A stretch of 64,000 nt of DNA from Barnesiella intestinihominis YIT 11860. GTDB lineage: Bacteria > Bacteroidota > Bacteroidia > Bacteroidales > Barnesiellaceae. Of the stretch, positions 1 to 64,000 are shown piece by piece. The notes beneath the pieces were generated by a model that saw only the letters and a list, made by a program, of their open reading frames with translations, had not been told where the DNA came from and did not search any database. The position numbers and the translations under genes were made by a program. The stretch is taken from contig NZ_JH815204.1 in NCBI RefSeq assembly GCF_000296465.1, positions 124,001 to 188,000 on the forward strand, in the 5' to 3' direction. Within the stretch, counting starts at the first letter, position 1. The number at the start of each line of letters is the position of its first letter.

Positions 1-3000
1 GTAACACCAATGCGCGTCCTAACGGTAAGTTCGATTCCGAGGCTTTCAGTACTTGGTCATACGTTACTCATTACGGAGACTGGACGGCTCCACACGGGTG
101 GGTCCCCGGTGGATTCGCCGATGTCGCCCATAAAAATGGTGTAGGTGTTTCGGGTGTGGCTTCCGTTCCTTGGGGAGGTATAAGTTCAGAGTGGTCCTCT
201 GGTTTTTCCACGTTGGTGGGCATAGAGGCAGAGAAAGTGGCTAAATTCCTCCATTATCATGGTGTGGACGGATTAGGCTATAACTCGGAGTTCAGTACAG
301 GTTCTTCTTTTATTTTGTCGGGATTGCGTGCATTGCACGAGACAGTTCACAAATACCTTACGGAAAAAGGTAACCCGGTGGTCGAGAACTTCTGGTACGA
401 TGGAACCAACGATAATGGGCAGATTACTTTCGATAGTGGTCTCGGTAATCATAACAACGATACCTTCGGCGATGGCGAGCATATCCGCACCTCGCTTTTT
501 CTCAATTACAATTGGCATGGAGTATTGGGAGGGTTGACCCAATCTACTGTAGATACCTATGCCCCCGGTCGCAGTTCGCTCGATCTTTATGCCGGCTTCA
601 ACATGCAGGGCGGTGATCCTTCTACGTGGAGAACTCTCAAAGACTATAATCTCTCTATCGGTCTGTGGGGCGCTCACGATTATAATATGTTGTGGGCCGA
701 CCGTGCTAATAACGGTAGTACAGATGTAGCCAAGCAAACATATTATCAACATCTGATCGAGCAGTTCTTTACCAACGGTAACCGCAATCCCATCGATAAA
801 ATCGAGGTTTACAATCGCGGTAACCATCACCCCGATGACAAGTGGTTCGGTATGTCGGCTTTCATGACGGCACGCAGTTCGCTCAAATGGGATCTTTCCG
901 AGGAACCGTTTATTTCTTATTTCAATTTGGGTAACGGTCGTTTCTTGAACTGGATGGGCGAACGTCAGAACGATAACGAATGGTACAATATCGGTGTACA
1001 GGACTATTTGCCTACTTGGCGTTGGTGGTTTGCATCCGATTTCATGGGTAAAACGGCCGACAAGGTAGTGGAAAATGGCTTGGAGGCCAAGTTTACTTAC
1101 GACGATGCCTATGTAGGCGGTTCGTGTCTGCGCCTCTTCGGTTCTGTGGACAATGAGTATTTGCATTTGTTCAAGACCGAGTTCGCTTTGTCCGCAGCCG
1201 ATGTGATTACGGTTCGTTACAAATTGGTAGGCGGTCAGGCCGATGTTAATTTGGCACTTTCTGCCAAAGGCGACGAGCAAACGATTTTGCGCGAGAGCGG
1301 TTTCAAGGTATTGACTGTCGCCGATGAGGCCGACGATGAAGTGTGGGTGGAAAAGACGTTTAAAGTGAGTGGATCTTTGGCTATGTTGGCCGGTAAGGAA
1401 ATCGCTATGGTTGCCCTCCATTTCGAAAATGCCGAGAACCTCGACTTATACCTCGGTGAATTTTCTATCACCCGCGGTGCTATGCCTACACCGGCGGCTC
1501 CCGAGATTAAGATTGCCAAAGTTCTTGCATCTCACTACAAAGGTGTAGATGGTAAGGTGATATTTAACATGGATAACGACAAATTGCCGGGCGAGCCGGT
1601 TTATAACCTCGACGTGAATGCTTCGATGTTCAAACTGTATGCTCAACAAAAAGGCGGTGAGCCTCAATTCATGGGTATCACTACTTCTTGGGCCGGTATG
1701 TATTTCTCTGTTCCTACCGATTTGCAGGGCGAACAGGAGATTCGTTTCGGTGTCGCAGCCGTTTCGGTCGATATGAAGTCCGATTCCGAGATCGCATGGA
1801 GCGATTATATGAGTATGGGTGAGTATACGGTTACCGACGATATACAGATAAATAAAACTACCATCAAGCCGGGCGAGAGCTTCGAAATTTCGTATGTCGA
1901 TCCCCGTCACGCCGCTGCCGACTGGAAATTGCTCAACAGTACCGGTGAGGTCGTAAAAGAGGCAAGTAATACGACTGTATTTACCGTATCGGAAGGTATT
2001 GAAGAAATAGGCGGTTATGATCTGCAAGTCATTTGCGACGGCGAAACGACCACTTATGGTTACTATGTGCAGATTACCAGCGAAGCCGTGGGTGCGTTGC
2101 CCGAGATTCAATCGCTGACTATCGGCGGGGAAGCTGTGGCAGAAGATGAAGTGAAGATCGACGTGGACGAGGCGCTGACGTTGGGCTATACCGGAAGGAA
2201 AGCCAATGGAGCTTCTTCGCGCGGTATCGAGATCAATGAAGGCTGGGTAGGCGGAAGAATGTCCGATTTGTCTATCGGTGACGGTCAAACGTTCTCCGTG
2301 TCGGCTTGGGTTCGTTTCACTTCGATACCCGAAGGGTCTTGTTTCTTCAGTGTGGAAAATCGCGCATCGAGTGCATGGCCGGTGAATAACTGGGGCTGGA
2401 TGTGGTCTGACTTGTCATCTACGGGTAAACTTAACAGTTATACCTTCCGGACCGCTACGTACAATGGCGCTCCCGAGTTGAAATATACGTTCCCCAACGC
2501 AGTCGTAACACCCAATGCATGGAATCACGTGGTATTGACATTCGAGTATAACGACCAGTCGCAATTCCGCTCCAAATTTTATCTGAACGGTGTGCTCCAA
2601 GAGTCAACGTGGGTTTTAGATGGAGCTTTGGGTACGACCGAAACATGGGCTAATGTGAATTATTCTATCACGACTTCAGATTGGTTCTGTTTTGCCGGAG
2701 GCCGTGGATCGGAACCTGTTTTCAATAATGGTATTATCGACGATCTGTTGGTTTGGAACGGAGCCATGACTCCCGAGCAAGTGCAAAACGTGAAGAACGG
2801 TCTGGATGCCAACAGCCTTCCCCAAGAAGTGATGGCTTACTGGGATTTCGAAACCGATGCCGATGAAGACCACTACTTTGCAGCCAAAGGTTCGGTTGCA
2901 GGGGCTAAAGCCTGTTCGTTCAAGACGGAAGCTCTTGGTAGTGAAGGCGCCGGTCGTCAAGTCGCTCAGAATCCTCTGTATATCTCAGGTTGTCCGTTTG

Positions 3001-3458
3001 TGCCGGGATCCACTTTCAAGGTAGAGACTCGTCCGACTTGGACAGCCAAACGCGGTGTCCTCAGCGAATCGACCGGTACCGACCTCGAAGGTTCCACGAA
3101 ACTGACTTATAGCAAACCGGGCGATTATACGGTTACTTTGACTCTTGAAAATACGCTCGGGGCCGATACCAAGAGCTATCCTGTATTCAAAGTAGGCGAT
3201 GTAGACGGTGTAGAAGAGAGCATGGCCGGTGAGTTGCGCACGTATACCGTAGAGGGTATTCTCTTTGTAGAATTTGCCGAGGACGGAGACTACCAAGTGG
3301 GCGTGTACAATGCCTCGGGAATGCTTGTCGCACAGAAAGATGCCGCTGTCGTAGCCGGTCAAAACATGAGCATCTCTCTCGGAGCCAAAGGCGTTTATGT
3401 GGTGAAGGTGATGAAAGAGGGCAAGGTGGTTCGTACGGTCAAAGTGTTGAATCGTTGA
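1..3458 (+). CDS. GH85 endo-beta-N-acetylglucosaminidase, secreted (5' end outside window)
   Basis: The reading frame is open from the left edge, so the start and signal peptide lie outside the window. The family (ENGase) cuts the chitobiose core of N-glycans. The N-terminal part matches a GH85 barrel: an 'AHKNGV' strand near base 130, then GVDGLGYNSE at about 260-290, which supplies the NxE catalytic pair (Asn codon 282-284, Glu codon 288-290). Beta-sandwich and Ig-like regions follow, then a LamG/concanavalin-like domain at about 2270-2800, a PKD-like stretch, and a C-terminal T9SS type A sorting domain at about 3220-3455 (VYNASGML, GVYVVKV). It is therefore probably exported and anchored at the cell surface. 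A hairpin terminator follows directly. Family assignment is good; the exact glycan preference is not visible. Confidence 0.85.
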   Translation, partial: NTNARPNGKFDSEAFSTWSYVTHYGDWTAPHGWVPGGFADVAHKNGVGVSGVASVPWGGISSEWSSGFSTLVGIEAEKVAKFLHYHGVDGLGYNSEFSTGSSFILSGLRALHETVHKYLTEKGNPVVENFWYDGTNDNGQITFDSGLGNHNNDTFGDGEHIRTSLFLNYNWHGVLGGLTQSTVDTYAPGRSSLDLYAGFNMQGGDPSTWRTLKDYNLSIGLWGAHDYNMLWADRANNGSTDVAKQTYYQHLIEQFFTNGNRNPIDKIEVYNRGNHHPDDKWFGMSAFMTARSSLKWDLSEEPFISYFNLGNGRFLNWMGERQNDNEWYNIGVQDYLPTWRWWFASDFMGKTADKVVENGLEAKFTYDDAYVGGSCLRLFGSVDNEYLHLFKTEFALSAADVITVRYKLVGGQADVNLALSAKGDEQTILRESGFKVLTVADEADDEVWVEKTFKVSGSLAMLAGKEIAMVALHFENAENLDLYLGEFSITRGAMPTPAAPEIKIAKVLASHYKGVDGKVIFNMDNDKLPGEPVYNLDVNASMFKLYAQQKGGEPQFMGITTSWAGMYFSVPTDLQGEQEIRFGVAAVSVDMKSDSEIAWSDYMSMGEYTVTDDIQINKTTIKPGESFEISYVDPRHAAADWKLLNSTGEVVKEASNTTVFTVSEGIEEIGGYDLQVICDGETTTYGYYVQITSEAVGALPEIQSLTIGGEAVAEDEVKIDVDEALTLGYTGRKANGASSRGIEINEGWVGGRMSDLSIGDGQTFSVSAWVRFTSIPEGSCFFSVENRASSAWPVNNWGWMWSDLSSTGKLNSYTFRTATYNGAPELKYTFPNAVVTPNAWNHVVLTFEYNDQSQFRSKFYLNGVLQESTWVLDGALGTTETWANVNYSITTSDWFCFAGGRGSEPVFNNGIIDDLLVWNGAMTPEQVQNVKNGLDANSLPQEVMAYWDFETDADEDHYFAAKGSVAGAKACSFKTEALGSEGAGRQVAQNPLYISGCPFVPGSTFKVETRPTWTAKRGVLSESTGTDLEGSTKLTYSKPGDYTVTLTLENTLGADTKSYPVFKVGDVDGVEESMAGELRTYTVEGILFVEFAEDGDYQVGVYNASGMLVAQKDAAVVAGQNMSISLGAKGVYVVKVMKEGKVVRTVKVLNR

Positions 3459-3500
3459 TGTAATCTCTCACTTTCTTTTTAAGAGGGTGATCTCAATAGC

Positions 3501-3535
3501 GGACCGAGCCCTATCATTTAGGGTTCGGTCCTTTT
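3501..3535 (+). terminator. Rho-independent terminator of the GH85 gene
   Basis: An 11-bp stem with one G-T pair (3501-3511 with 3521-3531) encloses a 9-base loop and is followed by TTTT. It lies 43 bases after the stop codon. Confidence 0.85.
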
Positions 3536-3596
3536 AACAAATTTTTAATCGGTAGAAAATTTATTTTTTTGCGATTATTTTTAATATTAATATATC

Positions 3597-5267
3597 ATGA
3601 AAAAGAGTTATTCGATTTTTTTATCTACACTGTTTTGTTTTTTGTTTTGTAGTTTGAGCGCACAGGATGCGCAGTTGAATGCGGCGAGTCGTAAAGTGAT
3701 TATCGAGGCTCCGGCAGAGCCCGGTACTCATTTGGAGGTGGCTTATAGGCCTGCGGGTTCTTTTTTCCCGAATTATGTGCAGTCGGGGCAGCAAGTAGAC
3801 GTGGGTACTACGCTTATCATCGATGCTTATTCTGATAATCCGACCAAATTGCCGTTGGTTGCCGTACGGGTGAACGGGGAAGAGATCGAAAAATCGGGAT
3901 CGGGATATACGTATGTTATACCCGAAGGCGAAGGGGATATTGTGATTTCTGCGGAATTCGGTCTTCTTTACCAAGTAGATTTCTCTTATTCCTTGAACGG
4001 GCGCATAGAACTTTATGCGGCGGGTTCGGAAGAACCGTTGACGACGGGAACTTGTGTGAACGGGAATGTGGAGATAACGGTGAAAGTTATTCCGGACAGC
4101 GGATGCGATTTGCTTTCTCTCGTCGTGAACGATGAAAATGTAACCGACCAACTTGCGAACAATGAGTATAAGTTCGTATTGAAGAAAAACACTTCAATTA
4201 CGGCGGCCTTCCAGAAAGCCTATCGTCTGACGGTGGAACCGTTCGAGCATGGTAGTATGCGGGTGGCTATTTCTGATAAAGGAGATTTGAGCGATGTACC
4301 GTCGGACGGTAAGATTTTGGATGGGCAAACGCTTATCTTGTGGTGGCCGACAGTCGAAGAAGGGTATGAAGTAGGTTCCGTATTGATGAACGGGACAGAT
4401 ATAACGGAGCAGTTTTTCTCAGGAACGTATAACCATGTGGTGAAAGGCGATGTGAACGTTACCGTGACGATCCGAAAAAAAACGTATGGATTGACGGTTA
4501 AGGATTTCGTGGGAGGTACGATAAAAGCGGAATTCGAAGATGAGGGGGTAGTGACCGATGTGTCGGCCGGTGGCAGAGTACCGGAAAATGCGACCTTGAA
4601 AATTTATGAACCGGTACTTGATGAAGGATACGAATTGGTTTATGTGTCGCTGAACGGATCGGATATTAAGGATCAGTTTAAAGATGGTATCTATTCGCTG
4701 ACGATGAAAGAAGATGTGATGCTTGTTGTAAAAGCCAAAGAAATCGATAAAATGTTCAAACTGACTATCGATGAAATCGAGGGTGGCAGCATAGATGTAC
4801 AAGTGTATGTCGGTGGAGATTTGGCCGATGTCCCGGCCGATGGGAACATCAAGAACGGAACCATGCTGATGATTTCCGAACCGGTACTCGAAGACGGCTA
4901 CGAATTGGTTTCCGTCATGTTGAACGAAGAGGATATAACCGCTTTGTTCGAGGAAGGCGTGTATTTCCATACCATGCGTCAAGATGTGACGATCTCCGTA
5001 AAGACCAATTATGTTTCGGGCGTGGAAGAAGAACAGGCCGACCGGGTGAGAATTTATCCTAACCCGTTTGCAGAAAGTTGCGTGGTGAGCGGTGTTGCCG
5101 CAGGTACATCGGTTCGCGTGTTCAACATGACGGGAGCTTGTGTGTTCTCGAAAGTCGCCGGAACGGGTGAGACCGAAATTCGTTTGTCGGGACTTGCTTC
5201 GGGTGTCTATATCTTGAAGTTGGAGAAAGACGGCGACAGCTCTTGCCATAAACTGATTCGGAAGTAA
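3597..5267 (+). CDS. Secreted repeat protein with T9SS sorting domain
   Basis: 556 aa. A signal peptide (residues 1-22, ending SLSAQ) is followed by about five tandem units of 80-90 residues, starting near 33, 124, 209, 297 and 386. The last three are clearest: each opens with a LTV-like strand and a G-G/S turn, has 'DVPADG' or a variant, 'EPVLEDGYELVSVMLN' and ends with 'DVTISVK'. This resembles the bacterial B-repeat (InlB/PF18998-type) beta folds used as stalks or binding modules. Residues about 483-556 form a T9SS type A domain (IYPNPF, VRVFNMTG, GVYILKL). Function is unknown; it may be a surface adhesin or binding partner of the upstream GH85 enzyme. It lies between two terminators, so it is its own transcription unit. 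Confidence 0.75.
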   Translation: MKKSYSIFLSTLFCFLFCSLSAQDAQLNAASRKVIIEAPAEPGTHLEVAYRPAGSFFPNYVQSGQQVDVGTTLIIDAYSDNPTKLPLVAVRVNGEEIEKSGSGYTYVIPEGEGDIVISAEFGLLYQVDFSYSLNGRIELYAAGSEEPLTTGTCVNGNVEITVKVIPDSGCDLLSLVVNDENVTDQLANNEYKFVLKKNTSITAAFQKAYRLTVEPFEHGSMRVAISDKGDLSDVPSDGKILDGQTLILWWPTVEEGYEVGSVLMNGTDITEQFFSGTYNHVVKGDVNVTVTIRKKTYGLTVKDFVGGTIKAEFEDEGVVTDVSAGGRVPENATLKIYEPVLDEGYELVYVSLNGSDIKDQFKDGIYSLTMKEDVMLVVKAKEIDKMFKLTIDEIEGGSIDVQVYVGGDLADVPADGNIKNGTMLMISEPVLEDGYELVSVMLNEEDITALFEEGVYFHTMRQDVTISVKTNYVSGVEEEQADRVRIYPNPFAESCVVSGVAAGTSVRVFNMTGACVFSKVAGTGETEIRLSGLASGVYILKLEKDGDSSCHKLIRK

Positions 5268-5326
5268 GAGCCGATTTCTCGGTCGATAGTAGAATTTTTT
5301 ATTCGATAAACTTGTAAATAGGGAAG

Positions 5327-5357
5327 GGGAGTGCAACTATGGCACTCCCATTTTTTT
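5327..5357 (+). terminator. Rho-independent terminator
   Basis: A perfect 8-bp stem (GGGAGTGC at 5327-5334 with 5342-5349) has a 7-base loop and a run of seven T. It terminates the five-repeat protein gene. Confidence 0.9.
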
Positions 5358-5403
5358 GACGGAGGGGTTGAGAAGATTACATAAGAGTTTTTTGATTGCA
5401 GGT

Positions 5404-5466
5404 TTTAACCCCTCCGTCCTTCGGCCACCTCCCCTATATTTTGTGTTGCAAAACACAGAGGAGGAG
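5404..5466 (-). repeat. REP-like palindromic repeat, copy R1
   Basis: Reverse-orientation copy of the repeat seen at 5766-5834 and 21877-21949. Shared parts are the AACCCCTCCGTC arm, CACCTCCCCTATATTTTG, a short loop, CAAAACACAGAGGAGG. It can fold into a long hairpin around the TTTTG/CAAAA core. Confidence 0.75.
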
Positions 5467-5498
5467 TGAGACATCTTTGTTCTATTGTTGTTTCGGCT

Positions 5499-5577
5499 TC
5501 TCCGTTACTACGTACCGTCTCTCCTATATTTTGCTTCGTGCCACCCCGCAATGCTGCGGGGCACGGCAGAGACGGAG
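5499..5577. repeat. REP-like palindromic repeat, diverged copy R2
   Basis: Shares CTCCTATATTTTGC with the other copies, but the loop is replaced by a second perfect hairpin, CCCCGCAATGCTGCGGGG (5544-5561), and the outer arms are CTCCGT...ACGGAG. It is related to R4, which has a similar CCCCGCC/TGCTGCGGG inner hairpin. Confidence 0.6.
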
Positions 5578-5629
5578 TTTTGCGCCACCCTTTTATTATG
5601 TGATTTTGCCGGTAAGATAAGAAGTATTT

Positions 5630-5702
5630 AACCTTCTCCCCTGTTGTATTAGCAATAGGGGAGAGTTAGAAAGAACGAAGTTCCTGAGGAGAGAGGTTAA
5701 CT
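5630..5702. repeat. Long imperfect palindrome in the gene-free region
   Basis: Outer arms AACCTTCTCC and GGAGAGAGGTT enclose an inner hairpin TCTCCCCT...AGGGGAGA (about 5635-5665). The segment GCAATAGGGGAGAG recurs near 22107-22122 in the other repeat-rich intergenic region, so it is a further member or fragment of the same repeat class. Confidence 0.5.
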
Positions 5703-5765
5703 ATGAGGTGAAACACTTCCGGTTAGGTTGAACTTGTCCGGTTTTTGGAGAGGATAGTTTACTAT

Positions 5766-5834
5766 CAACCTCCTCCTCTGTGTTTTGCGAAGCAAAATAT
5801 AGGGGAGGTGTCACGTAGTGACGGAGGGGTTGAA
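5766..5834 (+). repeat. REP-like palindromic repeat, copy R3 (most regular)
   Basis: The arms CAACCTCC (5' side) and GGAGGGGTTG (3' side) can close a stem. Inside lie a hairpin around TTTTGC-gaa-GCAAAA (5783-5797) and a second hairpin TCAC-GTAG-TGA. The result is a three-way junction, nearly the reverse complement of R1. Confidence 0.75.
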
Positions 5835-6049
5835 AAAACTCGTTTGTGCTTGTTCATTCTTCTCAGCAGCGAGAAGAACGAACTCAGAAGCTCCGGCAGT
5901 TATCGGGCTATTAGGCTCGTCGCCACGGTCGCCGTCGGGGTCTGCGGAACTCGCTCCGCTCGGACGGTCCTCGCCCTTTTTCCTCCGTCTCCCTTGCGTC
6001 TTCACCGCCCGATAAAGGCGGATCGGGGTTTGTGCATTTGCTTGTATTC
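5835..6049. other. Gene-free, relatively GC-rich stretch of unknown nature
   Basis: No convincing gene. Several frames stay open only because the stretch is GC-rich and repetitive. It contains many small inverted repeats (for example GAACTCGCTCCGCTC, 5948-5962) and no family-like protein. Its composition is unlike the AT-rich intergenic sequence elsewhere in the window. Confidence 0.4.
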
Positions 6050-6172
6050 TAACCCCCCTCGACCTGCGGGCACTCCCCCCTATCGCTTTGCGCCACCCCG
6101 CCATGCTGCGGGACACGGCAGGGTGAGGAGGGGGTGAATGCCCTGTAATGCCACAGGACATGGGGGAGGTTG
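6050..6172. repeat. REP-like palindromic repeat, diverged copy R4
   Basis: Outer arms CCCCCCTCGACC and GGGGGAGGTTGA bracket inner hairpins, including CCCCGCCATGCTGCGGG (6096-6112) and GCCCTGTAATGCCACAGGAC. It shares layout with R2 and lies just upstream of the dus gene. Confidence 0.55.
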
Positions 6173-6301
6173 AGATGTATTCCGCTTTCGCCCCTTACTC
6201 CGATTTTATGAGAGACACAGAGAAAGAGGGGTAAAAGTGGTATTTTTACTCGGCAGCTCGTTGAATTTGTTTTTGTATCCAATTTGTATTATTTTCGCCA
6301 T

Positions 6302-7246
6302 ATGTCATTACCTGTGTATTTCGCTCCATTGCAAGGTTATACCGATGTGGTTTATCGTAAGGCACATGCCGCTTTATTCGGTGGCATCGCCGCTTATTAT
6401 ACCCCTTTTGTGAGAATCGAGAAGGGAGATTTCCGACGGAAGGATTTACGAGATATAGACTTTGAAAACAACCGGGGTGTGCCGGTCGTTCCGCAGGCGA
6501 TAGCCTCGGAGTCCGATGAACTGAGACGTATTGTGGATTGTATGGCTTCTCTTGGCTATACTCGGGTCGATATAAATTTAGGGTGTCCTTTCCCGATATT
6601 GGCTTATCGTCATAAGGGGTCGGGTATATTGCCGTTCCCTGACGAGGTAGAGCGATTGTTGCGGCCTTTGGAATCGTATGACTCTTTGGAATTTTCGGTG
6701 AAGATGAGATTGGGGTGGGAGGAGCCTTCGGAGGCATTGAGGCTATTACCTCTGTTTGAAAGTTTGCCTTTGCGGCAAATCACGCTTCATGCCCGACTGG
6801 GGAAACAGCAGTACAAGGGTTGTGTGGATATGGAATCTTTCGGTCGGTTTTACGATGCTTGTCCTATTCCGTTGGTTTATAACGGGGACTTGACCACGGT
6901 AGAGGAGATGGTTGCCGTGGAGCGGGAGTTTCCCCGGCTGTCGGGGCTTATGGTCGGCAGAGGATTATTGGCGAAACCGTGGCTGGCAGAGGAATATGGA
7001 AATGAAAATTTTTCGAGAGAGAACTCTTATCGCAGGGTGGCTTCGTTGCACGAGCGTGTTTTTACCGATTATGAAACTCTATTGCAAGGAGAACATCAGT
7101 TGTTGACTCGTATGATGTCGTTTTGGGAGTATCTTTTACCAGATATGGAGAAGCGATTGAGAAAGCGTTTATCGAAGTCCCGGAATGTAAAAGATTATAC
7201 AGAGGCCGTAAACTTGCTCTTTTCTTCGTTGGAGGGAAAAAATTAA
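6302..7246 (+). CDS. dus: tRNA-dihydrouridine synthase
   Basis: 314 aa from the ATG at 6302, chosen over the in-frame TTG at 6284 because MSLPVYFAPLQGYTD aligns with the usual Dus start. The enzyme uses FMN and NADPH to reduce uridines in tRNA. Visible Dus features are the N-terminal APLQGYTD FMN loop, NLGCPF with the catalytic Cys, 'KMRLGW', 'ITLHAR' with the phosphate/FMN His-Arg pair, 'YNGDL' and 'GLMVGRGLLAKPWL'. Length is normal. The upstream 950 bases hold only repeats, so it probably has its own promoter. The subfamily (DusA, B or C) cannot be fixed by eye. Confidence 0.9.
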   Translation: MSLPVYFAPLQGYTDVVYRKAHAALFGGIAAYYTPFVRIEKGDFRRKDLRDIDFENNRGVPVVPQAIASESDELRRIVDCMASLGYTRVDINLGCPFPILAYRHKGSGILPFPDEVERLLRPLESYDSLEFSVKMRLGWEEPSEALRLLPLFESLPLRQITLHARLGKQQYKGCVDMESFGRFYDACPIPLVYNGDLTTVEEMVAVEREFPRLSGLMVGRGLLAKPWLAEEYGNENFSRENSYRRVASLHERVFTDYETLLQGEHQLLTRMMSFWEYLLPDMEKRLRKRLSKSRNVKDYTEAVNLLFSSLEGKN

Positions 7247-7296
7247 AACTGCCTTCGACCTATTTTACAGAAAAATTGTTATCTTTGAAACAAGTC

Positions 7297-7377
7297 TAAG
7301 ATGGGATGCGGTTCGGCATAGCCAGATCGGAAATGAAATTTCCGTTTGTCTCTGCGCTCACCTTTCACCATCTTTGA
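7297..7377 (+). repeat. Promoter-bearing dispersed repeat, copy 1
   Basis: One of four related about 82-bp elements (others at 12644-12724, 23310-23391, 47399-47479). It has the core GGATGCGGTTCGGCATAGCC, a hairpin CGGAAAT-GAA-ATTTCCG (7328-7344), then TTTG (7345-7348), 20 bases, and CATCTTTG (7369-7376), close to the Bacteroidetes -33/-7 promoter pattern. Its right end lies 27 bases before the DUF2007 start codon. A second -7-like TATCTTTG lies just upstream (7280-7287). Confidence 0.8.
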
Positions 7378-7403
7378 CAAAAGTCACTAAAAATTGGAGC
7401 CCT

Positions 7404-7640
7404 ATGGAAAAAGAGATCGTATTATATCGTACATTCGATTCTCCGGTCGAAGCGAATATCGTAAAAGATGTATTGGAGACAAACGGAGTTCCATGTTTTT
7501 TGTCCAACGAGATATTTTCGAGCGTCTTGCCTTTGACAAATTCGGAGGTGGGGGCCATCAGGTTGAATGTCTTTGCCGAAGACGTGGAGAAGGCCGATAC
7601 TATTTTAAGTACGACACAACTTCCTGAATCGGAAAAGTAG
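7404..7640 (+). CDS. DUF2007-family small protein
   Basis: 78 aa from the ATG at 7404. The fold family (DUF2007, putative signal-transducing protein) has a ferredoxin-like layout. Recognisable parts are YRTFDSPVEANIVKDVLETN, 'GVPCFLSNE', the glycine and 'AIRLNVFAEDVEKADTIL' toward the C terminus. No catalytic residues are known and no function can be assigned. The in-frame start at 7374 would begin inside the repeat promoter and is unlikely. A convergent terminator separates it from nhaC. Confidence 0.8.
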   Translation: MEKEIVLYRTFDSPVEANIVKDVLETNGVPCFLSNEIFSSVLPLTNSEVGAIRLNVFAEDVEKADTILSTTQLPESEK

Positions 7641-7655
7641 CAGGGTCTGAGTAAC

Positions 7656-7693
7656 CTGTTTCGTTTTTTCAATACCCATAAAAATCGAAACAG
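7656..7693. terminator. Bidirectional terminator between DUF2007 gene and nhaC
   Basis: CTGTTTCG plus a T run (7656-7669) pairs with an A run plus CGAAACAG (7680-7693), with one mismatch. The T/A tracts allow it to serve both converging genes. Confidence 0.8.
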
Positions 7694-7696
7694 CTT

Positions 7697-9181
7697 TTAT
7701 GCCGCTTGTTTTATCGGTTTCGAATTATTCCCGGATAGTTCGGACGAAAAGGTTTGTTTAATTTTGAATCCGGTAAAGGCGATAATGATAGACATTAGCG
7801 GGCTTAGCAGATTGAAAAAGCAATAAGGCAGATAAGTGAGGGTGCTTACTCCGAGAACGGTCGCTTGTGTCATTCCGCAAGAGTTCCACGGAATCAATAC
7901 CGATGTTACAGTGACCGAATCTTCCACGGTGCGGCTGAGGAGCCGGCTTTCCAATCCCCTATTCTTATATAGTTCTTTGAAGAGGTTTCCGGTCAGTATG
8001 ATGGACAGGTATTGGTCGGCCGTACAAGTGTTGAAAAAAAGTCCGGAGGCGACAGTGGAGCATACGGCACTTTTCGGTTTACGGACGAAACGGACGAAAA
8101 CGTCGGTAATGCTACGGATCATACCGCTTGCCGACATGACACCACCGAAACACATGGCGCATATAATGAGCCAAATGGTATCCATCATGCCTCGCATTCC
8201 CCGGGTGGCGACGAGCGCATCGATTTCGGGTTGTCCGGTCGATAAAGAGGTGCTACCGAATACGGAAGTCATCAAGGCTTTGAATCCGGTAGTGAAGTCT
8301 AGGGTTTCACCTTGTGCGATTTGCAGGAGAATATGAGGTTGGAAGATGAGTATGCATATTCCTGCAATGACCGAGGATATAAACAGTGTGATAATGGTGG
8401 GAAGTTTTATGAGTATAAGGATTCCTGTAATGACAGGAACGAGGAGAAGCCAGGGCGATAAATTGAATTTTTGCGCTAATGTATCGGCAAACAGGGCTGT
8501 TTGTTCGTGAGCGACATTTCCCTTTAAGAATCCGGCAATCGTAAAAATTATCAGCGTAATGATTATCGAGGGTACTGTCGTGACGAGCATATAGCGTATG
8601 TGAGTGAAAAGTTTCGTTCCGGTGGTGGACGAAGCGAGCACCGTCGTATCGGAGAGCGGAGAGATTTTATCACCGAAATAAGCCCCCGAAATGATAGCGC
8701 CGGCAATCCACCCAGCTTCGAATCCTTGTGCCTTTCCTATCCCGAGCAAGGCGACGCCGATGGTGGCGATGGTTGTCCAAGAGCTCCCGGTAATGACGGA
8801 AACGATGGCGCAGATGAGACAGCAAGATGCCAAGAATATCTGAGGTGTGAGCGTGTGTAACCCGTAGTATATGAGCGTGGGAACTACGCCACTGAGCATC
8901 CATGTGCCGGAAATGGCTCCGATGAGTAGTAAGATGATGATGGCCGGTGTCACTTTCTTTATGTTTTTAGCCATGCCTTCTTCGAGAGAACTCCATTTAT
9001 AATTGTATTTTATCATGGCTATGCCTACACATACGGACGAAGCGATCAGAAGCGATACTTGGCTTCCTCCTAAAAGGGCATCTCCACCGAAGATAGGGAT
9101 AACCATAGCCAACAGTGCGACAAGAACGAACAATGGAATCAGTGAAATAACGGGAGTGGGTATTTTGCTTTTTTCGTCCAT
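7697..9181 (-). CDS. nhaC: NhaC-family Na+/H+ antiporter
   Basis: 494 aa from the ATG at 9181 (MDEKSKIPTPV). Upstream in-frame ATGs overlap the -7 promoter box and are rejected. It is an inner-membrane antiporter exchanging Na+ (or organic solutes in some members) for protons. About twelve hydrophobic segments are visible. Family signatures include 'GTWMLSGVVPTLIYYGL', 'VITGSSWTTIATIGVAL', 'GAIISGAYFGDKISPLSDTT' (conserved acidic ion-site region) and 'SVLIPWNSCGM' near the C terminus. The gene is monocistronic between a terminator and its own promoter. The transported solute cannot be told from sequence alone. Confidence 0.9.
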   Translation of the reverse strand: MDEKSKIPTPVISLIPLFVLVALLAMVIPIFGGDALLGGSQVSLLIASSVCVGIAMIKYNYKWSSLEEGMAKNIKKVTPAIIILLLIGAISGTWMLSGVVPTLIYYGLHTLTPQIFLASCCLICAIVSVITGSSWTTIATIGVALLGIGKAQGFEAGWIAGAIISGAYFGDKISPLSDTTVLASSTTGTKLFTHIRYMLVTTVPSIIITLIIFTIAGFLKGNVAHEQTALFADTLAQKFNLSPWLLLVPVITGILILIKLPTIITLFISSVIAGICILIFQPHILLQIAQGETLDFTTGFKALMTSVFGSTSLSTGQPEIDALVATRGMRGMMDTIWLIICAMCFGGVMSASGMIRSITDVFVRFVRKPKSAVCSTVASGLFFNTCTADQYLSIILTGNLFKELYKNRGLESRLLSRTVEDSVTVTSVLIPWNSCGMTQATVLGVSTLTYLPYCFFNLLSPLMSIIIAFTGFKIKQTFSSELSGNNSKPIKQAA

Positions 9182-9207
9182 ATTATTTTTCTTTTTATTC
9201 GAGCTTG

Positions 9208-9215
9208 CAAAGGTA
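9208..9215 (-). promoter_or_regulatory. -7 box of nhaC
   Basis: Read on the minus strand this is TACCTTTGC, an exact Bacteroidetes -7 box, 26 bases before the nhaC start codon. No clear -33 box is seen. Confidence 0.7.
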
Positions 9216-9398
9216 ATCATAATGCATATATATTACCTTTATTTTCTTCTATTTTTGAATAAATAAACAGTAATTATTGTATGTATAAATATTTATTCAT
9301 TTTTGAATAAAAAAGAGGATTGTCGGTATTCTACTTTTTCGACGGTATGTAGATTGGAATGCTTTGTTTGGAGAGAAGTGTAAAAATCGAGCGGAAAT

Positions 9399-10670
9399 TC
9401 AGAAATTGAATCGAAGTCCGGCTTGCAGATTGATGTTAAAGGGTTTTTCTTTACGAATAGTCGAAATGTCCGATCCATCGTCGAAGTAATAGACGATACC
9501 GGGCTCGGCATAGAGGCTTATATGCGACGCCAGTTTGAAAGAGATTCCGGCCGATGCCGATACGGACCACTGCAATTGGTTTATATGCAGAGTCTCGTCG
9601 TTGGAAAACGGCGGACGATTGTTCATTTCGTATTGTGCGGAGAGTTCTCCGTGAACACATTTTTCCAACATTCCGCCTCCCGATAGGTAGAGATTGAAAT
9701 AGCGCTTTTTTAAGAAATTCCAGTTTAGTTTTAACGGTATTCCCAAATAGTGTAGTTGCTGGTTTTGTGTATAGTATGCAGCTCCTCCGGCAGTCAAGTT
9801 GGACGAAAGATAGGTATATACAAGTCCCGTTTCTAATGCCAGTCGATTGTTCAGTTCTTTCTGGACTGTAATTCCAACCGATACGGGAAAGTGGTGTTTA
9901 ATGTCTGTTTTGGGTTGGCTATTGATATTTTGCAGCATGATATGTTGGTAGGGTGTTGTTACCGGCCCTTCGGAGTTCGAAAGATTTTTTTCGGAAGGGA
10001 GACTTGCCATTTCGGCAGAGGCATAAGGGGCTAAATTGCTGAATCCATTTCGATTGTCGGCTGACGCGATTAGGTTATTCCCCAGAGATACGCCCAAAGA
10101 CCAAGTGCTTTTAGGTTTGGTTTGTGTATGCGTATGTATGGTTGTCGTGTTGGTATTCTCGTTTCTCGATGGAAACAAGCTAGTCTGTGCGTTGTCTCGT
10201 TTTTTCTCCGGAGTTGATTTTTCCGGTTCGGAAGATTCCCGTTGTTCGATGTGTCGCGATTCGTTTATTTGAGATGGCGTATGGTTTTCCACATCGGTAC
10301 GGTCGGGTGTTTGCGGTGCTCGTATCGGTTTATAAGATTGGGCTATTATATCGAGTGGTTCCTGTTTTATCGAGGGTACAGTATTTTGCATTCGAGATAC
10401 TTCCATTTGCTCCGAGCCGGATATTTTTGTTTGAAGCGGGAGATTATTTAAGTCGGTAGTCGGACGGAGGAATTGTAACCCGATAAAAGTACATAACAAA
10501 AGTGTAATACAAGCGGCTGCCCACCAAATGGTTCTTTTCCGAAGGGGGATACGACGTGGAGCGAGCTCTTTGGAAAGTTCTTCCCAAACTTCTGGCGGAG
10601 GAGTAACCGAATATTCATCGAGCTGCTCTTTCCAGCTGTCTGTCCAATTTTTAGTTTTATCCGTTTTCAT
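9399..10670 (-). CDS. Membrane protein joining an anti-sigma-like N terminus to an outer-membrane barrel domain
   Basis: 423 aa. Residues 1-46 are charged and cytoplasmic-looking ('PPPEVWEELSKEL'). One membrane segment follows (about 47-66, WWAAACITLLLCTFIGLQFL), then about 150 residues rich in Ser, Thr, Pro, Lys and Glu. The C terminus (about 260-423) has alternating strands typical of an outer-membrane beta-barrel (PorT-like): 'VSVGITVQKEL', 'LGIPLKLNWNF', 'LYAEPGIVYYF' and a terminal FNF. It overlaps the upstream ECF sigma gene by 14 bases, so the two are co-translated. Inference: it is the sigma factor's membrane partner, with its N terminus sequestering the sigma and its C terminus sensing the outer membrane. 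The family is common in Bacteroidetes but its function is poorly defined. Confidence 0.7.
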   Translation of the reverse strand: MKTDKTKNWTDSWKEQLDEYSVTPPPEVWEELSKELAPRRIPLRKRTIWWAAACITLLLCTFIGLQFLRPTTDLNNLPLQTKISGSEQMEVSRMQNTVPSIKQEPLDIIAQSYKPIRAPQTPDRTDVENHTPSQINESRHIEQRESSEPEKSTPEKKRDNAQTSLFPSRNENTNTTTIHTHTQTKPKSTWSLGVSLGNNLIASADNRNGFSNLAPYASAEMASLPSEKNLSNSEGPVTTPYQHIMLQNINSQPKTDIKHHFPVSVGITVQKELNNRLALETGLVYTYLSSNLTAGGAAYYTQNQQLHYLGIPLKLNWNFLKKRYFNLYLSGGGMLEKCVHGELSAQYEMNNRPPFSNDETLHINQLQWSVSASAGISFKLASHISLYAEPGIVYYFDDGSDISTIRKEKPFNINLQAGLRFNF

Positions 10671-11217
10671 ATTGTGCCCAATATTGTTTAACTCGATTCA
10701 TCAATATCGTTCGTGCCCGATGTAATTGTGATGAGGAGCTTTTTTCGTTTATATGAAGCAGGTTTGCAATTTCTTTATGTGATTTGTTCTCGAATGTGAA
10801 CAGATTGAATACCGTGCGGTATCCGTCCGGCAATTCCGAAATGAATCGAAGAAGCGTTTCCTGAGGTATGTTTTTTACGATTTTGTCGTCGTCTTCATTT
10901 TCCGGGTCGGCTATTTCGGGAGCGGTTTCGATGTCGAGCTCGATATGTTGTGTTTGCTTGCGAATCGCTTCTAATGCTGTATTTACCATAATACGGCTCA
11001 ACCATGCTTTTAATGAGCCTTCGCCTCGGTAGAAAAATTTATCCAAAGAGGTAAAGGCTTTAAGGAACCCGTCATGTAAAAGATCTTTGGCGAAATCTCT
11101 GTTCCCGGAGTAACGGATACAAAGTGCGAACATTTCACCGGCATAGCGTTGATACAGCTCGTTCTGTGCCGTCATATCTTTCCGCTTGCAACACTCTACC
11201 AGCTCTGCTTCGTTCAT
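10657..11217 (-). CDS. ECF-type RNA polymerase sigma-70 factor
   Basis: 186 aa. Region 2 is visible at about 20-90 ('LYQRYAGEMFALCIRY', 'AKDLLHDGFLKAF', 'GEGSLKAWLSRIMVNTALEAIRK'), followed by an acidic linker (DPENEDDDK). Region 4 is at about 125-180 ('LPDGYRTVFNLFTFENKSHKEIANLLHINEKSSSSQLHRAR'). It directs RNA polymerase to a small set of promoters. It is transcribed with the downstream membrane protein, and its promoter faces away from that of the NigD-like gene. The two promoters share a 12-base sequence (13 bases with one mismatch), suggesting common and possibly autogenous control. Confidence 0.92.
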   Translation of the reverse strand: MNEAELVECCKRKDMTAQNELYQRYAGEMFALCIRYSGNRDFAKDLLHDGFLKAFTSLDKFFYRGEGSLKAWLSRIMVNTALEAIRKQTQHIELDIETAPEIADPENEDDDKIVKNIPQETLLRFISELPDGYRTVFNLFTFENKSHKEIANLLHINEKSSSSQLHRARTILMNRVKQYWAQYENG

Positions 11218-11255
11218 TTTTTGATGATTCCTGTTATTTATTAAATGTAACGATG

Positions 11256-11327
11256 TAAAAATACTGCATGATAGGTGATAGAAAAATTGTTTTTAACTCT
11301 TTAACAAAATTCGGTGCAGTATTTTTG
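11256..11327. promoter_or_regulatory. Divergent promoter pair with a shared 12-13-base element
   Basis: TGCAGTATTTTTG on the plus strand (11315-11327) and TGCAGTATTTTTA on the minus strand (11268-11256) point outwards. Each contains a -7-like TATTTTT(G/A), and they lie 51 and 38 bases before the NigD-like and ECF sigma start codons. The identical 12 bases upstream of both boxes suggest recognition by one sigma factor or regulator. Confidence 0.6.
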
Positions 11328-11378
11328 AATGGTTTACGTTTACCTCATAAAAGTGGATAAATTAAAAAACAGACGAAT

Positions 11379-12131
11379 ATGAAAATGAAAAAGTTTTTAT
11401 TGGTAGGATTATTAGGTGTTGTGACATTGTGCGGGCTGTCGTCTTGTGACGATGATGACGATGGCGGATACGTTCCGTTTTCCTATGCGGTGGGCGATAT
11501 GGTCGTAAAAGACGGGAGTGAGCCATATATCCAGTTGGATAGTAAGCAAACACTTTTCCCGTCGAATGGCAGTCGTTTGCCTAATTATTTGTTGAAAGAT
11601 GGAAAACGGGTAATCGTGAACTTCTCTTTTCTCGAAGGACAGCGGGAGGGATATGATTATTATATTCTTATCAATGATATAGATTCTGTGTTGGTTAAGA
11701 ATGTTATTCCCATCACTCCTGAAACGACCGATAGTATCGGTAACGATCCTGTGAATGTGTTGGATATGTGGACGAGCGATAAGTATCTGACGGTTCAGTT
11801 TGAAATGCGAGGTCTTGGTCGCGAGAAACACATGATTAATTTGGTTAGGAATTATTCTTTATCTCCTAATCCCGATGGAGACGGTTATTTACAGTTGGAG
11901 TTGCGTCATAATCGTTTGAATGATCCTGAGATAGACCATATTTTATGGGGGGTGGCTTCGTTTAGATTGGATGATTTGAAACTGGAAAATCCCGATTTGA
12001 AAGGGTTGAAAATAAAAGTGCGTAGTCCTTATGGAACGGAAGTTCGTACTTGTGATTTCGAGAAGGAGGATTCAGGAGAGGATGCAATTTCTGGAACTCA
12101 GGAGAAGAGTGTTTCTACTTATGTCCGATAG
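11379..12131 (+). CDS. NigD-like lipoprotein
   Basis: 250 aa. A lipoprotein signal peptide ends at LSSC (Cys23), followed by an acidic DDDDD run typical of Bacteroidetes surface lipoproteins. The body resembles the NigD-like family: 'VGDMVVKDG', a beta-rich first domain ending near 'YDYYILINDIDSVLVKNV', and a second domain with 'LTVQFEMRG' and 'YLQLELRHN'. The family is named after a gene in a Bacteroides bacteriocin locus, but most members have no known role. It is divergent from the ECF sigma gene with a matched promoter element, so it may be a target of that sigma factor. Confidence 0.8.
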   Translation: MKMKKFLLVGLLGVVTLCGLSSCDDDDDGGYVPFSYAVGDMVVKDGSEPYIQLDSKQTLFPSNGSRLPNYLLKDGKRVIVNFSFLEGQREGYDYYILINDIDSVLVKNVIPITPETTDSIGNDPVNVLDMWTSDKYLTVQFEMRGLGREKHMINLVRNYSLSPNPDGDGYLQLELRHNRLNDPEIDHILWGVASFRLDDLKLENPDLKGLKIKVRSPYGTEVRTCDFEKEDSGEDAISGTQEKSVSTYVR

Positions 12132-12163
12132 AAATTGATAGTTAAGTAAATAGGTGTTGATTG

Positions 12164-12199
12164 CCGGGAGCAGAATGGATATTTTGCTTCCGGTTTTTT
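12164..12199 (+). terminator. Terminator of the NigD-like gene
   Basis: Nine-base-pair stem (12164-12172 with 12185-12193, one G-T pair) followed by six T. Confidence 0.85.
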
Positions 12200-12238
12200 A
12201 TTGTGAAATAAGGGCTTATAAGTTTTTTGGATAGGTAC

Positions 12239-12304
12239 AAAAAAAAATTGATTGTCTCACGACAACCAATCTTTGTTAACCTTAAATCTAATACCATGAA
12301 AAAC
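12239..12304 (-). ncRNA. Candidate small RNA, about 65 nt
   Basis: Read on the minus strand, an exact -7 box TATATTTG(C) at 12318-12311 is followed about 7 bases later by a possible start. About 35 unstructured bases follow, then a terminator hairpin TTGGTTGTC-GTGA-GACAATCAA (12269-12248) and nine T. The stem is a complete 9-bp helix only on the minus strand, where one position is a G-U pair; on the plus strand the same position is an A-C mismatch. No coding potential beyond seven codons is seen on either strand. A -33 box is weak (TTTG at 16 bases). It lies between the NigD-like terminator and metF. Confidence 0.6.
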
Positions 12305-12643
12305 ACATTGCAAATATAGGGGTAAATATGTTCTCAAACATAATATTTAGACAATAATTTTCTTGGATTTAATTTGTTTTAACTAATGTAAATCGATTTG
12401 GTCGTAAATGTATACGGTCTTTAACATTTTGGCGAGACTGTAAACAAATATTCGCTGTTCCCGGATATTTCCTTATATTAGAATGAGATAGAAATAATTC
12501 AAAAAGGGGAAAAGGATTTGTTTGTTTTATCCTTTTCACATTTTTCGTTTGTGGTATCGGACGAGTTTGTTAAAGATGGACTGTATTCGGTATATCCAAA
12601 TAAATTTGTTTCTGCACTTGGTTTACATTATCTTTGTCATAAC

Positions 12644-12724
12644 GAAGATAGGATGTGGTTCGACATAGCTAATTCGGAAATGAGATCCCCGTTTGCCTCT
12701 GCGCTCACCTTTCACTATCTTTGT
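12644..12724 (+). repeat. Promoter-bearing dispersed repeat, copy 2
   Basis: It matches copy 1 along its length and carries TTTG (12692-12695), 20 bases and a perfect TATCTTTG (12716-12723), 68 bases before metF. It is flanked on the left by another TATCTTTGTC (12629-12638), identical to its right end TATCTTTGTC. The short hairpin is degenerate in this copy. Confidence 0.85.
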
Positions 12725-12791
12725 CTATTGTTGTACGAGTGGTAAGAATTAAAATAGGTATTAGATTAATACCCGATTAAATGAAAAATAA

Positions 12792-13748
12792 ATGAAGGTT
12801 GCCGATTTGATAAAGAATAGCGGGAGTACAGGATTTTCATTTGAAATATTGCCTCCATTAAAGGGTAGCAGTATCGAGAAATCTTTTAAAGCGATAGACA
12901 CGCTACGGGAATTTGCGCCGTTATATATTAATATAACCACACATCGCAGTGAATTGGTTTATAAGGATACCCCCGATGGGTTGTTTCGCCGGGTCTCGGA
13001 ACGTAGTCGTCCCGGTACAGTAGCGGTAGCGGCAGCTATAAAAAATAAATATCAGATACCCACTGTTCCTCATCTCATATGCAGTGGCTTTACAGCTCTC
13101 GAAACAGAATATGCTTTAATAGATTTGAATTTTTTGGGGATATGCGATTTGCTTATTTTGAGAGGTGATAAGGCTAAGCATGAGAATCGATTTATCGCTG
13201 CTTCCGGTGGATATGAACATGCTATTGAATTGGAGCAGCAGGTGAATCGTTTTAATGAGGGTTATTTCATAGATGGCACTCGAATGGATTTGGTCAGTAC
13301 AAGGCAATTTTCATACGGAGTGGCGGGTTATCCCGAGAAACATGACGAATCTCCTAATCCCGACGAGGATATGAAATGGTTGAAGGCAAAGGTGGATGCA
13401 GGAGCCGACTATATAGTTACCCAGATGTTTTTCGATAACGAAAAGTTTTTCTCGTTTGTAGACCGTTGTCGGGCAGCAGGGATTACCGTACCCATTGTCC
13501 CGGGATTGAAACCTATCTCGAAGGCTTCGCAATTGACATTGTTACCTCGTGTATTTCACGTAGATATACCCGATATGCTGGTTCGGGAGATTGTTAAGTG
13601 TAAAGACGATTCGCAGGTTAAGCAGGTAGGGATAGATTGGTGTACAGCTCAATCGCTCGAATTGAAAGCGAAGGGAGTACCCAGTATTCACTATTATTCG
13701 CTTATGGCGGTCGATAGTGTTTATCAAGTGGCGAAGTCGGTTTATTAA
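12792..13748 (+). CDS. metF: 5,10-methylenetetrahydrofolate reductase
   Basis: 318 aa, normal length for bacterial MetF. It reduces methylene-THF to methyl-THF with FAD, feeding methionine synthesis. Signatures are 'FSFEILPPLKG' (active-site Glu), 'YINITTHRS', 'PHLICSGF', 'LLILRGDKAK' (FAD loop), 'FSYGVAGYPEKHDESPN', 'GADYIVTQMFFDNEKFFSFVDRCR' and 'IVPGLKPI'. It is the first of a tightly spaced run metF-holB-yjbR-like (gaps 15 and 19 bases), so co-transcription is likely. The nearest promoter is the one inside repeat copy 2. Confidence 0.95.
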   Translation: MKVADLIKNSGSTGFSFEILPPLKGSSIEKSFKAIDTLREFAPLYINITTHRSELVYKDTPDGLFRRVSERSRPGTVAVAAAIKNKYQIPTVPHLICSGFTALETEYALIDLNFLGICDLLILRGDKAKHENRFIAASGGYEHAIELEQQVNRFNEGYFIDGTRMDLVSTRQFSYGVAGYPEKHDESPNPDEDMKWLKAKVDAGADYIVTQMFFDNEKFFSFVDRCRAAGITVPIVPGLKPISKASQLTLLPRVFHVDIPDMLVREIVKCKDDSQVKQVGIDWCTAQSLELKAKGVPSIHYYSLMAVDSVYQVAKSVY

Positions 13749-13763
13749 CGGAGGGATCGCGCG

Positions 13764-14885
13764 ATGTTTTTTAAAGACGTTATCGGACAGGAGGAGGTAA
13801 AGCGAAGACTTTTACGTTCGGTTGACAATGATCATGTGGCTCATGCCCAGTTGCTTTGTGGACCGGAGGGTGTCGGTAAATTTGCTATGGCTATGGCTTA
13901 TGCCCGGTATATACATTGCACGAATCGTCAGAATGGGGATGCTTGCGGTGTATGTCCGTCTTGCCGGCAACATACGGCTTTGACTCACCCGGATTTGCAT
14001 TTTGTATTCCCGATGGTCAAAGTGGATAAGAAGAAGCGGATATGTGACGATTATTTGCCCGAATGGACTGAGTTTTTGAAGGAGAATACCTATTTCGGGA
14101 TCGATTCATGGTTGAGGTATATTAATGCCGATAACAAGCAGGCCGTAATTTATGGAGAAGAGAGTGAAAGTATTTTGCGGAAGATGTCTTTAAAGAGTTA
14201 TGAATCTCCGTATAAAATAATGATTATATGGCTGCCGGAACGCATGAACGACACTTGCTCCAATAAATTGCTGAAATTGCTGGAAGAGCCTTTTCCCGGT
14301 AGTGTGTTTTTGTTAGTCAGCAATAATCCCGATAGAGTGCTGGGGACTATACGTTCGCGTTCACAGCTTATCGAGATTCGCTCTTTGTCCACGTCGGTTA
14401 TAGCCGAGGCGTTGCAACGCCGGTATGGGATAACGGAGCAGGATGCTATTTCGGTGGCCCATGTCGCAGAGGGTAATTATTTGAAGGCTTGTGAGGCTCT
14501 TCAATTGAATGAGGAGAATAAGTTGTTTTTCGATTATTTTGTACAGGTCATGCGTTTGGCCTATGCTCGGAAAATAAAGGACTTGAAGATATGGAGCGAA
14601 GAAGTGGCCGATTTGGGGCGCGAGCGTTTGCGCCGATTTCTTTCCTATGCCCAACGAATGATACGTGAGAATTACATCTATAATTTGCATGTTCCTGCAT
14701 TAACCTATATGAATCGGGAAGAGGCTCAATTTTCTTCGCGTTTCGCTCCGTTTATTCATGAACGTAATGTACAGGCTATCATGAAACATTTGAGCGATGC
14801 CGAAAATGATGTCGGGCAGAATGCTAATGCCAAGATTGTTCTTTTCGATCTATCTATAAAACTTATTATGCTGTTGAAAAGCTGA
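13764..14885 (+). CDS. holB: DNA polymerase III subunit delta'
   Basis: 373 aa. It is a stator subunit of the clamp loader. Visible features are 'DVIGQEEVKRRL' at the N terminus, 'LLCGPEGVGKFAMA' (P-loop), four Cys in 'GDACGVCPSC' and nearby (zinc module), 'MMI-WLPERMND-CSNKLLKLLEEP' (delta'/DnaX core) and 'SRSQLIEIRSL' (SRC-like sensor, here SRS). The Bacteroidetes version has a long insert around 'FVFPMVKVDKKKRICDDYLPEW', also seen here. It begins 15 bases after metF. Confidence is high from the P-loop, zinc cysteines and order of motifs. Confidence 0.9.
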   Translation: MFFKDVIGQEEVKRRLLRSVDNDHVAHAQLLCGPEGVGKFAMAMAYARYIHCTNRQNGDACGVCPSCRQHTALTHPDLHFVFPMVKVDKKKRICDDYLPEWTEFLKENTYFGIDSWLRYINADNKQAVIYGEESESILRKMSLKSYESPYKIMIIWLPERMNDTCSNKLLKLLEEPFPGSVFLLVSNNPDRVLGTIRSRSQLIEIRSLSTSVIAEALQRRYGITEQDAISVAHVAEGNYLKACEALQLNEENKLFFDYFVQVMRLAYARKIKDLKIWSEEVADLGRERLRRFLSYAQRMIRENYIYNLHVPALTYMNREEAQFSSRFAPFIHERNVQAIMKHLSDAENDVGQNANAKIVLFDLSIKLIMLLKS

Positions 14886-14904
14886 TGAGGAGTCGAGATG
14901 TGAA

Positions 14905-15273
14905 ATGAATGTAGAAGAATTTAGGGAATATTGTCTTTCGTTGAAGGGTGTGGAAGAGAAGATGCCTTTCGTGAATGTTGCCGACCGATATAGCCGTGAT
15001 GTTTTGTGTTTCTATGTGGGCGATAAATGGTTTTGTTTTGTGAATGTCGAAGTGTTCGATTTTTGTTGTATTAAATGCGACCCGGTGGAATCGGGCGAAT
15101 TGCAGGCTTGTTATGTGGGAGTAAAGCCGGGGTGGCATATGAATAAAAGACATTGGATTAGCGTTTACTTTAATCGAGATGTTTCGGACGAGATGGTCAG
15201 GAAGTTAGTGAAGAAATCTTATGATATGGTTGTCAAGCGTTTGAATCGTAAGGAGCGGGAAAGACTATTATAG
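14905..15273 (+). CDS. MmcQ/YjbR-family protein
   Basis: 122 aa, full length for the family. Features are 'EFREYCLSLKGVEEKMPF' at the start, 'VLCFYVGDKWFCFVNVEVFDFCCIKCDP' in the middle and 'GVKPGWHMNKRHWISVYFNRDVSDEMVRKLVKKSYDMVV' at the end. This is the usual CyaY-like fold of YjbR, proposed to bind DNA. No enzymatic role is established. It is the last gene of the metF-holB run and lies just before the ssrA promoter. Confidence 0.85.
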   Translation: MNVEEFREYCLSLKGVEEKMPFVNVADRYSRDVLCFYVGDKWFCFVNVEVFDFCCIKCDPVESGELQACYVGVKPGWHMNKRHWISVYFNRDVSDEMVRKLVKKSYDMVVKRLNRKERERLL

Positions 15274-15326
15274 AGAGATATGTCTATTTTTTTGAAAAAA
15301 CAGGTCTTTTTCTATTGAAAAAATAT

Positions 15327-15334
15327 TATCTTTG
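15327..15334 (+). promoter_or_regulatory. -7 box of ssrA
   Basis: TATCTTTGC, an exact Bacteroidetes -7 box, 36 bases before the mature tmRNA end. The leader between them forms CCCGG...CCGGG. Confidence 0.75.
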
Positions 15335-15369
15335 CCGTCCCGGATAGAAAACACCGGGAAACTACCACT

Positions 15370-15764
15370 GGGGCTGACCGGTTTTGACAGCGGGTAGAAG
15401 TGGTGGGTAAGCATGCAGAGCGTTGTTGCCCCGCTCTATAATATCAGACAACAAAAATTTAACTGGCGAAAATAACTACGCTCTTGCTGCTTAATCGAAG
15501 TACAGTAGATTAGCTTAATCTCCGCAACAGTTGTGGAGACAAGACATCACCCGGTTGCTGTTGTTCCGAAGCGTTCCGAAACGGTGGTGCAATAATATCG
15601 GAAATAGTCAGAGGCCAGTTTCGAGCTGATGATGAAAATTTAGAAACTAAGGTGCAGATTGGTGGCTTCGGTCTTGTCTGTACCCGACAATCAAAGCGAA
15701 GATAAGCATGTAGAAAGCTCATTAGTTCCTCGTTTGGACGAGGGTTCGAATCCCTCCAGCTCCA
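15370..15764 (+). ncRNA. ssrA: Transfer-messenger RNA (tmRNA)
   Basis: It rescues stalled ribosomes and tags the protein for degradation. The 5' end GGGGCTG (15370-15376) pairs with CAGCTCC (15757-15763) as the acceptor stem. The T arm GGACGAGGGTTCGAATCCCTCC (given here as stem GAGGG/CCCTC around TTCGAAT) is at about 15738-15756. The tag frame at 15465-15494 reads GENNYALAA then TAA, as known from Porphyromonas-type Bacteroidales. After discriminator A15764 the genome has CGA, so the CCA end is not encoded and must be added enzymatically. Confidence 0.97.
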
Positions 15765-15906
15765 CGATATATATTGTTTTTCAATAAGTTGCTGATTAGT
15801 GGTATTAAAAGTGGCACTATCTGTTTTACTTTTAATATCTTTTTTCATAAGATTCTGAAATGGTATTGTTTGATTGTATCTTAATATTGTGAAAAATAAA
15901 AGAGCG

Positions 15907-16272
15907 ATGGCTGGTAAAAAAGCAAACAAGAAACAGGTGCACCCACATCTTTCGGGAGTACAAAAAGCCGTAGTGTCTTTTGCCAATATGTTTGAGAAAA
16001 ACTGTCGTATAAATCGAGAGGCGCAACGAGTCTTTAAAAGAAAAACACCTCAAAAAGTCAGGACTTTACTTTATGGAAAAAGAGGTAGGAGGATTGAAGA
16101 GCGTTTCTTCTGTGTTGTCTGTGGAAGTTCTTATGGGGAGGGGTGGAGATATAAATTGGAGGAGGATACCTATTTGTATTTGTGTTCTCGGTGTAAAGAG
16201 GTCGTTCGGCCACAGTTGACGGTAAAAGCCATATATTCATCGAATTTCGAAGTTCAAAGAAAAAAGCATTGA
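15907..16272 (+). CDS. Small basic protein with a possible zinc ribbon, unknown function
   Basis: 121 aa from the ATG at 15907 (MAGKKANKK); the in-frame TTG at 15874 is less likely. The N-terminal half is strongly basic (many Lys and Arg, 'REAQRVFKRKTPQKVR'). The C-terminal half holds two CxxC pairs, 'FFCVVCGSSYG' and 'LYLCSRCKEVV', spaced about 27 residues apart, as in zinc-ribbon proteins. This could bind RNA or DNA, but I do not recognise the family. It follows ssrA by 142 bases and ends at a strong bidirectional terminator. Confidence 0.6.
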   Translation: MAGKKANKKQVHPHLSGVQKAVVSFANMFEKNCRINREAQRVFKRKTPQKVRTLLYGKRGRRIEERFFCVVCGSSYGEGWRYKLEEDTYLYLCSRCKEVVRPQLTVKAIYSSNFEVQRKKH

Positions 16273-16311
16273 GGTTAGTTATTGTAGTGGATAGCCGATA
16301 AGTTTACTATA

Positions 16312-16347
16312 AAAAAAGAATCCATATATGTATATGGATTCTTTTTT
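16312..16347. terminator. Strong bidirectional terminator
   Basis: A perfect 16-bp stem (AAAAAAGAATCCATAT, 16312-16327, with 16332-16347) has a 4-base loop. A runs on one side and T runs on the other serve both the zinc-ribbon gene and the converging GH31 gene. Confidence 0.9.
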
Positions 16348-16362
16348 ACATTATCCCAATTC

Positions 16363-17949
16363 TTATTTCACTCGTTCATAATAGGGGAGACGATCGAGGG
16401 GGACATCTATCTCTATTTTTTTCGGACCCTTGAATGTTTTTCCTTGATCGTCGCGCCATGTGCCTTTGGGAAGATTAACGGTACGATGAGTGCCTTCGGT
16501 AATCATGGGGGCTATCATATATTTGTCACCGAGCATGAACTGATCTTTGCATTCGGTGAATCCGCTATGTGGAAAACTGTATTCCATGTGGCGCAAGATA
16601 GGCTCTCCGGTCTCGGCAGCATGACGGGCACATTCATAAATGTAGTCGCCCATCGTGTGATGTAGCTGTGCGTATCGTGCACAGATTTCCATATTCTCAC
16701 GATTGAGGATTCGCCACGGGGCAACTGAAAATTGCATCATGGGCATGAGGGCATGGACTTGGCATGATCGTACAATGAGTTCTTGGTTAAATTCGTCTTC
16801 TTTAATATCGAGAAAAGAGGAAAATTGCCCACCTCCGATCATATCGGGACAGGCATAGGGATAACCGAGCATACCGCAAATTGCCATGTTGGGTATAAGC
16901 ATGGATACGGCATACCACGAATAGTCTTTGTCTCCTATGCGTTGCACTAATGGCAGGCCTCCGGTTTTCCAAGCGGCTCGAAATTCATTGAAAGGGTAGG
17001 AAAGTCCCAGTTCGGCCCATCGTTGGGAGAAAATGTTTTGGTCGGCATTCTTGTCGTAGTAGTCGTACTCTCCGTTAGCCAAGATGGCTATATCGCCTGC
17101 GTCGAATTTGAACCCGTCGATCCCGTATTTTCCCATACATTCGTTTAGGGTTTGTTTTAGTGATTCGACAGCTGCCGGATTGGTCATGTCGTAGCATGCA
17201 CTATATCCGTTCCACCAATTTACAACGGCAGGTGTTCCATTTTTGTTTTTCAGGAGAAATCCTTTGTCTGCCAAATCTCTGAACTCGGGAGAATCGGCCG
17301 ATACAAAGGGTGAAATCCAAAGCATGACTTTGAATCCGAGCCGGTGCAATTCGTCTGTCATGGCACGGGCATCGGGGAATTTTTCTGCTTTAAATTCGAA
17401 GTTCCCATAATAGCGTTGCCAGTTGTCATCGATCATCAAGATTCCTTTGGGGAATCCGTTTTCGATGATGTTATGAGCGTAGTTCAGAATGTCTTCTTGA
17501 TTTTGATTATACATGAGTTCTATCCATGTATTGTATTGTGGTTCTTTAAAAAAGAGTGCTGGCGGAGTTTTTCCGTTTGCCGGGAAATGTGTTTTTGAGG
17601 CATGAAGATAGGCATCACGAAGGTTTTTCCCAGCGGTTGTCACTTGTGGGGATTCATGATCTGATTCGATAACGAGTGTGTCGTTTACCAAGCGGAAACG
17701 GAAAGGTTCGTCATTCCATACATAACGTCCTTGCGAAGATAGGAGCAGGGGAGAGGTTTCGTTATTAAAATTGACTTTTGCCAAATCATAGAGGGGGGTA
17801 TTCGATGCAAAGGGCATTTCGTTACCTATTCCTACGAAGCAGCCCCACCATTTTTCATTATTGATGGGTGCAATGTGTTTGGTGTATGGTTGGGCTTGTA
17901 GAAGAAAAAATGAACCCAGAAGGAAAGTGAGTAATGATATTTTTTTCAT
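16363..17949 (-). CDS. GH31 alpha-glycosidase, exported
   Basis: 528 aa from the ATG at 17949, which gives a clean signal peptide (MKKISLLTFLLGSFFLLQAQ). GH31 enzymes remove alpha-linked glucose, galactose or related sugars with a retaining mechanism. The barrel shows 'GILMIDDNWQRYYGNFEF', 'FKVMLWISPFVS', 'GIDGFKFDAGD' (nucleophile Asp about residue 283), 'WKTGGLPLVQRIGDKDYSW' and 'DMIGGGQF'. The overall pattern and short length resemble the MYORG-like branch, whose characterised member acts on alpha-galactosides. It is monocistronic on the minus strand with a periplasmic or surface location. Substrate is uncertain. Confidence 0.85.
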   Translation of the reverse strand: MKKISLLTFLLGSFFLLQAQPYTKHIAPINNEKWWGCFVGIGNEMPFASNTPLYDLAKVNFNNETSPLLLSSQGRYVWNDEPFRFRLVNDTLVIESDHESPQVTTAGKNLRDAYLHASKTHFPANGKTPPALFFKEPQYNTWIELMYNQNQEDILNYAHNIIENGFPKGILMIDDNWQRYYGNFEFKAEKFPDARAMTDELHRLGFKVMLWISPFVSADSPEFRDLADKGFLLKNKNGTPAVVNWWNGYSACYDMTNPAAVESLKQTLNECMGKYGIDGFKFDAGDIAILANGEYDYYDKNADQNIFSQRWAELGLSYPFNEFRAAWKTGGLPLVQRIGDKDYSWYAVSMLIPNMAICGMLGYPYACPDMIGGGQFSSFLDIKEDEFNQELIVRSCQVHALMPMMQFSVAPWRILNRENMEICARYAQLHHTMGDYIYECARHAAETGEPILRHMEYSFPHSGFTECKDQFMLGDKYMIAPMITEGTHRTVNLPKGTWRDDQGKTFKGPKKIEIDVPLDRLPYYERVK

Positions 17950-18122
17950 GATAAAATATATTAATGTGTGCACGAATCTACAAAATTTTCATGAATCGGC
18001 AAAAGACTTTATTTCTACTCTTTATGTTTGAGGTAGGGGAGATATGGGTAGGAATAATGTCGTGGTATAAAGCGAAGTCGTGAAATATTCTTTTTAGTTT
18101 TGTTTTGTTCATTTCTTTGGTT

Positions 18123-18166
18123 AAAAAACAAGAGAGGTAATGCATGATTTGCAGCATCACCTCTCT
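18123..18166 (-). terminator. Terminator of the LamG repeat protein gene
   Basis: On the minus strand AGAGAGGT/ACCTCTCT (18131-18138 with 18159-18166) forms an 8-bp stem followed by a T-rich tract. It lies 29 bases after the stop codon. The 173 bases from here to the GH31 start show no gene. Confidence 0.75.
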
Positions 18167-18194
18167 TTATGTGGTTTATTTCTCTTATAGATTT

Positions 18195-21100
18195 TTATTT
18201 CTTGATAAATTTCATGGCTTTGTCTGTATTACCCATCGTTATTTTAACGATATAACAACCTTTCGCCAAATCGGCTATATTTACAGGGGCTTCTTCTGTA
18301 ACTTTAACCAATTTGCCAGTCAAATCATATATGGCAATGGTAGCATTTTCGTCGATACCGCTTACGTAAAGTATTCCGGTTTGGTAGTAGAGTGATATAG
18401 ACTTTATGCTTTCTTTGTCTATGCCTACAATCGTTCCGAATGTTATGTTATAAGTATGGTTGCTGTCTATGGCTCCTATTTCGTAAATATTGTTACTAAT
18501 TTGGTCTAACAGCGATTCTCCATTGGAAGAAGTGAAAGTTTCTATCTTATAATTTTCTTCGGGGATAAAAGTTAGTTTGACAAATGTGTTGTTTAGAATT
18601 TCGGAACCACTGGCATATACATTACTTTCGTCGTCGGAGATGGTGACAGAACCATTTCCGGTAATATTGCAAGTAACTCTCCATGTCGGTATTTTCGAGA
18701 ACACAGCACATATTGTCATATTATCGGAAATTGCGTTTACTGTATATATGTTTTCTGCAAGTTCGTCTATCTTTTCTTCTTCGTTCACGAGGAATGACGT
18801 TAATTCATATCCTTCGTTTACGGTTACTTTGAAAGTTAGCTTTGATCCTCGTATAATTTCGGAACCGAATGCGGTCGCTTCTTCGGCATCATTAACGAAC
18901 ATTTCGACGTTACCACCGGTTGCGGTTGTATTGGTTACGATTACTTTATTGGAGAATACCACTGTTACTTCTGTGTCGTCTTCGATGACAAAAGTCGTTC
19001 CGCTATTTACTTCGCCATTTACCAATACTTGCGATAATACATATCCTTCTTCCGGTTCGGCTATGACTGTCAATGCGCTGAACTGGTCTACCTCTCCACT
19101 TGTTACTTCTTCATTTTTAGCATTAACTACTTTGAATGTTCCCCCTTCGGTGGGTTGAGTGATGGTGAGATTATTGGTCGGGAATGTATGACCGGCTACG
19201 ATTTGTACTTGAATAAAGTCGCAAGTATAAACTTCTGCGCCCCAGTGGGGAGCACCAGTATGTACCTCGGTTGTACCTTCTACTACACCGGCGGGACAGC
19301 TACCGAATGTTCCTTTGTTTTCCAATTCGGCTTCCGAATCATTTTCGATTTTGTAATAGGCCACTAATTCTTCGGGCATATTCTCCTGGTCGTAACCGCC
19401 GCGAATGGATTCTTTTACTTCTTTTTCGGTCAATGTTTTGGACCATACCTGAACTTCGTCTACATAGCAGGAGAATCCACCGTTCCCCACGAAGAATACA
19501 CACTCGTCTTGTAATAGACCTATACCATGCCCTTCTCGTTCTCCACCTTCTACAATTGTTCCTAAATCGCCGGTTCCTAATAATTTTCCGTTTTTGTATA
19601 GTTTGATTTCTTTATTGGAATCATCGACTGTCACGGTAATAAATGCCCATTCATCAGCGGTCAAGGTTGCTTCGGTCGTTACATCGGCTATTCCCGGACA
19701 GTTACCTTTGTCTTCCCATGCACGGGCTTTCAATTTTAGGACTCCGTTTTCGAGTACAACACCAAATGTTCCTACGGCTCCATAGTAAGGTGCTTGTCCG
19801 TGTCCCATTACTTGCCCATTTGTGCTGACTGTTTTCACCCAAGCGGACATTGTGAAATTACGGGCACGATGGTCTGAACCTGTTATATTACCGTTATTCC
19901 ATGAATTATTCTCTCCGTTTATGTGTTCGCCTAATACTTTATCATCAAAACGGAATTGGTATTTATTATTACCACTTATTGCAGGGACTAGTACGGCTTT
20001 GGGGCCTTCGATTTGGAATGAGACTGTGACAGTCGTATTTTCGTTCACCGTGTAATTATCTCCGTTGGTGAAATCGGATCCGTTTACTTGGAGGGAGAGA
20101 ATTTCATAACCGGGATCGGCAGTAGCCGTAATTGTCAATACCGTGCCTTCTTTTATACCAGTATTCTCTCCTGTGGTAAGAGGCTCGGAACCGTTCATTA
20201 CGCTTAGTTGTCCATTTTCTACCAGAGTCGGTAGCGTAACCGTGTAATAAGTAATATCGGTCAAGTTGACAATGATAGTCGTGTTTTCTGTTACCGTGAA
20301 AATGTATGATCCGTTTTCTTCTGCTTCGGCTGGTTGCTCGTTAATCAGTACGGATTCTATCTTCTTGTTTTCTGGCAATGAATTGAATGTTATGGTTAAT
20401 TCTGTGCCAGAGGCTATCGATTCTAAGTTCTCGATAACTTCTTCTCCTGCTGTAATTTGATAATCTACTCCTTCGTCGACGGTAATTGTTACTTTATGCA
20501 TAACGATTTCGACAAATGAAACAGTAATAGTTGCATCTTCCGTTACAGTATATGTCCCACCGTTTTCAATCGGTTGTCCGTTGATATTCAAGGATTCCAA
20601 ACGATAATTATCGGCCGGTGTCGCCGTTATGGTTAAAGTAGTCCCCGATGTTACGGTATTTTCTCCTGCCGAAAGAGGGCTTTCGCCGTTCATTACGCTT
20701 AAAGTGCCATTAGTTATTTCAGTGGGTAGTGTTACTGTGTAGTTACTAGGAGTTGGTCTTCCTTTGGTAAGAGAGGGAACGGCTTCTGTATAGTTGGTGA
20801 TACTGATATATCCACCATCACTGTTTGTTTGTCCTCCGGTGAGATTATAGAATGTAGCCTTTGTATTTACTTGGTCAGATTCGGTTACTTTGTTGGTAAA
20901 AGAACTGCCTTCTTCAATTGTATTGAAGTCATACCAAACCGTCAGTCCCGATATATTTTGGGGGTTGCTGTAAGCTTGCTTGACATCATTTGAGTTTAAT
21001 GCTCGGTCGAAAAATTGGAATTCGTCACAGAATCCGGAAAATCCAGCGCCCCCTACAAAGAAAATACAAGGGTCGTCTCCGAAAAGTTCTAACTGTTGAG

Positions 21101-21593
21101 TATTGTTTTTCGTGGCTACGAGAGTACCATCTTTATATACACTTACCGAAAAGTCGCTGTTGTCATAGACAAGTGTAAGATAAGTCCATGTATCCAGATC
21201 TACCGAGGTTTCTAAAACCGAAGTTACTTTGTTGCTTGCACCTGATATGATTTTAAGAACACCTGTTTCGGTAGTAGCTAAAACTAAACTACCGTTGTAA
21301 TTCATATGTACTCTAGGACCGTGTCCCATGATTACATTTCCTTTACTGCCCGAATTGTTTGTATATTGGTCCATATTTATCCATGCAGATATAGTAAAGG
21401 ATTTTCCGGACCGGTCTGTTTCACCTCCATTTCTGTCTCCTAAGATTGTTTCGGGGATTTCCAAACGGTAACCCGATGTAGGAGAACTAAAAGAGAGCTG
21501 AGGAATAGTGATCGCTTTGTTCTCTTCGGCATAGCTATTAAGAAAAGGCAGAAGAGTAAACAATAAAGTGAATAACATGTAGTGTTTTTTCAT
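18195..21593 (-). CDS. Large surface protein: two LamG domains, B-type repeats, T9SS sorting domain
   Basis: 1132 aa from the ATG at 21593 (MKKHYMLFTLLFTLLPFLNSYA signal). Domain order: LamG/concanavalin-like at about 35-225 ('KSFTISAWINM', 'WTYLTLVYDNS', 'CDEFQFFDRALN'), three or four about 80-residue repeats at about 285-530 ('GTLSVMNGESPLSAGENTVTSGTTLTITATPADNY' repeated as 'GQLSVMNGSEPLTTGENT'), a second LamG at about 545-760 ('RNFTMSAWVKT', 'YVDEVQVWSKTL'), more repeats at about 800-1040, and a T9SS type A domain at the end ('IAIYDLTGKLVKV', 'GCYIVKITMGN'). It is likely exported by T9SS and binds glycans or host material. No catalytic residues are seen. Confidence 0.78.
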   Translation of the reverse strand: MKKHYMLFTLLFTLLPFLNSYAEENKAITIPQLSFSSPTSGYRLEIPETILGDRNGGETDRSGKSFTISAWINMDQYTNNSGSKGNVIMGHGPRVHMNYNGSLVLATTETGVLKIISGASNKVTSVLETSVDLDTWTYLTLVYDNSDFSVSVYKDGTLVATKNNTQQLELFGDDPCIFFVGGAGFSGFCDEFQFFDRALNSNDVKQAYSNPQNISGLTVWYDFNTIEEGSSFTNKVTESDQVNTKATFYNLTGGQTNSDGGYISITNYTEAVPSLTKGRPTPSNYTVTLPTEITNGTLSVMNGESPLSAGENTVTSGTTLTITATPADNYRLESLNINGQPIENGGTYTVTEDATITVSFVEIVMHKVTITVDEGVDYQITAGEEVIENLESIASGTELTITFNSLPENKKIESVLINEQPAEAEENGSYIFTVTENTTIIVNLTDITYYTVTLPTLVENGQLSVMNGSEPLTTGENTGIKEGTVLTITATADPGYEILSLQVNGSDFTNGDNYTVNENTTVTVSFQIEGPKAVLVPAISGNNKYQFRFDDKVLGEHINGENNSWNNGNITGSDHRARNFTMSAWVKTVSTNGQVMGHGQAPYYGAVGTFGVVLENGVLKLKARAWEDKGNCPGIADVTTEATLTADEWAFITVTVDDSNKEIKLYKNGKLLGTGDLGTIVEGGEREGHGIGLLQDECVFFVGNGGFSCYVDEVQVWSKTLTEKEVKESIRGGYDQENMPEELVAYYKIENDSEAELENKGTFGSCPAGVVEGTTEVHTGAPHWGAEVYTCDFIQVQIVAGHTFPTNNLTITQPTEGGTFKVVNAKNEEVTSGEVDQFSALTVIAEPEEGYVLSQVLVNGEVNSGTTFVIEDDTEVTVVFSNKVIVTNTTATGGNVEMFVNDAEEATAFGSEIIRGSKLTFKVTVNEGYELTSFLVNEEEKIDELAENIYTVNAISDNMTICAVFSKIPTWRVTCNITGNGSVTISDDESNVYASGSEILNNTFVKLTFIPEENYKIETFTSSNGESLLDQISNNIYEIGAIDSNHTYNITFGTIVGIDKESIKSISLYYQTGILYVSGIDENATIAIYDLTGKLVKVTEEAPVNIADLAKGCYIVKITMGNTDKAMKFIKK

Positions 21594-21876
21594 GATAAAC
21601 AAATATTTAATTAAACAAAAAGTAATTCTGAAAATTGAATGATATGTTTTTATTTTTTCATGATATGTATATACATATTTTTGAGCATTTTTTATGCGCT
21701 ATATAATATTAACCTTAAATCGAGGGTTATCCCTAGTGAAAAAGTGAATTTTTTTTATTTTTTTTGAGAAAGTAGAAAATGAATACGATAAGAATCGTGC
21801 AGGTGAGATGTTCTTAGGAGCTTTTTATCGTGTTAAGAGAACTATTATAGACCGATTGGCGATTGTTTGGCCATGT
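21594..21876. other. AT-rich leader region of the LamG gene
   Basis: No gene. Very AT-rich, with homopolymer runs at 21750-21768. The 13-mer TTAACCTTAAATC (21709-21721) is identical to one inside the candidate small RNA at 12276-12288, in the same orientation. A small palindrome GGGTTATCCC follows it. Confidence 0.4.
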
Positions 21877-21949
21877 TACTCCCCCTCTCCCCCCTGTGTT
21901 TTGCTGCGCAAAATATAGGGGCGGTTTCCTCTGGACGGAGGGGTAGAAA
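21877..21949 (+). repeat. REP-like palindromic repeat, copy R5
   Basis: Same orientation and parts as R3: CTCCCCCCTGTGTTTTGC-tgc-GCAAAATATAGGGG, then a variable second arm and GGACGGAGGGGTAGAAAA. The TTTTGC/GCAAAA core keeps its pairing although the loop changes from GAA to TGC. Confidence 0.75.
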
Positions 21950-21974
21950 ATACAGGGGGAGGTGATAAGAGCTT

Positions 21975-22053
21975 GGTCATCTCTCCCTGTGCTCATCGCA
22001 GATGAGATAGGGAGAGTGCCCGATAGTGTTATGGGGCACGACAAGGGAGGAGT
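21975..22053. repeat. REP-like palindromic repeat, diverged copy R6
   Basis: It contains CTCTCCCT...AGGGAGAG (21979-22018) and TGCCCGATAGTGTTATGGGGCA, the same kind of paired hairpins as R2 and R4. The rest of 22054-22190 holds no gene; it includes the AATAGGGGAGAGAAT fragment also seen near 5650. Confidence 0.5.
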
Positions 22054-22190
22054 TCTAAAATATCTCCGATAATGAAAACTGAAATATCCCGTAGTATTAC
22101 GGAGAACAGTGTTCGCAATAGGGGAGAGAATATACATGAACGATCCCTGTTAATTAACGACTGAGCCGTTAAAATACTTTTGGGAAGAAG

Positions 22191-22228
22191 AAAAATAAAA
22201 ACGGAGTATCCAGTGAGGGATACTCCGT
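22191..22228 (-). terminator. Terminator of rpsP
   Basis: A perfect 11-bp stem (22201-22211 with 22218-22228) has a 6-base loop and, on the minus strand, is followed by TTTTATTTTT. Confidence 0.9.
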
Positions 22229-22250
22229 TTCAATATGCTGTCTAAAATAT

Positions 22251-22805
22251 TTATTCAGCATTTTCGGATGCAGGAGCTTCTGCAACGGCATTAGCTTCTT
22301 CTTCGGCTTTTGCAGCGGCTTCGGCTTCTGCCTTAGCGGCAGCCTCGGCTGCTTTTTTAGCAGCGACAACTTCGGCTTTTGCTTTGTTCTTTTCGGTTTC
22401 TTCTTCTAGACGTTTTTTAGCAGCAGCGTCTTTTGCGGCAGAAACTTTGGCTTTCTCAGCGTCAATAGCCGATTTTTTGTTCTTCAACCATGCTTCGAAG
22501 CGTTGTTCTGCAACCTCTTCGGTAAAAGCACCTTTTTTTACACCGCCCAATAAATGTTTTTTCATCAATACACCTTCTTTGGAAAGGATATTACGTACAG
22601 TGTCGGTGGGTTGAGCACCGGTTGTCAGCCAATACAAAGCTCTTTCGAAATTCAAATTTATTGTAGCAGGATTAGTGTTCGGATTATAAGAACCTATCCT
22701 TTCAATAAACTTACCATCACGTGGTGCCCTGCTATCGGCGATTACAATTTGGTAAAATGCGTAGTCTTTGTGACCAAAGCGTTGTAATCTGATTTTTGTT
22801 GCCAT
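22251..22805 (-). CDS. rpsP: 30S ribosomal protein S16 with extended C terminus
   Basis: 184 aa. Residues 1-80 are the ordinary S16 ('[42 protein letters not shown]', split here in reading, then '[24 protein letters not shown]'), which binds 16S rRNA in the 30S body. Residues about 105-184 are a low-complexity Ala/Glu/Lys tail that is probably helical. Long tails are usual in Bacteroidetes S16, while E. coli S16 is about 82 aa. It is monocistronic, with a good promoter at 22845-22876 and a strong terminator. Confidence 0.95.
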
Positions 22806-22844
22806 TTGAAATTTTTTAATTGGTTATTATTTGCATTAGCGGCG

Positions 22845-22876
22845 CAAAGATAGTATTTCTTTTTGAACCGTGCAAA
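22845..22876 (-). promoter_or_regulatory. Promoter of rpsP
   Basis: On the minus strand: TTTG (22876-22873), exactly 20 bases, TATCTTTG (22852-22845). The spacing equals that inside the dispersed repeat, which supports reading both as real promoters. The -7 box lies 39 bases before the start codon. Confidence 0.8.
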
Positions 22877-22908
22877 TAGGCATGCGCCTAATTTTTTTGA
22901 GTATGAGA

Positions 22909-23277
22909 TTATTTCGTCTCGGATAGCAAAACGTCTTGCCATAACTCGGCATTGAATCCGACCAAGACCTGTGAGTCTGTTACGAGAAGGGGACGTTTGA
23001 TTAGTTTTCCATCGGAAGCCAATAGTTCTATCAGTTCTTTTTCGGGAATTGTACTAATACGGTTTTTCAAATTTAGTTCTCTATATTTTTGTCCGCTCGT
23101 ATTGAAGAATTTTTGTAAGGGTAAATTGCTGTGGGTTATCCATTCGGTTAGTTCCCCGACAGTGGGCGGTGTTTCGACGATGTGCTTCGATTCTATATCA
23201 ATGTCGTGATCTTTTAGCCATTTTGCCGCTTTTTTACAAGTGCTGCACGAGGGGTATTGAAAAAATAAAATTTTCAT
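22909..23277 (-). CDS. ArsC/Spx-family thioredoxin-fold protein
   Basis: 122 aa, a typical length. The family includes arsenate reductases and the regulator Spx. Visible parts are 'MKILFFQYPSCSTCKKAAKWL' (a CxxC redox pair at Cys11 and Cys14), 'HIVETPPTVGELTEWI', 'LPLQKFFNTSGQKYRELNLK', 'LLASDGKLIKRPLLVTDSQVLVGF' (the RPL motif of the family). This pattern is closest to the YffB/MgsR-type group rather than a dedicated arsenic enzyme, and no ars genes are nearby. Its likely promoter is carried by repeat copy 3, whose -7 box lies 33 bases upstream. Confidence 0.88.
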   Translation of the reverse strand: MKILFFQYPSCSTCKKAAKWLKDHDIDIESKHIVETPPTVGELTEWITHSNLPLQKFFNTSGQKYRELNLKNRISTIPEKELIELLASDGKLIKRPLLVTDSQVLVGFNAELWQDVLLSETK

Positions 23278-23309
23278 AGGTATTTGTTTTTAGAAATAAT
23301 TTTTGAATG

Positions 23310-23391
23310 ACAAAGATAGCGAAAGGTGAGTGCAGAGGCAAACGGAAATTTTATTTCCGAATGGACTATGCCGAACCGCATCTCATCTTCG
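23310..23391 (-). repeat. Promoter-bearing dispersed repeat, copy 3
   Basis: Minus-strand copy. It carries TTTG (23342-23339), 20 bases and TATCTTTG (23318-23311) directed at the ArsC/Spx-family gene, and an intact hairpin CGGAAAT...ATTTCCG. A further TACATTTG lies at its left end (23405-23398 on the minus strand). Confidence 0.85.
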
Positions 23392-23460
23392 TATTTACAA
23401 ATGTACAAAAAGGCATTGTTAATGCTTCTTTTTTATTTTCGCTATAATAATATTATAATT

Positions 23461-23468
23461 TATCTTTG
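23461..23468 (+). promoter_or_regulatory. -7 box upstream of the AraC regulator gene
   Basis: TATCTTTGCC, an exact -7 box, about 127 bases before the regulator start codon. The long leader contains a 21-codon open frame (23504-23569). Confidence 0.6.
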
Positions 23469-23595
23469 CCATACTATCACTTTTTATAAGTTAAAAATAA
23501 AAAATGGCTTATACCCCGACAAAGTTGGTTGGGATATTGTTTTGGCTCTCGATGTGTGATTTTAGATGAACTGCTTTTAATAACTGTGCTATATT

Positions 23596-24480
23596 ATGAA
23601 ACCTTTGTATCAAGAACTTCCTTTTGCCGTCGATAATTATATCAATTTCTATCGGGAAGATTTGCCCCATTTTATCGTGCCGTGGCATTATCACCCCGAA
23701 ATAGAAATCATGTGTATTGAAAAAGGGTGGGGCACTCGTTTTGTAGGTGATCATATCGGAGGATATGAAGAGGGCGATGTTTGTATGATGGGTCCTCAGT
23801 TGCCGCATGAGTGGAGAAACGATAAAGAATTTTTCGACTCGGATTCTGGTTTAAGGGCGACTTGTCATTGTGTTTATTTTCGTAAAGAGTTGTTTGAGGG
23901 TATATTGATACGATTGCCTGAGATGGCAAATATTCGTGAGTTAATAGAACGTTCGAGGCGGGGAATAAAATTTACCGGTGAATCGCGTGAACGGATCGCT
24001 CGATATATTCGACGCACGTTTAATCAAAATGGAATCGAGCGAGTAACTAATTTGCTCACACTTTTGGAAATGATGGCAGAAGCCGACGAATATGAAATTT
24101 TAGCGAGCGTAGGTTTTACCCAGTCGGTCAATTCTTCGGATTTTGAGCGATTCAATAAAGTTTATCGTTTTTTGGTGAAAAATTTTAATAAGCCGATTAA
24201 ACTTGAAGAGGTGGCTGCTGTTGCCGGACTAACTCCTACTGCTTTTTGTCGATATTTTAAGGAACGTACGAAAAAGACTTTTGTACAGTATTTGAATGAT
24301 ATGCGTATAGGGCATGCCAAGAAATTTTTGATAGAAGGCAAAATGAAAATTTCGACTTTGAGTATGGAGGTCGGATTTAATAATTTGTCGAATTTTATAG
24401 AGCAGTTTAAGAAGTCAACCAACATGCTTCCTTCTGAATACCAAGAAAAATATGGGGTGAAAAAGAAGAAGGCGATTTGA
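23596..24480 (+). CDS. AraC-family transcriptional regulator with cupin sensor domain
   Basis: 294 aa. Residues about 20-100 form a cupin-type ligand domain ('VPWHYHPEIEIMCIEKGWGTRFVGDHIGGYEEGDVCMMGPQLPHEW'; given as a loop of His and Glu residues plus the GD...P.PH motif). Residues about 185-288 carry the two-helix-turn-helix AraC domain ('IKLEEVAAVAGLTPTAFCRYFKERTKKTF', 'ISTLSMEVGFNNLSNFIEQFKKSTNMLPSEYQ'). It precedes, in the same direction, an operon of sugar isomerases and a SusCD locus whose promoters share a palindromic operator. It is the obvious candidate activator, though binding is inferred only from position. Confidence 0.9.
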   Translation: MKPLYQELPFAVDNYINFYREDLPHFIVPWHYHPEIEIMCIEKGWGTRFVGDHIGGYEEGDVCMMGPQLPHEWRNDKEFFDSDSGLRATCHCVYFRKELFEGILIRLPEMANIRELIERSRRGIKFTGESRERIARYIRRTFNQNGIERVTNLLTLLEMMAEADEYEILASVGFTQSVNSSDFERFNKVYRFLVKNFNKPIKLEEVAAVAGLTPTAFCRYFKERTKKTFVQYLNDMRIGHAKKFLIEGKMKISTLSMEVGFNNLSNFIEQFKKSTNMLPSEYQEKYGVKKKKAI

Positions 24481-24683
24481 CCTTTTTAATAGCTTTTTAT
24501 ATAGATTATTTATGAGGACTGGGAAGTCTTTCTTGTAATTGATATTGACTTTTTGATACGTTGAGTACTACTCGATTATAAAAAGTGTTTTTTAATTTGT
24601 TTTTTATGTATCGCTTAAAAACCTCCAAAAAAGCTTCCTAATAGATATAGAATATTATCATTTTTATGCTCCTCTAATCGGTA
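24481..24683. other. AT-rich spacer after the AraC gene
   Basis: No gene and no clear terminator are seen before the operator at 24684. Confidence 0.4.
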
Positions 24684-24751
24684 TTTGGTAAAATACCAAA
24701 ATTATCGGCAAATATAGTGAATAGAGCAGGCCAATTGTCACTCTATCTTTG
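24684..24751 (+). promoter_or_regulatory. Operator-promoter module of the isomerase operon
   Basis: Perfect palindrome TTTGGTA-AAA-TACCAAA (24684-24700), then a conserved spacer with GGCAAATAT (24707-24715) and a -7 box TATCTTTG (24744-24751), 26 bases before the first gene. The palindrome centre lies 52 bases from the -7 box, exactly as in the matching module before susC (30354-30422). There is no good -33 box, which suits an activator-dependent promoter. Confidence 0.75.
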
Positions 24752-24777
24752 CCATATCGATAATAACATGAAAAATA

Positions 24778-25341
24778 ATGGAGAATATGGAAATTGTATT
24801 TCCCCGATTATTCTTTGCGGGGAACCGATTATTGGGAGAGAGAGTCGAGAATGTGAGCCGTACTCTGGGAGATTTGCGTGGTATTTTTGCCGATGTCGAT
24901 GCTTTTTCTCGTATGCCGCAGAATATACTGGCTTATGAGGTGAGTAGTTTTTTGCCGGAACAGGAGGGTACTCCCGGCGGATTATATTTCGGGATTACTT
25001 ATTTGCATCCGGGAAAAGTGGGAAACGAGTACTTCATGACTAAGGGACATTTCCATGCGAATATCGATCGGGCGGAATTTTATTGGGGGCTTGAAGGAGA
25101 GGGCATGTTGATTTTGATGGACCAGTTGCGTCGAGTGTGGGCCGAACGGGTTTTTCCCGGGAGCCTACATTATATACCGGGTGGTGTGGCTCACCGTATG
25201 GCAAATACGGGAAATACTTTATTTTCTTTTGCAGCTTGTTGGCCGTCTGATGCAGGGCATAATTATCGGGAAATTGCCGATCATGGCTTTGCAGCCAGAT
25301 TGTTGGAGGTCGATGGGAAGCCTCAATTGATAGGAGTATAA
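24778..25341 (+). CDS. Cupin-type glucose-6-phosphate isomerase
   Basis: 187 aa. It is a metal-dependent cupin isomerase (archaeal-type PGI, PF06560) interconverting glucose-6-phosphate and fructose-6-phosphate in the cytoplasm. The core motif 'EYFMTKGHFHANIDRAEFYWGLEGEGMLIL' gives the metal-binding His-x-His and Glu, and 'IPGGVAHRMANTG' gives the last His. Two ATGs (24778 and 24787) are possible; the first is 26 bases from the -7 box. It is the first gene of a five-gene operon that also encodes a ROK kinase, a ManA-type isomerase, a second cupin and a sugar porter. Spacing to the next gene is 4 bases. Confidence 0.85.
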   Translation: MENMEIVFPRLFFAGNRLLGERVENVSRTLGDLRGIFADVDAFSRMPQNILAYEVSSFLPEQEGTPGGLYFGITYLHPGKVGNEYFMTKGHFHANIDRAEFYWGLEGEGMLILMDQLRRVWAERVFPGSLHYIPGGVAHRMANTGNTLFSFAACWPSDAGHNYREIADHGFAARLLEVDGKPQLIGV

Positions 25342-25345
25342 GGTT

Positions 25346-26323
25346 ATGGGGGGAAATTATAGCGTCGCAATAGATTTGGGAGGAACTATCATAAAGATAG
25401 GTTTGATATTGGATTCTGAGATTGTTCGGTTTACCACAATCTCTTCGGATTCGGTGAAGGGTTTATCTCACATGCTTCCCAAGATGGAGCATGCAATTGA
25501 TTCATTGTTGTCTGAGGAAGGAATATCTTCGACGGATTTGGTATCTATCGGATTGGCGTTTCCGGGTATGGTGAATCCTGTCGAATGCAGAGTGATTTCT
25601 ACCAACGACAAGTATGACGATGCTTGTGATATCGATCTCTGTCATTGGGCCGATAGTCGTTGGGGCGTTCCTTTCGTATTGGAAAACGATGCCCGTCTTG
25701 CTGTCATCGGAGAGTGGCTCTACGGTGCAGCGAAAGGTACGGGAAATGTGGTAATGATGACTATCGGTACAGGAATAGGAACCGGTGTTATATTAGATAG
25801 CAAACCGTTGGTGGGGCATCATCATCAAGCTGGTTCCTTAGGAGGGCATATGGTTGTCGATTATCGTGGAAGACGTTGCAGCTGTGGAAATATAGGTTGT
25901 GTAGAGGCTATGGCTTCTTCATTTTTCTTGCCGGATATTATTCGGTCTAACGAACGTGTATCGCCAGATTTTAAGATTGCGGCATCCGATATGGATTTTA
26001 AACAACTGTTCGGTTTAATGAGACAAGGCGATGAGAATGCTATTATTATTTGCGAAGAGTGTATGAATGTATGGGCAGCTGCCATTGTCTCTTACATTCA
26101 TGCTTATGACCCTGAGGTAGTTGTTCTGGGCGGCGGAATCATGAGAAGTGCGGATATTATTTTGCCTTATATCAATAAGTGGGTCGAGGATCGAGCTTGG
26201 ACTCCTATCGACCGGGTGCATATTGTGCTTTCCGAATTAGGAGACAATGCCGCTTTATTGGGATTGAATTATTATTTGACAAGTGTAAAGAGGAGAAGAA
26301 ATGAAAAAGTATTCAAATTATAA
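25346..26323 (+). CDS. ROK-family sugar kinase (likely glucokinase)
   Basis: 325 aa. It phosphorylates a hexose at O6 with ATP. Motifs are the phosphate loop 'AIDLGGTIIKIG' (residues 8-19), 'LENDARLAVIGEW' with the catalytic Asp, 'VMMTIGTGIGTGVI', 'GHHHQAGSLGGHMVV' (sugar-binding Glu position occupied differently, His-rich) and the zinc motif 'CSCGNIGCVEAM'. These fit ROK kinases rather than ROK repressors because no DNA-binding domain precedes them. Its position between glucose-6-phosphate isomerase genes makes glucose the likely substrate. Its 3' end overlaps the next gene by 23 bases. Confidence 0.87.
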   Translation: MGGNYSVAIDLGGTIIKIGLILDSEIVRFTTISSDSVKGLSHMLPKMEHAIDSLLSEEGISSTDLVSIGLAFPGMVNPVECRVISTNDKYDDACDIDLCHWADSRWGVPFVLENDARLAVIGEWLYGAAKGTGNVVMMTIGTGIGTGVILDSKPLVGHHHQAGSLGGHMVVDYRGRRCSCGNIGCVEAMASSFFLPDIIRSNERVSPDFKIAASDMDFKQLFGLMRQGDENAIIICEECMNVWAAAIVSYIHAYDPEVVVLGGGIMRSADIILPYINKWVEDRAWTPIDRVHIVLSELGDNAALLGLNYYLTSVKRRRNEKVFKL

Positions 26324-28079
26324 ATCTAATTATGATAAGTATCCGGTCGTACAGGTATCGGAAACATCTGAAAATGTTTGTTGGCAAGGTTGGCCGGAAA
26401 TTGTATCGCAGTTGAACAAGTCGTTGGAAAACGTTCATAAACCGGTAAAGGTATTGGTTGTCGAATGTTATCAAGGTGTTTATGACGAGGAGGTAAAATC
26501 GGCTTTGAAGGGACAACTTCCCCATACATTGTGGTTGGACGCTTCTTCGGCCATGAAAACTTCGGAAGAGATCAATTCGTTTTTGAAGTCCGATATAACC
26601 GATGATGAGATTTTCGGTTATATGACTAGCTATCATATGGATTGTTATTTCGATGAAAAGAAGATTGCCGAGTTGCGTGAAAAGGTTGCCGGTATATCTG
26701 CCGGTGTTGTAATCGTATATGGCGTAGGGGCTGCTTACGTGATGCCCGAAAGCGATGTATTGGTATATGCCGATATGGCTCGTTGGGAAATACAGATGCG
26801 TTTTCGGAGAAACGAAATCTCGAATGTCGGTGTGGATAATCGCATGGAACGGGCTTCGTTGCAATATAAAAGAGGCTTTTTCGTAGATTGGCGCATTTGT
26901 GACCGTTTTAAGAAAACGTTAATGAGCAAATGGGATTATGTCTTGGATACGAATGTGATGGGTGATCCTAAGATGGCGACAGCGGCAATCGTGGATGCTG
27001 GTTTGAAAAAGGCTTCGAAATCTCCTTTTCGAGTAGTTCCGTTTTTCGATCCGGGTCCGTGGGGCGGTCAATGGATGAAGGAAATATGCGATTTGGATCG
27101 TGAAACTCCCAATTTTGCATGGTGTTTCGATTGTGTCCCTGAGGAGAATAGTTTGTATTTGGGCTTCGGAGAAGTCCGTTTCGAAATACCGTCTATCGAT
27201 TTGGTATTTTCTTATCCGCGTGAGTTGTTGGGTAACCCGGTTTACGGACGTTTCGGGGACGAGTTTCCTATTCGGTTCGACTTCTTGGATACGATGGACG
27301 GCGGTAATTTGAGCTTACAGGTGCATCCGCTGACACAATATATACAAGAAAAGTTCGGTATGCATTATACCCAAGACGAGAGCTATTACATTCTCGATGC
27401 CGAAGAAGATGCTTCGGTTTATTTGGGAGTGAAGGAAGGTATCGTACCGGAGGAGATGATAAATGCCTTGACCGAAGCACAACATACAGGGCATTTCGAT
27501 GCAGAAAAGTATGTCGGTAATTATCCCGTGAAAAAGCACGACCATGTACTTATACCTGCGGGTACTGTTCATTGTTCGGGGCGTAACAGTATGGTTCTCG
27601 AAATCAGTGCTACTCCTTATATTTTCACCTTCAAGTTGTGGGATTGGGGGCGTTTGGGATTGGACGGCCGTCCCCGACCTATCAATATCGGGCATGGTAA
27701 ACATGTGATCCAATGGAATCGTACGGAGCCGTGGGTTCGCCGTGAAATTTATAATAAGATAGATAAAGTGGCCGAAGGAGACGGTTGGATTGAAGAACAT
27801 ACCGGTTTGCATGAATGTGAGTTTATAGAAACTCGTCGGCATTGGTTTACCAAGCCAGTTCTTCACAAAACAGATGGAAGTGTGAATGTGCTGAATCTTG
27901 TCGAGGGACGTGAAGCTATCGTTGAAAGTCCCACCGGCGAATTTGATCCGTTTGTCGTACATTATGCCGAGACATTTATTATCCCGGAATCGGTGAGACA
28001 GTATACGATACGGCCTTATGGAGAGTCGGAAGGAAAACAGTGCGCTACAATAAAAGCTTTTGTTAAACATAATGTATGA
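26301..28079 (+). CDS. manA: Class I mannose-6-phosphate isomerase with extra N-terminal domain
   Basis: 592 aa against about 320 for a simple ManA. The C-terminal half (about 265-592) is the PMI: 'FDFLDTMDGGNLSLQVHPLTQYIQ' (zinc-site QVHP), 'YTQDESYYILDAEEDASVYLG', 'DHVLIPAGTVHCSGRNSMVLEISATPYIFTFKLWDW'. The first about 230 residues are a separate domain with alternating beta/alpha pattern ('KPVKVLVVECYQGVYDEEV', 'AGVVIVYGVGAAYV', 'LVYADMARWEIQMRFRRNE'), resembling a kinase-like P-loop fold but without a visible Walker A. The start at 26301 follows GGAGAAG and lies within the ROK gene. The real substrate may be another sugar phosphate; the role of the N-terminal domain is unknown. Confidence 0.8.
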   Translation: MKKYSNYKSNYDKYPVVQVSETSENVCWQGWPEIVSQLNKSLENVHKPVKVLVVECYQGVYDEEVKSALKGQLPHTLWLDASSAMKTSEEINSFLKSDITDDEIFGYMTSYHMDCYFDEKKIAELREKVAGISAGVVIVYGVGAAYVMPESDVLVYADMARWEIQMRFRRNEISNVGVDNRMERASLQYKRGFFVDWRICDRFKKTLMSKWDYVLDTNVMGDPKMATAAIVDAGLKKASKSPFRVVPFFDPGPWGGQWMKEICDLDRETPNFAWCFDCVPEENSLYLGFGEVRFEIPSIDLVFSYPRELLGNPVYGRFGDEFPIRFDFLDTMDGGNLSLQVHPLTQYIQEKFGMHYTQDESYYILDAEEDASVYLGVKEGIVPEEMINALTEAQHTGHFDAEKYVGNYPVKKHDHVLIPAGTVHCSGRNSMVLEISATPYIFTFKLWDWGRLGLDGRPRPINIGHGKHVIQWNRTEPWVRREIYNKIDKVAEGDGWIEEHTGLHECEFIETRRHWFTKPVLHKTDGSVNVLNLVEGREAIVESPTGEFDPFVVHYAETFIIPESVRQYTIRPYGESEGKQCATIKAFVKHNV

Positions 28080-28085
28080 AAAGAT

Positions 28086-28865
28086 ATGGAATTCAATCCC
28101 GGTTTTGATATAATTCCTACTGTAAATCCTATGGGATTTAAATATGGTGCAGATGTGTTCGGTCCCCAAGTGGAGAATCGTTATTTGCGAGATATTCGGG
28201 GAAGTTTATCCGACCCTCAGTGCGATGGCCCTGAAATCGTTTATTCCATAGCTATGGACGTGGGGAAATGTAAACACAGAGAAATGCTCGAACGGATGCA
28301 TTTGCTTTATGGGGTCGTGACCTATGCTGCCGGTCGATTGGGTAAAGAGCCTATTCGCAGTCAAGGTCATATCCATTGGGTTTCTAAATATAGCGGTTGG
28401 TCTACTCCTGAGGTTTACGAAATATGGACAGGAGAGGCTATCATTTACATGCAGGAATATGCCGAAGATAATCCCGGTCGTTGTTTTGCCGTGTATGCTA
28501 AGGCCGGCGATGTGGTTATCGTTCCTCCATATTGGGCTCATGCGACTATTAGTGCTAATCCTGATAAACCTCTTACTTTCGGAGCGTGGTGCGATAGGGA
28601 GTATGGTTTCGAATATGATGGCGTACGTCGTCATAAGGGAATTGCTTGGTTTCCGGTTTTTAACGATGAAGGAAAAATAGAATGGCGGGCGAATCCTTGT
28701 TATCAACCATCGGAACTTATTTGTAAATCTCCGGCCGAATACCCTGAACTGGGCATTGTGAAAGGAGAGTCTATTTACCGAACTTTCGAGAAGTCGCCAG
28801 ATACGTTTTTATATGTTCCGAACCCCGGATTGAAAGAAGAGGTTTGGAAGAATTATGAACCTTGA
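28086..28865 (+). CDS. Second cupin-type glucose-6-phosphate isomerase-like protein
   Basis: 259 aa. It has the same PF06560-type signature as the first gene of the operon but in a longer protein: 'PIRSQGHIHWVSKYSGWSTPEVYEIWTGEAIIYMQEY' (His-x-His and Glu) and 'AGDVVIVPPYWAHATISANP' (late His). Sequence similarity between the two cupins is low outside these motifs, so this is not a recent duplicate. It follows manA by 6 bases. It may act on a different phosphosugar or anomer. Assignment as a sugar-phosphate isomerase is reasonable; the substrate is inferred. Confidence 0.72.
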   Translation: MEFNPGFDIIPTVNPMGFKYGADVFGPQVENRYLRDIRGSLSDPQCDGPEIVYSIAMDVGKCKHREMLERMHLLYGVVTYAAGRLGKEPIRSQGHIHWVSKYSGWSTPEVYEIWTGEAIIYMQEYAEDNPGRCFAVYAKAGDVVIVPPYWAHATISANPDKPLTFGAWCDREYGFEYDGVRRHKGIAWFPVFNDEGKIEWRANPCYQPSELICKSPAEYPELGIVKGESIYRTFEKSPDTFLYVPNPGLKEEVWKNYEP

Positions 28866-28889
28866 TTTTAGAATAAATTAAAATTGGAT

Positions 28890-30311
28890 ATGATGAAAAA
28901 TACAATTATTTATGTAATAGCTGTTATCGCTGCGACCGGAGGCCTGTTGTTCGGATTCGATACCGGTGTTATATCGGGGGCTATACCTTTTTTCCAAAAA
29001 GATTTCGGTTTGGATAATTCCATGGTGGAATTAGTTACTTCGGCGGGATTGGTGGGTGCTATTCTTGGCGCTTTGTTTTGTGGAAAGATAACCGATATAT
29101 TGGGACGTAAGGTAGTTATCTTAGCTTCGGCGGTTATTTTTACGATCGGTGCTCTTTGGTCGGGATTTGCTCCCAGTATCGAGCAGTTGATTATAGCCCG
29201 TTTATTTTTGGGAATAGCGATCGGGGTATCGTCTTTTGCAGTACCTCTTTATATAGCCGAGATTTCACCGGCTAATAAACGGGGCAGTTTGGTCTCGATG
29301 TTTCAATTAATGATCACGATAGGAGTGTTGGCATCCTATTTATCGGATTTGATGTTTGCCGATGAAGGCGATATGTCGTGCTGGCGTCCTATGTTTTATA
29401 TCGGAGTCGTTCCGGCTTTAATTCTGTTGATAGGTATGGCATTTATGCCAGAGAGTCCACGCTGGTTGATAAGCCGGGGTCGAGATGAAGAGGGAAAATC
29501 GGTGTTGGCTCGTATCGAAGGGAATGAGGCAATGGAAGATTCGTACAAAACCATCAAGAATGAGCTGATAAAAAGTGAAAAAGATAAGTCGGGTATTAAA
29601 GAATTGATGAAACCGTGGCTGCGTAATGCCGTAATTATCGGTGTGGGGATTATGTTCTTTCAACAATTCGTAGGTATCAATACGGTTATCTATTATAGTC
29701 CCAAGATATTCTTGATGGCCGGTTTCGATGGGGCGGTTTCGGCTATTTGGGCGGCGGTCGGTGTTGGGGTCGTCAATCTGTTGTTCACTATTGTTTCGGT
29801 CTATTTTGTCGATCGCTTGGGCCGAAGAAAACTATATTTTACAGGTTTGACAGGTATTTTTGTCTCTCTTCTTTTACTCGGTATCTGTTTTACTCATTTT
29901 TCTTATCTCGGAGAGATGGGCAAATGGTTGTCTATTATTCTCGTGTTCGTCTACGTCGCTTTTTATGCGATCAGTATCGGCCCGCTCGGTTGGCTCATTA
30001 TTTCAGAAGTATTTCCTCAGAAGGTAAGAGGTCTCGGTTCCTCTTTGGGCTCGTTATCGGTTTGGGTGTTCAATACAGTGGTAACGTTTACATTCTTCAA
30101 AATAGTGAAGGCGTTCACTGTAGAAGGTACTGAAATTTATTTGGACGGAGAAAACTTGGGGAATCCGGCAGGTGCTTTTTGGTTTTATGCGATAGTAGCT
30201 CTTGCCGCAATCATATGGGGATATTTCTATGTTCCCGAAACCAAAGGCGTGACATTGGAGAAGATAGAGGAGTATTGGAGAAAAGGAGGAAAGCCCCGTC
30301 ATTTGAGATAA
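28890..30311 (+). CDS. MFS sugar porter (sugar/H+ symporter)
   Basis: 473 aa from the ATG at 28890. It is an inner-membrane transporter of the XylE/GLUT-type sugar porter family with 12 hydrophobic segments. Family motifs are 'GGLLFGFDTGVISGA' in helix 1, 'GKITDILGRKVVIL' (RxGRR-like) after helix 2, 'RLFLGIAIGVSSFAVPLYIAEISPANKRGSLVS', 'PESPRWLISRGRDEEG' after helix 6, 'QQFVGINTVIYYSPKIF' in helix 7, 'DRLGRRKLYF', 'GPLGWLIISEVFPQKVRGLGSS' and 'VPETKGVTLEKIE' at the end. It closes the isomerase operon and probably brings the monosaccharide released in the periplasm into the cytoplasm for the ROK kinase. Confidence 0.92.
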   Translation: MMKNTIIYVIAVIAATGGLLFGFDTGVISGAIPFFQKDFGLDNSMVELVTSAGLVGAILGALFCGKITDILGRKVVILASAVIFTIGALWSGFAPSIEQLIIARLFLGIAIGVSSFAVPLYIAEISPANKRGSLVSMFQLMITIGVLASYLSDLMFADEGDMSCWRPMFYIGVVPALILLIGMAFMPESPRWLISRGRDEEGKSVLARIEGNEAMEDSYKTIKNELIKSEKDKSGIKELMKPWLRNAVIIGVGIMFFQQFVGINTVIYYSPKIFLMAGFDGAVSAIWAAVGVGVVNLLFTIVSVYFVDRLGRRKLYFTGLTGIFVSLLLLGICFTHFSYLGEMGKWLSIILVFVYVAFYAISIGPLGWLIISEVFPQKVRGLGSSLGSLSVWVFNTVVTFTFFKIVKAFTVEGTEIYLDGENLGNPAGAFWFYAIVALAAIIWGYFYVPETKGVTLEKIEEYWRKGGKPRHLR

Positions 30312-30353
30312 AAAATAATGGTAAATATCCAAAAAATAGATTGGTTTGATTTA

Positions 30354-30422
30354 TTATGGTAAGATACCATAATTCTTGGCTAATATGTTGGAAAGGCAGT
30401 ATTACCAGATCATCTAATTTAG
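30354..30422 (+). promoter_or_regulatory. Operator-promoter module of the susCD operon
   Basis: Palindrome TTATGGTA-AGA-TACCATAA (30354-30372), spacer with GGCTAATAT (30378-30386), and a -7-like TAATTTAG (30415-30422) whose distance to the palindrome centre (52) equals that of the module at 24684-24751. A weaker half-matching site, TGGTAAATATCCA, lies at 30319-30331. The susC start codon is 78 bases downstream. Confidence 0.65.
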
Positions 30423-30499
30423 CATCACGTAAGGATATTTCTTAACCCAATACCATTTTTTGTAAAATGAAAAAATAACATAGAGAAAAACACGGTGCT

Positions 30500-33400
30500 A
30501 TGACAAGGAAAAAACAAAGTAAAAGAGGTTTGAGAGTATGTTGCCTCATGGGGTGTATGGTACTCTTGTTTTCCCAACCGTTTGGGATTTCTGCACAGCA
30601 GACAGAGCAGGGCGGTCCCGGTAAAGTTTCGGCCGCTGATTCGCAACAGTTTATTTCGGGAAAGGTTATAGATGCTTCGGGCGTACCTATTATAGGTGCG
30701 ACAGTCCATTTGAAAGATAGTAAAAATGTGGCTGTGACCGACATGGACGGTAATTTCTCGATAAAATCGGATCAAAAAAATCCAATACTTAGAGTTTCTT
30801 ATATCGGTTATGATGCCGTGGAAACGAGTGTTAAAGGGAATAAATCTGTACGTATCGTTTTGAAAGAAAATACCAAAGCACTCGATGAGGTTGTCGTTGT
30901 AGGTTATGGAACGATGAGACGTTCAGATGTTACGGGTTCTATATCTTCTGTAAAAGGAAGCGAACTCGTAAAGAATTCGACTTCTAATGTGGTACAATCT
31001 TTGGCCGGAAAAATGTCGGGTGTACAGGTGGTTCAAAATTCCGGAGCTCCCGGTGGAGATGTTTCTATTTTGATTCGCGGTGTCGGTACGATTAACGATG
31101 CGTCTCCTTTGTATGTTATCGATGGAGTTCCCGTAAATGGCGGTATGTGGTATATAAATCCGGCAGATGTAGAGTCTATCGATGTTCTTAAAGATGCTTC
31201 CGCCACTGCTATTTATGGTTCGCGAGGTGCAAACGGTGTAGTTATGGTTACTACTCGTCAAGCCAAAGAGGGAAGAACAGAAATTAATTTAGATTATAGT
31301 TTCGGTATTCAACAATCTGCAAAGACGTTCGATATGCTGAATGCATCACAATATGCTGCTTTACATAATGAAATGAGGTCGAATGCGGGTTTATCGTTGA
31401 ATCCGTTGTTTGCCGACCCTGAATCTCTCGGTGCTGGTACGGATTGGCTTTCTCCGTTATTCCGTACGGCTCCGATGCATAAAGTGAATCTTTCTATTTT
31501 GGGCGGTAATTCCAAGATTAATCATGCGACATCGGTGGGTTATTATGCACAAGACGGTATTATGAAAAATTCGGAATTTAACCGACTGAATCTTCAATCC
31601 AATATATCGTCACAAATATTGAGCAATGTAAAGGTAAGAGCAAACGTAAACCTAAGCGCCGAGAATCGTCGTACTCAGCCTATATCGACTGTTATTCAGA
31701 ATGCTATGCGCATGTTACCTTCCATTTCTATTTATGACGACGAAGGTAATTATAACGGTCCTACCGGGAATGCCGAGTTGAATGGAGATGCTTTGAACCC
31801 TGTGGCTATCGTAAACGAACAAAAGTATCGTATGAAAGGATTCAGAATGTTATCTAATATTTCGGCCGAGTGGGAGATCATCGACGGTTTGGTTGCTAAA
31901 ACTACCGGAGGTGCGGAACTGGGATATGAGTATAATAACAATTATATACCTAAATACAAATGGGGTAATAAAGAGCAGACCAATACCTCGCAATCATTGT
32001 CTTCGGCTTATGAAGAGTTGTATTTGTGGGATAATTCACTTACTTATGACAAGGTATTCGGCAAACATAAATTGAATGCCATGATAGGAACTTCTTACCA
32101 AGAGTATAAGAAGGAATGGATGTCTGCTGCCGGTACGGGACGTGCCAGCGAGATGACGACGGAATTGGATAATGCGACGAAAGCTACTGATGTGGGCGGT
32201 AATTCTTATTCTTGGGCGTTGATGTCGTATATGGGACGTGTTCATTATTCGTATGACAACCGATATTTCTTGACGGCAACTTTCCGAGCCGATGGTTCTT
32301 CCAAGTTCGGAGCCGATAATCGATTCGGGTATTTCCCTTCGTTTTCAACAGCATGGAATGTGTCTAATGAAAGCTTCATGCAAGATGTCCCCTGGATATC
32401 GATGTTGAAATTGCGCTTAGGGTATGGATTGACCGGTAACCAGAATATCGATGCGTATGCATTTGCCGATAAGTTGGAAGTGAACGGCGTTTATAATTTC
32501 GGTTCGCAACGAGGATTTGAGTCGGAACAAGTATCGCTTATATACCCGTACAAACTATCCAATCCGTCTATTAAGTGGGAGTCTGTCGAACAATACAATG
32601 TCGGGTTGGATATAGGTTTCTTGAATGACCGAATTGTCGCTAATGTCGATTTCTATTTAAAGAATACTAACGATATGCTTACCAAGAAGCCTGTTCCTCA
32701 AACTAGTGGAACATCTTTGGAACAAGCCGATTGGCCTCCTGTGAATATCGGTAAGGTGAGGAATAAGGGTATCGAGTTTAATTTGAATACTCGCAATTTT
32801 GTCGGAGAATTTACTTGGGAAACCAACTTAAATATGACTTTCAATAAGAATGAGGTTTTGAAGTTGGGCGGTCCCGAAATCCTCAGCGGTGTAAGTTTGA
32901 TTCGTGAAGGTCTGCCTATCAACTCTTTCTATGGTTATAAGATGGGTGGTATCTATCAGACACTGGACGAAGTCTTTGCGGGGGTTCCTATGGAAAACCG
33001 CGCTCCTGATAAAGCATCGCATAATTCTCAGGTCAATACGTCACCGGGCGATATTTGGTTTGTCAATGTGAATGGCGATGATGTAATCAATGATTTTGAC
33101 CGAACAGTTATCGGTAATCCTCAACCTGATTTTATTTTTGGGTTTAACAATCAATTCGGATATAAGAATTTTGATTTGAGTATATTTTTCCAGGGTTCGT
33201 ACGGGAATGATATATGGAACGGCGTAAGAGTGTCTCATGAGGGTATGGAGAGTACTTATAACCAATTTACCTCTACATTGAACCGATGGAACGGGGAAGG
33301 ATCCAGCAATACGATGCCTCGTGCCATTTATGCCGATCCGAACCGAAATAACAGAGCTTCGACTCGTTGGGTAGAAGACGGTTCTTATCTGAGGTTGAAA

Positions 33401-33604
33401 AATCTTACTTTCGGTTATCGTTTTACTCAGGATTGGTTGAAAAAGATCGGGGCCAAATCATTACGGTTGTATTTGAGTTTCGATAATTTGTGGACCTTGA
33501 CCAATTATTCGGGTCTTGACCCCGAGGTGGGTCTTTGGGGATTGGACTATGGAATTTATCCTACTTCCCGAGTCTATATGTTTGGAGCATCTGTAAAATT
33601 CTAA
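30500..33604 (+). CDS. susC: SusC/RagA-family TonB-linked outer-membrane transporter
   Basis: 1034 aa. Signal peptide at 1-32, carboxypeptidase-regulatory-like domain at about 50-123 ('ISGKVIDASGVPIIGATV'), then the TonB-box region and plug ('ALDEVVVVGYGTMRRSDVTGSI', 'IRGVGTINDASPLYVIDGVPV', 'DVLKDASATAIYGSRGANGVVMVTT'). The rest is a 22-strand barrel ending in VYMFGASVKF with a terminal Phe. It moves oligosaccharides across the outer membrane with its SusD partner, which starts 13 bases later. It shares an operator with the upstream isomerase operon. Length is normal for SusC proteins. Confidence 0.95.
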   Translation: MTRKKQSKRGLRVCCLMGCMVLLFSQPFGISAQQTEQGGPGKVSAADSQQFISGKVIDASGVPIIGATVHLKDSKNVAVTDMDGNFSIKSDQKNPILRVSYIGYDAVETSVKGNKSVRIVLKENTKALDEVVVVGYGTMRRSDVTGSISSVKGSELVKNSTSNVVQSLAGKMSGVQVVQNSGAPGGDVSILIRGVGTINDASPLYVIDGVPVNGGMWYINPADVESIDVLKDASATAIYGSRGANGVVMVTTRQAKEGRTEINLDYSFGIQQSAKTFDMLNASQYAALHNEMRSNAGLSLNPLFADPESLGAGTDWLSPLFRTAPMHKVNLSILGGNSKINHATSVGYYAQDGIMKNSEFNRLNLQSNISSQILSNVKVRANVNLSAENRRTQPISTVIQNAMRMLPSISIYDDEGNYNGPTGNAELNGDALNPVAIVNEQKYRMKGFRMLSNISAEWEIIDGLVAKTTGGAELGYEYNNNYIPKYKWGNKEQTNTSQSLSSAYEELYLWDNSLTYDKVFGKHKLNAMIGTSYQEYKKEWMSAAGTGRASEMTTELDNATKATDVGGNSYSWALMSYMGRVHYSYDNRYFLTATFRADGSSKFGADNRFGYFPSFSTAWNVSNESFMQDVPWISMLKLRLGYGLTGNQNIDAYAFADKLEVNGVYNFGSQRGFESEQVSLIYPYKLSNPSIKWESVEQYNVGLDIGFLNDRIVANVDFYLKNTNDMLTKKPVPQTSGTSLEQADWPPVNIGKVRNKGIEFNLNTRNFVGEFTWETNLNMTFNKNEVLKLGGPEILSGVSLIREGLPINSFYGYKMGGIYQTLDEVFAGVPMENRAPDKASHNSQVNTSPGDIWFVNVNGDDVINDFDRTVIGNPQPDFIFGFNNQFGYKNFDLSIFFQGSYGNDIWNGVRVSHEGMESTYNQFTSTLNRWNGEGSSNTMPRAIYADPNRNNRASTRWVEDGSYLRLKNLTFGYRFTQDWLKKIGAKSLRLYLSFDNLWTLTNYSGLDPEVGLWGLDYGIYPTSRVYMFGASVKF

Positions 33605-33616
33605 ATCTTTCGAATC

Positions 33617-35152
33617 ATGAAAAGGACAATTATATCTACTATATCTGTTGTCGTTCTTTCGACTGTCTTGTCGGGCTGTATGGATAAACTCGAAATATTG
33701 CCGAACGACCAAATCATTACCGAAAACTTTTTCGAGGAGGGTTCTCCCGAAGAGATAGAGAGTGGTGTCAATTCTATGTATCAGCGGTTACAGAGTTCGT
33801 ATATGTATAATTTGCGAATGTGGACATTGGATATTGTCGCCGGAGAGGGCCGTGTTGGAAATGAAGCCGGTGGAAACGGTCTCGAAACGACGCAGTTGTC
33901 TAACTTCACAGCGACCAGCGATAACTCCGGGGCTAAGGAATTATGGCGCGGACCCTGGGCGGGAATCAGTCGAACGAATTGGATTTTGACGAATATCGAT
34001 AAATCTCCGAAGATTTCTGACGCAAAGAAAACCCAATACAAGGGAGAGGCTCATTTTTTAAGAGGGTTGTATTATTTCAATCTGGTACGGTTGTTCGGCG
34101 ATGTGCCCTGGATAGACAAGCAACAGACTGCAAGCGATGATTTGCAGGTGTCGAGAACATCGAAAGATATAGTTTACCAGCACATCATTGATGATTTTTC
34201 TGATGCGGCATCGATGTTACCGGCTGTTTATGAAAATACGACCGACATAGGACGTGCGACGAAAGGGGCTGCATTCGGGTTACTCGCAAAAGTTTATTTG
34301 ACATTGAAACGGTACAACGAAACTTTGGTTGCTATCGATTCGGTGATGAATCTTGGAGTTTATTCTCTTAATCGGAAATATGAATGGAATTTCAGCGATT
34401 TGCGCGAAAACGGTCCAGAGAGTTTATTTGAGGTTCAGTATGAAAAAGATGTGACAGCATATAGTGAATTTGATATATTGGGACAAGGAGGGTGGCATCA
34501 CGAGTATATGGCTCCTTTGGCAAGTATCAATATCGGAGGACCGTGGGGAAATTTCGGTTGGTTTGCTGTTTATCCCGAATTTGTAGAAAGTTATGAACCA
34601 GGCGATTTGCGTAAGTCGGTTTCTGTTTGGTGTGAAGGAGATGTCTATCAAGGCTGGTCTTATGATCCTACTTGTTCGCAGACGGGGCATAACGTGAAAA
34701 AGTTCTTGTGTGAAAATATAGGTGTCGACCGGGCGATGGATAGCCCACTTAATTTCCCGGTATTGCGATTTGCCGATGTTTTGTTGATGCAAGCAGAAGC
34801 GTTAAATGAGTTGGGGCGTTCGTCCGAAGCGGCTGCTCTGGCATCTTCCGAGAATGATGGCGGTCCGTTGAATCGAGTACGCGTGAGAGCTGGTTTGCCT
34901 AATGTGACCACTACCGATCAAGTAGAATTGAGAGAAATTATCAGGCATGAACGTCGTATGGAATTAGCGTTCGAGGGTGGACACCGATGGTTCGATTTAG
35001 TTCGATACGATAACGATGGCGAATATGCAAAGACATTTTTCCAAAGTATAGGTAAAACTAATTTTACCACACCTAAGCATTTGCTGTTGCCAGTACCTAT
35101 CGACGATATAGATGCCAATCCTAATTTGTTGCCTAATAATCCGGGGTACTAA
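33617..35152 (+). CDS. susD: SusD/RagB-family nutrient-binding lipoprotein
   Basis: 511 aa. A lipobox ends at VLSGC (Cys21), so it is an outer-membrane lipoprotein capping the SusC barrel. Typical SusD parts are 'EEIESGVNSMYQRLQSSYMYN', 'GEAHFLRGLYYFNLVRLFGDVPWI', 'ATKGAAFGLLAKVYLTLKRYNE' (TPR-like helices), 'PVLRFADVLLMQAEALNELG', 'LREIIRHERRMELAFEGGHRWFDLVRY' and 'LLPVPIDDIDANPNLLPNNPGY' at the C terminus. Sugar specificity is not readable from the sequence; the adjacent GH66 enzyme suggests alpha-1,6-glucan. Confidence 0.95.
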   Translation: MKRTIISTISVVVLSTVLSGCMDKLEILPNDQIITENFFEEGSPEEIESGVNSMYQRLQSSYMYNLRMWTLDIVAGEGRVGNEAGGNGLETTQLSNFTATSDNSGAKELWRGPWAGISRTNWILTNIDKSPKISDAKKTQYKGEAHFLRGLYYFNLVRLFGDVPWIDKQQTASDDLQVSRTSKDIVYQHIIDDFSDAASMLPAVYENTTDIGRATKGAAFGLLAKVYLTLKRYNETLVAIDSVMNLGVYSLNRKYEWNFSDLRENGPESLFEVQYEKDVTAYSEFDILGQGGWHHEYMAPLASINIGGPWGNFGWFAVYPEFVESYEPGDLRKSVSVWCEGDVYQGWSYDPTCSQTGHNVKKFLCENIGVDRAMDSPLNFPVLRFADVLLMQAEALNELGRSSEAAALASSENDGGPLNRVRVRAGLPNVTTTDQVELREIIRHERRMELAFEGGHRWFDLVRYDNDGEYAKTFFQSIGKTNFTTPKHLLLPVPIDDIDANPNLLPNNPGY

Positions 35153-35224
35153 AATCGGGATTAGTTTTCCCACAGAGAGAAAAAGTATTGAGCGAAAAGC
35201 TTGTTTGATGTAAAAATGTAAATC

Positions 35225-38200
35225 ATGAAAATACGAATTCTAACATTATTGTTTTCTGCTTTTATTATAGGAGCGAGTTATGCTCATGACGATCTTGTGT
35301 ATAGAACCGCTTCGGAGTGGAGCTTCGATGCTGGAAATCAGTCGACTATTTCGGAAACGTACGGTTCTGCATTCTTGGGCGGGGCGGTGGTTGCCGATTA
35401 TAATGGCGACGGTATTCCCGACATTTGTGAGATAGATACATCGGGCGAAGAGATACGTTGGATATGGAAACTGGGTAACGGCGATAATGAATGGAGCAAT
35501 ATTGAGGCTATAACGTTTGGAGAAACGGCTACCGATAAATGTGCGGTAGGTGATTTTAACGGTGACGGGAAAGCCGATATTGCCGTGATGAGATCCGGTT
35601 CTTCTTTGGCTACGTGGTATATAGATTATGCTCCATGTGACGGACAGTTCGATGAAAAGGGGAGATTCGGTTTATCGGGCGATATTCCGTTGTCGGGCGA
35701 TTTCAATGCCGATGGAGTAGATGATATTTGCGTATATCGCCCCTCTTCCGGTACTTGGTATGTTTGTTTTGCCGATATCTCAGGGTATCCAGAGTTCGAG
35801 AGCCATTTGGCTATTAATGGAGTTTTGTTCGGAACGTCGGGCGATATTCCTTTTGTGGGCGATTTTGATGGCGATGGGTATGACGATATGGCTTTGTTAC
35901 GAGCATTGGAGAGCCGCGTGTTGGTTAATCTATATGATCGAAAGAAACCTAAATATGAGCATTATGCCGATCTAAACGGTGTCGGAGTTTCTGATTTGGA
36001 GATTACTGTTCCAGTACAGAATGTAGTGGCTGTTTCGGCGGCAGACATTGATTTGTCCCGTCCTAAATCATTGCCTTTGGCTACGCAGGAAGAGGTGGGA
36101 GCAGAGGTAAATCTGCGACATGGCTGGACTTGTATTTTCGATAATTCTCTTGATGTGGATAAATGGGCTGCTGCGTTGCAATATGCGGGTATCAATACAT
36201 TGGAATATCACCCGTGGATGAGAGCTCATGAGGAGGTTGCACCGGAGACCGAAACATGGAATACGTATGTCGGTGATGACCGTTTGTGGACCAGCAAGGC
36301 TATGATGAAACAGAAGGTAGAGAAGTTTCGATCGATAGGAGGGCGTTCAATTTGTTATACAGGTATTTATGCCAGTACACCAGCATTTGCTCTTGCACAC
36401 CCCAGTTGGGCCATGAAAAATGAGGCTGATAAAAGTTTCATGACATACGGGGGATCTTATCTGTATTTAATGTCTACTAACGAGAATGTGAACGCTCCTT
36501 ATGAGGTGAACGGAAAGAATTATAAGAGCTTTAATGAATATTTCATAGCGCAGGCCGTCGCTGCTCAACAGGAATATAATTATGACGGTTATCGTTGGGA
36601 CTGGTATGGTTTGCCGGAAACGTATGTTTGTGACGGATTGGCCGGTACGGGAAATTTTTCTTATGAAATGGCACAATTTGTCAACCAATTGGATATTGCT
36701 GTTAAGGAAGTAAGGAGCGATGTTACGACTACGGCATTGCAACTTCCTTCGACTAGTGGAAATGTGCCCCATTTGACGACGGGAGCAGTGGTCAATCATC
36801 AGTTTATGGAACTTTGGCCGTATGGTACGGGAACAAAATATAGTGATTTGTATCGTGATATTTATGATGCTAAATCGCGTTATCCCGATAAACCTGTGTT
36901 CGCTAATTTTTATCCTCCGACGGAAATGAATTTATCGACCAGTTGGCCGGTTGAAAACATAGATTACCAATTCGCTACCTGTCTTTCGGCAGGAGGATAC
37001 CCGTCTGCGCAGGTGGTCGACGGAGTTGCCGGATTTACCGATCCTGTACCGTTTCATGCCGTAAATTATCCGGCAAGCGTACTCGAACGTATCGCCCAGT
37101 GGAATAAATTTGTTGCTGCTTATGGTGCTTATTTCTATTATTCGAATCCGGCTTATCTTATTACCGATTATGTCCGGGGAGACTTTACGGTTTCGGGGAG
37201 TAATAGCGGAGTGTTCGGGACGTTGAAAAAGCGTTATGATAAAAGGACACGTGAGATAGATGCTTTTGTCGTGGATCTTGTGAACTATGGCAACAGCCTA
37301 GATTTACGTTGGGACGAAGTTAATACAGTTCCTTCTTCTACACAGGTTTCGGTTTCATTTACTTTACCCGATGGTTTTGTCGCATATAAACTGTATTGCA
37401 TTACTATCGACGGAAGAAACGAAGTTCCCTATTCCTTGAACGGCAATAAAGTGGAGGTTTCTCTTCCATCGGTGTCGGTATTTGCTTCGTTGGTACTGAC
37501 TTCGACAAAATCGCAAGAGCTCCCTTCGGAACCGAGCGGGGTAGGAAGTATGCCAGAATTGTTTACATTCGGTTATGATGCGAAAGGTGAGACTTTAAAT
37601 AAAGATGAGGCTACCTATATCCCTGTCATGCAAGAGGGGAAACCTTATGTAGTAGCCAGCGAGTTCGGCGGGAATGTGGCCGAGTGGTATGAAATCACGG
37701 ATGCTTATCAGGGAGAATCCGCTATTCGCGTGACTGCCGGCGATATTCGGTTCAATACGACGGACAACGGAGCAATTCGGATTCCTATCGAAAAATTCAA
37801 CCGGTTCAAACTTGCTGTTCGTTCGAATAATACGACTGCCTCATGGTTCGGATTCCGACTATTGAAACCGTCTGAAACATCGTCTGTGTGGGAATCGAGG
37901 GACTTGTATTATCGCGTAGGTTATAGTCAGCCTAATATCGCTTATATCACATTGACTCCTGTGAAACCGCAGAACGGAGTATGGGTAGAATATAAGCGGG
38001 ATATTTTGAGCGATGTGATTGGTCTGTGGGGTGTGGAATGGGCAAATGCGATCGTAACCGATGTGCATTACGGACCGGTAGATAGAAATAGTGCAGACTA
38101 TGATAACTTGATTTTTATGTCGCCCGATTATAACAGTGGAATCGATAATCAAAAAAAAAACGACAAAATAAAGTGTTGGACTGAAAACGGTAGAATATGC

Positions 38201-38410
38201 ATTGAGGGTTCCGATTTTTATCGGGGGAAAGAGTTCCGTCTACAAATTACCGATTTGTCGGGGCGGGTAATTGGTATGGAAGACTGCATTGTAGATAGTT
38301 ATCGATTATTATCCGAGACGATACTTTCGATGCCGGGTGCATATTTTATACAGGTCATAGATAAAGAAACTGATGTGACGGTGCTGCAGATCCGTTGCAT
38401 CGCAAATTAA
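35225..38410 (+). CDS. GH66 dextranase-like enzyme with N-terminal FG-GAP repeats and T9SS domain
   Basis: 1061 aa. After a signal peptide (ending ASYA, residue 20) come four FG-GAP/VCBS-like repeats at about 56-235 with Ca-binding loops DYNGDGIPD, DFNGDGKAD, DFNADGVDD and DFDGDGYDD. A GH66-type barrel follows at about 295-770: 'WAAALQYAGINTLEYHPWMRAHE', 'GGRSICYTGIYAS', 'EYNYDGYRWDWYG' (likely nucleophile Asp459), 'HQFMELWPYG' (likely acid/base Glu529), 'FATCLSAGGY'. The order matches streptococcal dextranases. A beta-sandwich and a T9SS-type C terminus (about 985-1061) follow. GH66 enzymes cut alpha-1,6-glucan internally or form cyclic isomaltooligosaccharides. Placement after SusD fits a surface endo-enzyme. 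Confidence 0.8.
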   Translation: MKIRILTLLFSAFIIGASYAHDDLVYRTASEWSFDAGNQSTISETYGSAFLGGAVVADYNGDGIPDICEIDTSGEEIRWIWKLGNGDNEWSNIEAITFGETATDKCAVGDFNGDGKADIAVMRSGSSLATWYIDYAPCDGQFDEKGRFGLSGDIPLSGDFNADGVDDICVYRPSSGTWYVCFADISGYPEFESHLAINGVLFGTSGDIPFVGDFDGDGYDDMALLRALESRVLVNLYDRKKPKYEHYADLNGVGVSDLEITVPVQNVVAVSAADIDLSRPKSLPLATQEEVGAEVNLRHGWTCIFDNSLDVDKWAAALQYAGINTLEYHPWMRAHEEVAPETETWNTYVGDDRLWTSKAMMKQKVEKFRSIGGRSICYTGIYASTPAFALAHPSWAMKNEADKSFMTYGGSYLYLMSTNENVNAPYEVNGKNYKSFNEYFIAQAVAAQQEYNYDGYRWDWYGLPETYVCDGLAGTGNFSYEMAQFVNQLDIAVKEVRSDVTTTALQLPSTSGNVPHLTTGAVVNHQFMELWPYGTGTKYSDLYRDIYDAKSRYPDKPVFANFYPPTEMNLSTSWPVENIDYQFATCLSAGGYPSAQVVDGVAGFTDPVPFHAVNYPASVLERIAQWNKFVAAYGAYFYYSNPAYLITDYVRGDFTVSGSNSGVFGTLKKRYDKRTREIDAFVVDLVNYGNSLDLRWDEVNTVPSSTQVSVSFTLPDGFVAYKLYCITIDGRNEVPYSLNGNKVEVSLPSVSVFASLVLTSTKSQELPSEPSGVGSMPELFTFGYDAKGETLNKDEATYIPVMQEGKPYVVASEFGGNVAEWYEITDAYQGESAIRVTAGDIRFNTTDNGAIRIPIEKFNRFKLAVRSNNTTASWFGFRLLKPSETSSVWESRDLYYRVGYSQPNIAYITLTPVKPQNGVWVEYKRDILSDVIGLWGVEWANAIVTDVHYGPVDRNSADYDNLIFMSPDYNSGIDNQKKNDKIKCWTENGRICIEGSDFYRGKEFRLQITDLSGRVIGMEDCIVDSYRLLSETILSMPGAYFIQVIDKETDVTVLQIRCIAN

Positions 38411-38439
38411 AATAATGTATAACAATAAAAGTGATTACC

Positions 38440-39546
38440 ATGAGAAAAATTGTCTTTTTATTAACAGCTTTATGCTTATCCATGAGTGCATGGAGTCAGG
38501 ACGGATTGGTATATTGGTCGCAAGCCGACGGTTACAAATTCGATTTTGATTTAGATGGAACGGTAGATTTTTCGTTACCGACACAAACGACTGATAAAGC
38601 TATTTCGCAAGTATTTGTGTTCGATGCGAATGGCGATGGGTATTTCGACCTTTGTGAGCTCGATTTAAACGATAATCTCATTAATTGGATTTTTTATTAT
38701 AATGATGGGAATAATAACTTCGTAGACCCTCAAACAGTCATATATGGCATGTCGGAAGGAGATAAAAAATTGGCCGGAGATTTTAATGGTGACGGTATCG
38801 GCGATGTGGGTATCCGTCGCGATAATGAGTTTGGCCTTTGGTGGCTGATTACGTTCCAAGCGATGGCTCCTGATGTAAACCAACAGTTCGGAATTAGCGA
38901 TAAAGACTTATTGGTTGCCGGAGATATGAATGGAGACGGGCAGGACGATATAGTGTGCTATGATAAGGGTTCTTGGTTATGCTCTTTTACTCCGTCAGAT
39001 ACGGAATATAAGACTCCCGATTTTGTCTCAAAAGATGTGCAGGTGACTTTCGGTACATCGTACGATATACCTGTGTTGTGCGACGTGGACGGTGACGGGT
39101 ATGCCGATATGGGGTTGTGTTCTGTCGATGACGAGGAAGTTAGTTTTAATCTCCATAGTGCGACGAAAACTGCAAATAACGGATATAGCAGCGATAATGG
39201 TCGAGGTACTTTCGATAAGGTTGTACTTATGCCTTCGGGTATAAATCCTACTTGTGTATGTGCTGTAAAGAGTAAAGGAACGACCGGCATCGAATCGGAG
39301 CATGCCGTGGCAAATGTCAGTGTATATCCTACCTTAGTACGGGCTGGGGATTCTTTTACCGTGAAAGGTAACGATGTGACGAAAGTGAAAATATACGGTA
39401 TGATGGGACAACTTGTTAAGGAAATCGATACCGACGGTAGCATGTCGACGGTTGTCGTTTCGGTTGATGGTTGGGCTCAGGGAACATATTTTGTTTGTTG
39501 CGAAAGTGAAGGTGCCGTTTCTTCGTCTAAATTAATCGTTCAATAA
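38440..39546 (+). CDS. FG-GAP repeat protein with T9SS domain, companion of the GH66 enzyme
   Basis: 368 aa from the ATG at 38440; the GTG at 38431 is less likely. Signal peptide ends SAWSQ. Three to five FG-GAP-type loops are visible: DFDLDGTVD, DANGDGYFD, DFNGDGIGD, DMNGDGQDD, DVDGDGYAD. A T9SS type A domain ends the protein ('VSVYPTLVRAGDSFTV', 'VKIYGMMGQLVKEID', 'GTYFVCCESEG'). It looks like the N-terminal half of the preceding GH66 protein without its catalytic domain. It may be a glycan- or calcium-binding surface protein that holds polysaccharide near the enzyme. No enzymatic motif is seen. Confidence 0.7.
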   Translation: MRKIVFLLTALCLSMSAWSQDGLVYWSQADGYKFDFDLDGTVDFSLPTQTTDKAISQVFVFDANGDGYFDLCELDLNDNLINWIFYYNDGNNNFVDPQTVIYGMSEGDKKLAGDFNGDGIGDVGIRRDNEFGLWWLITFQAMAPDVNQQFGISDKDLLVAGDMNGDGQDDIVCYDKGSWLCSFTPSDTEYKTPDFVSKDVQVTFGTSYDIPVLCDVDGDGYADMGLCSVDDEEVSFNLHSATKTANNGYSSDNGRGTFDKVVLMPSGINPTCVCAVKSKGTTGIESEHAVANVSVYPTLVRAGDSFTVKGNDVTKVKIYGMMGQLVKEIDTDGSMSTVVVSVDGWAQGTYFVCCESEGAVSSSKLIVQ

Positions 39547-39561
39547 GTGAATTGAGTCTGT

Positions 39562-42249
39562 ATGAAAATCTATTTGAAATATATATTTCTGTTTCTTATT
39601 GCCGGGAGTATCTTTTCTTCGTGTAACCAAAAAGATGAGAAGGTGTATTCTTTTTGGGCACTTCAAAATAGGGCGACGGGAGAATATTTGTATGAAGACG
39701 ACGGCGAATGTAAATTCAGCCGTGAAAAGCAAGGCGATAAGTCTTTGTGGAAAATAGCGGCTGCTGAGGGCGATCATGTTTGTATCGTAAATAAGAAGAG
39801 TGGTAGATATTTGTCTCTCGATAATGGGCAGGTCGTTTGTTCTGTGGTCGATCAACCGGTTACCGAATCTGCCGAATGGTACTACGGGAATTTCGATTTT
39901 GTTACTCAAACTAATAGCGGCTGGTACACAATTTCGAATCGTTCGGCCGAGTCGAATTTGCATTTGGTGGAAAAAGATGGTACACTTTGCATGCAGGATA
40001 ACGCAAACAGAAATACCGATTTTTCTGCCCATTGGACTTGGGTGAGAGAAGAGGGTACGCCTTTGCCTTATTCTTTTACTCCCGATGGAGTTACGGATGC
40101 TTCTTTTTTGGGAATACGAACGGCTAAGGCTATTTCTCCAACCGAGATACACTCCGATTATCACGGAGAGAAAGTATGGAAATTATCTCAGGATATTTCG
40201 TCTTTTCCGAAATTTTCCACTGAAAACAATTTGTTGATAGAGACTCTGTACAATATGGCATTGGAAGAGATGTTGATGGATGTGCGCAGCGACAGCACAT
40301 TTAGGGCCGGCGCTCTTTGGCCCGATACATGGACTCGTGATGCCGTGTACAGTATATGGTTCAGCTATGCATGGATTATGCCGGAAGTGTCTCGGAAAAC
40401 TCTCGATAAGCAGACTCTTCGTAATCCTCGCGAGGCCTTGCAGGACACAGGTAGCGGAGGTTCATGGCCTATATCGACCGACCGTGTGGTGTGGGCACTC
40501 GCTGCTTGGGAGTACTATCTGTACACAGGAGATAGTTCGTGGCTCGAAGGTGCTTATGAAGGTTTGAGCTATACGGCTCGAAAGGACATTCATGTAGCAT
40601 TCGATAAACGCATAGGGCTGTTCAAAGGGGAGACTTGTTCGATGGACTGGCGTACCCATACTTATCCGAATTGGTTTACCAATGTGACGATAGGCAGTTC
40701 GTTTTCCTGTGGAACAAATGCGCTGCACATGTTCATGTATGAGTTTTTGTCGAAGACGGCCGGCATACTCGGTAAACCAGAAAGTGAGAAAACATATTGG
40801 GAAAGTTTCAGGAATGTGTTGAAGGATTCGATAAACAAACATTTCTGGAACGAAGACAAAGGTTTATACGAGTGTTACTTGTATCCCGAAATTTCGGGGT
40901 ATAAGGCTTCGGAACGGGTCGGTGTCATGTCGAACGGACTGTGTGCTGTTTTGGGAGCGAGCACCGATGAGCAAATTCGCCGTATGGTCGGTAATTTCCC
41001 GCTATATCCATACGGGGCTGCTGTTCTTTATCCTTCTATTCCCGACGATTTTGCATACCACAATAAAAGTGTTTGGCCGGTTTGGCAAACACCGTATATG
41101 TATGCGGCTCGTCAGGTGGGCAATATATCGGCAGTGGAACACATGGCGGCTTCTTTAACGAGAGCTTCGGCTCTTTTCCTGACACATAAGGAGAATATGA
41201 CTTACGACACCGGATATGATCGGGGTACAGCTTTGAACTCGGATAGGCAACTGTGGTCAGTTTCTTCCTATATCAGTTTGGTGTATAGAGTTTTGTTCGG
41301 CATGAATTTGACGGAACGAGGAATCGCATTTAATCCTGTTGTACCCGATATGGTGAACGGCTGGCTTTCTTTGTCGGATTTCCGCTATCGCGATGCGACG
41401 ATAGATATAAAGGTATCTGGAAAGGGAAATCGGGTGAAATCGTTGAAAGTCAATGGCGAGAAACAAGCATTGCCTTTTGTCCTTCCGGCCGATAGTAAGG
41501 GGGAATATTCGATCGAGATAGAAATGATGATCGATGAACCGAAAGGCAAAATAAATTTGGTGAAGGCTGGACCCGGGAAATGTTGGTCGCCGGTAGAACC
41601 TGTTTTGGTATTGAACGGTTCGACTCTAAGTTGGAAGGAAGAGGAAAATATGAAGTACTACCTTCATTCCAATTTTTCTGAGGAGGATAAACTGGTAACC
41701 TCTCCTTACGATTTAATTGGGGCTCCCGATGGATTTTATTCGGTTTATGCTGTCGATGAAAAAGGATTTGCATCGGATATGTCCAATGCGGTTGTTTATT
41801 CTACTTGGCAATCGGTTTGTGAAGCGGAGCAGAGCTCTCATTCAGGAACGGTTTCTAATCTTCACAAAGGATTTTCGGGGAGTGGCTTTGTTATCGATTT
41901 GTTTGCACGTCCGGCTAATGTGAAGTTTCAGGTACAAGTCCCCGAGGCCGGCGATTATGCCATAGCCCTTCGGGGTGCTAACGGACACGGGCCGCATGGT
42001 ACATGGTGCGCCATACGTTCGGTGGCAGTGGACGGAAACGACGCCGGTACATTCATTTTGGAAGCAACAGGCGATTGGAAACAATGGTTGGATTCCAATT
42101 ATATTGTTCTTCGAGGGTTGAATGCCGGAGAACATACGGTGTCGCTTTCTATCGATCCTGAGAAGAAAGGATATGACTTTAATATGTCGCATGGACGGGA
42201 AGACGCTAATGATTGCCATATCGATTGTTTAAAGTTGATTCGACTTTAA
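39562..42249 (+). CDS. Six-hairpin glycosidase lipoprotein with N-terminal trefoil and C-terminal CBM-like domain
   Basis: 895 aa. Lipobox IFSSC (Cys21), so it is probably anchored at the outer membrane. Residues about 28-165 look like a ricin-type beta-trefoil ('WALQNRATGEYLYEDDGE', 'CIVNKKSGRYLSLDNG', 'TISNRSAESNLHLVEKDG'). Residues about 210-640 form an (alpha/alpha)6 barrel: 'GALWPDTWTRDAVYSIWFSY' (a GH15-like WxRD), 'GSGGSWPISTDRVVWALAAWEYY', 'FKGETCSMDWRTHTYPNWF', 'SVWPVWQTPYMYAARQVGN', 'GYDRGTALNSDRQLWSVSSYI'. The last about 130 residues ('CEAEQSSHSGTVSN') resemble CBM35/CBM6. It is probably an exo-acting partner to the GH66 enzyme. The exact GH family is not certain (GH15-like or another six-hairpin family). 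Confidence 0.65.
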   Translation: MKIYLKYIFLFLIAGSIFSSCNQKDEKVYSFWALQNRATGEYLYEDDGECKFSREKQGDKSLWKIAAAEGDHVCIVNKKSGRYLSLDNGQVVCSVVDQPVTESAEWYYGNFDFVTQTNSGWYTISNRSAESNLHLVEKDGTLCMQDNANRNTDFSAHWTWVREEGTPLPYSFTPDGVTDASFLGIRTAKAISPTEIHSDYHGEKVWKLSQDISSFPKFSTENNLLIETLYNMALEEMLMDVRSDSTFRAGALWPDTWTRDAVYSIWFSYAWIMPEVSRKTLDKQTLRNPREALQDTGSGGSWPISTDRVVWALAAWEYYLYTGDSSWLEGAYEGLSYTARKDIHVAFDKRIGLFKGETCSMDWRTHTYPNWFTNVTIGSSFSCGTNALHMFMYEFLSKTAGILGKPESEKTYWESFRNVLKDSINKHFWNEDKGLYECYLYPEISGYKASERVGVMSNGLCAVLGASTDEQIRRMVGNFPLYPYGAAVLYPSIPDDFAYHNKSVWPVWQTPYMYAARQVGNISAVEHMAASLTRASALFLTHKENMTYDTGYDRGTALNSDRQLWSVSSYISLVYRVLFGMNLTERGIAFNPVVPDMVNGWLSLSDFRYRDATIDIKVSGKGNRVKSLKVNGEKQALPFVLPADSKGEYSIEIEMMIDEPKGKINLVKAGPGKCWSPVEPVLVLNGSTLSWKEEENMKYYLHSNFSEEDKLVTSPYDLIGAPDGFYSVYAVDEKGFASDMSNAVVYSTWQSVCEAEQSSHSGTVSNLHKGFSGSGFVIDLFARPANVKFQVQVPEAGDYAIALRGANGHGPHGTWCAIRSVAVDGNDAGTFILEATGDWKQWLDSNYIVLRGLNAGEHTVSLSIDPEKKGYDFNMSHGREDANDCHIDCLKLIRL

Positions 42250-42271
42250 TAAAGTCTTATTGTTTATTTAG

Positions 42272-42315
42272 GAAAGAGAATATCTTGCTATGCAGGGTAT
42301 TCTCTTTCTGTTTTT
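42272..42315 (+). terminator. Terminator of the susCD operon
   Basis: A 13-bp stem (42272-42284 with 42296-42308, one G-T pair) followed by TGTTTTT, 22 bases after the stop of the lipoprotein glycosidase gene. Confidence 0.85.
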
Positions 42316-42412
42316 AACGGACTTTTTATGATCCTGCCAAAAATCTATTTGTCGGCGGTTTAATCATTGGAAGAATAAGAAAGAATATTTTTAAATTTAA
42401 GAAAATAATTCC

Positions 42413-42420
42413 TATATTTG
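42413..42420 (+). promoter_or_regulatory. -7 box of the tandem secreted-protein genes
   Basis: TATATTTG, an exact -7 box, 50 bases before the first start codon; the -33 position reads TTTT. Confidence 0.6.
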
Positions 42421-42470
42421 ACTAATAGATTGTTCGAATAGGTCTTAGTAGTGATAATAAAAATTTCAAT

Positions 42471-42995
42471 ATGGAAATGAGAAGAATATTTTCGGTCGTT
42501 GTCTGTGCGGTGGGAATTTTTTTCTCCATGACAGCCGGGAGCAAAGACGAGTGCTTGAACAGTTACGTATCGGCGGACAGTTTGCTCCTGTACGAATATT
42601 ACGAAACGTATGTTATGATTCGGCCTTTGAACTATCTACGGGTATTTCCGGAGCAGAAAGCTGTTGCGCCGGACTGGTTTCATTATCGGGACAGGGTGAT
42701 AGAGCTTCGTGTTCTTGCGCTGAGGAAGCGGATTAGGGAGGAGTATCCGCAGGATTATCCTTTGGGGAGAGGATCCGTACGTGTGTGGCTCATGTTTTCT
42801 CTTCGTACGGGTGAATTGGTAACTGCTGAGTTAATGTTTCTAAAAGAGGTATTAGAGGTTGTCGACAGTTTCCCCGCACGGGAGATTATTGCGATGTGCA
42901 TGAACTCCGATTGGAGTGGAAGTACATATATAATGGAGCATGAGCCGGATAAATATGATAATATGTACACCGGATATCTTTTTTCACCCTATTAG
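42471..42995 (+). CDS. Small secreted protein of unknown family, copy A
   Basis: 174 aa. Signal peptide at about 1-24 ('RRIFSVVVCAVGIFFSMTAGS'). The mature part has 'DECLNSYVSADSLLLYEYYE', a variable centre, 'VAPDWFHYRDRVIELRVLALRKRI', then 'SVRVWLMFSLRTGELVTAELMFLKEVLEVVDSFPAREIIAMC'. The last piece faintly recalls the beta-alpha-beta end of TonB-like domains, but I do not recognise the family. It lies 4 bases before a near-identical copy. It sits between the PUL terminator and a histidine kinase gene. Function unknown; likely periplasmic. Confidence 0.6.
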   Translation: MEMRRIFSVVVCAVGIFFSMTAGSKDECLNSYVSADSLLLYEYYETYVMIRPLNYLRVFPEQKAVAPDWFHYRDRVIELRVLALRKRIREEYPQDYPLGRGSVRVWLMFSLRTGELVTAELMFLKEVLEVVDSFPAREIIAMCMNSDWSGSTYIMEHEPDKYDNMYTGYLFSPY

Positions 42996-42999
42996 TGTC

Positions 43000-43527
43000 A
43001 TGGATTTCAAAAAAATATTTTCGGTCGTCGTCTGTGCTGTGGGAATTTTTTTCTCCATGACAGCCGAGAGCAAAGACGAGTGCTTGAACAGTTACGTATC
43101 GGCGGACAGTTTGCTCTTGTATGAATATTACGAATCTCATATTTGGGTTAGTCCATTGAACTATCCCAGGGTATTCTCTGAGCAGAGAGCCGTTGCGCCA
43201 GACTGGTTTCATTATCGGGACAGGGTGATAGAGCTTCGTGTTCTTGCGTTGAGGAAGCGAATCTGGGAAGAGTATTTGCGAGATTTCCCTTTGGAGAGGC
43301 TATCCGTACGTGTGTGGCTCATGTTTTCTCTTCGTACGGGTGAATTGGTAACTGCTGAGTTAATGTTTCTAAAAGAGGTATTAGAGGTTGTCGACAGTTT
43401 CCCCGCACGGGAGATTATTGCGATGTGCATGAACTCCGATTGGAGTGGAAGCACGTATATAATGGAGCATGAACCGGATAAATATGATAGCATGTACACG
43501 GAGTATTTTTTTTCGCTATATTATTAG
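43000..43527 (+). CDS. Small secreted protein of unknown family, copy B
   Basis: 175 aa from the ATG at 43000, which aligns with the start of copy A. The DNA of the first about 120 and last about 190 bases is almost identical to copy A, while residues about 46-62 and 90-105 differ more (for example 'ETYVMIRPLNYLRVF' against 'ESHIWVSPLNYPRVF'). This indicates a recent tandem duplication with a diverging centre, or homogenised ends. Two cysteines are shared in the mature region (in DECLN and AMCMN). It is probably co-transcribed with copy A. Confidence 0.6.
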   Translation: MDFKKIFSVVVCAVGIFFSMTAESKDECLNSYVSADSLLLYEYYESHIWVSPLNYPRVFSEQRAVAPDWFHYRDRVIELRVLALRKRIWEEYLRDFPLERLSVRVWLMFSLRTGELVTAELMFLKEVLEVVDSFPAREIIAMCMNSDWSGSTYIMEHEPDKYDSMYTEYFFSLYY

Positions 43528-43629
43528 CGTGAAGAATAGGTGTAAGTCTCGTAATTGCATAAAAAATTGAAGGACGAGTGTGAATAGGTTTTGTGAAAAT
43601 GTTTTATCTTCACCACCAAATAATGAATT

Positions 43630-46062
43630 ATGGCATCTTATTCCAGAAAATCGACCCGTAATAAAGCTCTTTGGGGATATCTGTTGCTTATTGCCGTTTT
43701 GTTGTCATCTTCGTGGTTTGTGTATCATGAGATAAATTTGTTGGTATCGATAAAAGCGGTCGAGGCAGATATGAGGCTGAAACGTCAGGAGATGTCTTCC
43801 GCTTTATCGTCTCTGTATAGAGCGGAGACGGTGGGACAATCGCTCGTTTGGGGACAGTTTTCGGATTATCCGGTATATAGGAGAGTGACGAATGATGCCG
43901 TAACATGTGTGGATTCGTTACGTCGTATTACATCGGACTCTGTCCAGCTGTCCCGAATCGATAGTATTATCGGTCTGCTGAATCGGAAAAATGCGGTTAT
44001 ACGGCGATTGATGGGAACCACGATCGATGTGGCCGAGGAGCAAAACCGGAAAATAGAGGATATGATGAAACAGCAAGATTCGTTGATCCTTATTCAGAAT
44101 CGTCAGCAAAGATTGGTTCGACAGAGCGATTCGCTGATAGAGAAACGCCGCCGTAAAAATGTGTTCGGACGAATAGCCGATGCTATTTCGGGGAAAGCAC
44201 CTACTCGGTTAGATAGCATTCGGATAGAATCGAAACGTATAGGAGCGTTGAGCGATTCGTTGGCTGCCGATTTGAAAGCGATGGAAAGCGGTTATAATGA
44301 GATCCGGGAGTTGTCTCAACAGGCTCTCGAACGGGAGCGGTGGCGATTGAGAAACGATAATCAACGGTTGAACGGTCAGATCAATCGTTTGATGAATAGC
44401 TTTGAACGAGAGCAACTTTTTGTATCGGAGAAGATACAAGAACGAAATGAACAGATTCGTCAGGAGTCTATGAGAGCTTTGGTCGCTGTGGCTTCCGGTG
44501 CTATTTTATTGGCGGTTATTTTTGGGGTATTGGTTTGGAAAGGTTGGTTAAGGGACGATCGTTTCCGTAGGGCATTGGAAGAAGCTCGGAGACGAGCCGA
44601 AGATTTATTGGAGGCCCGGGAAAAGTTGATGTTGACGATAACGCATGATTTTAAGGCTCCGCTCGGTTCTATTATCGGATATGTGGAGTTGATGATGAGG
44701 CTGGATAATACCGAACGGCAAAAGTTCTATTTGCAAAACATGAAGGCATCGTCGGATCATTTGCTTTCGCTGGTAAGCGATTTGCTCGATTTTCACCGTT
44801 TGGAATCTCATAAATTGGATATAAATCGTATTGCTTTCAGCCCCAAAGTATTATTCGATAAAATAGTATCTGCTATGCAACCTGTGGCGGATAAGAAACA
44901 ACTGAATCTGATATTGAAAGTTGAGAAATCGGCCGATGCCAATTTTTCGGGCGATCCGTTAAGGATTAAGCAAATTGTCGATAATTTGTTGTCCAATGCT
45001 TTGAAGTTTACAGCCCGGGGTACGGTAACGATTCATGTGTTTGTGCGTGTCCGATATCTTGTTTTTTCGGTTAGCGATACGGGACGGGGAATAGCCCGAG
45101 ATGATTTGGAACATATATTTCAGGCTTTTACACGGCTTTCTTCGGCACAGGGAGTCGAGGGGTTTGGATTGGGGTTGGCTATTACTCGACAGCTCGTCGA
45201 TTTGATGGGCGGGCGTATAGATGTCCGCAGTGTGGAGGGTGTTGGCAGTACGTTTACCGTGGAAATTCCATTGGAAGAAGTCTCGGAGAAGACCGGTGAT
45301 ACGAAGGCTTTTTCGGGGAAACGTTGCCTATTGCTCGATGACGATAAATTACAATTGACACTTTTTGAGAATCAGTTGAAACAATTGGGTATAGAATCGG
45401 TTGCCTGCATGAAGGCCGAGGAGATTTTGGGTTATCTGGAACATGAGCATTTCGATGCTTTGTTTACCGATATGCAGATGCCGGAAATGGACGGAGTGAG
45501 TTTTTTGAAATTTTTGAGGGAGTCTCATATCGCTCTGGCGAGAAAGCTTCCGGTTGTAATGGTTACGGCGAGGAGCGATGCAGACCAATTCCTTTCGGAA
45601 GGTTTTTCGGGAATTTTACACAAGCCTTTTTCGTTGGCGCAATTATCTTTTTGTTTATCGGGGATTTGGAATGAAGAGGCAACTCCCCGTGAGATAGAAG
45701 ATGAGGGAGAAAGAGGAGAGGCTCCGTATGATTTTGCGGCTCTTACGGCTTTTGCCGAAGATGATGCGAAGGCTCGCCGGAAAATATTGGAGACATTCTT
45801 TCAGGAGATAAATAGCCAGATAGAGGAGTTGAAAGGGGCCGCGGCTCGTCGCGATGGGATTGTGGTATCACGTATTGCTCATAAGTGGCAACCGATTTTC
45901 GCCATGTTGAAAATTTCGGATATGTTGCCGGTGTTGTCTCGATTGGAAGAGGAAGGTGCGCATAAGTGGACCGATGAGCTGTCTCGAAATCTTGATAAGT
46001 TGTTGGTCTGTGCTGAGAAAATACGTACAGGCCTTAAATTGGTATTGGCAAAGGAGGAATAA
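43630..46062 (+). CDS. Hybrid sensor histidine kinase with receiver and HPt domains
   Basis: 810 aa. Order: membrane segment 1 (about 14-31), a periplasmic domain predicted mostly coiled coil (about 32-282), membrane segment 2 (about 284-303), HisKA with 'ITHDFKAPLGSI' (His339), HATPase with 'NLLSNALKFT', 'VSDTGRGIARDD' and 'GLGLAITRQLVDLMGG', a receiver domain with 'LLLDDD' and Asp614 in 'FTDMQMPEMDG', and an HPt domain with 'RIAHKWQPIF' (His751). It can therefore run a full phosphorelay on its own. The gene ends 2 bases before the sigma-54 response regulator, its obvious partner. The sensory signal is unknown; the long periplasmic coiled coil suggests envelope sensing. Confidence 0.92.
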   Translation: MASYSRKSTRNKALWGYLLLIAVLLSSSWFVYHEINLLVSIKAVEADMRLKRQEMSSALSSLYRAETVGQSLVWGQFSDYPVYRRVTNDAVTCVDSLRRITSDSVQLSRIDSIIGLLNRKNAVIRRLMGTTIDVAEEQNRKIEDMMKQQDSLILIQNRQQRLVRQSDSLIEKRRRKNVFGRIADAISGKAPTRLDSIRIESKRIGALSDSLAADLKAMESGYNEIRELSQQALERERWRLRNDNQRLNGQINRLMNSFEREQLFVSEKIQERNEQIRQESMRALVAVASGAILLAVIFGVLVWKGWLRDDRFRRALEEARRRAEDLLEAREKLMLTITHDFKAPLGSIIGYVELMMRLDNTERQKFYLQNMKASSDHLLSLVSDLLDFHRLESHKLDINRIAFSPKVLFDKIVSAMQPVADKKQLNLILKVEKSADANFSGDPLRIKQIVDNLLSNALKFTARGTVTIHVFVRVRYLVFSVSDTGRGIARDDLEHIFQAFTRLSSAQGVEGFGLGLAITRQLVDLMGGRIDVRSVEGVGSTFTVEIPLEEVSEKTGDTKAFSGKRCLLLDDDKLQLTLFENQLKQLGIESVACMKAEEILGYLEHEHFDALFTDMQMPEMDGVSFLKFLRESHIALARKLPVVMVTARSDADQFLSEGFSGILHKPFSLAQLSFCLSGIWNEEATPREIEDEGERGEAPYDFAALTAFAEDDAKARRKILETFFQEINSQIEELKGAAARRDGIVVSRIAHKWQPIFAMLKISDMLPVLSRLEEEGAHKWTDELSRNLDKLLVCAEKIRTGLKLVLAKEE

Positions 46063-46064
46063 TT

Positions 46065-47384
46065 ATGAAGCATATTCTCATTGTAGAAGACGATACGACA
46101 TTTGCTGTTATGTTGCAGACGTGGCTTTCCAAGAAAAAATTTTCGGTAGCATCTGTTTCGGGAATTGCAGCAGCGAAAAAAACTCTTATTGAAAGTTCGG
46201 TCGATTTGGTGCTTTGCGACTTACGTTTGCCTGATGGAGACGGCATCGATTTGTTGGAATGGGTGAGCAATCGGAATGTAAATGTTCCTTTGATCGTAAT
46301 GACGAGCTACGCGGCTATCCCGTCGGCTGTTCAGGCGATGAAACTCGGTGCGAGAGATTATATATCTAAGCCGGTGAATCCGGAAGATTTATTGCAAAAG
46401 ATAAACGAGGTTTTTAATGCGGGTGTCAAGACTGGGAAACAGATTCCTGTGTCTGAATCTGTACCGGAGGAAACAAATTATTTAGAGGGGCAGAGTGAAG
46501 CTGCCCGTCAATTGTATACTTATGTGAAGTTAGTGGCTCCGACCTCTATGTCTGTGCTGATCAATGGGGCCAGTGGGACAGGAAAGGAATATGTGGCTAA
46601 ACGGATACATCAATTAAGTAAACGTTCGGAGAAACCGTTTGTCGCCATCGATTGTGGAGCCATTCCGAAAGAATTGGCTGCTTCTGAATTTTTCGGGCAT
46701 AAGAAAGGTTCGTTTACGGGAGCGATTGAGGATAAAGTCGGTGCTTTTATAGAAGCAGATGGTGGAACGATCTTTCTTGATGAAATAGGAAATCTGAGTT
46801 ACGATGTTCAGGTACAGTTGCTACGTGTGTTGCAAGAACGCAGAGTGAAGCCCATCGGGACTACAACGGAAGTAAAAGTCGATGTGAGGTTGATTGCTGC
46901 GACAAATGAAGACTTGAAGGCGGCTATAAAATCAGGTGCATTTAGGGAAGATTTGTATCATCGAATCAATGAATTTACGATCTATATGCCGCATTTGTGC
47001 GAACGAGGTGAGGATATACCGTTGTTTGCTAATTTCTTTTTGGATCAAGCCAATCGAGAACTCGAAAAGCCTGTTCCCGGATTTTTGCCGGAAGCGATGG
47101 AACGGATTTCTCAATATACTTGGCCGGGAAATTTAAGAGAAATGCGTAATACTGTTATGAGGGCGGCTTTACTTGCTCAGGGGAATCCCATACGTGTGGA
47201 ACATTTGGGCATAGACATGAATATAGACAAGCCGATAAATATTTTACACGATCCGGATAGTGAGCGGACTAAGATTGTATCGGCATTACAGAAATGTTCG
47301 GGTAATAAAAGTAAAGCGGCTGCAATGTTAGGCATAGATAGAAAGACATTGTATAACAAGTTGAAATTGTATCAAATCGAGTAA
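46065..47384 (+). CDS. Sigma-54-dependent response regulator (NtrC family)
   Basis: 439 aa. Receiver domain (1-118) with phospho-acceptor Asp52 in 'LCDLRLPDGDG'. AAA+ domain (about 140-370) with Walker A 'GASGTGKE' (168-175), the sigma-54 contact loop 'GSFTGA' (215-220), Walker B 'IFLDE' (236-240) and 'PWPGN-LREM' type sensor ('YTWPGNLREMRN'). The Fis-type helix-turn-helix at about 400-439 is 'GNKSKAAAMLGIDRKTLYNKLKLY'. All residues needed for an active enhancer-binding protein are present. It is translated right after the hybrid kinase. A sigma-54-like promoter at 47607-47622 before the next gene is a likely target. Confidence 0.95.
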   Translation: MKHILIVEDDTTFAVMLQTWLSKKKFSVASVSGIAAAKKTLIESSVDLVLCDLRLPDGDGIDLLEWVSNRNVNVPLIVMTSYAAIPSAVQAMKLGARDYISKPVNPEDLLQKINEVFNAGVKTGKQIPVSESVPEETNYLEGQSEAARQLYTYVKLVAPTSMSVLINGASGTGKEYVAKRIHQLSKRSEKPFVAIDCGAIPKELAASEFFGHKKGSFTGAIEDKVGAFIEADGGTIFLDEIGNLSYDVQVQLLRVLQERRVKPIGTTTEVKVDVRLIAATNEDLKAAIKSGAFREDLYHRINEFTIYMPHLCERGEDIPLFANFFLDQANRELEKPVPGFLPEAMERISQYTWPGNLREMRNTVMRAALLAQGNPIRVEHLGIDMNIDKPINILHDPDSERTKIVSALQKCSGNKSKAAAMLGIDRKTLYNKLKLYQIE

Positions 47385-47398
47385 CTTATATATTTGTA

Positions 47399-47479
47399 GA
47401 ATATAGGATACGGTTCGTCATAGTCAAGTCGGAAATCTTATTTCCGCTTGCCTTTGCACTTATCTCTCACTGTATTTGA
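47399..47479 (+). repeat. Promoter-like dispersed repeat, copy 4 (most diverged)
   Basis: It aligns with copies 1-3 (ATACGGTTCGTCATAG, hairpin CGGAAAT...ATTTCCG at 47430-47446). Its promoter positions are degenerate: CTTG (47447-47450), 20 bases, TGTATTTG (47471-47478). It lies between the regulator gene and that gene's terminator, so a promoter role here is doubtful. A TATATTTG lies at its left end (47389-47396). Confidence 0.7.
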
Positions 47480-47483
47480 GGAT

Positions 47484-47520
47484 AAAAGGGTGTGGAATTT
47501 TTCCACACCCTTTTTCTTTT
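47484..47520. terminator. Terminator after the sigma-54 regulator gene
   Basis: Perfect 14-bp stem AAAAGGGTGTGGAA (47484-47497) with 47501-47514, 3-base loop, then T-rich sequence. Confidence 0.9.
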
Positions 47521-47606
47521 TATTCTACAAATTTCCACATAAGATTTTTGTATTCTATTTATTTAATTTATTTATAATCAGTTGTTTGTGCATTCTTTGG
47601 AAGTGT

Positions 47607-47622
47607 TGGCATAACGATTGTT
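47607..47622 (+). promoter_or_regulatory. Sigma-54-type promoter (-24/-12)
   Basis: TGGCATAACGATTGTT matches the TGGCAC-N5-TTGC(A/T) consensus at the GG of -24 and the TTG of -12, with T in place of the usual C. The spacing is correct. It lies 53 bases before the small secreted protein gene and directly downstream of a sigma-54 activator gene. Confidence 0.65.
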
Positions 47623-47675
47623 GTTTTATAGTCGAAGAATGGAATATAGAATGTATAACTAAAAAAGTTAGAATT

Positions 47676-48002
47676 ATGAAAAAGTTAATGTTATCAGTAG
47701 CTGTGTTCATGATGGGAGTATCTACTCTTGGTTTGTATGCACAAGATTCCAATGTAGAGCCTGTAAAGAAAGATAGTGTCCCAGCCGAAGAACCTAAGAA
47801 AGAGGAGCCTAAATCAGAGGCAGCTTGGGTTTGTATGAGCGAAGAACCTGCTAAGACAGACAGTGTGCCGTCTCAGGAACCCAAGAAAGAAGAACCCAAG
47901 ACTTCATCGGTTTATATGAATGAAGAACCGGCTAAAACCGATAGTGTGCCTTCGCAGGAGCCTAAAAAAGAAGACGTTCAAAAGATATTTTCTATCAGAT
48001 AA
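47676..48002 (+). CDS. Small secreted Pro/Glu/Lys-rich repeat protein
   Basis: 108 aa from the ATG at 47676; the open frame extends upstream across the sigma-54 promoter but has no good start there. Signal peptide at 1-22 (ending LGLYAQ). The rest is low complexity: a unit of about 30 residues with core 'EEPAKTDSVPSQEPKKEEPK' occurs twice, and an earlier diverged unit has 'KKDSVPAEEPKKEEPK'. No globular domain is apparent. Such tails can span the periplasm or bind cell wall. It has its own terminator, so it is a single-gene target of the upstream sigma-54 regulator, by inference. Confidence 0.65.
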   Translation: MKKLMLSVAVFMMGVSTLGLYAQDSNVEPVKKDSVPAEEPKKEEPKSEAAWVCMSEEPAKTDSVPSQEPKKEEPKTSSVYMNEEPAKTDSVPSQEPKKEDVQKIFSIR

Positions 48003-48080
48003 CTTTTGTGAAAGATATTTTATAGGCTAACCCTAAAAAACGTTCTTATTTTTTATCTGTTTTAGTGAAGATGATGATGG

Positions 48081-48120
48081 TCCCGATATCTCCTATAAGG
48101 AGGTATCGGGATTTAATTTT
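48081..48120 (+). terminator. Terminator of the small repeat protein gene
   Basis: 13-bp stem (48081-48093 with 48099-48111, one G-T pair), then ATTTAATTTT. Confidence 0.85.
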
Positions 48121-48216
48121 CTAATATTTAGTTAGATAGATAGAATGTCATGAATATATAATATGATTAGTAATAATAACTAAATAAATAATTCTAAATA
48201 ATCCATGCATTTTACA

Positions 48217-48224
48217 TATATTTG
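48217..48224 (+). promoter_or_regulatory. -7 box of the polysaccharide operon
   Basis: TATATTTG, an exact -7 box, 130 bases before the upxY start. No flanking inverted repeats of the kind that flip Bacteroides capsule promoters are seen nearby. Confidence 0.6.
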
Positions 48225-48239
48225 TACAATAGAATTTGT

Positions 48240-48354
48240 ATTTTATAACTCTGTTTAAGAGGAAGAAGTGCAAAAGTTCGAGGGAGAGGCTGATTTTATC
48301 GAGGATAACGTATTGTTGTCTGGAAGCTTAGGCTTTGCCTAAACTAAAATTGCA
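48240..48354 (+). promoter_or_regulatory. Untranslated leader of upxY with a hairpin
   Basis: About 115 untranslated bases precede upxY and end in a hairpin TTAGGC-TTT-GCCTAA (48328-48342). UpxY-type antiterminators are known to act on their own operon leaders, so this is the expected target region. The hairpin lacks a T run and is not a standard terminator. Confidence 0.45.
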
Positions 48355-48879
48355 ATGGTGGAAAACGACAGTATCGGGTGGTATGTAGCGAAAACGTATC
48401 GGCAGGAACGTAAGATCAAAGACCTTCTTGCCCGTATGGGTGTAGAGCATTTTGTACCTTTCCATCAAGTCGTAAAGGAGATTAATGGGAAGCGAAAAAA
48501 AGTAGAAGAGCCTTTTGTGAACGGGTTGATATTTGTTCGAGGAAATAAAAAAAGTTGCATTGAGTTGATTAACGAATATGGGTATCCTATGAGATATTTG
48601 CGGGATTTTTCCACTCGTTCGCTTTTACGTGTACCCGATAAGCAAATGGAGGATTTTATCTATTTGGTAGACCGTCATGAAAATGAGATAGAATTGTTTC
48701 CCCATGATTTGAAACGAGGAGATCGGGTGCGTGTGGTAGCAGGGACTTTTGCCGGAATCGAAGGGGAGTTAATCCGCATTGCAGGTCATCGTCGAGTGGT
48801 GGTTCGTCTCGAAAATTTATTTTCAATCGCTACGGTTTTTATACCGGGGGGGTATTTGGAAAAGATATGCGACCGGTGA
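48355..48879 (+). CDS. upxY: UpxY-family transcription antiterminator (NusG-like)
   Basis: 174 aa. It keeps RNA polymerase going through a long capsule operon. The N-terminal NGN domain shows 'GWYVAKTYRQERKIKDLLARMGVEHFVPF' and 'PFVNGLIFVRG'. The C-terminal KOW domain shows 'LKRGDRVRVVAGTFAGIEGELIRIAGHRRVVVRLENLFSIATVFIPGGYLEKI'. It is the first gene of the polysaccharide operon, as in Bacteroides fragilis. The usual second gene, upxZ, is missing: upxY overlaps the first glycosyltransferase gene by 13 bases. Confidence 0.93.
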   Translation: MVENDSIGWYVAKTYRQERKIKDLLARMGVEHFVPFHQVVKEINGKRKKVEEPFVNGLIFVRGNKKSCIELINEYGYPMRYLRDFSTRSLLRVPDKQMEDFIYLVDRHENEIELFPHDLKRGDRVRVVAGTFAGIEGELIRIAGHRRVVVRLENLFSIATVFIPGGYLEKICDR

Positions 48880-50024
48880 TTAAATATATTTCATTTTATG
48901 ATTTTGCCGATTCTGGGATAGCGCGAAATTATAGCGTTGCTGCGGCTAATAAAATGGATTATATCATTGAATCTCTTGTAAGAATCGGATATGACGTAGA
49001 GGTAGTTTCGGCATCGGCATGTATAGAAAGCGGGACGTTTCGATGGTATAAGTCTCGGGTTGAAGAGAGACAGCCTCATGTGAAAACGAGATTTTTCTCT
49101 TCGTTTCGTTGTCGATCTAAAATATTAGTCTTGTTGCGACTTATTTGGGGGGTATTGCAATTATTGAGTTATCTTCTTTTTTGTGTTAAAAAAGGAGAGT
49201 CTATATGGGTATACCATTCTTTGTATTATTACAATGTGATTTTGCTGGCAAAAAAAATAAAGAAATTCAAACTAATTCTCGAAGTAGAAGAGATTTATCA
49301 AGATGTTTCTCCTGTACCTCCGTATATGGAACGTTGGGAATGCAAGATGATAGACGTTGCGGATAAGTTTGTGTTTTCGACCGATCTTCTGAATGATAAA
49401 GTAAACAGGCAAAAGAAGCCTCATTTAGTTATTTATGGGACTTATCGGTGTGAACCTGTGATGAGCGAACGGCACGGAGACAATAAGGTGCATGTCGTCT
49501 ATTCTGGTACACTTGATCCCAATAAAGGCGGAGCTATGGCGGCTGCGGGTGTGGCGGCGTCCTTGCCGTCTACATATAGAGTTCATATACTTGGATTCGG
49601 GAATCCGGGAGAGATACAGGCGATTAAAGAGCTGTGTGAAGAGATGTCGGGCAAAGGCGGTGCGGTAGTCTCCTATGATGGGGTACTGAAAGGGAGTGCA
49701 TATATAGATTTTTTACAGACGTGTCAGATTGGCCTGAGCACGCAGAATCCTGATGCGGCGTTTAATAATACCTCGTTTCCGTCGAAAATATTATCTTATA
49801 TGTCGAATGGTTTGCAAGTTGTTTCTGCCGATATAGAAGCGGTACGGCGAGCTTATGGAATTTCGGGTTATATTTATTATTATCAGAAACAAGAACCCAG
49901 CGATATAGCAAATGCCATATTGAATGTGGATTTGGATAATCCTTTTGACACGCGGGCGGTGGTACAGTCTTTGGATAATAGGTTTGTAGAACAATTGAGT
50001 TTGTTTCTCCGTGATAGAGTTTAG
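48867..50024 (+). CDS. GT4-type glycosyltransferase
   Basis: 385 aa. The C-terminal half has the GT-B nucleotide-sugar site: 'VHVVYSGTLDPNKGGAMAAAGVAASL', 'YRVHILGFGNPGEIQ', 'FPSKILSYMSNGLQVVSADIEAV' (the conserved Glu position is taken by Ser-Lys-Ile-Leu, as in related capsule enzymes). The N-terminal domain includes 'WVYHSLYYYNVILLAKKIKKFKLILEVEEIY'. It probably adds one sugar to the lipid-linked repeat unit on the cytoplasmic face. It overlaps upxY and the flippase gene at either end, showing tight coupling. Donor and acceptor are unknown. Confidence 0.75.
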   Translation: MRPVIKYISFYDFADSGIARNYSVAAANKMDYIIESLVRIGYDVEVVSASACIESGTFRWYKSRVEERQPHVKTRFFSSFRCRSKILVLLRLIWGVLQLLSYLLFCVKKGESIWVYHSLYYYNVILLAKKIKKFKLILEVEEIYQDVSPVPPYMERWECKMIDVADKFVFSTDLLNDKVNRQKKPHLVIYGTYRCEPVMSERHGDNKVHVVYSGTLDPNKGGAMAAAGVAASLPSTYRVHILGFGNPGEIQAIKELCEEMSGKGGAVVSYDGVLKGSAYIDFLQTCQIGLSTQNPDAAFNNTSFPSKILSYMSNGLQVVSADIEAVRRAYGISGYIYYYQKQEPSDIANAILNVDLDNPFDTRAVVQSLDNRFVEQLSLFLRDRV

Positions 50025-51375
50025 TGATATAAAAGGGAAATACATAGGTAATAAAAACCTAATTAACAATGTCCTGGGCTCTTTCCTTGTTCGAGGGTTC
50101 GGCTTTTTGGTTTCTTTTGCCTTGTTTCCTCTTTATCTGAACTATTTCGATGACAATACCGTATTAGGGTGCTGGTTCACGATGTGTTCTGTTTTATCAT
50201 GGATACAAGTCTTTGATTTGGGAATAGGCAATGGCTTGCGGAATCATTTGACGGCCGATTTGAGTTTGAAAAACTATGAAAGTGCCCGGCAATATATATC
50301 ATCTTCTTACATTTTGATGGGAGGTGTCACTGTATTTATTTCGTTTTTAGCATTTATAATAAGCCGATATATAGATTGGAATTCGGTTTTCAATATTTCG
50401 GAACAAAGCATATCGCCAGAGAGTTTGCGTAAAGGGGTTGTTATCGCTTTATGTGGCGTATTGTGTTTTTTCTTTCTGAAATTGATTATCTCTATTTTGT
50501 ATGCCTTGCAGAAATCGGCACTACCTAATTTCTTGAATCTGCTTTCTACCGTTTTATTATTGATTTTTCTGTGGGTATATGATCCGACCGGAGATGTCGA
50601 ACGAGATTTTGTAACGATTTCTTGGGTACAGGCTGTTACAGGGTGTTTACCGTTACTGGTAGCGACGATAATTGTTTTTGCAAAAGATCTGAAAGAATGT
50701 TTGCCGTCGTTCAAGTACTTTCGGTGGAATAAAGCCACTGGTGTTTTGTCGTTGGGAATTTTGTTCCTTGTTTTGCAGTTGTTATACATGATAATTACTG
50801 TAACCAACGAGTTTTTTATATCCTACTTTTTCGATCCGTCTTTCGTTGTAGAATATCAGATATATATAAAGATATTTTCAATCGCCGGTACATTTGTGTC
50901 TTTGGCTCTGATTCCGGTATGGTCGGCTGTGACGAAAGCATTTGTAGAAAAACGTTACGATTGGATAATCAAGTTGGTCCGTTTTCTGTATTTTGTCGCT
51001 GGTATTGCTGTATTGTTTCAATTGGCTATCATTCCATTTCTTGACCCGATATTGGAATTTTGGTTAGGCGAAAAGGCTATCGAAGTGAATCTGTCCGCTG
51101 CATTGCTGTTTGCTCTATTGGGGTGTGTGATGATTTGGGTATCGGTTTTGACGAGTGTCGTTAATGGTTTAGGTACGCTTAAATGCCAGTTATATGGTTT
51201 TTTATGGGCTGTACTCTTCAAAGTCGTAGCTATCGTTTTATTTTCTTCGTGGATTCCGTGGACGATTGTAATCACAGCTACGATTGTAGGTTTATTGCCC
51301 TACTGTGTCTGGCAACCTATGGTGATGAACAGGCAGTTGAAAATGTTGAATAAAGAGGCGTTTCAAAATGGGTAA
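50011..51375 (+). CDS. wzx: Polysaccharide flippase (Wzx-like)
   Basis: 454 aa with 12 or more hydrophobic segments spread across the length, starting 'NVLGSFLVRGFGFLVSFALFPLYLNYF'. It has the MOP-superfamily pattern of O-antigen flippases: 'GCWFTMCSVLSWIQVFDLGIGNGLRNHLTADLSLKNYESARQYISSSYI', which matches the start of known Wzx proteins. It moves lipid-linked repeat units across the inner membrane. It overlaps neighbours by 14 and 8 bases. Confidence 0.88.
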   Translation: MIEFSDIKGKYIGNKNLINNVLGSFLVRGFGFLVSFALFPLYLNYFDDNTVLGCWFTMCSVLSWIQVFDLGIGNGLRNHLTADLSLKNYESARQYISSSYILMGGVTVFISFLAFIISRYIDWNSVFNISEQSISPESLRKGVVIALCGVLCFFFLKLIISILYALQKSALPNFLNLLSTVLLLIFLWVYDPTGDVERDFVTISWVQAVTGCLPLLVATIIVFAKDLKECLPSFKYFRWNKATGVLSLGILFLVLQLLYMIITVTNEFFISYFFDPSFVVEYQIYIKIFSIAGTFVSLALIPVWSAVTKAFVEKRYDWIIKLVRFLYFVAGIAVLFQLAIIPFLDPILEFWLGEKAIEVNLSAALLFALLGCVMIWVSVLTSVVNGLGTLKCQLYGFLWAVLFKVVAIVLFSSWIPWTIVITATIVGLLPYCVWQPMVMNRQLKMLNKEAFQNG

Positions 51376-52618
51376 GAAACTGTTGATCGTCAATACTTAT
51401 GCCAATTTGTGGTCAACCGGCAGGATTGCGGCCGAGATAGGGGAGATTGCGGTAAAACATGGTTGGCAGTGCTATTTTGCATACGCAAGCGAATCGAATC
51501 TTTGCTCATGTGAGGAGATTAGAATTAATAAAAGCGTTATATCGTATATTATACATACCTATTTGTTTTCCCGTATTCTCAATTTGAAAGGATTCGGTTC
51601 TTGGATTGAGACGAAGTTATTTATCAGAAAAATAAAGAAAATAGCTCCCGATATAATTCATTTGCATAATATTCATCAGAATTTTTTGAATTTGCCACTT
51701 CTTTTCTCTTTTTTGAAAAAAGCGGGTATTCCGGTTATTTGGACCCTTCACGACTGTTGGGCCGTGACTGGGGGGTGTACTCATTTCGTGTACAATAAAT
51801 GCGAAAATTGGAAAACGGGTTGCTATCGATGTCCGAGATGTGGTAATAGCGATACGGGCGGGGAATTAAAAGGGGTGTTCCGTACTATGCCGTGGGTGTT
51901 AAGAAAGAAAGAAGCATATATAACTTCTGTTCCGAATCTGACTTTTGTTACAGTCTCGGAGTGGCTGTCGGGCGTAGTGAGAAGTTCGGTTGTCGGTTCT
52001 GTACCTGTACAGGTTATTTCCAACGGAGTGGACTGTACTCGATTCTATCCTCATACCGATATACAAGCCATTAAACAAAAGTATGGTTGTGGCAACCGCT
52101 TCATGATAGTGGGTGTGAGTTCTCATTGGAGCGCATCAAAGGGATTATATGATTATTATAAACTGAGGGAATTATTGCCGGCCGATCAGTTCGTGATCGT
52201 TTTGGTGGGGATAACCTCTGAGCAGAAAAACAATATACCCGATGGTATCATCGGGATAGAGCGAACAGAGAATCTTGATGAACTGGCTCTTATTTATTCG
52301 GCGGCAGATGTGGTGACGAGTTTGTCGTACCAAGAGACTTTCGGACTTACTATTGTGGAAGGGTTCGCTTGTGGTACACCGGCGGTGGTCTATGACAATA
52401 CGGCGTTGCCTGAATTGATAGACTCTGATACGGGCTTAGTTGTAGAAACCGGAAATATGGAGCGACTGGCCGAGGCGATAAGACAGGTTTGTAAGACGGG
52501 TAAATCGTTTTATTCGCAGGCGTGTCGGGAAGTGGCGCAAACCCGGTATGATAAATTTTGCCAGTATGAGAAATATGTCGAATTATATGAACAGGCGCTT
52601 GTTTCGAAAAAGGTATGA
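51368..52618 (+). CDS. GT4 glycosyltransferase
   Basis: 416 aa. It shows 'APDIIHLHNIHQNFLNLPLLFSFLKKAGIPVIWTLHDCWAVTGGCTHF', a hallmark of a GT4 subgroup that also has a Cys cluster ('CENWKTGCYRCPRCGN', likely metal-binding). The C-terminal domain has 'VISNGVDCTRFYP', 'FMIVGVSSHWSASKGLYD', and 'SYQETFGLTIVEGFACGTPAVVYDNTALPEL' with the E-x7-E signature. It is a retaining transferase adding one sugar of the repeat unit. It overlaps the polymerase gene by 4 bases (ATGA). Confidence 0.88.
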   Translation: MGKKLLIVNTYANLWSTGRIAAEIGEIAVKHGWQCYFAYASESNLCSCEEIRINKSVISYIIHTYLFSRILNLKGFGSWIETKLFIRKIKKIAPDIIHLHNIHQNFLNLPLLFSFLKKAGIPVIWTLHDCWAVTGGCTHFVYNKCENWKTGCYRCPRCGNSDTGGELKGVFRTMPWVLRKKEAYITSVPNLTFVTVSEWLSGVVRSSVVGSVPVQVISNGVDCTRFYPHTDIQAIKQKYGCGNRFMIVGVSSHWSASKGLYDYYKLRELLPADQFVIVLVGITSEQKNNIPDGIIGIERTENLDELALIYSAADVVTSLSYQETFGLTIVEGFACGTPAVVYDNTALPELIDSDTGLVVETGNMERLAEAIRQVCKTGKSFYSQACREVAQTRYDKFCQYEKYVELYEQALVSKKV

Positions 52619-53703
52619 TTGAGACGATCGTTATTGGTTTAATATGTGTGTGTTTGGCCTATTTGGGGCGTTACAGACGATTGAGCTGGGGCTTTGGCGC
52701 AGCGATGACCATATTATTCGTTTTCCTTGCGATACGCTATGAATGGGGAAACGACTATCGTCAATACATAGACAAATTTATAGTATATAATTCGATCGAT
52801 GAATTTAATTATTCAGATCCTAACGAACGATGGGAAGTCGGTTGGATATTCTTGTATCGGATATTCAAACCATTCGGCTTTTTTTCATTAGTCATTGTCC
52901 TTACTGCATTTGAAATATCTGTTTATTATTGGTTTATCAAGAAATATATACCGAAGGAATGGTATTGGTTCGCTGTATTTATTTATGTATTTAATCCTAA
53001 TTTCATGCTTACGCAATCGTCTATGATGCGTCAGACTTTGGCTATGTGCATAGTTTTGTTGTCCATTCCTTATATTTATAAAAAGAAGGTCATCATTGCA
53101 GCGTTATTTATTTTATTTGCCTCTTTGTTCCACAGTAGCGCCAAAATATTGTTACCGATAGTTTTTCTTGGATTTGTGAATTGGAGAATGGGTAAGAAGG
53201 GGGTGATTATTGGCGTTGTTCTCTTTTTTGCTATTCTGTTGTTCAAGAATATTGTTACATCTATAATTGAAAATACTCTTTCTGTAACGGGTTTGGGAAA
53301 ATATACCTATTATCTGGAAGAAGGGAAAGAAGAATCGAAATTAGAGTCGGGAATAGGCTTTGTTTATCAGATTATCATCATGAGCATGATATTGTATTAT
53401 GAAAAAAGACAAGATCGAAAGGACGGATTGATTTTCAAAATAACCGCCCTTTCTTTTCTTTTCGTTCCGTTAGGTTTTATCGCTCAACTTATTGCTCGGA
53501 TAGGTATGTATTTGCAAGTGTCAATGATCGCAACTTATCCACTGATGATTCGTACGATCAATAATAGAATCGTACGGGCAGGCACACTGTTTATAATTAT
53601 GTTTTTCACTATTTATGACTTCTTCTCATTTTTCAATTCCGAAATTTGGAGAGATTCGTTCATAGAATATCATACTATTTTTGAATCTTTTATTTGGCGA
53701 TGA
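52615..53703 (+). CDS. wzy: EpsG-type polysaccharide polymerase (Wzy-like)
   Basis: 362 aa with about ten membrane segments. The EpsG family pattern is visible: 'FLAIRYEWGNDYRQYIDKF' (Arg and Asp early), 'NERWEVGWIFLYRIFKPFGFF', 'NPNFMLTQSSMMRQTLAMCIVLLSIPYI' and 'FASLFHSSAKILLPIVFLG'. Such proteins join repeat units into polymer on the outer face of the inner membrane. Start and stop overlap both neighbours by 4 bases. Confidence 0.85.
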   Translation: MIETIVIGLICVCLAYLGRYRRLSWGFGAAMTILFVFLAIRYEWGNDYRQYIDKFIVYNSIDEFNYSDPNERWEVGWIFLYRIFKPFGFFSLVIVLTAFEISVYYWFIKKYIPKEWYWFAVFIYVFNPNFMLTQSSMMRQTLAMCIVLLSIPYIYKKKVIIAALFILFASLFHSSAKILLPIVFLGFVNWRMGKKGVIIGVVLFFAILLFKNIVTSIIENTLSVTGLGKYTYYLEEGKEESKLESGIGFVYQIIIMSMILYYEKRQDRKDGLIFKITALSFLFVPLGFIAQLIARIGMYLQVSMIATYPLMIRTINNRIVRAGTLFIIMFFTIYDFFSFFNSEIWRDSFIEYHTIFESFIWR

Positions 53704-54866
53704 CAGATATGAATATATTATTTGTTGCATCTGTGGTTCATGAAAAATTATTGATTGAAATATTGAAAACACAGCCTCGATATTATGGAATACAAGGCCA
53801 GTATTTCATGCGGTTGATGTTATTGGGCTTAAAGGCTAATGGTGTAAAAGTAAATGTGTTATCTAACAATTTGGCATATCGTTATTGGCATTCAAAAAGA
53901 GGGGAACGACATTGTGTCTTGGAGGAGGGAATAGGATATAACTATTTTTTTAGAAAGCAAAGGGGAGGGTATTTACATTTATTGTTAAGGATTATACGGT
54001 TTATAAAATTATGGAAAAATAAATTAGGGAAAGATAATTCGGCTATTCTATGTGATGGGCTTAATTTTACTTTATTGCTTTCTTGTTTTTTATGTAAAAT
54101 ATTTTTTAATATCAGGGTTACGGTTTTTGTAACAGATATGCCTCGTTATTTGTCGATGGGATTTTTTTCTCAAATAAAATCTAGTTTGCAAGAATATATT
54201 ATACGTCAAATGGATGCATTTGTGACATTGACTAATTACATGGATGCTGATTTGAATCCTAATCATAAACCAAGTGTTGTGATAGAGGGTATGGTTGATG
54301 TGAGAGCAAAGTGTGAATCCAATAAGGGGAGGAGAAGGGAAAAGGTCTGTATGTATAGTGGCTCTATTCATAAAGTTTATGGGATTAAAAAATTGTTGGA
54401 TAGTTTCTTGGCAATGAATAATACCGATTATATATTGGAGATATATGGAGATGGCGATTATAGAGCAGAATTGGTCGAATTAGCAGCAAAACATGATCGT
54501 ATAATTTATAAAGGATTAGTCTCTCGTGACGTAATTGTGGCTCGTCAGAAACAGGTTGCATTATTGATTAATCCACGACCGAGTTCGTATGAATATACTC
54601 AATATTCTTTTCCTTCGAAAATAATGGAATATATGTTGTCAGGAACTCCGGTATTGACGACGAAACTTCCCGGAATTCCAGCTGAATATGATAAATATTT
54701 GTATTATTTCGAAGACGAATCAATTGAGGCTATGGCCAATAAAATGTCCGAAGTACTTTCAATGGATTATACCGAATGTTTAAGGAAAGCAAGTGAGGCT
54801 CAGAGTTATGTCATGAATGAAAAGAATAATTTTCTTCAGATGAAAAAACTATTATCTATTTTATGA
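53700..54866 (+). CDS. Glycosyltransferase, GT4-like
   Basis: 388 aa from the ATG at 53700, which overlaps the polymerase stop codon as ATGA; a second ATG is at 53709. The C-terminal half shows 'KVCMYSGSIHKVYGIKKLLDSFLAM', 'YILEIYGDGDYRAELVELA', 'INPRPSSYEYTQYSFPSKIMEYMLSGTPVLTTKLPGIPAEY'. The N-terminal half has 'AILCDGLNFTLLLSCFLCKIFF'. Its base composition is clearly more AT-rich than the flanking fnl genes, as is that of the next two genes. Confidence 0.78.
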   Translation: MTDMNILFVASVVHEKLLIEILKTQPRYYGIQGQYFMRLMLLGLKANGVKVNVLSNNLAYRYWHSKRGERHCVLEEGIGYNYFFRKQRGGYLHLLLRIIRFIKLWKNKLGKDNSAILCDGLNFTLLLSCFLCKIFFNIRVTVFVTDMPRYLSMGFFSQIKSSLQEYIIRQMDAFVTLTNYMDADLNPNHKPSVVIEGMVDVRAKCESNKGRRREKVCMYSGSIHKVYGIKKLLDSFLAMNNTDYILEIYGDGDYRAELVELAAKHDRIIYKGLVSRDVIVARQKQVALLINPRPSSYEYTQYSFPSKIMEYMLSGTPVLTTKLPGIPAEYDKYLYYFEDESIEAMANKMSEVLSMDYTECLRKASEAQSYVMNEKNNFLQMKKLLSIL

Positions 54867-56158
54867 ATGGTTGCTCTATGAATATTGGATTTTATTTTTT
54901 TGATAAAGGATTGAGCGGGGTTGATTGTTCCCGTCCGGACTTAGGAAATCCGGGAGTGGGGGGAACTCAATATTGCTTTTTACTTTTGATTTATTATATA
55001 CTCCGTTTTGATCCGAAATCGTATAGGGTAAGAGTTTATTGTTCATCTGACTGTTTTTTTCCACAAGGTGTAGAGAAGGTTCTTGTTGAAGATATTTTTG
55101 AGGGTTTGACCGAATCAAAAAGACGAGGTGATGATTTTATTATCATTAAGGATAATAAGGATCAACAATTGGCTCGATTTATCGATAAACTACGGCATCG
55201 CATTGTTATTTGGGGGCATAATTTTTATTTTGGGGATTATGCCGATTGGGTTGCTAAGAGCCCGTCTGTTATTGCAAATGTTTTTGTAGGTAGGCAGCAG
55301 TATGATAGATATATAGATCACCCCATTTGTGATAAATCTTTGTTTATATATAATATGGTTCCCGATGTGGTAGGGGAAAAAAAGCGGGATAATGACGGTA
55401 AAACGGTTGTTTATTTGGGAGCATTGATTCCAGAAAAGGGATTTTTGGTATTAGCCAAAATGTGGAAGTACATTTTGAAAAAGGTTCCAATGGCACGATT
55501 ACAGGTGATAGGAGGTGGAAATCTTTATTCTAGAAATTGCTCTTTGGGAAGAATGGGAATAGCGGATAAATTGTTTGAAGAAGAGTTTTTCCCGTATTTG
55601 TCGGAAGAAGGAGAACTATTGCCATCTGTCACGTTTCAAGGAATCTTAGGGGGTGAAAAATACGAAGTTTTTTTGTCGTCGTCAGTTGGAGTAGTTAATC
55701 CGTCGGCTCGCACAGAGACCTTTGGAATGGGTGCAATTGAGATGAATTGTGCGGGGTTACCGGTTGTTACATTGGGAAAAAATGGTTATCCCGATACAAT
55801 AGAAAATGGAGTTACGGGATACTTATGCCATTCATACAAGGGAATTGCAGATAAAATTGTGTTCTTATTGACTCACGATGAGGTTAATGAACGATTGGGA
55901 ATTCAAGCAAAAGAGCAGGTGAGCCGATTTTCTCCAAAAAATATTATGCCTTTGTGGTTTAATTTGTTTGAACAAATAGCGCAGAATAAATTAATAATAA
56001 CATATCGACGTCCTGACAGTCATTTTTTCAATAATATTAAATTCGTGAGAATCCTATTGCGGTTTTTGCGTAAAAACTGTCGTTTGTCATTTCTCCCCTC
56101 GTTGATAAAAATAGAAACAGTGATATATACCTATTTAAACAAAATAATGAAAAAATGA
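54863..56158 (+). CDS. Glycosyltransferase, GT4-like
   Basis: 431 aa. ATGA overlap with the previous gene. GT-B features: 'GNPGVGGTQYCFLLLIYYIL' near the start (glycine loop), 'VVYLGALIPEKGFLVLAKMWKYILKKVPMARLQVIGGGNLYS', and 'SARTETFGMGAIEMNCAGLPVVTLGKNGYPDTIENGVTGYL' with the E-x7-E-like donor site. It acts on the repeat unit in the cytoplasm. Donor sugar unknown. The C-terminal about 60 residues are basic and hydrophobic, suggesting membrane contact. Confidence 0.82.
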   Translation: MNGCSMNIGFYFFDKGLSGVDCSRPDLGNPGVGGTQYCFLLLIYYILRFDPKSYRVRVYCSSDCFFPQGVEKVLVEDIFEGLTESKRRGDDFIIIKDNKDQQLARFIDKLRHRIVIWGHNFYFGDYADWVAKSPSVIANVFVGRQQYDRYIDHPICDKSLFIYNMVPDVVGEKKRDNDGKTVVYLGALIPEKGFLVLAKMWKYILKKVPMARLQVIGGGNLYSRNCSLGRMGIADKLFEEEFFPYLSEEGELLPSVTFQGILGGEKYEVFLSSSVGVVNPSARTETFGMGAIEMNCAGLPVVTLGKNGYPDTIENGVTGYLCHSYKGIADKIVFLLTHDEVNERLGIQAKEQVSRFSPKNIMPLWFNLFEQIAQNKLIITYRRPDSHFFNNIKFVRILLRFLRKNCRLSFLPSLIKIETVIYTYLNKIMKK

Positions 56159-57225
56159 AAGTGGCGTTGATTCTTGCTACAAATGTAGAAAAATCTCCTT
56201 ATATGCAATATTATATAGATGTATATAAGGAAAAGAACATTGATGTCGAAGTCATTTTGTTGAATAGGGATAAACGTGTATCGAATGAGGAGTTCCCCTA
56301 TAAGATACATTCTTGTGATATTATAGCGAGGGAGACGGCCTCTTGCGTTCGTAAAATTTATGATTATTTTCGCTATTCTCGGTTCGTAAGACGGATATTG
56401 AAACAATCTGATTATAGTCAGATTGTAGTATTTACCATCGCTAATGCGGTATTCCTGTCTTACTATTTATTAAGTTATTATAAAAAGAAGTATATATTTG
56501 ATATACGTGATTATTCTCCGTTGGTTAAATATACCGTTCCCATAATTAGGCGTTTATTAAATAATTCAGCATTGAATTGTTTTTCTTCACCGGGGTTTAG
56601 GTCGTGGTTACCTGCATGTGATTACGTAATATGTCATAATGCAAGACGTAAATCTCTTGATGAGGACATAGTGAATGCCAGAGATATCGATGTGGAAAAT
56701 GTTAAAGTGTTGACTATCGGACAACTTAGAAATTTTATTACGAATAAAATGCTAATGGATCATTTGGGGAATAAATCTCGAATAACGATTCAATTTTCGG
56801 GTATGGGTATTGCATATGATTTATTGAAAAAGTACGAGGTGAAAAAGATGTATAATAATGTGAAATTTACGGGTTATTATCCGAAAAAGGAAGAATTTTC
56901 CATCGTTGATGGCTGTGATTTTATGAACATAATTTTGCCAGATGATACGTTGAGCCGTTATTTGATAAGTAATAGATTTTATTTGTCTTTGTTGAGAAGA
57001 AAACCGATGATTGTTTCGTCGGGTGGTATTCAAGCTGAATATGTGAAAGAATATGATTTGGGAATTATTGTTTCCTCTGAAGATGATATATATAGTAAAA
57101 TAATGATCTATGCCAGATCATTTGACCCGATTCAATTTCAAAAAAATTGTGACCGATTTTTAGAAATGGTAAGATTGGATATGCAGATATTTAGCAGAAG
57201 CGTTTTTTATAGTTTAAATTTATAA
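56155..57225 (+). CDS. Probable glycosyltransferase of the polysaccharide locus
   Basis: 356 aa. ATGA overlap with the previous gene. The GT-B fold is suggested by 'MKVALILATNVEKSPYMQYYIDVYKEKNIDVEVILLNRD' (Rossmann start), 'KKKYIFDIRDYSPLV', 'CDYVICHNARRK', 'ITIQFSGMGIAYDLLKKYEV' and 'RKPMIVSSGGIQAEYVKEYDLGIIV'. It lacks the clear E-x7-E of GT4, so the family is uncertain. It is the last of three consecutive AT-rich transferase genes before the UDP-FucNAc genes. Confidence 0.6.
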   Translation: MKVALILATNVEKSPYMQYYIDVYKEKNIDVEVILLNRDKRVSNEEFPYKIHSCDIIARETASCVRKIYDYFRYSRFVRRILKQSDYSQIVVFTIANAVFLSYYLLSYYKKKYIFDIRDYSPLVKYTVPIIRRLLNNSALNCFSSPGFRSWLPACDYVICHNARRKSLDEDIVNARDIDVENVKVLTIGQLRNFITNKMLMDHLGNKSRITIQFSGMGIAYDLLKKYEVKKMYNNVKFTGYYPKKEEFSIVDGCDFMNIILPDDTLSRYLISNRFYLSLLRRKPMIVSSGGIQAEYVKEYDLGIIVSSEDDIYSKIMIYARSFDPIQFQKNCDRFLEMVRLDMQIFSRSVFYSLNL

Positions 57226-57227
57226 TC

Positions 57228-58250
57228 ATGTCTATTTTTAAAGATAAGATATTGCTTATTACCGGAGGAACAGGATCCTTTGGCAATGCTGTGTTAAAGC
57301 GGTTTTTGGATAGCGATGTCGGTGAAATACGCATATTTAGCCGTGATGAGAAAAAACAAGATGATATGCGGCATCGATTACAGAACCCGAAGGTTAAGTT
57401 TTATATCGGTGACGTGCGGGATAAACGTAGTGTAGATAGCGCTATGAGTGGGGTCGATTATGTGTTTTCGGCAGCTGCCTTGAAACAGGTCCCTTCATGT
57501 GAATTTTTCCCTATGCAGGCTGTGCGTACGAATGTATTTGGCACGGAGAACGTATTGGATTCGGCCGTGGAGCATGGTGTGAAAAATGTTGTCGTATTGT
57601 CTACCGATAAAGCGGCCTATCCCATCAATGCTATGGGAATAAGTAAAGCCATGATGGAAAAAGTGGCGATTGCCAAAGGACGTCAGTTGGGTGATTCTGC
57701 GACAACGACAATTTGTTGTACTCGTTATGGAAATGTGATGGCGAGTCGGGGGTCTGTGATTCCGCTATGGATCGAGCAGATGAAAAACAATGCGGTAATA
57801 ACGATCACGGATCCCAACATGACACGGTTTATGATGACGCTCGATGATGCTGTCGACTTGGTAGTTTATGCGTTTGAGCATGGCCGTAATGGCGATTTAT
57901 TCGTACAGAAGGCTCCGGCGGCTACGCTGGTTACTTTGGCGACTGCGTTGAAAGAATTGTATGGCAAAGATACTCCCGTGAAAATTATCGGTACACGGCA
58001 TGGGGAGAAGCTCTATGAAACTTTGGTTACTCGCGAGGAGATGGCGAGGGCAGAGGATATGGATAATTATTATCGTATTCCATGCGATAGTCGAGATTTG
58101 AATTACGATAAATTTTTTGTCGAAGGTAGCGAGGTAGTCTCTCAAATAGAAGACTATCATTCGCACAATACTCACAGACTCGATGTAGAAGAAATGAAAC
58201 AATTATTGTTGAAGCTCGATATCGTACGGGAAGATTTGAATCTCAATTAG
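57228..58250 (+). CDS. fnlA: UDP-N-acetylglucosamine 4,6-dehydratase (5-inverting), CapE/FnlA type
   Basis: 340 aa. First step to UDP-N-acetyl-L-fucosamine. The NAD(P) loop is 'ITGGTGSFGNAVLKRF' near the N terminus. The catalytic segment is 'VVLSTDKAAYPINAMGISKAMMEKVA', in which the usual SDR YxxxK is MxxxK, a mark of this inverting dehydratase group. Other conserved pieces are 'VFSAAALKQVPSCEFFPMQAVRTN', 'RYGNVMASRGSVIPLW', 'ITDPNMTRFMMTLDDAVDLV' and 'IIGTRHGEKLYETLV'. Followed by fnlB and fnlC, which complete the pathway. It starts 2 bases after the previous gene. Confidence 0.92.
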   Translation: MSIFKDKILLITGGTGSFGNAVLKRFLDSDVGEIRIFSRDEKKQDDMRHRLQNPKVKFYIGDVRDKRSVDSAMSGVDYVFSAAALKQVPSCEFFPMQAVRTNVFGTENVLDSAVEHGVKNVVVLSTDKAAYPINAMGISKAMMEKVAIAKGRQLGDSATTTICCTRYGNVMASRGSVIPLWIEQMKNNAVITITDPNMTRFMMTLDDAVDLVVYAFEHGRNGDLFVQKAPAATLVTLATALKELYGKDTPVKIIGTRHGEKLYETLVTREEMARAEDMDNYYRIPCDSRDLNYDKFFVEGSEVVSQIEDYHSHNTHRLDVEEMKQLLLKLDIVREDLNLN

Positions 58251-58261
58251 TGGATAGAATT

Positions 58262-59410
58262 ATGATAAAGGTAGGCATTACCGGGCAGTCTGGGTTTGTC
58301 GGTACTCATTTATATAATACGTTGGGACTTTATCCCGGAGAATTTGAGAGAGTTCCATTCGAAGATGATTATTTTGTCGATGTAGAACGTCTGAAAACGT
58401 TTGTAAAGAGTTGTGATGTTATTGTACATTTGGCGGCGGTAAACCGTCATACTGATGTGCATGTTTTGTACGAGACGAATATGCGATTGGTAAAACAGCT
58501 AATCGAGGCTATGGAAGCGACAAATTCTCGTCCTTATGTTTTATTCTCGTCGAGCATACAAGAGGAACGGGATAATGAGTATGGCCGTAGTAAGAGTGAT
58601 GGCCGTAAATTGTTGGAAGAATGGGCTGTGCGTAAAGGGGCATCTTTTACAGGAATGGTAGTTCCCAATGTTTTCGGTCCGTTTGGGAAGCCTAATTATA
58701 ATTCGTTCATAGCCACGTTCGGGTATAAATTGACTCACGGTGACTCTCCCACGGTATTACAAGACAATGAGGTAAATTTGATTTATGTGGGCAGTTTATG
58801 CCGTCATATTTGTGATAAAATAAGGGAGATGGGAAGTCGCACCGCACCCTCGCTTGTCGAGCGAGACGATGTGGCCTGCGATTTCGAGATGAAGGTGAGT
58901 GAAGTTCTCGGTTTGTTTGAAAATTTCAAAAAATTGTATTTCGAGCAGGGAATTATTCCTCCTTTGAATAATATCCATGAAATGAATTTGTTTAATACAT
59001 TTCGTAGCTATATTGATATGGAAAGCTATTTCCCGGTGAAATTGGTTCAACATACCGATGTACGAGGTAGTTTCGTCGAGACCGTAAAAATCGGGGTGGG
59101 TGGCCAAGTGAGTTTTTCTACCACCGCTCCCGGTGTTACAAGGGGAAATCATTATCACACTCGCAAGATGGAGCGGTTTGTAGTGATTAAGGGAAAAGCG
59201 AGAATTCAGCTCCGGAAGGTTGGAACAGACGAAGTACTGGATTATTATCTTAACGGGGAAGAACCGGCTTATGTGGATATGCCGGTGTGGTACACACATA
59301 ATATATCGAATATCGGCGATGAGATTTTATATGCTCAGTTTTGGATAAACGAATGGTATGATCCTACCGATAGCGATACTTATTTCGAACCGGTAGTGAA
59401 AGACGAGTGA
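58262..59410 (+). CDS. fnlB: UDP-2-acetamido-2,6-dideoxyhexose epimerase-reductase, CapF/FnlB type
   Basis: 382 aa from the ATG at 58262 (MIKVGITGQSGFVGTHL); the GTG at 58250 overlaps the fnlA stop and is less likely. The N-terminal SDR domain (about 1-245) has GITGQSGFVGTHL, 'VIVHLAAVNRH' and 'EYGRSKSDGRKL' (Tyr-x3-Lys). The C-terminal cupin (about 270-382) has 'TTAPGVTRGNHYHTRKMERFVVIKGKARI' and 'DMPVWYTHNISN', the metal-site histidines. CapF uses the two domains for epimerisation and NADPH reduction to the L-talose intermediate. Length and domain order match. Confidence 0.92.
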   Translation: MIKVGITGQSGFVGTHLYNTLGLYPGEFERVPFEDDYFVDVERLKTFVKSCDVIVHLAAVNRHTDVHVLYETNMRLVKQLIEAMEATNSRPYVLFSSSIQEERDNEYGRSKSDGRKLLEEWAVRKGASFTGMVVPNVFGPFGKPNYNSFIATFGYKLTHGDSPTVLQDNEVNLIYVGSLCRHICDKIREMGSRTAPSLVERDDVACDFEMKVSEVLGLFENFKKLYFEQGIIPPLNNIHEMNLFNTFRSYIDMESYFPVKLVQHTDVRGSFVETVKIGVGGQVSFSTTAPGVTRGNHYHTRKMERFVVIKGKARIQLRKVGTDEVLDYYLNGEEPAYVDMPVWYTHNISNIGDEILYAQFWINEWYDPTDSDTYFEPVVKDE

Positions 59411-59429
59411 AAAATCAAAATATAGATTT

Positions 59430-60563
59430 ATGAAGCGATTGAAAGTCCTTTCGGTAGTAGGGACAAGACCCGAAATAATCAGATTGTCATGTGTATTGCA
59501 AAAGTTAGATGCCAGTCCCGCCATAGAGCACGTATTGGTACACACAGGACAAAATTACGATTATGAATTAAACGAAATATTTTTTCAGGATTTAGGTCTA
59601 CGGAAACCTGATTATTTTTTGAATGCGGCAGGTAATAATGCGACGACGACTGCCGGGCAGATATTGATTAATATAGATCCGGTTCTGGAAGAAGTTCGTC
59701 CGGATGCATTTCTTGTATTGGGCGACACGAATTCTTGCTTGTGTGCGATAGCGGCTAAGAAACGTCATATCCCTATTTTCCATATGGAGGCCGGAAATCG
59801 CTGTTTCGACCAGCGTGTTCCCGAAGAGAGTAATCGTAAGATTGTCGACCATATATCGGATATTAATTTGCCGTACAGCTCTATTGCCCGTGAATATTTG
59901 TTGAGCGAGGGAATCCCTTCCGATCGGGTTGTCAAAACCGGAAGCCCCATGTATGAGGTGCTGAACAGGTATTTGCCTCAGATAAATGCCTCGTCTATTT
60001 TAGAGAATCTGGGATTGGAGAAGGGCAAATACTTTGTCGTGTCGGCCCATCGGGAAGAGAATATATCGAGCGAACGCAACTTCGGGAATTTGGTTACGAT
60101 TTTGAACGACATAGCTCAAACGTATGGTTTTCCCGTGATTGTGTCGACACACCCCCGTACCCGCAAGAAAATAGAAACCGATAGTGTTGAATTTCACCCG
60201 CTTATACGGCTGATGAAACCGATGGGTTTTAGCGATTATAATAAATTGCAAATTAATGCCAAAACGGTAATCTCGGATAGCGGAACCATCAGCGAGGAGT
60301 CGTCTATTCTTAATTTTAAGGCTCTGAATATACGTGAAGCTCACGAGCGTCCCGAGGCGATGGAGGAAGCTTCGGTGATGATGGTAGGGCTTAATCCCGA
60401 ACGGGTGATGCAGGGCTTGTCCGAATTGCAGAATCAGATTCTCGAAACTCGTAATTTTCGTCCGGTTGCAGACTACTCTATACCGAATGTTAGCGACAAA
60501 GTCGTGCGAATTATTCTTTCTTATACCGATTATGTCAAAAGAGTCGTCTGGGGTGAAAGGTAA
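59430..60563 (+). CDS. fnlC: UDP-N-acetylglucosamine 2-epimerase family, CapG/FnlC type
   Basis: 377 aa. It is the last step to UDP-N-acetyl-L-fucosamine in this context. Motifs of the WecB fold: 'VVGTRPEIIRLSCVLQKL' at the start, 'LVHTGQNYDYELNEIFF', 'VLGDTNSCLCAIAAKKRHIPIFHMEAGNRCFDQRVPEESNRKIVDHISD', 'SAHREENISSERNFGNL' and 'VISDSGTISEESSILNFKALNIREAHERPEAME'. The reading as FnlC rather than WecB rests on the preceding fnlA-fnlB pair. The start lies 19 bases after fnlB. Confidence 0.9.
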   Translation: MKRLKVLSVVGTRPEIIRLSCVLQKLDASPAIEHVLVHTGQNYDYELNEIFFQDLGLRKPDYFLNAAGNNATTTAGQILINIDPVLEEVRPDAFLVLGDTNSCLCAIAAKKRHIPIFHMEAGNRCFDQRVPEESNRKIVDHISDINLPYSSIAREYLLSEGIPSDRVVKTGSPMYEVLNRYLPQINASSILENLGLEKGKYFVVSAHREENISSERNFGNLVTILNDIAQTYGFPVIVSTHPRTRKKIETDSVEFHPLIRLMKPMGFSDYNKLQINAKTVISDSGTISEESSILNFKALNIREAHERPEAMEEASVMMVGLNPERVMQGLSELQNQILETRNFRPVADYSIPNVSDKVVRIILSYTDYVKRVVWGER

Positions 60564-61785
60564 ACGATGCTTGTTTTTGACCAATTATTTTTATCCCGAA
60601 GTTTTTCGAGGTAACGATATCGCTTTTGAAATGGTAAAACGAGGATATGAAGTTACTGTAATTACATGTATTCCCAATTATCCTCAGGGCCATTTTTACG
60701 AGGGATACGGATTGCGGAGCAGGCGGAGAGAAGTCGTCAATGGAGTAAATGTCATTCGTGTGCCGGTGATTCCTCGTGGAGATGGTAGGGCGATAAGAAT
60801 GGTGCTCAATTATTTATCGAGTTTATTATTTTCTTGTATATACACATTAAGTATTGTTTGTCGTAAGAGATTCGACTTTATTTTTGTGCAGGAATTGTCC
60901 CCGGCATTTATCGGTATACCGGCAGTGCTTGCGAAAAAAATACGACGAATTCCTATTTATTTCTGGTTACTTGATGTTTGGCCAGAAAGTTTGGCTGCCG
61001 GAGGTATAACTAATAAATATATCGTTAAAATAGTTGATCGTATCATGCGTTACATTTACCGGCATTGTCGCAAAATTTTCATAGCGGCATCGGGCGTGAG
61101 GACATTGTTACAGCAACGAGGGGTAAAAAATGATTGTATAGAAGATTTACCCAATTGGGGAGAAGATGAACTTCGAAAATGTACTGTTGATGACGATGAA
61201 CTGCCACATTTGCCAGATGGTTTTAAAATTATGTTTGCCGGAAATTTAGGTGAGGCGCAAAATCTTGAAAATGTGATGAGAGTAGCCGAACGTTTGAAAA
61301 ACAATAAACATATACAGTGGATTTTTATCGGTGACGGGCGAAAGAAAAAATGGGTTATGTCGTTCGTTCAGAGTCGGGAGATGGGTGATACTGTACATTT
61401 TTATGACCGTTATCCCATTGAATATATGCCGGCATTTTTCAGAAAAGCCGATATTATGTTGCTTCCTCTTTGTGACAATAGCGCATTCAATGTGACGTTA
61501 CCAGCGAAGATACAGGCTTATATGCTCAGTTCCAAACCTATTTTAGTCATGGCGAATGGTGAAGTACAAACGGTTGTAAAGAATGCTCGTTGCGGATATT
61601 ATACAGGTGCAGATTCTATTGACAAGATGGTTCGTTTAGTCCTTTCCATTTCGAATTATTCAAATCAAGAATTGGAAGAAAAGGGTAGAAACGGATATAA
61701 TTATTACCAGCGGCATTTTAAGAAAGAAAAATGTATGAACAATTTATTCGAAATTATTGAGAAGGGAGAACGAAGTAATGTCTGA
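60532..61785 (+). CDS. wbuB: GT4 glycosyltransferase, WbuB type (probable L-FucNAc transferase)
   Basis: 417 aa from the ATG at 60532, overlapping fnlC by 32 bases. The N-terminal domain shows 'CLFLTNYFYPEVFRGNDIAFEMVKRGYEVTVITCIPNYPQGHFYEGYG', 'FVQELSPAFIGIPAVLAKKIRRIPIYFWLLDVWPES'. The C-terminal domain shows 'IMFAGNLGEAQNLENVMRVAERLK', 'WIFIGDGRKKKWV' and 'LPAKIQAYMLSSKPILVMANGEVQTVV'. These are WbuB features, and wbuB follows fnlABC in the E. coli O26 O-antigen cluster too. It probably transfers L-FucNAc made by the three preceding gene products. Confidence 0.88.
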   Translation: MSKESSGVKGKRCLFLTNYFYPEVFRGNDIAFEMVKRGYEVTVITCIPNYPQGHFYEGYGLRSRRREVVNGVNVIRVPVIPRGDGRAIRMVLNYLSSLLFSCIYTLSIVCRKRFDFIFVQELSPAFIGIPAVLAKKIRRIPIYFWLLDVWPESLAAGGITNKYIVKIVDRIMRYIYRHCRKIFIAASGVRTLLQQRGVKNDCIEDLPNWGEDELRKCTVDDDELPHLPDGFKIMFAGNLGEAQNLENVMRVAERLKNNKHIQWIFIGDGRKKKWVMSFVQSREMGDTVHFYDRYPIEYMPAFFRKADIMLLPLCDNSAFNVTLPAKIQAYMLSSKPILVMANGEVQTVVKNARCGYYTGADSIDKMVRLVLSISNYSNQELEEKGRNGYNYYQRHFKKEKCMNNLFEIIEKGERSNV

Positions 61786-62179
61786 GATATTGATTGATCA
61801 TGTTTTACTCGATAGGGTGACAAAGGATGCAAAGGAAAGTCCTAGATTGCGTATGAATTATAACTTTCACGAATCGTTGTCGTCTCCTTCGCAACGTCTG
61901 CTTAATGCCCTTGAACCGGGAACTGTTTTACCGATACATCGTCATAGGCATACGGCCGAAACTTATGTATTGTTGCGAGGGCGTATGAGAGTTCTCTTTT
62001 ACGATGACGACAAGAAGGAAATTAACCGCTATGAACTCGACCCGGCGGAGGGTACTTATGGGGTAAACATACCCCGGGGACAATGGCATACAATTGAGGT
62101 GTTATGTGCTGGTACTGTTATTTTTGAGGTGAAAGATGGTCCGTATATACCTATTGCTCCTAATGATATGTTAGAATAG
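61778..62179 (+). CDS. wbuC: WbuC-family cupin protein
   Basis: 133 aa from the ATG at 61778, overlapping wbuB by 8 bases. It is a small cupin with 'PRLRMNYNFHESLSSPSQRLLNALEPGTVLPIHRHRHTAETYVLLRGRMRVLFYDDD' (His-x-His-x-His metal site and Glu) and 'GVNIPRGQWHTIEVLCAGTVIFEVKDGPY'. WbuC is found after wbuB in many fnl clusters, but its reaction is not established. It is the last gene before a strong terminator and so ends the operon. Confidence 0.88.
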   Translation: MSEILIDHVLLDRVTKDAKESPRLRMNYNFHESLSSPSQRLLNALEPGTVLPIHRHRHTAETYVLLRGRMRVLFYDDDKKEINRYELDPAEGTYGVNIPRGQWHTIEVLCAGTVIFEVKDGPYIPIAPNDMLE

Positions 62180-62203
62180 ACGGTCTAATTTTTAGAAAGG
62201 AAA

Positions 62204-62240
62204 ACAAAAAGCCAACTTCAAAAGTTGGCTTTTTGTTTAA
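62204..62240 (+). terminator. Terminator of the polysaccharide operon
   Basis: A 15-bp stem (ACAAAAAGCCAACTT at 62204-62218 with 62222-62236) has a 3-base loop; the T-rich descending arm provides the termination tract. Confidence 0.9.
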
Positions 62241-62533
62241 TAAAGTATTTTGATTTTTAGTTTATAAAATATTGTGTATTAAATAGTTATTTTGTATTTC
62301 TGCTAATGATTCAATGTGAGCGTAAAATTTTTAGAGTTTGATATTAGAAAAATTTTAACAGTTGGGTACATATTTATCTTTATGAAAATAACTATCTTCG
62401 CTGAATAAGACCAATGATATTTATAAATAGAGATTGTACAATTATAGTGTTGTGATTCGAAAGGATAGTTTTTATAGAGCAGCATGAAGGATTGAAAATA
62501 CAGATTAAGAGGAGGCTGTAATTTGGTTATACT
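62241..62533. other. AT-rich leader of the ECF sigma gene
   Basis: No gene is seen. TATCTTTA at 62373-62380 is a near -7 box, about 150 bases before the sigma start; promoter assignment is weak. Confidence 0.35.
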
Positions 62534-63103
62534 ATGAATGAGGAGGAACTTGTATATCAATTAAAACAGGAATCTCAAGACGCATTTAATAGAATATATA
62601 ATATGTATTCGGCTCGGTTATATGCATATTGTATGCAGTATGTTAAGTCGAGAGAAGATACCGAAGAAATTGTACAAGATGTATTTATTAAATTATGGAT
62701 AAATAGACATAGTATTATACATGGCGAGCACCTCAGCGCTTTTATTTTTAAAATAGCAAAGAATCAGATTATCAATAGGTATAAATCACGAATTAATTCA
62801 TATGTTTTTGAAGAATATGTGAATTATTATAATGAAGAACAATGTTCTGTGAGCGATACTTCAGCTATTGTGGAATATGACGATTTCTGTAAATCTCTGA
62901 AAAAGGCTATGAAAAATTTGTCTAGTACTCAGAGGGAAGTGATTGAGTGTGTCAAATTAAACCAGATGTCTGTTAAAGAGACGGCTGTAAAACTTAGACT
63001 TAAAGAACAAACCGTAAAGAATGCTCTTTCAGCCGGATTGAAGGTTTTAAAGGAAATATTGAAGAAAAGTCTTGTTTTAATTCTTTCCTTTGTGTTAAAA
63101 TAA
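62534..63103 (+). CDS. FecI-like ECF sigma-70 factor
   Basis: 189 aa. Region 2: 'AFNRIYNMYSARLYAYCMQYVKSREDTEEIVQDVFIKLWINRHSI' and 'LSAFIFKIAKNQIINRYKSR'. Region 4: 'LKKAMKNLSSTQREVIECVKLNQMSVKETAVKLRLKEQTVKNALSAGLKVLKEIL'. It ends with a hydrophobic tail (LVLILSFVLK), common in Bacteroidetes FecI-type sigma factors. A FecR-type anti-sigma gene starts 58 bases later. Such pairs usually control a SusC/SusD locus, which would lie beyond the right edge. Confidence 0.92.
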   Translation: MNEEELVYQLKQESQDAFNRIYNMYSARLYAYCMQYVKSREDTEEIVQDVFIKLWINRHSIIHGEHLSAFIFKIAKNQIINRYKSRINSYVFEEYVNYYNEEQCSVSDTSAIVEYDDFCKSLKKAMKNLSSTQREVIECVKLNQMSVKETAVKLRLKEQTVKNALSAGLKVLKEILKKSLVLILSFVLK

Positions 63104-63161
63104 TTGAAATATTGATATAAAAAGACGTTTTTGTTGTCTTTATATAAACAGAGCGAGTTAT

Positions 63162-64000
63162 ATGGATTATTTAGAAGAAAAGTATAAAAGAAATTGTCTG
63201 ACTCCGAAAGAATTGGAGGAACTTCAAAGGAAGGTAAGAGAAATGTCGGACGGGCAACTCGAAGATCGGTTATTTAAAGGCTGGCAAGAGGATATACTAG
63301 ATGATAGTTCCGTTTCTGCTGAACGTTTAGCTATACTAAAACGCAAAGTAGATAAAAGCATTTTTCCAAAATATCGTACTAAAATGTTGATATCGTGGGG
63401 ACGAATAGCAGCTGCAATCCTACTTCCAATCTTTGTTTTTGCTACATTTTATTTTTATCAAGAAACGCGTTCTTTGTCAAGTGGGGAAGTTTTATTTTCT
63501 ACATTTGCGGAAGAACATGCTAACTTGACTTTGCCAGACGGGACTAAGGTGACGATGAATTCGAATAGTTCCTTGACATATTCTCCCAAAGATTTTAATC
63601 GAGATGAGCGATGTGTGGATTTTAATGGAGAAGCCTATTTTAATGTAGCTAAAAATAAATCGGTTCCATTTGTTATTACTACAAAGGATTTAACCGTAAG
63701 AGTATTGGGGACTAAATTCAATTTACATGCATATGCTGGAAATGAAACTATGGAGGTTACATTGGAAGAGGGAGAGATATTAGTATCATCTCGAAAGGAA
63801 GAGAAGAAGTTGTTACCTAACCAAAAGGCTGTATTGAATTGTCAAGACGGTAGTATATTAGTATTAGAAGAGAAGAGGCCGGAGGATGCATCTGTATGGA
63901 AAAATAACGAACTAGTTTTTATTGACGAACAGTTGGAGAATGTAATAGTAGCTCTTGAAGAAAATTATAATATTAGTATTCATATAAAGGGGTTAAATAT
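63162..64000 (+). CDS. FecR-family anti-sigma factor (3' end outside window)
   Basis: The ATG at 63162 opens a frame with no stop up to the window end (279 codons visible of a usual 320-390). N-terminal cytoplasmic part (about 1-85), one membrane segment (about 86-106, 'IAAAILLPIFVFATFYFY'), then the periplasmic FecR domain 'LPDGTKVTMNSNSSLTYSPKDF' (split at the DGT), 'FNGEAYFNVAKNKSVPFVITTKDLTVRVLGTKFNLHAY' and 'TLEEGEILV'. The final visible residues 'VWKNNELVFIDEQLENVI' begin the C-terminal DUF4974-like domain. It binds and controls the upstream sigma factor in response to its TonB-dependent transporter. Confidence 0.9.
   Translation, partial: MDYLEEKYKRNCLTPKELEELQRKVREMSDGQLEDRLFKGWQEDILDDSSVSAERLAILKRKVDKSIFPKYRTKMLISWGRIAAAILLPIFVFATFYFYQETRSLSSGEVLFSTFAEEHANLTLPDGTKVTMNSNSSLTYSPKDFNRDERCVDFNGEAYFNVAKNKSVPFVITTKDLTVRVLGTKFNLHAYAGNETMEVTLEEGEILVSSRKEEKKLLPNQKAVLNCQDGSILVLEEKRPEDASVWKNNELVFIDEQLENVIVALEENYNISIHIKGLN

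Follow-up and report, generated by a model that had tools for sequence, protein, structure and literature searches.

A family of short non-coding repeats in the genome of Barnesiella intestinihominis YIT 11860 probably represents a MITE-like mobile promoter, which inserts into the -7 boxes of native promoters in the direction of the gene, has a box on both sides and forms stacks. The window is the whole stretch of 64,000 nucleotides that was analysed (G000:C2:124001-188000) of the 3.44-Mb genome G000. It holds four matches to the core pattern of the repeat versus 0.02 expected from shuffled sequences, and these are found at the places where the original prediction had located four related copies. 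Each has a -7-like box on its left, a second box that had not been described. The features are the following.

7280-7287, plus strand: left -7 box TATCTTTG of copy 1, assigned by sequence; it corresponds to the native -7 position in the element-free relatives G002, G006 and G007.
7298-7376, plus strand: repeat copy 1 (114.3 bits), with the -33 TTTG at 7345-7348 and the -7-like CATCTTTG at 7369-7376, 27 bp 5' of a DUF2007 gene.
12573-12636, plus strand: sister unit stacked 5' of copy 2, with an exact TTTG-N20-TATCTTTG at 12605-12636; its left limit is approximate and was set by eye.
12629-12636, plus strand: left -7 box of copy 2, assigned by sequence.
12645-12723, plus strand: repeat copy 2 (113.8 bits), with the -33 at 12692-12695 and the -7 at 12716-12723, 68 bp 5' of metF.
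23311-23389, minus strand: repeat copy 3 (116.4 bits), with the -33 at 23339-23342 and the -7 at 23311-23318, 33 bp 5' of an ArsC-family gene.
23398-23405, minus strand: left -7 box TACATTTG of copy 3, assigned by sequence.
47389-47396, plus strand: left -7-like box TATATTTG of copy 4, assigned by sequence.
47400-47478, plus strand: repeat copy 4 (97.9 bits), a decayed promoter with CTTG at 47447-47450 and TGTATTTG at 47471-47478.

The predicted spacing of 20 bases between TTTG and the -7 box holds by position in all four copies, but the exact TTTG-N20-TATCTTTG is limited to 12692-12723 and 23311-23342. The same exact pattern is present on the minus strand at 22845-22876, as claimed for the promoter attributed to rpsP, and the sister unit at 12605-12636, absent from the prediction, is the fourth exact match in the window. 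For the copies preceding the three genes named above, ORF calls reproduce the expected start codon distances and the encoded proteins match DUF2007, MTHFR (metF) and ArsC, respectively. Copy 4 is directly followed by a terminator-like hairpin (47484-47514) and, because its -7 box is also damaged, it probably drives nothing.

The window carries other features of a different nature. Positions 12238-12306 (minus strand), 5' of metF and divergent from it, match the Rfam family FopS (a Bacteroidetes paralogous sRNA family), and blastn detects several copies of this stretch in the sister species. Another dispersed inverted repeat (CCCCTATATTTTG.. / ..CAAAATATAGGGG and CACCCCGCAATGCTGCGGGGCACGGCAG), with several copies, is found at 5403-6121 and 21891-21949. 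Two stretches of 300 nt (42471-42770 and 43000-43299), whose starts are 529 bp apart, are 86% identical.

The dispersed character of the repeat, predicted from four copies, extends to the whole genome. A blastn search with the 79-nt consensus yielded 65 matches, while the covariance model R1, built from 25 copies (alignment A2), gave at least 135 matches at E<=1, a lower bound as 150 of 2485 first-look candidates were scored. Inside the stretches retrieved lay 129 of these 135 matches; removal of 7 antisense duplicates and of 10 matches below 38 bits left 112. There are at least 112 copies at 38 bits or more, 76 of them strong (at least 60 bits), distributed over 85 clusters of one to three units each. 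Those scoring 38-57 bits are mostly, as judged by eye, sister subfamilies with other central hairpins and a similar right end. The repeat has in this respect the short length (~80 bp), the lack of coding capacity and the many dispersed copies of a MITE.

The leftmost part of the unit is the left -7 box, which reads TATCTTTG or TATATTTG. A spacer, frequently TNNNTACG or TAG, separates it from the left arm, AAGATAG or AATATAG; GGATGCGGTTCGGCATAG, the central hairpin and TTTG-N20-TATCTTTG follow in this order. Of the 57 copies that could be parsed, 24 have a box-to-box distance of 87 and 17 one of 82, 19 of the 76 strong copies having failed the parsing rule. The final 32 bases of the unit fit TTTG-N20-TAnnTTTG, the Bacteroidetes promoter. 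The consensus for the main sigma factor of these bacteria (sigma-ABfr), described as TTTG at about -33 and TAnnTTTG at -7 (PMC7366714), is present in the repeat. Among the 76 strong copies the right -7 box TAnnTTTG is intact in 69, TTTG-N20-TAnnTTTG is exact in 51 and YTTG-N20-TAnnTTTG is found in 67. Within the 32 bases spanning -33 to -7 the promoter positions are on average 96% conserved versus 85% for the other positions; the first T of TTTG is conserved in only 74%. The element promoter may be used for transcription. A bidirectional promoter is not claimed: the reverse strand of the consensus reads TTTG-N19-TATCTTCG, but the C of TTCG is commoner there.

The ends and the central hairpin are maintained as inverted repeats through compensatory change. 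In a structural alignment of 29 copies from 10 genomes (A3), 91% of the cells of the end stem and central stem are paired and 9 of 24 pairs have changed on both sides, whereas structures slid by 1-3 columns are paired in 38-53%. The covariation score was reached by none of 500 shuffles, a figure that is not a probability because the rows of A3 are related sequences. The inverted ends AAGATAG/CTATCTT, which are the terminal inverted repeats expected of a MITE, are short (7 bp); 98.5% of their cells are paired and 2 of the 7 pairs have changed on both sides. In 6 of the 29 rows a G-C of the end stem becomes T-A together with the -7 box, and at one pair of the stem as drawn no row is paired. Copies from G000 have CGGAAAT..ATTTCCG as their central hairpin, those inspected from the sister species mostly GAAAAC..GTTTTC.

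The repeat is oriented towards genes. The next downstream gene is co-directional in 75 of the 85 clusters with a first ORF caller, and in 76, 77 and 78 of them with a second caller run at three minimum ORF lengths (binomial p<1e-13), so that the predicted gene-directed orientation exceeds chance in a test that had been set beforehand. Note that both ORF callers are crude. Where both neighbouring genes have the same direction, clusters pointing with and against them number 38:6 (first caller) and 38:5, 37:4 and 38:3 (second caller). The clusters lie at a median of 28-33 bp from the start codon, and 72 of the 75 co-directional ones are at most 150 bp away from it. The 7-10 clusters that point at no called next gene were considered for tRNA or ncRNA targets and this was rejected, their ten loci having no tRNA and a single DUF805b motif (in L052). 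Of 43 proteins encoded downstream of clusters of at least 90 bits, 30 were scanned and 23 had Pfam matches, which share no common theme: RuvA, RecR, DnaX-type domains, SSB, LGT, MTHFR, NAD synthase, CutC, PhoU, GDP-mannose dehydratase, ArsC and others.

The box at the left of the repeat is a general feature. TAnnTTTG occurs within 70 nt around the left end in 53 of 58 single strong copies and in 18 of 18 tandem copies, compared to 4.7% of 20,000 random 70-nt windows drawn from all sequence of the retrieved loci, coding regions included, a background that is wider than promoters. Four of the five box-less single copies have a variant that is off by one or two letters.

Relatives without the element reveal what occupied its place. 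Upstream of metF, 7 of 8 relatives have a simple promoter devoid of the element, while in G000 and G002 there is at least one unit whose last -7 box runs into native sequence. In G002, one of the repeat units 5' of metF (L141/L133) is itself interrupted by a foreign insert that has the ends GGGGGTGACCCAAAAGT. The DUF2007 gene is preceded in G002, G006 and G007 by a simple promoter ending in TTATATTTG, in G001 and G008 by partial units, and in G003 and G004 by a right-end-like stretch only. The alignments suggest that insertions were independent in G000 and G005 at the same -7 box of the DUF2007 gene, and apparently also in G000 and G002 at metF.

A systematic comparison was carried out for the closest pair, the sister species G001 and G008 (93% metF identity). 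Six direct matches between the two species, one of them at only 81%, account for 12 of the first 40 element loci retrieved, and both partners carry the element. The other 28 loci and 14 more were used as 42 probes, from which L345 and L347 (no match), L187 (a CRISPR-like array) and L164 and L342 (matched at less than 80%) were left out. The 37 retained loci, whose orthologue is at least 87% identical, have an R1 match at the orthologous site in 22 cases and none in 15. By eye, nothing recognisable is left in nine of these 15, and the other six (L157, L159, L175, L191, L348, L353) keep a remnant, an inverted piece or else a sister unit. Of the nine, L166, L172, L184 and L193 align on the gene side only, from the -7 box or close to it. 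The other five form pairs that align on both sides of the insert (L158/L195, L179/L200, L180/L201, L351/L356, L352/L357), and in all of them the alignment breaks where the empty allele has its -7 box: TATTTTTG in L158, TATCTTTA in L179, TATATTTG in L180, TATCTTTG in L351 and TATATTTG in L352. The insert is bordered on either side by a -7 box, in some cases a decayed one. The two boxes flanking one filled allele are often unequal (TATCTTTT and TATTTTTG in L158), and the left one is decayed in L351. In L352 it is the element's own -7 that has decayed (TGTATCAG), the native promoter being the only intact one; because of this copy, and of the 47-kb copy of the window with its terminator-like hairpin, some copies are considered not to be promoters. 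The -7 octamers on the two sides in empty/filled pairs may represent a target-site duplication, their two versions frequently differing. An exact target-site duplication lacks support across the copies, the spacer after the left box having a consensus of its own (TNNNTACG, TAG).

The CRISPR-like array mentioned above (G001:C1:573478-578137, part of it in L187) is built of a ~47-nt repeat containing TTTGTATCTTTG, a -7 promoter box, and an R1 match adjoins its start.

Unit number varies between species and between strains. L173 (G008) and L188 (G001) differ by one 83-bp unit. Four pairs of strains were aligned: L335 and L041 differ by exactly one 69-bp unit located between TATATTTG repeats, and L333 and L065 by a cluster of changes within the hairpin. 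In L334 a loss of 8 bases has taken away part of the left box, and the left arm of L336 is 10 bases longer. These differences, together with the empty sites, agree with the original suggestion of a mobile repeat. The records MT837279, MT835643, MT836672, MT839645, MT836408 and MT835991 (L331-L336), labelled Bacteriophage sp., are 97-99% identical to this chromosome over kilobases and look like mislabelled DNA of other host strains. Carriage by phages or plasmids was rejected: a single plasmid record matched, at 77%, and of 11 'phage' records the six examined are all host chromosome at 97-99%.

The proposed element would be a small non-coding mobile unit, mostly of 82 or 87 bp from box to box, with short inverted ends, a covarying central hairpin and a right end that acts as a ready-made -33/-7 promoter. 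It would target the -7 box (TAnnTTTG) of a promoter already in place and enter it oriented like the gene, giving a box on each side. The native -33/-7 would stay upstream, and with respect to the start codon the element promoter would take over the place of the native -7. The box rebuilt in this way could then accept further units, generating directional stacks, and units could be lost between boxes. A putative recombinase or transposase, supplied in trans, would move the unit by acting on the palindromic junction; in a circular or excised form, should one arise, the junction would read CTATCTTTG-n-CGAAGATAGG. The original view that the repeat supplies promoters and rewires genes fits its promoter-like, gene-directed end but needs to be amended, as the two-sided pairs display insertion at the -7 box of a promoter that already existed. 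Since the native promoter is left upstream, 'rewiring' amounts to promoter stacking or replacement.

The serious rival, though a somewhat unlikely one, dispenses with an enzyme: the repeat would spread by short-homology recombination, gene conversion or slippage between the (CTTTCRC)TATCTTTG shared by unit ends and native promoters. Gain and loss of units between -7 repeats would be expected from it, the clustered hairpin differences between L333 and L065 resemble gene conversion, and a linked transposase was not found with the repeat's left ends in its own genome. An autonomous longer element was not found there either, as 60 of the 61 left ends belong to model matches and the remaining one adjoins a run of N. 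However, by eye the native boxes of the empty sites have only some 8-13 bp in common with the element end, little for homologous recombination, and conserved inverted ends with a covarying hairpin are what a recombinase substrate would keep. That hairpin could alternatively serve in RNA, as a leader or attenuator in transcripts that start at the native promoter and run through the element. The hairpins do covary, and a transcript of this kind would carry them given that the native promoter is kept upstream. This role is improbable: the hairpin overlaps the -33 box of the element and lies 5' of the expected start, for which it is read as a DNA feature, the -33/-7 positions are among the most conserved, and no Rfam family matches the four window copies.

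An ordinary MITE inserting at random between genes, with selection retaining the copies that work as promoters, would account for a location 5' of genes, which is also that of most copies of promoter MITEs such as Correia, by the description in PMC10969869. Selection could choose orientation and distance but not a junction on the native -7 with boxes on both sides, so that the five two-sided pairs out of five and the 53 of 58 single copies strain this explanation and make it quite unlikely. A set of immobile promoters sharing an old conserved upstream control sequence, that is, a regulon, is highly improbable. Most copies do lie just 5' of ordinary genes, and 22 of 37 probed sites, besides the six direct pairs, are common to the two closest species. 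The 15 of 37 orthologous sites where the element is undetectable refute a regulon unless all are losses; tandem units, hairpins whose sequence differs between species while pairing is kept, and functionally mixed downstream genes also oppose it. Targeted insertion of a mobile promoter remains the preferred reading.

If these promoters work, one repeat family has supplied dozens of genes of one genus with an additional or a substitute promoter, and has done so differently in sister species and strains. This would open promoter turnover in gut Bacteroidales to direct tests. Many of the genes concerned are housekeeping ones (ruvA, recR, dnaX, ssb, lgt, metF and others). Such a target specificity, insertion at the -7 box itself, would be unusual and of practical use, for instance for adding promoters in these bacteria. 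More generally, a repeat in a 5' region of these genomes is not necessarily a conserved regulatory site, as it can be mobile.

R1 matches are present in all 8 genomes of the same genus that were searched, in 3 of 51 others and, with stricter filters, in 19 of 295 genomes (11 of 177 genera) from a sample of the order. The exact subfamily pattern gave no matches in the genome contigs searched, a set that near relatives may fall outside of. A broader core pattern occurs in at least 117 stretches, Bacteroidales accounting for 80 of 80 of the matches listed. Among 84 core matches with flanks, TAnnTTTG lies at the right in 14 and at the left in 8. Given this scarcity of flanking boxes, the -7-linked form is one branch within a larger family of palindromic repeats with differing arms. 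In L214-L293 (Paludibacteraceae, Prevotellaceae, Parabacteroides and others) a palindromic core TCGGCATA..CAA..TTG..TCTGC..CTC is flanked by outer arms that vary by locus yet are often mutually complementary, by eye as if copied from the target. It is conceivable, as a tentative extension, that the repeat defines a promoter-targeted mobile class that would recognise -7 boxes, insert in one orientation by dedicated recombination at TATCTTTG-n-CGAAGATA, rebuild the box and stack interchangeable promoters before housekeeping genes across Bacteroidales.

REP and REPIN sequences, associated with RAYT transposases, are short extragenic palindromes found in many copies that are often clustered; REPs are not known to act as promoters. 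A REP/RAYT origin of the present repeat was rejected: the Y1 transposase family (Y1_Tnp, PF01797) is missing from 12 of 13 element-rich genomes, being present in one of these 13 versus 10 of 12 element-free genomes. Putative mobile promoters have reportedly been treated by Matus-Garcia in 2012 and van Passel in 2014, and neither work is known to state an insertion at the -7 box. Correia elements duplicate a TA target.

Mobile promoters are an established idea according to PMC8049555, and the MITEs described as carrying promoters include Correia, BrickBuilt, MITEAba12, QMITE1 and SonMITE_1 (PMC10969869, PMC4596501). A description of the present repeat was not found among the open-licence PMC papers listed, subscription papers and bioRxiv being outside that search, and box-targeted, gene-directed insertion looks new. 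The Correia elements of Neisseria (CREE/NEMIS) are, by their description in PMC10969869, similarly non-coding MITEs with more than 100 copies, mostly 5' of genes and carrying sigma70-type promoters; they differ in host, and insertion into promoter boxes is not part of that description. The repeat analysed here is set apart from them by its insertion at the -7 octamer and its strong orientation bias. BrickBuilt, from Porphyromonas gingivalis, also a member of Bacteroidales, is likewise described as an intergenic MITE near genes with promoter activity, but is made of a leader and a tail around 23-nt tandem repeats, has bidirectional promoters and is present in 19 copies in ATCC 33277 (PMC4596501). 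Its terminal inverted repeat GAGACCTTTGCA, similar to ISPg elements by the same account, has no exact match in the window; one match with a single mismatch at 55715 is at chance level and away from the copies. No 23-nt tandem repeats of the BrickBuilt type were seen by eye in the copies inspected: the unit repeated in tandem is here the whole 82-87-bp element.
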